Of a stretch of DNA of 23,337 nt, positions 1-23,337 are shown in pieces (position 1 is the stretch's first letter; each line of letters starts with the position of its first letter). The stretch lies in NCBI GenBank assembly GCA_902782985.1, contig CACZPC010000127.1, forward strand, positions 1-23,337, in the 5' to 3' direction. The translations under genes were made by a program, and so were the position numbers. The stretch comes from Oscillospiraceae bacterium. GTDB lineage: Bacteria; Bacillota; Clostridia; Saccharofermentanales; Saccharofermentanaceae. The notes beneath the pieces are model-generated. The model did not search any database. It worked only from the letters and a program-made list of their open reading frames with translations, and had not been told where the DNA came from.

Positions 1-70
1 ACCATCAGGGACTCGAACCCGGGGCCCACTGATTAAGAGTCAGTTGCTCTACCATCTGAGCTAATGGTGC
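1..70 (-). tRNA. tRNA-Lys (CTT anticodon), 3' end cut by window edge
   Basis: Reading the minus strand from position 70, a tRNA cloverleaf folds: acceptor 5' strand GCACCAT, D stem GCTC/GAGC, anticodon stem ACTGA/TCAGT closing the loop CTCTTAA (anticodon CTT, which reads AAG lysine codons), five-base variable loop, and T loop TTCGAGT. The 3' acceptor strand ATGGT runs to base 1, so the last two pairing bases, the discriminator and any CCA lie outside the window. One oddity: the T stem CCGGG/CCCTG has a C-U mismatch at pair 50-64. A consensus promoter lies directly upstream. Confidence 0.95.
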
Positions 71-93
71 GTCTTGCTCGTTTCAGCCTGTTT

Positions 94-121
94 ATTATAA
101 CATTGCGTCAGCGGATGTCAA
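94..121 (-). promoter_or_regulatory. Consensus sigma-A promoter of tRNA-Lys
   Basis: On the minus strand TTGACA (116-121) and TATAAT (94-99) are separated by 16 bp. A TG one base before the -10 hexamer makes it an extended -10. Both hexamers match the housekeeping consensus fully. The predicted start near 87 leaves a leader of about 17 nt before the mature tRNA at 70. The -35 element overlaps the stop codon (118-120) of the upstream oxidoreductase, so the tRNA has its own strong promoter despite the tight packing. Confidence 0.85.
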
Positions 122-1230
122 CAACTTTTTTCGAAATAATTATTCATATCTTCAGAGGCGAAATCTTCGGTCAGCGGAAGGCTTATAGAACGGTCCTCCT
201 TGGCTGATTTATAGATGCCCATCAGAGTGTCTACGGATGAATATCCGCTCAGTGCATCGGCCAGAGGCTGACGATCATTATCGATGGCATCTGCGAAGTC
301 GGCATAGATACCCGTATGCGGATTTAAAGCATTAAGAAGTGAAGAGAATCCCTTTGTACTTATCTGCTTCATTACGTAGTGCATATTAAGTTTCTTGTTA
401 TTACCGTCTCTGATGTCGAGCTTGGGGATACCTCGCTTAAGACCGAGTGATACCGTGCCGTTCTCACAGAGTACTGTGAACATCGCGCAGTGATCCTTAT
501 CGCTTGTGGCTGTCGTACCCTCTATTGATGCAAGAGATCCGTCATCCATCCTGAGGATCGCCATACCGAGATCCTCGGCTTCTATCTTGCGTACTCTCTG
601 AGCGAGCATTGCTTTGGCTTCTACTGGTTTGCTTCCCATGAGCCATACAAGAAGATCGATGGCATGTATAGTCTGATTCATCATGGCACCGCCGTCGGAT
701 CTCCAGGTTCCTCTCCAAGCAGCGGAATCATAGTAGTCCATTCCGTGTCCCCACCTTACATAGATAGTACCGTGAGTGACCTTGCCGAACCTGCCGGCGG
801 CTATATCCTTCCTCAGAAGATCGACAAGAGGAAAGTATCTGTAGATATGTCCCATGGCGATCTTCTTTCCCGTTGCTTTGGAAAGCTCATAGATCTTGCG
901 GCTTTCGCCTGATGACATCGTCATGGGCTTCTCCAGAAGGAGATTACAGCCGCTGTTAAGTGCGTATTCCGCTATCTGACAATGAAGTCCGGACGGGACC
1001 GTTACCGCCACTATATCGGGCTTGATCGTATCGATCGCTTCCTTGTAGTCGCTGAAGATCTTTACCTGATCTGCTGACATCTTGGATGATTCCAACAGCT
1101 TCTTGGGAGCTGTATCGGATACGTCCACCAGAGCTGATAAAGTCAGCCTCGAATCCAGCTTTTTGATCGCTTTTATGTGCTTGGCGGCAACTCTGCCGCA
1201 GCCGATGATTATTACTTTTCGTTTATCCAT
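118..1230 (-). CDS. Gfo/Idh/MocA family NAD(P)-dependent oxidoreductase
   Basis: The protein has 370 residues. An N-terminal Rossmann fold begins at residue 5 with a beta strand running into the dinucleotide loop GCGRVAAKH (10-18). The family EKP motif is at 100-102 (LLLEKPMTMS). The C-terminal substrate domain holds GGAMMNQTIHAIDLL with the conserved catalytic-type histidine near 189. Relatives of this length oxidise or reduce sugars, nucleotide sugars or inositols. The WRGTWRSDGG segment resembles the sugar-nucleotide branch (WlbA/WbpB-like), but no pathway neighbours confirm a substrate. The start is firm because the Rossmann strand begins at residue 5. No Shine-Dalgarno precedes the ATG; instead an extended -10 ends six bases before it, which predicts a leaderless mRNA. 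It is divergent from the phosphorylase gene at 1302. Confidence 0.9.
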   Translation of the reverse strand: MDKRKVIIIGCGRVAAKHIKAIKKLDSRLTLSALVDVSDTAPKKLLESSKMSADQVKIFSDYKEAIDTIKPDIVAVTVPSGLHCQIAEYALNSGCNLLLEKPMTMSSGESRKIYELSKATGKKIAMGHIYRYFPLVDLLRKDIAAGRFGKVTHGTIYVRWGHGMDYYDSAAWRGTWRSDGGAMMNQTIHAIDLLVWLMGSKPVEAKAMLAQRVRKIEAEDLGMAILRMDDGSLASIEGTTATSDKDHCAMFTVLCENGTVSLGLKRGIPKLDIRDGNNKKLNMHYVMKQISTKGFSSLLNALNPHTGIYADFADAIDNDRQPLADALSGYSSVDTLMGIYKSAKEDRSISLPLTEDFASEDMNNYFEKSC

Positions 1231-1236
1231 ACGCTA

Positions 1237-1245
1237 ATGATACCA
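1237..1245 (-). promoter_or_regulatory. Extended -10 element placed for a leaderless transcript
   Basis: The minus strand reads TGgTATCAT, then TAGCGT, then the ATG at 1230. The -10 hexamer TATCAT (1237-1242) therefore ends six bases before the start codon, and the expected first transcribed base falls on or next to the ATG. No convincing -35 is visible. There is no Shine-Dalgarno for the oxidoreductase. Confidence 0.5.
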
Positions 1246-1258
1246 CAAGCGATCGTAA

Positions 1259-1267
1259 TGTTATAAT
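1259..1267 (+). promoter_or_regulatory. Extended -10 promoter for pyrimidine-nucleoside phosphorylase
   Basis: TGtTATAAT is a full extended -10 (TG 1259-1260, TATAAT 1262-1267). The -35 is weak; the best candidate is ATGATA at 1237-1242 with 19 bp spacing. Transcription would start near 1274, giving a leader of about 28 nt that carries the Shine-Dalgarno GAGAGG (1286-1291). The element lies back to back with the divergent oxidoreductase promoter, so the two RNA polymerase sites overlap and probably compete. Confidence 0.5.
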
Positions 1268-1301
1268 TGATGTGTAAATATATATGAGAGGCATTTCGCT
1301 T

Positions 1302-2627
1302 ATGAATTTTGTAGATATAATCCTCGATAAGAGATACGGCAGGGCTTTGTCTGACGAACAGATAAGATTCTTCGTCAAGGGCGTAACAGACAAGACGATA
1401 CCCGACTATCAGATCTCGGCTCTTCTGATGGCCATCGTGCTCAACGGCATGGATGCGAGGGAGATGACTACTCTTACCATGGAGATGGCTCACTCGGGTC
1501 AGATGAATGATCTTTCTTATGTTGACGGCGTCGCAGTCGATAAACACAGCACGGGAGGCGTTGGTGATAAGATAACTCCTCTTGTGCTTCCTCTGTGTGC
1601 CACATTCGACGTTAAGAGCGTTAAGCTTTCGGGCAGGGGCTTAGGCTTTACCGGCGGCACCGTCGATAAGTTCGAATCCATAAAGGGGTTTAATGTTCAG
1701 GTATCTCAGGAGGATTTCCCCCGATATATCAAGGAGACCGGTATGGTCATCTCGGGACAGACTCCCGACCTCGCTCCCGCCGATAAGATCTTATATGCTC
1801 TTAGAGATGTTACCGGTACCGTAGATTCGATACCTCTTATTGCATCAAGCATAATGAGCAAGAAGATAGCAGGCGGTGCTGAAGCGATAGTGCTCGATGT
1901 CACATGCGGAAGCGGTGCTTTCATGAAGGATCGCGAGCATGCGGAACAGCTTGCCCGTGCAATGATCAGTATCGGTGAGCTTGCCGGTCGTAAGACCGTG
2001 GCCGTCATTACGGATATGGATCAGCCTCTCGGCAGGACCTGCGGCAATGTCCTGGAGATGCAGGAGGTTCACGAAGTGCTGATCGGCAGAGGATCGGAGG
2101 ATGTTATTGAAGTCGCCTGCGAACTGACGGCACAGATGGTAAAGCTCGCGGGTAAGGATATGGGGCTTTCCCATGATGAGCTCATAGCCGAATGCAGAAG
2201 GAGACTTACGGACGGTACGGCCTTGGCGAAATATTATGATCTTATCATCTCCCAGGGAGGAACGATCCTCGAGTCCGGAGCTCCGCTTTATGTCGAAAAG
2301 CCTTTCGAGGAGATGCAGGTATCGGCTTTCGATTCGGGATATATTTCGCGTATCGAGGCGGATGTTATAGGTCATGCGTCCGTGCTCCTCGGAGCGGGCA
2401 GACTTACCAAGACCGACGAGATCGACCCGGGCGCCGGAATATGTTTCTACAGGAAGGTAGGAGACAGGGTAAGTCGGGGCGATGTATTGTGTTCGCTGTG
2501 GCGCGGTGAAGAGCATAGGATCGATGACGAAAAGCTTTTCGATATCATGGAGATGGTATCCGATGCGATCACGATATCAGAAGAGAAGCCGAAGCCGCAC
2601 AAAGCGATAATTGACGTCATCGAATGA
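1302..2627 (+). CDS. pdp: Pyrimidine-nucleoside (thymidine/uridine) phosphorylase
   Basis: Catalyses phosphorolysis of thymidine, deoxyuridine or uridine to the free base and (deoxy)ribose-1-phosphate in cytosolic nucleoside salvage. The 441 residues fit the 430-440 of the family. Visible motifs are the phosphate-binding KHSTGGVGDK (81-90), the signature SGRGLGFTGGTVDKFESI (110-127), and a C-terminal PYNP domain with GAGRxTK and a biotinyl-like GDxVxxGD turn. The start is placed at ATG 1302 because GAGAGG (1286-1291) is well spaced from it; an in-frame ATG at 1284 lies upstream of that ribosome-binding site. Bacillota enzymes of this type are usually bifunctional Pdp rather than DeoA, so dual specificity is inferred. 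The end of the gene contains the ruvC promoter. Confidence 0.93.
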   Translation: MNFVDIILDKRYGRALSDEQIRFFVKGVTDKTIPDYQISALLMAIVLNGMDAREMTTLTMEMAHSGQMNDLSYVDGVAVDKHSTGGVGDKITPLVLPLCATFDVKSVKLSGRGLGFTGGTVDKFESIKGFNVQVSQEDFPRYIKETGMVISGQTPDLAPADKILYALRDVTGTVDSIPLIASSIMSKKIAGGAEAIVLDVTCGSGAFMKDREHAEQLARAMISIGELAGRKTVAVITDMDQPLGRTCGNVLEMQEVHEVLIGRGSEDVIEVACELTAQMVKLAGKDMGLSHDELIAECRRRLTDGTALAKYYDLIISQGGTILESGAPLYVEKPFEEMQVSAFDSGYISRIEADVIGHASVLLGAGRLTKTDEIDPGAGICFYRKVGDRVSRGDVLCSLWRGEEHRIDDEKLFDIMEMVSDAITISEEKPKPHKAIIDVIE

Positions 2628-2639
2628 TATCGCTATAAT
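2611..2639 (+). promoter_or_regulatory. Strong sigma-A promoter of the ruv operon, inside the 3' end of pdp
   Basis: TTGACG (2611-2616) and TATAAT (2634-2639) are separated by exactly 17 bp, matching consensus at 11 of 12 positions. The -35 lies within the last codons of the phosphorylase gene. The start is expected near 2646, about 27 nt before the ruvC ATG. This suggests ruvC-ruvA-ruvB-queH is transcribed from its own promoter as well as by read-through. No SOS box resembling the Firmicute LexA site was recognised here. Confidence 0.8.
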
Positions 2640-2672
2640 CAGAACAAATGTTTATGATGAGGTATCGGTTTA

Positions 2673-3263
2673 ATGGCTAATTCTCCGGAGACGACTACGA
2701 TCATCGGGATCGATCCCGGTTATGCGATCACGGGTTACGGTATCATATCCAAGACCGGCAATAAGATCAGGTGTGTCGACTACGGTGCCATAACGACGGC
2801 GGCCAAGACTCCCTTCCCGGAGAGGCTTCTTACGATCAATGAGAAGATGAAGTATCTGCTGGAGATCCATAAGCCCGATATGATGGCGATAGAGGAGCTT
2901 TTCCTTTATAAGAATACGACGACTGCCATCGGTACCGCTCAGGCGCGCGGAGTAGTCATAGTTGAGGCGGCTCGTGCGGGGATCCCCGTGTATGAATTTA
3001 CGCCCGGTGAAGTCAAGCTCGCCGTTACGGGTTACGGTAAGGCACAGAAGCAGCAGGTTGCCATGATGACCAGGTCGCTTCTGGGATTGAAGGAGATGCC
3101 TAAGCCTGACGATGTTACCGATGCACTTGCAATAGCCATCTGCCTTGCTCACACCGGTCCGAAGTTCTCGGGGGAGGCTGTATCGGGTTATCAGTACGGA
3201 CGTTACGGCTATTCGGACAGAGCAGGTGCCGTCATTCCCGGCAGACCTCTGAATAAGCTCTGA
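2673..3263 (+). CDS. ruvC: Crossover junction endodeoxyribonuclease RuvC
   Basis: Metal-dependent resolvase that makes paired nicks in Holliday junctions after branch migration by RuvAB. The RNase H-like fold is evident: IGIDPG with D14, AIEELF with E74, and DDVTDALA with D147 and D150. These match the four acidic residues of the family (D7, E66, D138, D141 in E. coli). At 196 residues it carries about 25 more than E. coli RuvC, mostly a polar C-terminal tail rich in Gly and Tyr (from about 168) whose role is unknown. TGAGG at 2658-2662 serves as ribosome-binding site. It is the first gene of ruvC-ruvA-ruvB. Confidence 0.96.
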   Translation: MANSPETTTIIGIDPGYAITGYGIISKTGNKIRCVDYGAITTAAKTPFPERLLTINEKMKYLLEIHKPDMMAIEELFLYKNTTTAIGTAQARGVVIVEAARAGIPVYEFTPGEVKLAVTGYGKAQKQQVAMMTRSLLGLKEMPKPDDVTDALAIAICLAHTGPKFSGEAVSGYQYGRYGYSDRAGAVIPGRPLNKL

Positions 3264-3316
3264 TAAGCACGACAGCTTGAAGAGCATTTTGAATTTTAAT
3301 CGAGGAGTTGAACAAC

Positions 3317-3937
3317 ATGTATTCATATATCAAGGGAGAGCTTGTTAAGATAACCGACGATATGATCGTCGTGGAGAATAACGGTATAGGATATGAGATC
3401 ATCTGTCCGTTCGCATTATCATCCAAGCTTGGTCATATCGGCACGGACGTGTGTGTATGGCTTTATCAGAGCGTAAGAGAGGATGACATATCGCTTTACG
3501 GCTTCTCCGAGCCGGAGCAGAAGGATATGTTCCTGCTCCTTATCACCGTAAGCGGTATAGGTCCCAAGGTCGCTCATTCCATCTGTTCTCAGTTGTCCCC
3601 CGATAAGTTCGCCCTGGCTGTCATGGGCTCTGATGTCAAAGCTCTGACAGGCGTTAAGGGACTGGGTAAGAAGGGTGCGGAGAGGATCGTTCTGGAGCTT
3701 AAGGACAAGCTTAAGAATATCGGTAATGTATCCGACAGCCTCTCAGCCGCAGGTATAGCTTCCGGTGACGGTATTGCGTCAGTACCTTCTTCGTCACTTG
3801 CAGCTGATGCCGTAGAGGCCTTGATCGTATTGGGATATAAGCAGGCTGATGCGGCTAATGCCGTTTCTTCCGTATATGAGGACGGTATCGATCTGCAATC
3901 GCTTATCAGAGCGTCACTTAAGACACTTGCGAGGTAA
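3317..3937 (+). CDS. ruvA: Holliday junction branch migration subunit RuvA
   Basis: RuvA tetramers clamp the four-way DNA junction and load the RuvB motor. The protein starts MYSYIKGELV, the typical OB-fold opening. It has two helix-hairpin-helix motifs in the middle (VSGIGPKVAHSI and VKGLGKKGAERIVLELKDKL) and a C-terminal domain III (ADAVEALIVLGYKQADAANAV) that contacts RuvB. The 206 residues are normal. Start chosen at ATG 3317 because GAGGAG at 3302-3307 is nine bases upstream; a TTG at 3308 in the same frame is too close to that site. Eight bases separate it from ruvB. Confidence 0.96.
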   Translation: MYSYIKGELVKITDDMIVVENNGIGYEIICPFALSSKLGHIGTDVCVWLYQSVREDDISLYGFSEPEQKDMFLLLITVSGIGPKVAHSICSQLSPDKFALAVMGSDVKALTGVKGLGKKGAERIVLELKDKLKNIGNVSDSLSAAGIASGDGIASVPSSSLAADAVEALIVLGYKQADAANAVSSVYEDGIDLQSLIRASLKTLAR

Positions 3938-3945
3938 TAAGATAA

Positions 3946-5055
3946 ATGGACTACGGTAATTTCGGAGGCGGATTCGAGGAGGAAGAGAGAGTCATCGGCA
4001 GGCAGAAGCAGTTCGATGACAGAGATGAGAAGAATCTCCGCCCCATAACTTTCGATGACTATAGCGGTCAGAAGAAGGTCAAGGAGAATCTTAAGATCTT
4101 TATAAGTGCAGCCAAGAAGCGAAATGATGCACTTGATCATGTACTTCTATACGGACCTCCGGGATTAGGCAAGACCACTCTTGCGGGCATCATTGCTTCC
4201 GAGATGGGAGTCGGTATGCATATTACGACCGGTCCGTCTATCGAGAAGGCGGGTGACCTTGCTGCTATCCTTACGAACCTTAATGAGAATGAAGTCTTAT
4301 TTATCGATGAGATACATCGTCTTAACAGGAGCGTAGAGGAGGTGCTCTATCCTGCTATGGAGGACTATTGCCTTGATCTCATGATAGGTAAGGGTCCTGC
4401 GGCACGTTCGGTAAGGCTCGATCTGCCTCACTTTACATTGGTAGGCGCTACTACACGTGCCGGTATGCTGTCAGCCCCGCTGCGTGACAGATTCGGTATG
4501 CTTCACCGCCTCGAGCTTTATGATACAGAGGATCTCATGGATATCCTTAAGCGAGATGCCGGCCTTCTTGAGATCGATATAGATGAAGCGGGTCTTCGAA
4601 ATATCGCATCAAGATCCAGAGGAACCCCTCGTATTGCCATCAGGCTTTTAAAGCGAATGCGTGACTATGCTGCTTATCTTGAGAAGGATATGATCGACAA
4701 GGAAGTATCGGACTTCGGACTAAATGCACTCGATATTGACGAGATAGGTCTTGATTCCATTGACAGACGTATACTTATGACAATCGCAGATGTATTCAGA
4801 GGAGGTCCCGTGGGCCTGGAGACACTGGCTGCTTGTACCGGTGAGGATCCCGTTACAATCGAGGATGTATATGAACCATTCCTTCTTCAGAACGGATTTA
4901 TTGCCAAGACCCCCCGCGGACGCGTGCTGACGCTCCGTGCCTTCGAGCATCTCGGTATACCCGTACCGCCGTCTTTTATGACTAAGAACAGCGGTGTACC
5001 GAGCATAGGATTCGAGAATCTGTCTATGGACCTTGGTAAGAACGGAGAAGAATAA
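3946..5055 (+). CDS. ruvB: Holliday junction branch migration ATPase RuvB
   Basis: AAA+ hexameric motor that pumps DNA through the RuvA-bound junction. Seen in the sequence: Walker A GPPGLGKT (70-77), Walker B DEIH (121-124), sensor 1 GATTR, the PLRDRFG segment with the arginine finger, and a C-terminal winged helix with [10 protein letters not shown]. The 369 residues exceed the usual 330-345 because of an acidic, Gly-rich N-terminal extension of about 25 residues ([17 protein letters not shown]) and a slightly longer C-terminus. The stop codon TAA (5053-5055) lies one base before the next gene's ATG, so translation is probably coupled to queH. Confidence 0.97.
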
Positions 5056-5056
5056 T

Positions 5057-5629
5057 ATGTCGATGCTCCTTCATGCCTGTTGCGGCCCCTGTGCAATGTA
5101 TCCTGTCGATCATCTTTTAAGTAAGGATATCGATCTTGATCTTTATTGGTTTAATCCCAATATCCATCCTCTATATGAATGGAACCGCCGACTCGAGAAT
5201 CTTCAGAAGGCCGCCGATCATTATGGCGTTACACTTATTCGTGACGGCGGAGAAGGGCATGTTGATTGTCGCGAGGATTACTGGAAGAGCGGAGAATACT
5301 TGAATGAGTACAGCTCCCGATGTGAGATGTGTTATGACGTAAGGCTTGAGAATGTCGCGAGATTCGCAGCTGAGAACGGATATGACTCCATATGTACTAC
5401 TTTGCTCGTAAGCCCTTATCAGCAGCATGAGACTATATCGCGCATTGCTCAGGCTAAGGCTGAGAAGTACGGTATCCGATTCGATTATTATGATTTCCGT
5501 CCGGGCTTCAGAGAAGGTCAGAATATGGCTCGTGATATAGGTCTTTACCGGCAGAAATACTGCGGTTGTATCTTCTCTCTTGAGGAATCGAAATTCAGGG
5601 ACAAGATCTACAGATCCTTCGAAGGATAA
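5057..5629 (+). CDS. queH: Epoxyqueuosine reductase QueH
   Basis: Reduces epoxyqueuosine to queuosine in the wobble base of GUN tRNAs, replacing the unrelated cobalamin enzyme QueG (established for the DUF208/QueH family). All family hallmarks are present: adjacent cysteines in HACCGPC (C8, C9, with C12), CEMC (C89, C92), the RPGFREGQ segment, and YCGC (C169, C171), which together ligate an iron-sulfur cluster and a mononuclear iron. The start is ATG 5057, with GGAGAAG (5044-5050) as ribosome-binding site inside the end of ruvB; an upstream TTG at 5033 is rejected. The 190 residues are usual. The last 22 bases overlap the end of rqcH on the other strand. Confidence 0.93.
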   Translation: MSMLLHACCGPCAMYPVDHLLSKDIDLDLYWFNPNIHPLYEWNRRLENLQKAADHYGVTLIRDGGEGHVDCREDYWKSGEYLNEYSSRCEMCYDVRLENVARFAAENGYDSICTTLLVSPYQQHETISRIAQAKAEKYGIRFDYYDFRPGFREGQNMARDIGLYRQKYCGCIFSLEESKFRDKIYRSFEG

Positions 5630-7521
5630 GTGATCTCTTTGGCGCTTACTACTATCGAATAATATCCCTCATAGATGACCATGCCGGGCTTAGCACCGGG
5701 GATCTTCTTGACATGAGAGACTTTACAGTAGTCGACTTCGGCCTTGATATCTCCTGCTTTGCTGCCTTCGATAGCGGCATGCTCCTCGAGCATTATGCTC
5801 TTGGAGAAGAATGCAGCCGTCTGCGCAGCTTCGATAACCGAATTATCCGGCGGGAATTCTTCTCCTTTTACAGCCTTCAGGATCACGTGAGTACCGGGCA
5901 TTCCCTTGATATGGAACCACCAGTCATCCTTATCCGCGATCTTAAATGTAAGTTCGTCATTCTGGATATTATTTCTGCCGCAGAGGATCCTGCGACCGTC
6001 TGATGTCTCATATTGTCTGAAGGGCAGAGGACGTTCATTCTTGTTGCCTTTGGCGGAATTTTTCTCACGTGCTTTCTTGGCAGCCTCTCTTAGAGCTCTG
6101 GATGAAGCCTTTCCTGACTTTGCCTTGCCGACAGTGGCATTGGGATTTCCCTGAGTCTGAACATGCTTCTTAGCAGGTTTGGAGGCAGCAGCATTGAGCT
6201 CCATAAGGATAGCATTGATATCATCCTCGCAGGATGCGGCTTCCGCTGCAACCTTCAGGCTTCTCAAATAATCTACGGCCATCTTGTCGTCCGCGAGATA
6301 TTCCTCGGCGAGAGTCAGCTTTCGCTTAGCCTTTCGAAATCTCTTATAGTAATCCTGGGCATTATCTGATGCATTAAGAGAAGGGTCGAGCTTGATGGTT
6401 ATGTCCTTGGGCGGATCCTCGTAATAGTCCTGACAGGTAAATGAATCTTCCTTGCCTTGGAGCATATATTGATTACCGAGGATAAGATCGCCGCATTTCT
6501 TGTAATAATCGGCCTTGCTTCCTTCCTCTTTATCAGCCATATGAAGCTCGGTCTTGTGCATCGCATGCGAAAGCGCATTTCCGATGATCGTCTTAAGACG
6601 TTGTTTCTTGTTATCAAGATCGATAAAACGGTCCTTCTCATGATAATACATATCGATCGCATCCGAGATAGTATCGGCCTTGGCTCTGCGCGCATAACCT
6701 ATCAGCTCGAAAGGCGAATATTCGCATGCCATATCGTCTTCGCTGTAGTAGGAAGCAGGAGAGTAGTCTCTGTTGATCACATTACCGGCGAAAGAATTAA
6801 CTACCTTAAGGAGCGAATCCTTGTTTTCCTGTGTAAGATTCCTTGCAGGCATCCTGTCATCGATATCAGCTCTGATGCAGAGTTGTCTGCAGAGATTAGG
6901 CGATATACCCTTGATCGAATTAAGAAGTGCCTTGTCCATAGGACGGCCCATTTCATTTTCTTCGATGGGGAGCATTCCTTCTGATGTAAGGCTCAAAACT
7001 TCTTCGCAGGTGAACTTGTCCTGAGAAGGCGGATATTCGTAGATCCTGGCAGGCATGACCTCTCTTACTCGGCTGACGGAGTAGTCGACATGAATGATGC
7101 TGTCGAGTATCTTGCCGCCGGGATTGACGAGGATAAGATTGCTGTATCTGCCCATGAGTTCTACGATAAGTCTCATATTCTTGGTGTCGTGAAGCTCATC
7201 TGTAGTCGTTACTTCGATCTCGATGATCCTCTCATACCCGGGATTAGTGATCGACACTATCCTTGATCCTGACAGGTGCTTTCTGAGAAGCATGCAGAAG
7301 GAGGGAGGCATCTGCGGATTCTCTCTTGTTGAATCCGTGATATTTATCCTCGGAGCCGAGGGATTAACAGAGATAAGGAGCTTTCTTATACCGCTGTTGG
7401 TCCTTATATGGAGGATAACAGTATATTTATCCGGTTCGAAGATCTTATCGATCCTCGCACCGGTAAGTTCGTCATTTAATTCGTACGCGAGGAGCTGAGC
7501 CGTTATACCGTCAAGTGCCAT
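5608..7521 (-). CDS. rqcH: RqcH/NFACT ribosome quality control protein (Rqc2 homolog)
   Basis: Binds obstructed 50S subunits carrying peptidyl-tRNA and recruits tRNA-Ala to add C-terminal alanine tails that mark stalled peptides for degradation (known for B. subtilis RqcH); older annotations call it fibronectin-binding protein. The 637 residues fit. The NFACT-N domain starts MALDGITAQLLAYEL, followed by helix-hairpin-helix regions, a charged coiled-coil middle (about 290-430), a Lys/Ala-rich linker near 450-500, and the NFACT-R domain with DDWWFHIKGMPGTHVIL (about 540). Position 97-98 is ER, where B. subtilis RqcH has DR. It starts on the stop codon of the membrane protein gene (TGATG), indicating translational coupling. 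Its 3' end overlaps queH by 22 bp tail to tail. Confidence 0.93.
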   Translation of the reverse strand: MALDGITAQLLAYELNDELTGARIDKIFEPDKYTVILHIRTNSGIRKLLISVNPSAPRINITDSTRENPQMPPSFCMLLRKHLSGSRIVSITNPGYERIIEIEVTTTDELHDTKNMRLIVELMGRYSNLILVNPGGKILDSIIHVDYSVSRVREVMPARIYEYPPSQDKFTCEEVLSLTSEGMLPIEENEMGRPMDKALLNSIKGISPNLCRQLCIRADIDDRMPARNLTQENKDSLLKVVNSFAGNVINRDYSPASYYSEDDMACEYSPFELIGYARRAKADTISDAIDMYYHEKDRFIDLDNKKQRLKTIIGNALSHAMHKTELHMADKEEGSKADYYKKCGDLILGNQYMLQGKEDSFTCQDYYEDPPKDITIKLDPSLNASDNAQDYYKRFRKAKRKLTLAEEYLADDKMAVDYLRSLKVAAEAASCEDDINAILMELNAAASKPAKKHVQTQGNPNATVGKAKSGKASSRALREAAKKAREKNSAKGNKNERPLPFRQYETSDGRRILCGRNNIQNDELTFKIADKDDWWFHIKGMPGTHVILKAVKGEEFPPDNSVIEAAQTAAFFSKSIMLEEHAAIEGSKAGDIKAEVDYCKVSHVKKIPGAKPGMVIYEGYYSIVVSAKEITYPSKDL

Positions 7522-7889
7522 CAGTCGTCACTCTCGATATCATCAGACTGAGAATCATTTCCGATGCTCATGACAAGTCCGATGATCCACGCTGCTGCAA
7601 GTACTACAAGCTCGATGCCGAGTATGAGGAAGAAACGGTCGTAATTATTCCATGACACAAGCAGGTCGATCAGTACCACAAGTATAATGACGGCAATTGT
7701 CATTACGGGGAAGAAAGCTTTGGTACGAGAGAAAGCATGCCAATAATCGACAAAAGTCAGTGCCTCGGTCTGCTTGGACTGAGGTCTTCTGCCGCTATTT
7801 CTTCTCTTAGCTGCGGATGAACTGCCGCTTCTTGAGCGTGAGCCGGAAGTGTTCCTTCCGGTATTATTTCTTCTTCTTTGCTGTGCCAT
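7521..7889 (-). CDS. Small membrane protein with basic Ser/Arg-rich N-tail and two helices
   Basis: Not assigned to a named family. The 122 residues comprise a strongly basic, low-complexity Arg/Ser/Gly/Asn tail (1-40), a short amphipathic stretch (FVDYWHAFSRTKAFF), two hydrophobic segments (about 61-79 and 86-108), and an acidic tail (NDSQSDDIESDD). Both ends would face the cytoplasm, so the basic tail could touch RNA, ribosomes or lipid. Its TGA stop shares one base with the rqcH ATG, which ties it to rqcH. Similar small proteins with basic tails occur near ribosome-related genes in Clostridia, but I infer no function. It lacks a Shine-Dalgarno; an extended -10 ends seven bases before the ATG. 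Confidence 0.75.
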   Translation of the reverse strand: MAQQRRRNNTGRNTSGSRSRSGSSSAAKRRNSGRRPQSKQTEALTFVDYWHAFSRTKAFFPVMTIAVIILVVLIDLLVSWNNYDRFFLILGIELVVLAAAWIIGLVMSIGNDSQSDDIESDD

Positions 7890-7896
7890 ACAAAGT

Positions 7897-7923
7897 ATTT
7901 TAGCATAAAAGATGCGGAATCAA
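7897..7923 (-). promoter_or_regulatory. Extended -10 promoter of the membrane protein-rqcH pair, leaderless geometry
   Basis: The minus strand reads TTGATT (7918-7923), a short 15-bp spacer, then TGcTAAAAT (-10 hexamer 7897-7902, TG at 7904-7905). Seven bases (ACTTTGT) then lead straight into the ATG at 7889. Transcription would therefore start at or within a base of the start codon. No ribosome-binding site is present. Confidence 0.55.
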
Positions 7924-7945
7924 TACGGCGCGCTGTCAGTATTGA
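7920..7945. repeat. Inverted repeat over the -35 of the membrane protein-rqcH promoter
   Basis: TCAATAC (7920-7926) and GTATTGA (7939-7945) are perfect 7-bp arms separated by 12 bp, so arm centres are 19 bp apart, close to two helical turns. The left arm overlaps the -35 hexamer. This is the arrangement expected of a repressor or activator dimer site. It also lies just after the stop of the upstream gene, but no T-run follows, so a terminator is less likely. Confidence 0.5.
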
Positions 7946-7962
7946 CGCAATCGATCTTAAGG

Positions 7963-8760
7963 TCACATGAATATGCTTTCGATCAGGTTGTCCAGTGTCC
8001 TGATGTCCAGCGGATTGCGCGATGTCTCAAAAGTCATAAAAAGGTTCTTTCCGACGATCATGCCGCCGCTGCTGTAAGCATTGATCTTTCTTATGGCGTT
8101 GTTCGCGTAATCGGGATCGTCCATCATTCCGAAGTGTTCGAGATAAATGACCTGCCTGTCGCTAAGCTTAAGTATCGTGAAATCCGGGTAGAAGGTCCTA
8201 CTGTTTATATTGACCGGACACTCATATCTGTAGGGGATACCTGCTGATTTAAGTCGCTCTGCGATCATCTGTTCCGACTTTGACCTTACCCGCTCCCGGT
8301 TTGATGTAATGAAGAACGGATCTGTCTCGAGAAATCCTTTAGGTTCATAGGGTACGTCGAGCCAACGACTGACATATTCGTCATCAGGAAGGTATACGGG
8401 ATCAATGAGTGCTCGACGATGCGGGGAGAGTGTGGGGTAGATGTCTTCCGGTGCGCTGTCAGGGTATCTTTTAATAAAATTCTCTATAGCGGTTCTCTCT
8501 TTTCGAGCACTTGAGACTATTCGCTTTAAATACATGCTTTGTGCTAATTGTCCTGCTTGTTGTACTTTATCAGGAGGAATGCGCTCACCAAAGCTGTTGC
8601 CGGATCTGTCAGCTTTAAAATAATATACCTTGTCCTTATAAGATTTGATCCTGACCGTGCCTTCCGGAAGTTTTCTGAGCTTTGCCTCCGCGGTGCGGAT
8701 CATATTCGTAAGCTGATCGTATCTTATCCTAATGTCGTTTTTGATATTTTTGGAATTCAT
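7963..8760 (-). CDS. PD-(D/E)XK nuclease-like protein of unknown function
   Basis: No named family recognised with certainty. Of 265 residues, the N-terminal 100 are helical and charged (RYDQLTNMIRTAEAKLRKLPEG), followed by a linker rich in Pro and Asp. The C-terminal half resembles PD-(D/E)XK nuclease folds: helix with SE (162-163), GIPYRYECP with E180, YPDF with D193, and YLEHFG with E208, then a helix with K225. The usual lysine after the last acid is replaced (EHF), so activity is uncertain. Such modules occur as stand-alone hypothetical proteins and inside helicases in Clostridia. The AAGGA ribosome-binding site is well placed. It is divergent from the Mrr-type gene at 9392 across a 631-bp repeat-bearing region. 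Confidence 0.65.
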   Translation of the reverse strand: MNSKNIKNDIRIRYDQLTNMIRTAEAKLRKLPEGTVRIKSYKDKVYYFKADRSGNSFGERIPPDKVQQAGQLAQSMYLKRIVSSARKERTAIENFIKRYPDSAPEDIYPTLSPHRRALIDPVYLPDDEYVSRWLDVPYEPKGFLETDPFFITSNRERVRSKSEQMIAERLKSAGIPYRYECPVNINSRTFYPDFTILKLSDRQVIYLEHFGMMDDPDYANNAIRKINAYSSGGMIVGKNLFMTFETSRNPLDIRTLDNLIESIFM

Positions 8761-8838
8761 AGCGTTATCCTTTGTAAATTTTGGGTAAATCTCAGACTAA
8801 TTGGTCTTGTGTACTGTTGACCGCAGATATGGTCGTTG

Positions 8839-8867
8839 AGCGTAGTATATAACGTTTGAAGCGTAGT
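8839..8867. repeat. Direct repeat pair AGCGTAGT at 21-bp spacing
   Basis: AGCGTAGT occurs at 8839-8846 and 8860-8867, each preceded by a GTTGA/GTTTGA-like run. The spacing is 21 bp, two helical turns, so both lie on one DNA face. On the minus strand a TATACT hexamer (8844-8849) overlaps the first copy, placing the pair on a possible promoter for the gene at 8760. This pattern suits an operator but could be chance. Confidence 0.4.
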
Positions 8868-8909
8868 GGAAGACGGTTGGCGAATAAACGGGACTATTTG
8901 CGGCGGATT

Positions 8910-8927
8910 GGTACTTAAAATGGTACC
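8910..8927. repeat. Short inverted repeat GGTAC/GTACC
   Basis: GGTAC (8910-8914) and GTACC (8923-8927) form 5-bp arms around an AT-rich 8-bp centre. It lies between the direct repeat pair and the palindrome array. It is short enough to arise by chance. Confidence 0.3.
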
Positions 8928-8940
8928 TCTGAGACTAAGT

Positions 8941-9291
8941 TATGTTCTTTGAACGGTGATCGTTTTCAATTGTTATCGATATTTGTAGTCATGAGAAAAG
9001 AAATTAGATGATGATTCGGTGTTTTTTTCTCAAAGTATCGGAAATCTTCATGTTTGAGAACAGATTTCAATGGTCGTTTTCTCATATCATGTCATTACTT
9101 ATAATGCGAGAAAAATAACGATGGATTTCTTTCACATCGATCTCAATATTATCAACAGGAGAAAAAATCCATGTTGTTTTATTCTCATTAAGTTGTTATC
9201 TATAAGAATGAGAAAAAACAGATGCGTTTTCTTTCTCATAAGCTGCAATTTGATACATAACGAGAAAACCAACTCAGGATCTTCGTGTCCA
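8941..9291. repeat. Array of about six diverged palindromic units, 51-52 bp period
   Basis: Each unit has a left arm GAGAAAA, a variable centre of about 10-16 bp, and a right arm close to TTTTCTCAT. Left arms start at 8993, 9056, 9108, 9159, 9210 and 9262 (steps 63, 52, 51, 51, 52). Right arms end at 9033, 9085, 9137, 9188 and 9239 (steps 52, 52, 51, 51). Units 2 to 5 are 30 bp; unit 1 has about 11 extra bases in its centre; the sixth keeps only the left arm; a degenerate unit may precede at 8941-8970. Linkers are 21-23 bp and partly conserved (TTGTTATCNAT in two). The 51-52 bp step is five helical turns. This is consistent with protein-binding sites or tandem hairpins, not with coding. Confidence 0.75.
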
Positions 9292-9376
9292 AGCCATTTT
9301 ATTATGCATTTAACACTACACACGCCGGATACCGCTGTTCAAGCACCATTAATAGCCCTCAGGATCCGGAGGGTTA

Positions 9377-9385
9377 TGCTATCAT
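9377..9385 (+). promoter_or_regulatory. Extended -10 element placed for a leaderless transcript
   Basis: TGcTATCAT (TG 9377-9378, hexamer 9380-9385) is followed by ATCCGT and then the ATG at 9392, so the -10 ends six bases before the start codon. The same TGnTATCAT-N6-ATG layout is seen at the oxidoreductase gene. GGAGGG at 9367-9372 is 19 bases from the ATG, too far to act as its ribosome-binding site. No clear -35 is visible. Confidence 0.5.
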
Positions 9386-9391
9386 ATCCGT

Positions 9392-9862
9392 ATGAACGGA
9401 AGAAATTATGAGAAGGCTGTTGCCAGATATCTGAGAAATCACGGTTATCACAGAGTGCGTGTTACCAAAGGTTCCGGAGATTTCGGTGTTGATGTTCTGG
9501 CTCGCAGATTCGGACACCGATATGCAGTGCAGTGCAAGTATTACTCGCGTCCCGTAGGCGTATCCGCAGTGCAGCAGGTAGTAGCCGGTATGGCTTACTA
9601 TGACTGTGACAGAGGAATCGTAGTAACAAATACCACTTTTACAAGACAGGCAAGGGAATTGGCGGAGATGAACGGGGTGGACCTCATATCGCGAGTAGGA
9701 CCTTATAATGGTTTCTTCAGGTGTTTCTGGCTGATAATGACAACAGCCGCACTTGTCTGTGCGGCTGTCGGTATATACAGATATTATGCTTTGGCTATAG
9801 CTGCCTTAATGCTTATCCTTGGAATCTTTATCCTGTATCTGAGATCTAAAGTCGACAGATGA
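9392..9862 (+). CDS. Mrr-type restriction endonuclease domain fused to two membrane helices
   Basis: The 156-residue protein begins with a compact Mrr-like PD-(D/E)XK domain: NYEKAVARYLRNHGY, then VTKGSGDFGVDVLA with D34, and the QxK catalytic variant at Q47-C48-K49 (YAVQCKYY), followed by VSAVQQVVAGMAYYDCDRGIVVTN. In this family the module cleaves DNA, often methylated. After residue 110 come two hydrophobic segments (about 111-128 and 131-150), so the nuclease would be tethered to the membrane facing the cytoplasm. Membrane-anchored Mrr-like proteins occur in Bacillota, with functions poorly known. The start is firm because the domain begins at residue 4. The gene ends on TGA directly abutting the reverse-complement TGA of the PRPP synthetase gene. 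Confidence 0.85.
   Translation: MNGRNYEKAVARYLRNHGYHRVRVTKGSGDFGVDVLARRFGHRYAVQCKYYSRPVGVSAVQQVVAGMAYYDCDRGIVVTNTTFTRQARELAEMNGVDLISRVGPYNGFFRCFWLIMTTAALVCAAVGIYRYYALAIAALMLILGIFILYLRSKVDR
9743..9768. repeat. Perfect 10-bp GC-rich hairpin inside the Mrr-type gene
   Basis: ACAGCCGCAC (9743-9752) and GTGCGGCTGT (9759-9768) pair perfectly around a 6-base loop. It lies where the nuclease domain gives way to the membrane helices. On the minus strand it is about 95 nt past the PRPP synthetase stop codon and is followed by TGTCATTAT, a poor T-run, so it might end that transcript weakly. There is no room for a terminator between the two abutting stop codons. Confidence 0.5.
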
Positions 9863-11077
9863 TCACTGAGCGACGATATCTCCCTTTGCTTCGAGGAGCT
9901 TCTTGATCTTCTCGGTAGGATTGATGAGGTTAGACAGTGAAGCATCGTGATTGATGGCATCGATAAGAAGAGCCACGAACTTACACATATTTACGTCTGC
10001 ATACCAGGGAGCCTGAAGGAGCTCAGGTCTTCTGTAGATGAGATTCGTTGCAAATACCTTATCGAGGATGCCTTCCTCATATGCCTTGTTGAAGTTTTCG
10101 ATACCTTCAGTGAAGAGGGCGAATGTGCAGCAGCAGAATACCTTTCGAGCACCGCGCTTCTTCATCTCACGGCAGATATCGAGCATAGAATCACCGGATG
10201 AGATCATATCATCTACGATGAGGATATCCATGCCTTCTACGGAATCACCGAGGAATTCATGTGCAATAATCGGATTTCTGCCGTTAACGACAGTCGTATA
10301 GTCACGTCTCTTATAGAATGTTCCGAGGGGAACACCGAGGATTGATGCGAAGTACATAGCTCTTCCGATAGCGCCCTCATCAGGAGATACGACCATGAAC
10401 TTACCCTTTGTAAATGACAGGTCGGGGATCTGGCGATACATCTCCTTGATTATCTGATAAGTAGCGGGAAGAGATTCGAAGCCTGAGAGAGGGATAGCAT
10501 TTGCTACTCGCTCATCGTGAGCATCGAATGTAATGATGTTGGCAACGCCGAGGTTATAGAGCTCCTCAAGTGCGAAAGCACAGTCAAGTGACTCTCTGGA
10601 ATTCCTCTTGTGCTGTCTGGACTCATAAAGGAAAGGCATGATGACGTTGATACGACGTGCCTTACCGGAGCAGGCGAGGATAACACGCTTCAAGTCCTGA
10701 TAGTGATCGTCGGGACTCATACGGTTCATCTGACCGAACATCTTATATTCAATAGAGGTATTCATCACATCACTTACGATATAGAGGTCATGGCCTCGAA
10801 CCGTATTCTTTACTACAGCCTTACCTTCGCCTGATGAGAATCTGGGATTATCGACCTCGATCCTGTAATCCTGTCTGTAGAAGCCGGGATATTTGGATAC
10901 GATAGCTTCCTGCTGATATTCTGATCTTCTGGCATTTAGATACCAGTTGACCTTCTCCGTGAATTCCACGCTTCCCTTAAGGGGAATGATACCGATAGGA
11001 CCTACGGGGGCCATCGGGTTTTCGCCGTACTGGTTGTAACGTGAGTAAGATTTCTCGTCTGCGGGAACTGAAGTCAT
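9863..11077 (-). CDS. prs: Ribose-phosphate pyrophosphokinase, extended Clostridial type (copy 1)
   Basis: Makes PRPP from ribose-5-phosphate and ATP for purine, pyrimidine, His, Trp and NAD synthesis. In 404 residues (usual: about 315) it keeps the two-domain phosphoribosyltransferase fold: NTVRGHDLYIVSD near 91-103, INVIMPFLYESRQHKR (143-158) in the flexible-loop region, FDAHDER (184-190) for the DLHADQ site, VVSPDEGAIGRA (229-240), and the PRPP-binding loop VDDMISSGDS (288-297). The extra length is at the N-terminus (GPIGIIPLKGSVEFTEKVNWYLNARR) and in a 20-residue insert after the VSD strand. A weak AGAGG lies about 11 bases before the ATG. It is 48 bp downstream of a diverged paralog. Whether it is fully active cannot be told from sequence. 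Confidence 0.88.
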   Translation of the reverse strand: MTSVPADEKSYSRYNQYGENPMAPVGPIGIIPLKGSVEFTEKVNWYLNARRSEYQQEAIVSKYPGFYRQDYRIEVDNPRFSSGEGKAVVKNTVRGHDLYIVSDVMNTSIEYKMFGQMNRMSPDDHYQDLKRVILACSGKARRINVIMPFLYESRQHKRNSRESLDCAFALEELYNLGVANIITFDAHDERVANAIPLSGFESLPATYQIIKEMYRQIPDLSFTKGKFMVVSPDEGAIGRAMYFASILGVPLGTFYKRRDYTTVVNGRNPIIAHEFLGDSVEGMDILIVDDMISSGDSMLDICREMKKRGARKVFCCCTFALFTEGIENFNKAYEEGILDKVFATNLIYRRPELLQAPWYADVNMCKFVALLIDAINHDASLSNLINPTEKIKKLLEAKGDIVAQ

Positions 11078-11125
11078 TGGTCTGTGTACCTCTCTTATAT
11101 TGTTTCGGTTGATTTGGTTATCTTA

Positions 11126-12307
11126 TTATTCAAAGTCTTCGAAGACCTCGCCTATTCGTATCTGCCCCAGAAATTCCGATATCCTCGATGTGGAATTGAT
11201 CAGATCGTAGACTGATTCGTCAACATTCAATGCATCGATTATGCGGGTAACATAGGGGATCATATTGACATCCACATACCATTCTCTCTTGAGAAGCTCC
11301 TCAGAGCGGTAGATGAGATTGGTACATACGACGGATTTGATGATCCCTTGTTCGTAGGCCTTGTCAAATGCATCGAGTCCGTCCGTAAAAAGTCCGAAAG
11401 GTGACAGGCAGAAGATATCTCCGGCACCTGCTGCCTTAAGCTTTTCGGATGTGCGTAACATAGTGGATCCGGAATTGATCATATCGTCAATTATAAGTAT
11501 ATCCTTGCCGGTAACGTCATCTCCGAGGAACATATAATCCTTGATGGGGTGGACGCCGTCGACCTTCCTCGTATAATCCCTGTCTCTGTAGAAAATGCCG
11601 AGAGGCAGGTTGAGCATAGAGGAGTAGAAGATAGCACGATTGACTCCGGATTCATCGGGAGATACTACGAGCGTCTTATCCTTGTCTATATGAACTGAAT
11701 CAAACTTCGAAAGTAAAGTCGTGATTATCTTATATGCGCTTCTGGGGAATTCCATGCCCATCAGGGGAACGGCATTGGCGATCCTGACGTCATGGGGATC
11801 AAATGCAACGAAATTCGCTACACCAAGGTCAAAAAGCTGACGAAGCATATCAGCGCAGTCCCAGGATTCTCTGGAATTGTCTCTTATCTCGCGCCTGCCC
11901 TCATATACGAAAGGCATGATGACGTTGATACGGCGGGCTTTGCCCGAACAAGTGCTTATTATCCTGATAAGGTCCCTGAACTGATCGTCAGGGGAGATAA
12001 CGTGGTCAAATCCCGATATCTCGAAATGTTCTCTGTGAGCAAGAACGTCCGTAATGATAAAGAGATCATGGCCTCTGACGCTTTCGGCAAGCTGGAACTT
12101 ACCTTCGCCTGTCTGAAATCTGACAATGGAAGAGTCGATGAGATAATCTGTTCTTAAATATCCGGGACTGTTGATATAGGGATTGGAGTTATTGTCAAAA
12201 CGCTTCTTCCTCTTCTCGTATAAGGTACTACTGACCGCTCTGACGAAATCGTCATTAGCAGAGTGGGCGATAATACCTATTGGACCGAAGGGCTCAAGCA
12301 TTGACAT
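11126..12307 (-). CDS. prs: Ribose-phosphate pyrophosphokinase, extended Clostridial type (copy 2)
   Basis: Paralog of the next gene downstream, aligning over its whole length: FGPIGIIAHSANDDFVRAV at the N-terminus, ESVRGHDLFIITD, INVIMPFVYEGRRE, FDPHD (169-173), VVSPDESGVNRA (214-225), and PRPP loop IDDMINSGST (273-282). Differences at functional sites include DPHD for DAHD and NSGST for SSGDS; the latter is nearer the usual DTGGT form. The start is ATG 12307, seven bases after AGGAG (12315-12319 on the minus strand); TTG 12310 and ATG 12301 are less likely. The C-terminal tail is acidic (GEVFEDFE). Both copies may act as subunits of one hetero-oligomer, as in eukaryotic PRPP synthetases, or one may be regulatory; that is inference. 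Confidence 0.86.
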   Translation of the reverse strand: MSMLEPFGPIGIIAHSANDDFVRAVSSTLYEKRKKRFDNNSNPYINSPGYLRTDYLIDSSIVRFQTGEGKFQLAESVRGHDLFIITDVLAHREHFEISGFDHVISPDDQFRDLIRIISTCSGKARRINVIMPFVYEGRREIRDNSRESWDCADMLRQLFDLGVANFVAFDPHDVRIANAVPLMGMEFPRSAYKIITTLLSKFDSVHIDKDKTLVVSPDESGVNRAIFYSSMLNLPLGIFYRDRDYTRKVDGVHPIKDYMFLGDDVTGKDILIIDDMINSGSTMLRTSEKLKAAGAGDIFCLSPFGLFTDGLDAFDKAYEQGIIKSVVCTNLIYRSEELLKREWYVDVNMIPYVTRIIDALNVDESVYDLINSTSRISEFLGQIRIGEVFEDFE

Positions 12308-12334
12308 CAAAACTCTCCTTTGTACACTGACTTT

Positions 12335-12363
12335 AGTATCTTAAAAAGAAGTATGCAATGCAA
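12335..12363 (-). promoter_or_regulatory. Possible weak promoter for the tandem PRPP synthetase genes
   Basis: On the minus strand TTGCAT (12358-12363) and GATACT (12335-12340) are 17 bp apart, with a leader of about 20 nt carrying AAGGAGAG. The hexamers match consensus only 3/6 and 4/6, so confidence is low. The 116-bp gap between engB and the first PRPP synthetase is AT-rich and otherwise featureless; its A-run and CCAAnnnTTGG element do not make a terminator in either direction. Confidence 0.3.
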
Positions 12364-12423
12364 TTGTTTTTTTTACCAAAATTGGCAGTTTATTTCATAC
12401 AAGAATTTGTGTGTAGGGCGTTA

Positions 12424-13020
12424 TTAACAAAAACCCAGGAAATCGCTTATCCCGTTTCTTAAGTCATCAATACCGGACTTGGCCATGGAAGAAACGGCGT
12501 AGATATTGGCATCTTCAGCAAAATCAAAGATCTCCTCAAGCTCCTTGAGACGCTTCATGAGCTGCTGGCGGCTGAATTTGTCACATTTGGTAAAGACGAC
12601 GAAATAGGGGATCGAACCTGAATTAAGGTATTCGAGCATTCCTATGTCTTCTTTGGAGGGTTCATGCCTGATATCTATGAGGTGGAGTACCAGATCGATC
12701 TTGCGGCCTGAAGTAAAGTAATCGTCCGCAAGCTTGCTGAAGCCTTCCTTAAGTTCCTTGGATACCTTGGCATATCCGTATCCCGGCAGATCGGCGATCA
12801 TGATCTTGCGATCCACGTTAAAATAGACGACGGCTCTTGTCTTGCCCGGTGTCTGAGATACTCTGGCGAGCTTCTTATTGTCCGAAAGAGCATTGATAAG
12901 AGAGGATTTGCCCACATTCGACTTACCGGACATTACGATCTCGGGCATATCGTGCTCGGGACACTGATCGAGCTTGGCGGCTAAAGTCATAAAACGCGTA
13001 TTTCTGAAATTGACGGGCAT
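12424..13020 (-). CDS. engB: Ribosome biogenesis GTPase EngB (YsxC/YihA)
   Basis: Essential TrmE-Era-EngA-EngB family GTPase that acts late in 50S subunit assembly. Visible GTPase motifs: G1 GKSNVGKSS (32-40), switch 1 QTPGKTRAVVYFNV with the conserved T of G2, G3 DLPGYGYAK (77-85), G4 TKCD, and G5 VSSMAKSG. At 198 residues it is of usual length. The start is ATG 13020: GGAGG lies six bases before it, and that same GGAGG is inside a longer reading frame beginning at 13032, so the longer start would have no ribosome-binding site. It has its own promoter, divergent from comEC. Confidence 0.95.
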   Translation of the reverse strand: MPVNFRNTRFMTLAAKLDQCPEHDMPEIVMSGKSNVGKSSLINALSDNKKLARVSQTPGKTRAVVYFNVDRKIMIADLPGYGYAKVSKELKEGFSKLADDYFTSGRKIDLVLHLIDIRHEPSKEDIGMLEYLNSGSIPYFVVFTKCDKFSRQQLMKRLKELEEIFDFAEDANIYAVSSMAKSGIDDLRNGISDFLGFC

Positions 13021-13051
13021 AGTATCCTCCATTCGGTTGCTTAACTAAATC

Positions 13052-13080
13052 AGTATAGCCGAAGATAACGTCAGAATCAA
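13052..13080 (-). promoter_or_regulatory. Promoter of engB
   Basis: On the minus strand TTGATT (13075-13080) and TATACT (13052-13057) are exactly 17 bp apart (4/6 and 5/6 to consensus). The start near 13045 leaves a 25-nt leader with GGAGG. Confidence 0.65.
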
Positions 13081-13093
13081 AGAAAAAGCTCTA

Positions 13094-13131
13094 TTTGTCG
13101 GTTTTTGTCGAAATTTGTCGGTCTTTTGTTG
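13094..13131. repeat. TTTGTCG repeated three times at exact 10-bp period
   Basis: TTTGTCG occurs at 13094-13100, 13104-13110 and 13114-13120, followed by a degenerate TTTGTTG at 13125-13131. The repeats lie between the engB -35 (13075-13080) and the comEC start. Ten-base phasing puts every copy on the same DNA face, as for cooperative regulator sites. No known site of this form was recognised. Confidence 0.6.
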
Positions 13132-13154
13132 CAGATTTGCTTTTCGGATCAGTC

Positions 13155-13160
13155 TAACAT
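13155..13160 (+). promoter_or_regulatory. Possible -10 of comEC in leaderless position
   Basis: TAACAT (4/6 to consensus) is followed by seven bases and the comEC ATG at 13168. No Shine-Dalgarno precedes this ATG or the nearby in-frame ATGs. No -35 was identified, and the TG of an extended -10 is absent, so this is weaker than the similar sites at 1237, 7897 and 9377. Confidence 0.3.
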
Positions 13161-13167
13161 CTGACAT

Positions 13168-15384
13168 ATGAACAAGTTACGCGAAATGATCAAAAGGATG
13201 AGCAGGCGTTTTCTGCTAATCCCCGCTCTTATGGGTGTAATATCAGTCATGCTCGGATATTATACGGATCAAAGTGCCGTCATCCTTGTGTTTGCCCTGG
13301 TCGGAGCCGTGTCTGCTTTCATGTTAAGACACGATATACATGAGAGGAATACATTTGTTGCCGCTTTTGCCGTGTGTATGATCATATTCATGATGATAAA
13401 GGGATCTGAAGGGACGATGATCCCGGAATTCGGCAGAGAGTATACGGCTGAAGCCGAAGTGATCTCCGTGGAGAGAAGCCTTTCGGGCAGGAGTACGGTA
13501 TGTATCAGAACGGCTGAATTCGGCTTGCTGGAGTATACCGTCTTTGATGAGAACGGTGGTCTTCCGATACCGGGAAGCGTTCAAAAGATAAGATGTATCC
13601 TTTTTGCTCCCGAAAGGCCGCATAATCCCGGAGAATATGACAGGGAAGCTTATCTAAGGCGTAAAGGGATCAAGTATTCGGTGAGGATCCTGGCAACAGA
13701 AGAGATAATGCCGTCAAGTCAACTGATGAGGAATATGGCTTCTGTGGAAGCTCTGATGTTCGGCTTACGGTCAAGAGTGACCGATCTGTTCGGTGAAGAT
13801 AATGCGGCGGCAGCGGCGATCTTCCTGGGGGACACGTCTCTTATCGACAAAGATACCTCATCGATATTCAGGCGTATGGGGTGTTCTCATCTGCTGGCTG
13901 TCTCCGGCACCCACTTTTCGGGCTTTCTGGCAATCCCTGCCATGACCGGTGCTAACAAGAAAAACGGAATACGGTATAAGTTTGTCTTTGTTCTCTTTTG
14001 TCTGCTCCTGGGCCTGTTTACCGGATGGAGCCCTTCGGTCACCAGAGCTGCGATAATGAGTTCATGTGCATGCTGCATGAAAGATCCCGTATCCGGAATG
14101 AGCCTTGCATCACTAATTATGATATTGGCTGATCCTCGAAGTGTCCTGTCACCGGGTTTTCTTATGAGCTTCGGTTCCTGCATCGGGATCCTTGTCCTAT
14201 CTGACAGGATAAGGGAAAAGCTCGCGGGAGCAGGGCTTAATAAGAGTGCGGCTTCGGCTCTGTCGGCTTTGTTTTCCGCTCAGACCGGAATGCTTCCATT
14301 TAATCTGATGATCGATATGAGATACGGAGTAATAACGATCGCAGTTCAGCTCGTTGCTTCGTTGATCGCTCAGACAGCCTGTGTATTCTTTCTGCCGTCG
14401 GTATTATTATCCCTGATCCTGGGTGAACCGTTCATATATCCCGCCAAGGTGATGATACGGATACTTCAGATGTTTCTTGAGACATCGACCCGTTTCTATA
14501 CAGGTATCGGCCTATCGGGTCTTGCTTCTTTTGCTGTGCTGGCACTGGTCTTATATATCGTGATACCCAAGTCGGGACTAAGAGATCTGATGCGTCTTAT
14601 ATCTCTGGTAATATGTGCTGTCACAATCGGAATGATGATATCTGATGTTATCATGCCCGTAAGAGCTCAGATCATGTTCATCGATGTAGGTCAGGGGGAT
14701 TCCTGTCTTATATTAAGCGGAGGAAAAAGTGTACTGATAGACGGCGGGACCTACGAGGCAGGGCGCGATCACGTTGCTCCGGTTCTGGATCATTTGGGAA
14801 TCGATGTGGTCGATATAGCCGTGGCGACTCATCTTGATGAGGATCATCTCGGAGGGATCCGGTATCTTATGGAATGTGACCGCGTGTCGGAGACGTTAAC
14901 GCCCTGCCCGAAGGCGGAGATGCATGCTGTTGCTGCAGGTGACAGGATAGAATTATCCGAGGATACGGTTATCAGGATGATCTACCCGGAGGCGGATATG
15001 CCGCACGACGGTGAGAATGAAGACAGTCTTGTTTGTCTTATAGAGTCTTCCGATACCGAGATCCTCATGACGGGAGATATCGGTGCGGAGACTGAGCAGT
15101 TACTGCTCGAGCAGGGGATCATAGATGATATCGATATACTGAAGATCGCTCATCACGGCAGTTCTTATTCAACATGCGGGGCTTTCCTGGATGTGTGTAC
15201 GCCTGAATATGCAGTGATATCGGTAGGAAGGCACAACGATTACGGCCATCCTGCTCCTGATACCATTAAGCGGCTGGAGGCTAGGAATATCGAGATATAT
15301 ACGACTGCGGAATGCGGCGCCGTCACCATAGAGGTGAGAGATAAAGGCTTTAATATAAAAGTATACGAGCCAACTGACATGTAG
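13168..15384 (+). CDS. comEC: ComEC/Rec2 family DNA uptake channel
   Basis: Inner-membrane channel carrying single-stranded DNA into the cytoplasm during transformation. The 738 residues show the three family parts. First come N-terminal hydrophobic segments and an OB-like soluble domain (YTAEAEVISVERSLSGR to LRRKGIKYSVRI). The competence membrane domain follows, with GCSHLLAVSGTHFSGF and WSPSVTRAAIMSSC. Last is a C-terminal metallo-beta-lactamase domain beginning FIDVGQGD (D506), with HLDEDH (555-560) and HHGSS (662-666). The metal-binding motif is complete, so the nuclease-like domain may be active. In many Firmicutes comEC is next to holA; here three lipoprotein genes intervene. Other competence genes are not in the window, so natural transformation is only possible, not shown. 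Confidence 0.93.
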   Translation: MNKLREMIKRMSRRFLLIPALMGVISVMLGYYTDQSAVILVFALVGAVSAFMLRHDIHERNTFVAAFAVCMIIFMMIKGSEGTMIPEFGREYTAEAEVISVERSLSGRSTVCIRTAEFGLLEYTVFDENGGLPIPGSVQKIRCILFAPERPHNPGEYDREAYLRRKGIKYSVRILATEEIMPSSQLMRNMASVEALMFGLRSRVTDLFGEDNAAAAAIFLGDTSLIDKDTSSIFRRMGCSHLLAVSGTHFSGFLAIPAMTGANKKNGIRYKFVFVLFCLLLGLFTGWSPSVTRAAIMSSCACCMKDPVSGMSLASLIMILADPRSVLSPGFLMSFGSCIGILVLSDRIREKLAGAGLNKSAASALSALFSAQTGMLPFNLMIDMRYGVITIAVQLVASLIAQTACVFFLPSVLLSLILGEPFIYPAKVMIRILQMFLETSTRFYTGIGLSGLASFAVLALVLYIVIPKSGLRDLMRLISLVICAVTIGMMISDVIMPVRAQIMFIDVGQGDSCLILSGGKSVLIDGGTYEAGRDHVAPVLDHLGIDVVDIAVATHLDEDHLGGIRYLMECDRVSETLTPCPKAEMHAVAAGDRIELSEDTVIRMIYPEADMPHDGENEDSLVCLIESSDTEILMTGDIGAETEQLLLEQGIIDDIDILKIAHHGSSYSTCGAFLDVCTPEYAVISVGRHNDYGHPAPDTIKRLEARNIEIYTTAECGAVTIEVRDKGFNIKVYEPTDM

Positions 15385-15390
15385 TATAAT
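15385..15390 (+). promoter_or_regulatory. Possible -10 for the lipoprotein cluster
   Basis: A perfect TATAAT begins one base after the comEC stop codon, 31 bases before the first lipoprotein start. No acceptable -35 is found at 16-18 bp, so the promoter is tentative; read-through from comEC is the alternative. Confidence 0.35.
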
Positions 15391-15421
15391 CCATGCGATG
15401 AGGAATGAAGGAGTATGTGTT

Positions 15422-16324
15422 ATGAAGACTATCAGGAAATATATATCCCTGCTTACATTGGGTTGTATGATGTTTGATCTGGCAGCCTGTGCCCACAAGA
15501 TAGATGAAGATGAATTTAATGATTCTGTCCTTGATACGGCCGAAGAGATATGCGAAGCATTGTTGAGACTTGATTATGATTCCGTTAATGAGTTGTCATC
15601 CAAGGAGAATAAGACGCTTTCGTCGGCAATGCCTCTCGATGAGAATTTCGAGTCCGAAGATGCTATGGAGAAATATGCATTCGGTGCCGTTCAGGCTGTC
15701 GCATCCACTCTCGACTACGAGATAGACGATGATATAGACAGTGATCCCGAGAATGGGACTGCAGAGGTAGATGTTACGTTTACGTACAAGGACTATAGTG
15801 AGATCCAGGATCAGATCGATTATATCGATGACAATGAATTCAAGCGCGCTCTGGAAGATTCGGATGATGTAAAGAAAGTAGAGATCACATTGGAATTTGA
15901 GCGCGACGAAGATGATGAGATCAAGCTTACAAATTCCAAGGAGCTTAACCGGATCTTCGAATATGATGATCTTGAGGTTACTTTCCTGGAAGATCTTTTC
16001 GACCTTCTTGATGAAAGTAATTATGTAGGACCTTGCTACGACGAAGTCTCTGATACTCTTATAAATCCCACGTCTATCGATATATCCATGACAGTAGGAG
16101 AGAGGGGGCAGCATATCAACTGGCAGTATAAGTACAAAGTCTGTAAGGACTGGGAGCAGCTTTATCTGTCGGATTGGATCACCGCCGATTATCCTGAGCA
16201 GATAGATATTTCATATGCTTCTCCTGACGGAAGCGTTCTCGAACCCGGTTATTACCAGGTCATTGTCTATCAGGAACACGATGATTACATCCTGATGTTC
16301 GAGATCGAGGTCGTTAATAACTGA
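15422..16324 (+). CDS. Acidic lipoprotein, first of three paralogs (short form)
   Basis: Not matched to a named family. MKTIRKYISLLTLGCMMFDLAAC is a lipoprotein signal peptide with lipobox LAAC and lipidated Cys23. The mature 278 residues are very acidic. A helical segment (FNDSVLDTAEEICEALLRLDYDSVNELSS) is shared with the next two genes, then beta-rich parts with VDVTFTYKDYSEI and EVTFLEDLFD. A final module (SIDISMTVGERGQHINWQYKYKVCKDWEQLYLSDWI...GYYQVIVYQ) looks like a beta-sandwich. It lacks the C-terminal domain of the other two. Start ATG 15422, with AAGGAG eight bases upstream; ATG 15398 lies before that site. Located on the outer face of the membrane, probably binding an unknown ligand or protein. 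The stop is one base before the next gene. Confidence 0.85.
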   Translation: MKTIRKYISLLTLGCMMFDLAACAHKIDEDEFNDSVLDTAEEICEALLRLDYDSVNELSSKENKTLSSAMPLDENFESEDAMEKYAFGAVQAVASTLDYEIDDDIDSDPENGTAEVDVTFTYKDYSEIQDQIDYIDDNEFKRALEDSDDVKKVEITLEFERDEDDEIKLTNSKELNRIFEYDDLEVTFLEDLFDLLDESNYVGPCYDEVSDTLINPTSIDISMTVGERGQHINWQYKYKVCKDWEQLYLSDWITADYPEQIDISYASPDGSVLEPGYYQVIVYQEHDDYILMFEIEVVNN

Positions 16325-16325
16325 T

Positions 16326-17750
16326 ATGCGTGCTGTTCGAAAGGTAATAGCGCTTCTGCTTGGTGCGTCATGCACACTTACAGTCTGTTCCTGTTCGGCG
16401 ATCTTCAGGAATGGTTTTGTCGAGGCTGCCGATCAGATCGCACAGGCAGCTGTAGCCCGCGATTATGAAAGTTTGGAGTTGATTGCCGACGAGGGCGATC
16501 GAAAGCTGCAGAATATCCTCGACTTGCTTAAAGATACCGGAGATGAAGAAAACGAAGCCGGAGCGCTGATAGCATCGACTCTTTCCTATGATGTGATCGA
16601 GGAGAGCTTCAGATCGGATTCACTGGGGACCCGCGGGAGTGTGGATGTTTCCTTTTCCTATTCCGATTATTCGGAGGCTGTCTCAAACAGAACGATCTTC
16701 TGGGACATTGAGGAGTTCGGTGATGTTCTTGCTCTGTGTCAGGGTAAGGTAGTAACGACCATAACATTCTATTTCATCAAAGAGGACGGCAAGCTGCTTT
16801 GCACCAATATATCTGATATCACGGCACTTTATCCATACTCGAGTCTCGATCTGGATTTTGCAGGAAATGAAGCAGATTATGTCGGAGAATTTGAATTTAC
16901 CGGAGATAATCAGATAAGCAGAAACTTCGGGCTTTGCGACATATGTATGATCAATTGTTCTCTTGCCGTAACAGGAGACGGGCAGAGACTGCCATGGCAT
17001 TATTATTGCACTGTCGATAAGGACGGAGCGGAGGTGTTCACTTCAGGTGTGATCGATGTTCTGGCCCCGGAAGCTCTTGATATCTCTTATACGGATGTGG
17101 ATCCGGATACCGGTTTAATGGCTGACGGGACATATACGTTTTCGTTTTATACCGATGATGATGAACTTATAGCAGAATCTTCGATAAATGTAACTCATAC
17201 AATTTCGGCTGATGATGCCGTATCGCCTTCTTCGACTCTTGGCGATCAGTATATTTATTCGGATAGTGATCAGCTCATTTTGCCGGAGTGTGATCTGGTG
17301 ATCGAACAGCCTGATAATATGCATTTTTGTGCTCCGGATTCACCTGAAGTTCAACTTGCAGTTGATGAGGGAATGGGGGATTCCGTTATAACGATAATCT
17401 CAGGAGATGAAGGCGGACCTTGTGAAGGCGCACGGATAACGATAATCGATGTGGGAATAAATATAGATTGTTCGTCGGATGTGAATATCAGTTATATTGA
17501 CAGCTTCATGGATGATTTTATCGCCGAATATGAAGCTGAAGGATACACCTGTACTCAAGAGAGTTTTTATTATACGGTCGGTGATCGGGAATATTATGTC
17601 AACAGGTTCACGGCTGAGACCGACAGTGAAAGTATATGTATTACATATATGCTCTTAGGGGACGAAGATAGTACATATATTGCCAGCTGGCTCACTACTG
17701 ATTTAGCGGAAAGTGATAATATCCTGAATTCGTTATCACCGGCTGCATGA
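16326..17750 (+). CDS. Acidic lipoprotein, second paralog (long form)
   Basis: 474 residues. The signal peptide MRAVRKVIALLLGASCTLTVCSC ends in VCSC with lipidated Cys23. The first domain repeats the first paralog (FVEAADQIAQAAVARDYESLELIAD, VDVSFSYSDYSEA, LLCTNISDITALYPYSSLDLDF), followed by the same sandwich module (CSLAVTGDGQRLPWHYYCTVDKDG...DGTYTFSFYTDDDELIAE). A linker with YIYSDSDQLILPECDLVI leads to a C-terminal alpha/beta domain of about 150 residues. The YIYxDSDxxxLxxxDL stretch resembles the segment preceding YARHG domains in Clostridial lipoproteins, but no YARHG motif follows. No good ribosome-binding site is seen, so translation is probably coupled to the previous gene. Confidence 0.82.
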   Translation: MRAVRKVIALLLGASCTLTVCSCSAIFRNGFVEAADQIAQAAVARDYESLELIADEGDRKLQNILDLLKDTGDEENEAGALIASTLSYDVIEESFRSDSLGTRGSVDVSFSYSDYSEAVSNRTIFWDIEEFGDVLALCQGKVVTTITFYFIKEDGKLLCTNISDITALYPYSSLDLDFAGNEADYVGEFEFTGDNQISRNFGLCDICMINCSLAVTGDGQRLPWHYYCTVDKDGAEVFTSGVIDVLAPEALDISYTDVDPDTGLMADGTYTFSFYTDDDELIAESSINVTHTISADDAVSPSSTLGDQYIYSDSDQLILPECDLVIEQPDNMHFCAPDSPEVQLAVDEGMGDSVITIISGDEGGPCEGARITIIDVGINIDCSSDVNISYIDSFMDDFIAEYEAEGYTCTQESFYYTVGDREYYVNRFTAETDSESICITYMLLGDEDSTYIASWLTTDLAESDNILNSLSPAA

Positions 17751-17781
17751 CATCTCGGCAATACGACAAGAGGAGGATAAG

Positions 17782-19212
17782 ATGAGAAGAAATACAAGAG
17801 CAGTAGCAATATTATTATGTGCTTCTTTTGCTTTAAGTACATGTTCGTGCTCGGGGAAGTTTCAAAATTCCGTAGAAGATGCCGCAGAGGCTATCGGCAA
17901 GGCGGTTGTTGCCAGAGACTATAAAAAGCTGATGAAAGTCGCCGATAAAGAAGATGAGGATCTCGAGGGGATTCTCGGATTATCGTCTGATTCTTCGGAA
18001 GAAGCAGATCAGGCCAGAGAGATTATCGCATCAACCTTGACATATGAGGTCGATCCCGATTCCTATGACGGGGATTTCATGGGTAAAGAGGGATGTATCG
18101 ATGTAATATTCGAATATGTTGATTATGAATCGGTAACGGAAGATGTTTTCTTCCCTGATATCAATGCTTTCGAGCAGGCTATAGAAGACTGCAAGGATAC
18201 TGTTGAGGTCAGGATAACATTTGATTTCATATCCGATGGAGGCAAAACCTTATGCACCAATATAAGCGAGGTAGAGGATCTTTTTCCTTATTCGTCTGAA
18301 GAGTTTGAATTTGCTCAGGAAAGATCAAGTTATGCAGGGGATATCACGTTCTTCGGCGTGGATTCGACTAATGCTCTTAATGATACTTCCGATATTCAAT
18401 GTGAGCTTGCCATAACCGGTGACGGACAACAGCTTCAGTGGGATTATTACTGGACAGTGGAGCTTGACGGAAATGTCATCTATACATCGAATGATGTTAT
18501 CGATGCTGAAGATCCTACATCCTTGGCAGCTTACTACAGCAGCAACGACGGTGAGATACTCCCTGACGGTATCTATGTGTTTACATATTACACTCTTGAT
18601 GATGAGATGATAGCAACAGGTTCGGTTATCGTATCACATACTGTTACTCCTACGCCGACCCCCGTTCCTACAGCGGCACCTTCTGCTCCATCAGGAAGCG
18701 GAACTCTCAACGAAGGATACATATATCCCGATTCCGATAATGTTCAGCTCCCTGATACCGATCTGGTTTTCCTGCTCCCTGAAGGAATGGAATTCAGAGC
18801 AGCTGATGATCCTGAAATACAGGCCTTGACTCAGCAAGGTCTCGCCGAATATCTTCTTTTGTATTGTTCTGGTGACGCGAGTATTGGTGATAATATCATC
18901 TATTTCTGCGATTTCGACCTTACCGGAGGAGTGCGGACATCCGCGGCTCAGATTGTCTTTGATACTGTGATATCAGGCGAAGAGACCTTTCTTCAGGATA
19001 ACGGGTATGAGTATACTTTGGAGTATACCGATTATGAAGTTGCAGGTAATACGTTTACTGCTGCGAATTTTGATGTAACAATGTTGGGAACCGATGTATG
19101 CTTCTCTTATATGCTTGTAGGTGACAGTGATGCTTTTTATGTCATGGTCGTTGTAGCGGGCACTCCTGAGGAGCGAGATGCATATTTGACTTCTTATGAT
19201 GTTGTGGAATAA
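17782..19212 (+). CDS. Acidic lipoprotein, third paralog with Pro/Thr linker (long form)
   Basis: 476 residues with the same plan as the second paralog: signal peptide MRRNTRAVAILLCASFALSTCSC (lipidated Cys23), VEDAAEAIGKAVVARDYKKLMKVAD helix, beta part (CIDVIFEYVDYESV, LCTNISEVEDLFPYSSEEFEF), sandwich module (CELAITGDGQQLQWDYYWTVELDG...DGIYVFTYYTLDDEMIATG). A clear flexible linker rich in Pro and Thr (TPTPTPVPTAAP) replaces the short linker of its neighbour, then YIYPDSDNVQLPDTDL and the C-terminal domain. AGGAGG six bases before the ATG gives strong independent initiation. Extracytoplasmic location is firm; function is unknown. The three genes arose by duplication, and the two long forms are the closer pair. 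Confidence 0.85.
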   Translation: MRRNTRAVAILLCASFALSTCSCSGKFQNSVEDAAEAIGKAVVARDYKKLMKVADKEDEDLEGILGLSSDSSEEADQAREIIASTLTYEVDPDSYDGDFMGKEGCIDVIFEYVDYESVTEDVFFPDINAFEQAIEDCKDTVEVRITFDFISDGGKTLCTNISEVEDLFPYSSEEFEFAQERSSYAGDITFFGVDSTNALNDTSDIQCELAITGDGQQLQWDYYWTVELDGNVIYTSNDVIDAEDPTSLAAYYSSNDGEILPDGIYVFTYYTLDDEMIATGSVIVSHTVTPTPTPVPTAAPSAPSGSGTLNEGYIYPDSDNVQLPDTDLVFLLPEGMEFRAADDPEIQALTQQGLAEYLLLYCSGDASIGDNIIYFCDFDLTGGVRTSAAQIVFDTVISGEETFLQDNGYEYTLEYTDYEVAGNTFTAANFDVTMLGTDVCFSYMLVGDSDAFYVMVVVAGTPEERDAYLTSYDVVE

Positions 19213-19240
19213 GACGTAAAAGGCATTAACGGATTTAATG

Positions 19241-19268
19241 TATAATAATATTGTTTGCACATGCAAAC
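19241..19268 (+). promoter_or_regulatory. -10 element followed by a 16-bp palindrome at the predicted start, upstream of holA
   Basis: TATAAT (19241-19246) is followed six bases later by GTTTGCA-CA-TGCAAAC (19253-19268), perfect 7-bp arms with a 2-bp centre. The palindrome would sit from about +1 to +16, where a bound repressor blocks transcription. No convincing -35 is seen. The site differs from the Firmicute LexA box (GAAC-N4-GTTC) and from the CcpA cre site. Confidence 0.45.
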
Positions 19269-19314
19269 GATGAATTCGCAGTGATATGGATCTGCAGATT
19301 ACAGGAGTCATCCG

Positions 19315-20340
19315 ATGGCATATCGAAAGGAAAAATCATCCGAATACCTGGATTCCAAGGGCTTAAGCGACCTCATCAAGAATGATGACGGTAAAGTAAG
19401 ACTCTATCTTATATTCGGGGAAGAGGATTTCTTCATCGATAAGGAGATCGAGATCATAAAGAAGAAATATCTCGGTGAAGGTGCCGAGACCATGGATTCG
19501 GTCAAGCTTGATTTTGCCGGCAAGGAATTCGATATTGAGAAGATAAGAGAGAATCTCGAACTGCCCCCGTGGATGAGCTCCAAGAGACTTGTATTCGTCA
19601 AGAATTTTGAGTTTCCGTCAGATGCGGATGCAGTCATTAAGCTTATATCCGAGGTGCCGGACAGCAGTGTTCTCGTGTTTGTTACCGAGAAGGTGGATAA
19701 GCGTAAGAAATCCATTATGAATGCGTTCAAGAAGAACGGCGCAATAGCGGAGCTTAATTATCTGGATGATGACAAATCCTGTAAGTGGATAGCGGGAGTG
19801 CTGTCAAAAGCCGGTATTCAGATCGAAATGCAGGCAGCACTGAGTATCGTGAGCCGTTGTGATTCATCTATGCGAAAGATATCTTCTGAAGTCAATAAGA
19901 TCCTCATGTACTGCGTAGGTGAGAAGGTTACTTTTGTAGATATGGAACTCGTCGAAAGGATATGCCCGCCGGATATCGGCGGCTCGGTATTTAATATCAC
20001 CGATGCCGTAGGTCAGGGGGATGCCGCCAAGGCTCTTATGATATTAAATAACCTCATTATGATGAAGGAACCTACACAGCGTATCCGTTTTATGCTCTTA
20101 AGGCATCTGAAACAGTTGATATGCGCCAAGGATTTAGGGGATGCCGGTAAGATCGCATCTAGACTTAAGGTGCAGCCTTTCGTAGCAGGTAAATTGCTCT
20201 CTCAGAGCAGCAGATTTCAGATGAATACGCTCCTGATGCTCTTCAATGAATGTGTTAAGGAAGACTATGAGATAAAGCACGGTACACTCGATGATCGAAA
20301 GAGCCTTGAAAGCTTTATTATCCTGGCCTGCGGTAAATGA
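19315..20340 (+). CDS. holA: DNA polymerase III delta subunit (clamp-loader wrench)
   Basis: Subunit of the clamp loader that opens the beta sliding clamp. The 341 residues match the family. An N-terminal AAA-like domain without nucleotide-binding motifs opens with VRLYLIFGEEDFFIDKEIEIIKKKYL, then LELPPWMSSKRLVFVKNFEF and SSVLVFVTEKVDKRKKSIMNAFKK. Helical domain II holds WIAGVLSKAGIQIEMQAALSIVSRC, and collar domain III holds VFNITDAVGQGDAAKALMILNNL. AGGAG (19303-19307) is seven bases before the ATG. In many Firmicutes holA (yqeN) directly follows comEC; here it follows the lipoprotein cluster and precedes rpsB, not rpsT. Confidence 0.92.
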   Translation: MAYRKEKSSEYLDSKGLSDLIKNDDGKVRLYLIFGEEDFFIDKEIEIIKKKYLGEGAETMDSVKLDFAGKEFDIEKIRENLELPPWMSSKRLVFVKNFEFPSDADAVIKLISEVPDSSVLVFVTEKVDKRKKSIMNAFKKNGAIAELNYLDDDKSCKWIAGVLSKAGIQIEMQAALSIVSRCDSSMRKISSEVNKILMYCVGEKVTFVDMELVERICPPDIGGSVFNITDAVGQGDAAKALMILNNLIMMKEPTQRIRFMLLRHLKQLICAKDLGDAGKIASRLKVQPFVAGKLLSQSSRFQMNTLLMLFNECVKEDYEIKHGTLDDRKSLESFIILACGK

Positions 20341-20370
20341 AGAATATCGATTCATTGTAGAAAAAAGCAC

Positions 20371-20399
20371 TTGCTTGCAAAACTCCTTTTTGTTAATAT
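20371..20399 (+). promoter_or_regulatory. Extended -10 promoter of rpsB-tsf
   Basis: TTGCTT (20371-20376), 17-bp spacer, and TGtTAATAT (hexamer 20394-20399). The start near 20406 gives a leader of about 85 nt, long enough for control elements; it contains the palindromes ATGC/GCAT (about 20417-20427) and TGTCAAA/TTTGACA. Confidence 0.6.
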
Positions 20400-20436
20400 A
20401 TTCGGGCATAAAAAACATGCGATGCATCTTTTTGTG

Positions 20437-20451
20437 TGTCAAAATTTGACA
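20437..20451. repeat. 15-bp perfect palindrome in the rpsB leader
   Basis: TGTCAAA-A-TTTGACA has 7-bp arms around a single base. With a one-base centre it cannot form a good RNA hairpin, so a DNA-binding dimer site is more likely. TTGACA inside the right arm (20446-20451) also looks like a -35, but no -10 follows at proper spacing. Confidence 0.45.
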
Positions 20452-20490
20452 TAAGCGTCGCAGAAGTAATTAACAAGGAGGATTTTTTTT

Positions 20491-21291
20491 ATGCCAGTAA
20501 TTCTTATGAAGCAGCTCTTAGAAGCAGGTGTACACTTCGGTCACCAGACACGCAGATGGAACCCCAAGATGAAGGAGTACATCTTCACAGAGCGTAACAC
20601 AATTCACATCATCGATCTTCAGAAGACAGTTAAGAAAGTTGACGAAGCTTATGATGCAATGAAGGAACTCGCTGAGCAGGGCAACATTCTTTTCGTTGGT
20701 ACAAAGAAGCAGGCTCAGGATTCCATCAAGGAAGAGGCAGAGCGTTGCGGACAGTTCTATGTTAACAACCGTTGGCTCGGCGGTACTCTTACAAACTTCA
20801 AGACAATCAAGACAAGAGTTGCAAGACTTCTTGAGCTCCGTGAGATGGAGACAGACGGTACTTTCTCCGTTCTTCCCAAGAAGGAAGTTGCTAAGCTCAA
20901 GCTCGAGATGGAGAAGCTCGACAAGAACCTCGGCGGTCTTGTTGGCATGAACAAGCTTCCTGCAGCTCTCTTTGTTGTTGATACAAAGAAGGAGCACCTT
21001 GCAGTTGCAGAGGCAAGAAGACTCAATATCCCGATCGTTGCTATCGTTGATACAAACTGCGATCCTGATGAGGTCGATTATGTTATCCCCGGTAACGACG
21101 ACGCTATCAGAGCTGTTAAGCTCATCGCAGGCAAGATGGCTGATGCAGTCATCGAGGCTAACCAGGGCGAGTCTTTTGATGCAGGTGTAGCTGAGGAGAT
21201 GACAGCTGAGGCTGCAGAGGAGTCCGCAGCTGAGCCCGAGTCCATCGAGGAAGTCGTTGCAGCTGAGGAAGAAGCTTCCGAGGAAGCTTGA
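20491..21291 (+). CDS. rpsB: 30S ribosomal protein S2
   Basis: Component of the small subunit body, needed with S1-type functions for mRNA binding. Typical S2 sequence: [82 protein letters not shown], and the domain with [27 protein letters not shown]. The 266 residues include an extra acidic Ala/Glu tail after about residue 225, common in Clostridia. AAGGAGG nine bases before the ATG is a near-perfect ribosome-binding site. Codon use changes sharply from holA: threonine is only ACA or ACT and valine is mostly GTT, as expected of a highly expressed gene. Operon with tsf, 54 bp apart. Confidence 0.98.
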
Positions 21292-21345
21292 TCTATCTGA
21301 TCTGTTTAGATAAAAACTGATATTACGAATACGGAGGAATAATAT

Positions 21346-22284
21346 ATGGCTATTACAGCACAGCAGGTTAAAGAACTCCGCGAACTGACCGATTGCGGAA
21401 TCATGGATTGCAAGAAGGCTCTTACAGAGTCTGACGGAGATATCGAGAAGGCTAAGGCATGGCTTCGTGAGAAGGGCATGGCTAAGGCTGAGAAGAAGTC
21501 TACAAGAGTAGCTGCAGAGGGTGCAGTTGCTTCCGTTATCGCTGATGACGGTAAGTCCGGATGCCTCGTTGAGGTTAACGTTGAGACTGACTTCGCTGCT
21601 AACACAGATAAGTTCAAGAACTTTGTTAATGCTATCGGAGCTCAGATCATGGCTACAAAGCCCGCTGATATCGATGCGCTTAAGGCTTCTGCTCTTTACA
21701 ATGATGCTTCCAAGACTGTTGAGGTCTTCACGAAGGAAGCTATCGCAGACATCTCTGAGAATGTTTCTGTCAGAAGGTTCGCTCAGTACGAGGTTTCCGC
21801 TAACGGTGCAGTTGCTTCCTACATCCACGCCGGTGGTAAGGTAGGCGTTCTCGTTGAGTTTGCAGTTGCTGATGAGTCTGTTATCACATCTGATGCTTTC
21901 AAGGCTTTTGCTAAGGATATCGGAATGCAGATCGCAGCTTCCAATCCTACATGGGTTGCTCAGGCTGACGTTCCTCAGGAAGAGATCGATAAGGAAGTTG
22001 CCATCATCACGAATAAGGCTCTTGAAGAGGGCAAGCCCGAGAAGATCATCGCTGACAGGATCGTTCCCGGTCAGATCAAGAACTTCTATAAGATCAACGT
22101 TCTCGAGGATCAGGAGTTCGTTAAGGACGATGAGAAGACTGTTGCTCAGTATATCGCTTCCGCTTCAAAGGACCTTGGCACAGAGATCTCTGTAGTAAGG
22201 TTCACTAACTACAAGCTCGGTGAGGGTATCGAGAAGAAGGAAGACGATTTTGCCGCTGAGGTTATGAAGCAGGCAGGACTCTGA
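21346..22284 (+). CDS. tsf: Translation elongation factor Ts
   Basis: Nucleotide exchange factor that releases GDP from EF-Tu. The N-terminal UBA-like domain carries VKELRELTDCGIMDCKKALTESDGDIEKAKAWLREKGMAKAEKKSTRVAAEG, with TDCGIMDC in place of the usual TGAGMMDC. The core contains VNVETDFAANTDKF (the EF-Tu contact TDFV/A motif), two related subdomains and the coiled-coil region. The 312 residues are normal for Bacillota. GGAGG lies before the ATG. It is the last gene of the rpsB-tsf operon and is followed by a strong intrinsic terminator. Confidence 0.97.
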   Translation: MAITAQQVKELRELTDCGIMDCKKALTESDGDIEKAKAWLREKGMAKAEKKSTRVAAEGAVASVIADDGKSGCLVEVNVETDFAANTDKFKNFVNAIGAQIMATKPADIDALKASALYNDASKTVEVFTKEAIADISENVSVRRFAQYEVSANGAVASYIHAGGKVGVLVEFAVADESVITSDAFKAFAKDIGMQIAASNPTWVAQADVPQEEIDKEVAIITNKALEEGKPEKIIADRIVPGQIKNFYKINVLEDQEFVKDDEKTVAQYIASASKDLGTEISVVRFTNYKLGEGIEKKEDDFAAEVMKQAGL

Positions 22285-22312
22285 TCCGGTAAAGCAAAAA
22301 TGATACTGATAG

Positions 22313-22346
22313 ATAACGGACTGTCTCAGGGCAGTCCGTTATTTTG
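22313..22346 (+). terminator. Intrinsic terminator of rpsB-tsf
   Basis: ATAACGGACTG (22313-22323) and CAGTCCGTTAT (22332-22342) form a perfect 11-bp stem with an 8-base loop, running into a short T tract (ATTTT). It lies 28 bases after the tsf stop codon. Confidence 0.9.
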
Positions 22347-22349
22347 ATA

Positions 22350-22364
22350 TGATAATCATTTTAA
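22350..22364. promoter_or_regulatory. Fur-box-like 7-1-7 sequence upstream of fba
   Basis: TGATAATCATTTTAA matches the 7-1-7 Fur consensus TGATAAT-N-ATTATCA at 12 of 14 positions, with the left half perfect. It lies just after the tsf terminator and roughly 80-100 bp upstream of the likeliest fba promoter, which is far for repression. In AT-rich DNA such matches can be chance. Confidence 0.3.
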
Positions 22365-22436
22365 AGGCAGTCAGTTCAAATGAGCGATTATTCTTAAAAT
22401 TCATTCAAAAAAACAGAAATATCAATTAATATGTTA

Positions 22437-22465
22437 TTTAATTATTTACCGAAAAAAAGTATTAT
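22437..22465 (+). promoter_or_regulatory. Possible promoter of fba
   Basis: TATTAT (22460-22465) with TTTAAT (22437-22442) 17 bp upstream; the -35 matches only 3/6. The whole stretch 22365-22500 is A/T-rich and could act as an UP-like element. Expression from near here is likely given the closed terminator upstream. Confidence 0.35.
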
Positions 22466-22521
22466 AGATATGGTTTGGTACATCCAAATTTAAAATTCTT
22501 ATACATAAGGAGACCAGTAAC

Positions 22522-23337
22522 ATGCCATTAGTTACAACAACTGAAATGTTCAAGAAGGCATATGACGGCGGTTATGCAATCGGTGCTTTCAACGTAAACA
22601 ACATGGAGATCGTTCAGGGTATCACAGAAGCTGCAGGCGAACTCGAATCACCTGTTATCCTTCAGGTATCCAAGGGAGCCAGAGCTTATGCTAATCATAC
22701 ATATCTCGTAAAGCTCGTTGAGGCTGCAGTTTTGGAGAATCCTCAGATCCCGATCGCTCTTCACCTTGACCATGGTGATACTTTTGAGCTCTGTAAGTCC
22801 TGCATCGACGGCGGTTTCACATCTGTCATGATCGACGCTTCCTCCAAGTCTTTTGAGGATAATATCGCTCTTACAAAGCAGGTCGTTGAGTATGCTCATG
22901 CACACGGTGTTGTTGTTGAGGCTGAGCTCGGTACTCTCGCAGGCATAGAGGATGAGGTCGTAGTTGAGTCCGGTAAGGAAGCTTATACACGTCCTGAGGA
23001 AGTTGAGGAGTTCGTTGACAGAACAGGTTGTGACTCCCTCGCTATCGCTATCGGAACAAGCCACGGTGCTTATAAGTTCACAGCTGCTCAGTGCACAAGA
23101 AATGCTGATGGTATCCTCGTACCTCCGCCCCTCCGTTTCGACGTTCTCGAGGAGTGCATCAAGAGACTTCCCGGATTCCCTATCGTTCTCCACGGTTCTT
23201 CTTCTGTACCTCAGGAGTTCGTTAAGATGGTCAACCAGTATGGCGGAAATATGCCTGATGCAGTAGGTATCCCTGAGGAGCAGCTCCGTGAGGCAGCTAA
23301 GCTCGCAGTCTGCAAGATCAACATCGACTCCGATATC
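22522..23337 (+). CDS. fba: Class II fructose-bisphosphate aldolase, 3' end cut by window
   Basis: Zinc-dependent glycolytic aldolase cleaving fructose-1,6-bisphosphate to glyceraldehyde-3-phosphate and dihydroxyacetone phosphate. 272 codons are present, about 35 short of the family length. Visible motifs: opening LVTTTEMFKKAYDGGYAIGAFNVNNMEI, active site HLDHGD (81-86, catalytic D83, zinc ligand H84), EAELGTLAGIEDEV, SHGAYKF with zinc ligand H181, LHGSSSVP with H224, and KINIDSDI at the window end. AAGGAG (22507-22512) lies nine bases before the ATG. Codon bias is as strong as in rpsB and tsf. The reading frame stays open to the edge, with no sign of damage. Confidence 0.95.
   Translation, partial: MPLVTTTEMFKKAYDGGYAIGAFNVNNMEIVQGITEAAGELESPVILQVSKGARAYANHTYLVKLVEAAVLENPQIPIALHLDHGDTFELCKSCIDGGFTSVMIDASSKSFEDNIALTKQVVEYAHAHGVVVEAELGTLAGIEDEVVVESGKEAYTRPEEVEEFVDRTGCDSLAIAIGTSHGAYKFTAAQCTRNADGILVPPPLRFDVLEECIKRLPGFPIVLHGSSSVPQEFVKMVNQYGGNMPDAVGIPEEQLREAAKLAVCKINIDSDI

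What the first reader, a model, noticed from the sequence alone, without database searches (positions are those of the whole stretch)
8941..9291. Phased array of diverged palindromes between two divergent nuclease-fold genes
At least five units with arms GAGAAAA...TTTTCTCAT recur with a strict 51-52 bp step (left arms 8993, 9056, 9108, 9159, 9210, 9262), while centres and most linker bases have drifted. Arms and spacing are kept, so selection seems to act on them. A five-turn step places each site on the same DNA face, which suits cooperative binding by one protein. Alternatively the units may be tandem RNA hairpins. The neighbours are a PD-(D/E)XK-like gene and a membrane-anchored Mrr-type nuclease, so the array may control them or be their DNA target. 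I know no described system with this layout.
Basis: partly seen in the sequence, partly recalled or inferred. Interest (0 to 1): 0.75.

Follow-up and report, generated by a model that had tools for sequence, protein, structure and literature searches.

The report
Nuclease gene with dispersed palindrome arrays
The repeated palindromes appear to be the private DNA address of the nuclease-like gene beside them, one of a large family in which many genes carry their own, differently spelled array and in which copies of an array can be scattered, without the gene, elsewhere in the genome; this looks like an undescribed kind of gene-plus-repeat system.

Summary
The array is real (five sites at 51-52 bp steps; 0 of 20,000 shuffles) and is one of five dispersed copies in its genome. 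Its partner is the PD-(D/E)XK-like gene at 7963-8760, not the Mrr gene. That gene belongs to a multi-copy family (82 of 83 genus genomes). Of 91 distinct full-length homologues, 57 have a phased inverted-arm array of at least five sites within 700 bp (51 of 73 in the genus, 6 of 18 in other families; controls 5 of 162 windows), mostly with different arms. Steps cluster at 51-53, 61-63 and 83-86 bp, near whole helical turns. Arrays without the gene occur in the window's genome, G016 and G345 (27 of 30). The one sampled genus genome without the gene had none in 400 kb. Arms stay, spacers drift, between gene-less copies (0/70 versus 36/173). Best reading: the protein recognises its arms on double-stranded DNA and its arrays spread in trans, as in RAYT/REPIN but with an unrelated enzyme. 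Binding and mobility are inferred. Eight open-access literature searches listed no earlier description.

The parts
8963..9268 (.). phased inverted-arm array (window copy, one of five in the genome)
   Evidence: arm positions; similar to four other loci of the genome, 70% identity over 9025-9268; shuffle test
8963..8969 (-). likely decayed first right arm (TTTTCAA), 30 bp before 8993; intact TTTTCTC at the matching place of copy C80
   Evidence: sequence; C80
8993..8999 (+). left arm GAGAAAA
9025..9031 (-). right arm TTTTCTC
9056..9062 (+). left arm GAGAACA (same variant in all five copies)
9077..9083 (-). right arm TTTTCTC
9108..9114 (+). left arm GAGAAAA
9129..9135 (-). decayed right arm CTTTCAC (one mismatch to TTTTCTC in each of the other four copies)
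9159..9165 (+). left arm GAGAAAA
9180..9186 (-). right arm TATTCTC
9210..9216 (+). left arm GAGAAAA
9231..9237 (-). right arm CTTTCTC
9262..9268 (+). left arm GAGAAAA, last site
7963..8760 (-). PD-(D/E)XK-like protein gene, 265 aa; the array lies upstream of it. N-terminal helix/beta-hairpin/helix part, C-terminal nuclease-like core
   Evidence: family association; AlphaFold2 mean pLDDT 92.9; fold and family matches; conserved residues
8761..8962 (-). region between array and PD gene start, presumed promoter and leader of the PD gene
   Evidence: position only; inference
9392..9862 (+). Mrr_cat gene: neighbour, not part of the system
   Evidence: present at the same place without PD gene and array in G079 and G001

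Best explanation
A two-part system: a PD-(D/E)XK-fold protein gene and an array of short inverted arms that is specific to that gene. The protein recognises the arms on double-stranded DNA; sites lie about 5, 6 or 8 helical turns apart, so several molecules can bind one face of the helix cooperatively. The nuclease part acts at or near bound arrays and lets whole arrays be copied to other, largely intergenic places in trans, so that one gene serves several gene-less arrays. Shown here: association of gene and array, mostly private arms, near-helical spacing, dispersed gene-less arrays, arms conserved in gene-less copies, conserved acidic residues. Inferred: that this protein is the one that binds the arms, and that its nuclease activity spreads the arrays.
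For: Five similar arrays but one PD match in the window genome. PD family in 82 of 83 genus genomes at E<=0.001, up to 15 matches each, weak and partial ones included. Array of >=5 sites on at least one side in 57 of 91 distinct full-length homologues, 51 of 73 in the genus and 6 of 18 in other families; non-PD control windows 5 of 162; an earlier, stricter detector gave 34 of 60 upstream, 7 of 60 downstream, 1 of 1,200 shuffles (duplicates and partial hits included). Like-arm steps, searched without a period limit, peak at 51-53 (266), 61-63 (38) and 83-86 (48) of 680. Arm similarity follows protein similarity over 57 arrays (Spearman 0.24 whole protein, 0.26 beta-hairpin part, 0.17 nuclease part; 0 or 1 of 300 permutations as high). 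G016: 49 units in 9 places, PD gene in 1 of the 9 fetched stretches. G345: 30 arrays in 1.6 Mb, 3 within 500 bp of a PD interval and 27 at least 14 kb away, against 1 of 4,560 shuffled windows; arm groups of 8, 3 and 3 arrays each include one next to a PD gene. G078, the one of 83 genus genomes without a PD match: 0 arrays in 400 kb. Arms 0/70 versus other positions 36/173 different between two gene-less copies; in five of the nine G016 arrays 1 of 84 arm columns varies versus 36 of 215 others. Relatives have shorter gaps without array at two places. E163, E180, D193 in 91 of 91, H209 in 90 of 91.
Against: No binding, cutting or movement was observed. 34 of 91 homologues have no array of >=5 sites by this test, 12 of 18 in other families (some of those have 83-86 bp steps). 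The lysine of the E-x-K motif is not conserved (position 210 varies), so catalysis may be changed or lost. Arm groups of 9 and 4 arrays in G345 have no PD gene in the 1.6 Mb scanned. About a quarter of the G345 arrays overlap long open frames fully or almost fully (8 of 30 with at least 0.87 covered), so not all are clearly intergenic. In G016, 3 of 10 pairs of copies show no significant difference between arms and rest, and those units were found by exact arms. No target-site duplication or intermediate was found. Arms conserved long after copying suggest a lasting function at each place, which mobility alone does not explain. Arrays with the same arms and spacing exist in Aerococcaceae DSM 111022 and a Clostridia MAG whose genomes gave no PD match.
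Confidence: 0.55

Rival explanations
1. The PD protein binds its arrays in trans as a regulator or DNA-organising factor. Arrays are kept because each is useful where it lies, and were spread by other means (recombination, another transposase). The nuclease core is a domesticated binding module.
For: Arms stay unchanged in gene-less copies while the rest drifts; sites lie near whole helical turns; catalytic lysine position not conserved; the array is more often upstream of its gene than downstream (63 versus 10 of 91 with >=4 sites), as an operator would be.
Against: The four gene-less arrays of the window genome have no common neighbour and lie between genes of different relative orientation; the arm sequence is not shared with relatives; acidic residues and H209 nearly invariant.
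Confidence: 0.25
2. Anti-phage or self/non-self system: the nuclease is held on its own arrays, or arrays mark self DNA, and it attacks DNA when released.
For: The C-terminal domain matches PADLOC candidate-defence proteins PDC-S68 (E 8.2e-26) and proteins annotated as AAA-family ATPases on plasmids; the N-terminal part varies most.
Against: In the upstream kilobase that I read, neighbours look like housekeeping genes rather than defence genes (labels from my reading, not searched). Partner or modification genes were not tested systematically. PDC-S68 is itself only a candidate.
Confidence: 0.08
3. Arrays are ends or relics of an unrelated transposon; the PD gene is a passenger that happens to lie beside some of them.
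For: Arrays occur on both sides of the gene in L130 and L138; arm groups of 9 and 4 in G345 have no PD gene; GCGTGA blocks flank several G016 arrays.
Against: 57 of 91 genes with an array would be a very regular passenger; arms correlate with PD protein sequence; no array in 400 kb of the genome without PD match. Transposase families were not searched for in the array loci.
Confidence: 0.08
4. Tandem RNA hairpins (small RNA or terminator-like).
For: The window array and the C304 array fold better than shuffles as RNA (z -2.63 and -3.65), as inverted repeats would in any case. In one search double changes were commoner than independence predicts (97 versus 42.9 and 102 versus 40.1), about equally for both pairings; unequal change rates along the arm could explain this.
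Against: No Rfam match; 59 of 817 and 72 of 792 changed arm positions compensated; spacing near whole DNA turns.
Confidence: 0.03

Closest known systems
RAYT / REPIN (TnpA-REP 'REPtron') systems
   Same: One enzyme gene with its own palindromes beside it, further copies dispersed in trans, different kinds for different genes, conserved inverted parts, enzyme and palindromes described as co-evolving (passages of PMC3116915; abstract of PMC8266576).
   Different: Enzyme is PD-(D/E)XK-like, not a HUH tyrosine transposase; ordered arrays of about 5 to 20 or more sites are copied instead of REP doublets; spacing near whole helical turns; mostly uncompensated arm changes speak against hairpin recognition.
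PDC-S68 candidate defence proteins (PADLOC) and AAA-ATPase fusions
   Same: Similar C-terminal nuclease-like domain (AAA-family annotation).
   Different: The PDC-S68 profile is about 1,200 aa; the present family is about 265 aa with its own N-terminal part and arrays. Of six partial matches, none had an upstream array and one (L153) had five sites downstream.
Tn7-type transposon ends with several transposase-binding sites (recalled, not looked up)
   Same: Several spaced binding sites for the element's own protein.
   Different: Array mostly on one side of the gene (both sides in L130 and L138); dispersed copies consist of the array alone; no transposase family was found in the PD protein.
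CRISPR arrays
   Same: Regular spacing of short palindromic elements.
   Different: No long near-identical direct repeat in the window array; unit order is copied between loci; repeats are short arms. cas genes were not searched for.

Membership tests
RAYT/REPIN | HUH Y1 tyrosine transposase (IS200/IS605-like) | tested here: not met
   No Pfam or NCBIfam match at all; PADLOC and fold matches are PD-(D/E)XK-like nucleases
RAYT/REPIN | cognate palindromes next to the enzyme gene, one kind per gene | tested here: met
   57 of 91 loci with >=5 sites, mostly distinct arms
RAYT/REPIN | copies dispersed in trans without the gene | tested here: met
   window genome 4 of 5 arrays, G016 8 of 9 fetched stretches (two of these at contig starts), G345 27 of 30
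RAYT/REPIN | recognition of folded single-stranded REP hairpin | tested here: inconclusive
   arm changes mostly uncompensated; no biochemistry
PD-(D/E)XK nuclease superfamily | fold and acidic active-site residues | tested here: met
   AF2 pLDDT 92.9; many of the best fold matches are such endonucleases, none with E<=0.001; E163 and D193 91/91, E208 89 E + 2 D
PD-(D/E)XK nuclease superfamily | lysine of the E-x-K motif | tested here: not met
   position 210 is mostly C, L, F or N; H209 in 90 of 91. Deviations at this place are known in the superfamily (recalled)
PD-(D/E)XK nuclease superfamily | cleavage activity | not testable with these tools
   needs protein
CRISPR | long near-identical direct repeats with unique spacers | tested here: not met
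   (window array and its copies)
Tn7-like or IS element | transposase gene bounded by terminal inverted repeats and target duplication | tested here: inconclusive
   arrays on both sides seen in L130 and L138; no target duplication defined; relatives show shorter gaps without array
Structured RNA (Rfam) | match to a curated family | tested here: not met
   window and seven array loci, gathering threshold

The most novel reading that the evidence does not exclude
A new class of intragenomic element: hypervariable PD-(D/E)XK proteins, each reading its own short arm motif on double-stranded DNA through a variable N-terminal beta-hairpin part, which multiply and maintain helically phased arrays across the chromosome. 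The family would be a natural collection of paired proteins and DNA addresses, with up to 15 gene matches in one genome.
Probability: 0.5. Interest if true: 0.9.

Novelty: categorically new. Interest (0 to 1): 0.82.

Why it matters
If the protein reads its arms, this is a large natural set of short DNA-recognition specificities paired with their targets, and a second, independent origin of the arrangement known from RAYT and REPIN: an enzyme gene with dispersed repeats that are kept for long times. It would show that bacteria keep site networks of several arrays per gene (3 to 9 in the cases counted here), and give a way to ask what such arrays do for cell or element. It also explains a kind of regular intergenic repeat that ordinary repeat finders can miss, as they did in this window, because mainly the arms are conserved.

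Tried and rejected
Mrr as partner: rejected, mrr occurs at the same place without array in G079 and G001. Same arms in other organisms: the pattern scan of genome contigs gave 13 loci, named records of the window's own genome possibly left out; on reading most look like chance or unrelated hairpins. Aerococcaceae DSM 111022 (L050, L053) has true arrays and a Clostridia MAG (L047) two units with the same spacing, but their genomes gave no PD match, so I do not count them as members. Viral contigs: 0 with the array pattern and 9 distant relatives of the nuclease domain (not read further); 3 phage records, the best covering 72% of the protein; 6 plasmid records, best coverage 46%. Coding repeat: frames through the array differ between copies (reading). 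RNA: see rivals. Comparison of the C202 place with relatives was uninformative, because none of them has the same right-hand neighbour. Literature: the listings of searches show no title or abstract start about a PD-(D/E)XK gene with such arrays; two listed nothing at all; only open-access papers are held, and I read passages of one paper and the abstract of another. I suspect a Saccharofermentans-like genus from memory only.

Numbers to read with care. The array detector was changed twice; the counts given are from the last version. Three of the 94 full-length loci repeat others (L126, L129, L170); 91 and 57 are without them. Homologues came from the best-scoring matches, mostly of one genus, and are related to each other. 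Upstream or downstream stretches of L137, L174 and L182 were shorter than 700 bp. Some control loci had been brought in by arm-like patterns, so the 5 of 162 may be too high; they may be real dispersed arrays. The detector allows steps 49-54 and 60-64 only, so arrays with steps 83-86 (for example L135, L138, L143, L148) count as missing there and appear only. The 143 sets include chance sets of six sites, and arrays contribute many steps each. The arm table had columns shifted by one; one search replaces it. Arm groups in G345 were formed by my reading of the listed arms.

Full report
Observation. The array is there. Left arms GAGAAAA or GAGAACA start at 8993, 9056, 9108, 9159, 9210 and 9262; right arms at 9025, 9077, 9180 and 9231, with two decayed ones. 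The first step is 63 bp, the others 51-52. Shuffles of the region never gave a chain of more than two sites (0 of 20,000 reached five).

A dispersed element. A pattern search of the window's own genome (G000, 1.68 Mb in 319 contigs, 73% complete) pointed to further arrays, and a DNA search with one of them found five copies: C304 (the query), C143 (85% identical), C202 (75%), C80 (73%) and the window (70%). None of 58 relatives had a match. A looser arm pattern gave 14 and 17 matches on the two strands of G000; 18 of the 84 other genus genomes had 1-3, and 23 of 84 matched the reversed control pattern. The copies share the order of their individually different centres, so the array was copied as a whole. 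C304 and C202 lie between convergent genes, the window copy between divergent ones, C143 between co-directional ones; C80 lies near a contig end.

Geometry. In all five copies a right arm is followed by a left arm after 30-31 bp, and a left arm by a right arm after 20-21 bp; in the first unit of the window and C80 this second distance is 31-32. The distances are thus near 2, 3 and 5 turns of DNA. Arm positions differ less than the rest in all ten pairs of copies (p 0.0014 or lower; the pairs are not independent). Between the two closest copies, both gene-less, no arm position of 70 differs while 36 of 173 others do.

The partner gene. In G079 and G001 the small gene o122 and mrr are separated by about 110 bp without PD gene or array. 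In the window and in the relative G017 the PD gene and an array-like stretch lie between them. The G017 stretch has other arms (GTTCYCAGAA-like, my reading); it was too irregular for the detector (L081). A search with the PD protein found matches in 82 of 83 genus genomes, up to 15 in one, weak and partial ones included. Reading upstream of 30 of them showed many arrays of the same layout with different arms: TTATCCCAAA, TTCTACTAAA, TTTTACCCCAAA, AGATACAAA and more.

Systematic test. I gathered 94 full-length homologues (91 distinct) from the genus and from other families of the class. An array of at least four phased inverted arms lies within 700 bp upstream in 66 of 94 and downstream in 10 of 94. 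Of six partial matches none had one upstream and one had one downstream; control windows gave 5 of 162. With at least five sites on one side the count is 57 of 91 distinct loci, 51 of 73 in the genus and 6 of 18 in other families. Several of the 12 others in other families show steps of 83-86 bp, which this detector does not allow. An earlier detector gave 34 of 60 upstream, 7 of 60 downstream and 1 of 1,200 shuffles. Without any period limit the steps between like arms peak at 51-53 (266 of 680), 61-63 (38) and 83-86 (48); one array upstream of a G345 gene has about 42. These are near 4, 5, 6 and 8 turns. Arm similarity follows protein similarity: Spearman 0.24 for the whole protein, highest in the beta-hairpin part 31-62 (0.26), 0.24 in 101-150, lower in the nuclease part (0.17), with 0 or 1 of 300 permutations as high. 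This is weak but in the expected direction, and shared ancestry of close paralogues contributes to it.

Dispersal elsewhere. In G016 the pattern of one array gives 49 units in nine places; nine comparison genomes give 0 or 1 each. Only one of the nine fetched stretches holds a PD gene; two of the other eight begin at a contig start, so that one side is unseen. Units recur in the same order in several places. In five of the nine arrays, chosen because they share units, 1 of 84 arm columns varies against 36 of 215 others; 7 of 10 pairs reach p < 0.05. In G345, a one-contig genome of another family, I scanned 1.6 of 1.67 Mb: 30 arrays of at least six sites, against 1 of 4,560 shuffled windows. 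By my reading of the arms they form groups of 9, 8, 4, 3 and 3, plus three single ones. The groups of 8, 3 and 3 each include one array within 404 bp of a PD interval; the other 27 arrays are at least 14 kb from any. A fourth PD gene has a dense array of its own, a fifth, short PD interval none that I saw. The groups of 9 and 4 have no PD gene in the scanned part, which may mean loss of the gene or a different agent. By open frames of at least 100 codons, 9 of the 30 are free of overlap and 8 are covered to 0.87 or more; frames can run through repeats by chance, so location is uncertain. G078, the only one of 83 genus genomes without a PD match, had no array in 400 kb of 1.9 Mb; the G345 rate would predict about 7.5. 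A biased set of 176 kb around other genes in the genus gave seven, one of them a copy already known. The comparison is suggestive only.

Insertion. Between a radical-SAM gene and a thioredoxin-like gene (labels from my reading) the window genome has 531 bp with an array. G017 has 346 bp with a different small array. Nine other genus genomes have 9-133 bp and no array by the scan; in G082 the second gene was not found. No target duplication could be defined, because no close relative with the empty site was available.

The protein. AlphaFold2 gives a confident model (mean pLDDT 92.9, pTM 0.71): helix 3-28, beta-hairpin 35-50, long helix 63-98, and a mixed core from about 149. Foldseek gives no match with E at or below 0.001; among the best are PD-(D/E)XK-type endonucleases (arenavirus L, R2 retrotransposon, OkrAI, MunI). 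A sequence search of solved structures gave nothing below E 0.18. Residues 142-264 match the C-terminus of PADLOC PDC-S68 (E 8.2e-26). Pfam and NCBIfam have no model for it. E163, E180 and D193 are in 91 of 91, position 208 is E in 89 and D in 2, H209 in 90; position 210, where a lysine would be expected, varies. In the samples searched, full-length homologues were seen only in the class (391 genomes; 398 of the phylum); beyond it the hits cover the nuclease domain, often of large proteins, or a short N-terminal part.

Mechanism. The near-helical spacing and the rarity of compensation between arms (59 of 817 and 72 of 792 changed positions) favour recognition of each arm on double-stranded DNA. 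Double changes are commoner than independence predicts, about equally for both ways of pairing arms, which unequal change rates along the arm may explain. The gene-array association and the co-variation make the PD protein the likely reader. Conservation of acidic residues suggests that nuclease chemistry matters. Spread of arrays without the gene needs a trans-acting agent, and the PD protein is the best candidate. That arms remain intact in diverged gene-less copies shows a lasting constraint: either continued mobilisation or conversion, or a host function. I hold array recognition by the PD protein at about 0.75, spread by its nuclease at about 0.5, and the full statement, loosely taken, at 0.55.

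Known systems. RAYT/REPIN is the nearest in behaviour (passages of PMC3116915; abstract and section list of PMC8266576), but the enzyme is unrelated, so this is not a member. Eight literature searches listed no description; these cover open-access papers only, of which I saw listings apart from the two named. I therefore rate it categorically new, while noting that its way of life may parallel a known one.

Noticed in passing
L050 4362-4760, L053 3222-3462 (Aerococcaceae DSM 111022): 51 bp tandem arrays with the TTTTCTC-N23-GAGAAAA-N14 layout at two loci with different inner sequence, in a genome without a PD match: another system with the same geometry, or convergence. The geometry was part of the search pattern.
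   Followed up: partly
L047 1458-1546: Two units TTTTCTCGTAA-N16-TTACGAGAAAA with 51 bp step, just upstream of what looks like the promoter of an ATPase-like gene (reading).
   Followed up: no
upstream of PD genes in several of L090-L109 (for example L096, L102, L109): A second palindrome, GAGACYAGTCTCA followed by AGTCTCA, between array and gene start (reading): possibly a common operator.
   Followed up: no
L116, L121, L122, L123 (G016): GCGTGA/TCACGC blocks flank the TTATCCC arrays in several copies: a second repeat family nested with the first.
   Followed up: partly
L013 about 3480-3600, L014 about 1390-1450: GC-rich repeats with CCTTTCGAGGC next to two of the five arrays.
   Followed up: no
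G345 (L209, L212, L213, L227, L230): Arrays of different arm groups lie next to each other in several places (for example 352188 and 352590; 658982 and 659588), as if permissive gaps collect them.
   Followed up: partly
L276 (G017), gap between radical-SAM gene and thioredoxin-like gene: A different small array (GGACAAA-like arms) sits in the same gap in which the window genome has its own.
   Followed up: partly
L290 1225-1355 (G017) and L293 2477-2610 (G090): Further arrays (TTGGGTGA; CCTGTACA) near the phosphotransacetylase-like gene, the neighbour of the C202 array in the window genome.
   Followed up: no
hits (for example G248, G311, G802): Short frames of about 100 aa, some with an in-frame TGA, match only the N-terminal part of the PD protein: possible stand-alone version of the presumed binding domain.
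   Followed up: no
plasmid records H1-H6: The nuclease domain lies in genes annotated as AAA-family ATPases on plasmids of Rhizobium, Vibrio and others (one record unannotated).
   Followed up: no
L057 1639-1764 (Blautia RGIG513): REP-like hairpins GAGAAAAggggacggttcctTTTTCTC; apparently unrelated to this array (reading).
   Followed up: no
window 1-70 (-): A tRNA cut by the window end (Rfam RF00005), missed by ARAGORN.
   Followed up: no
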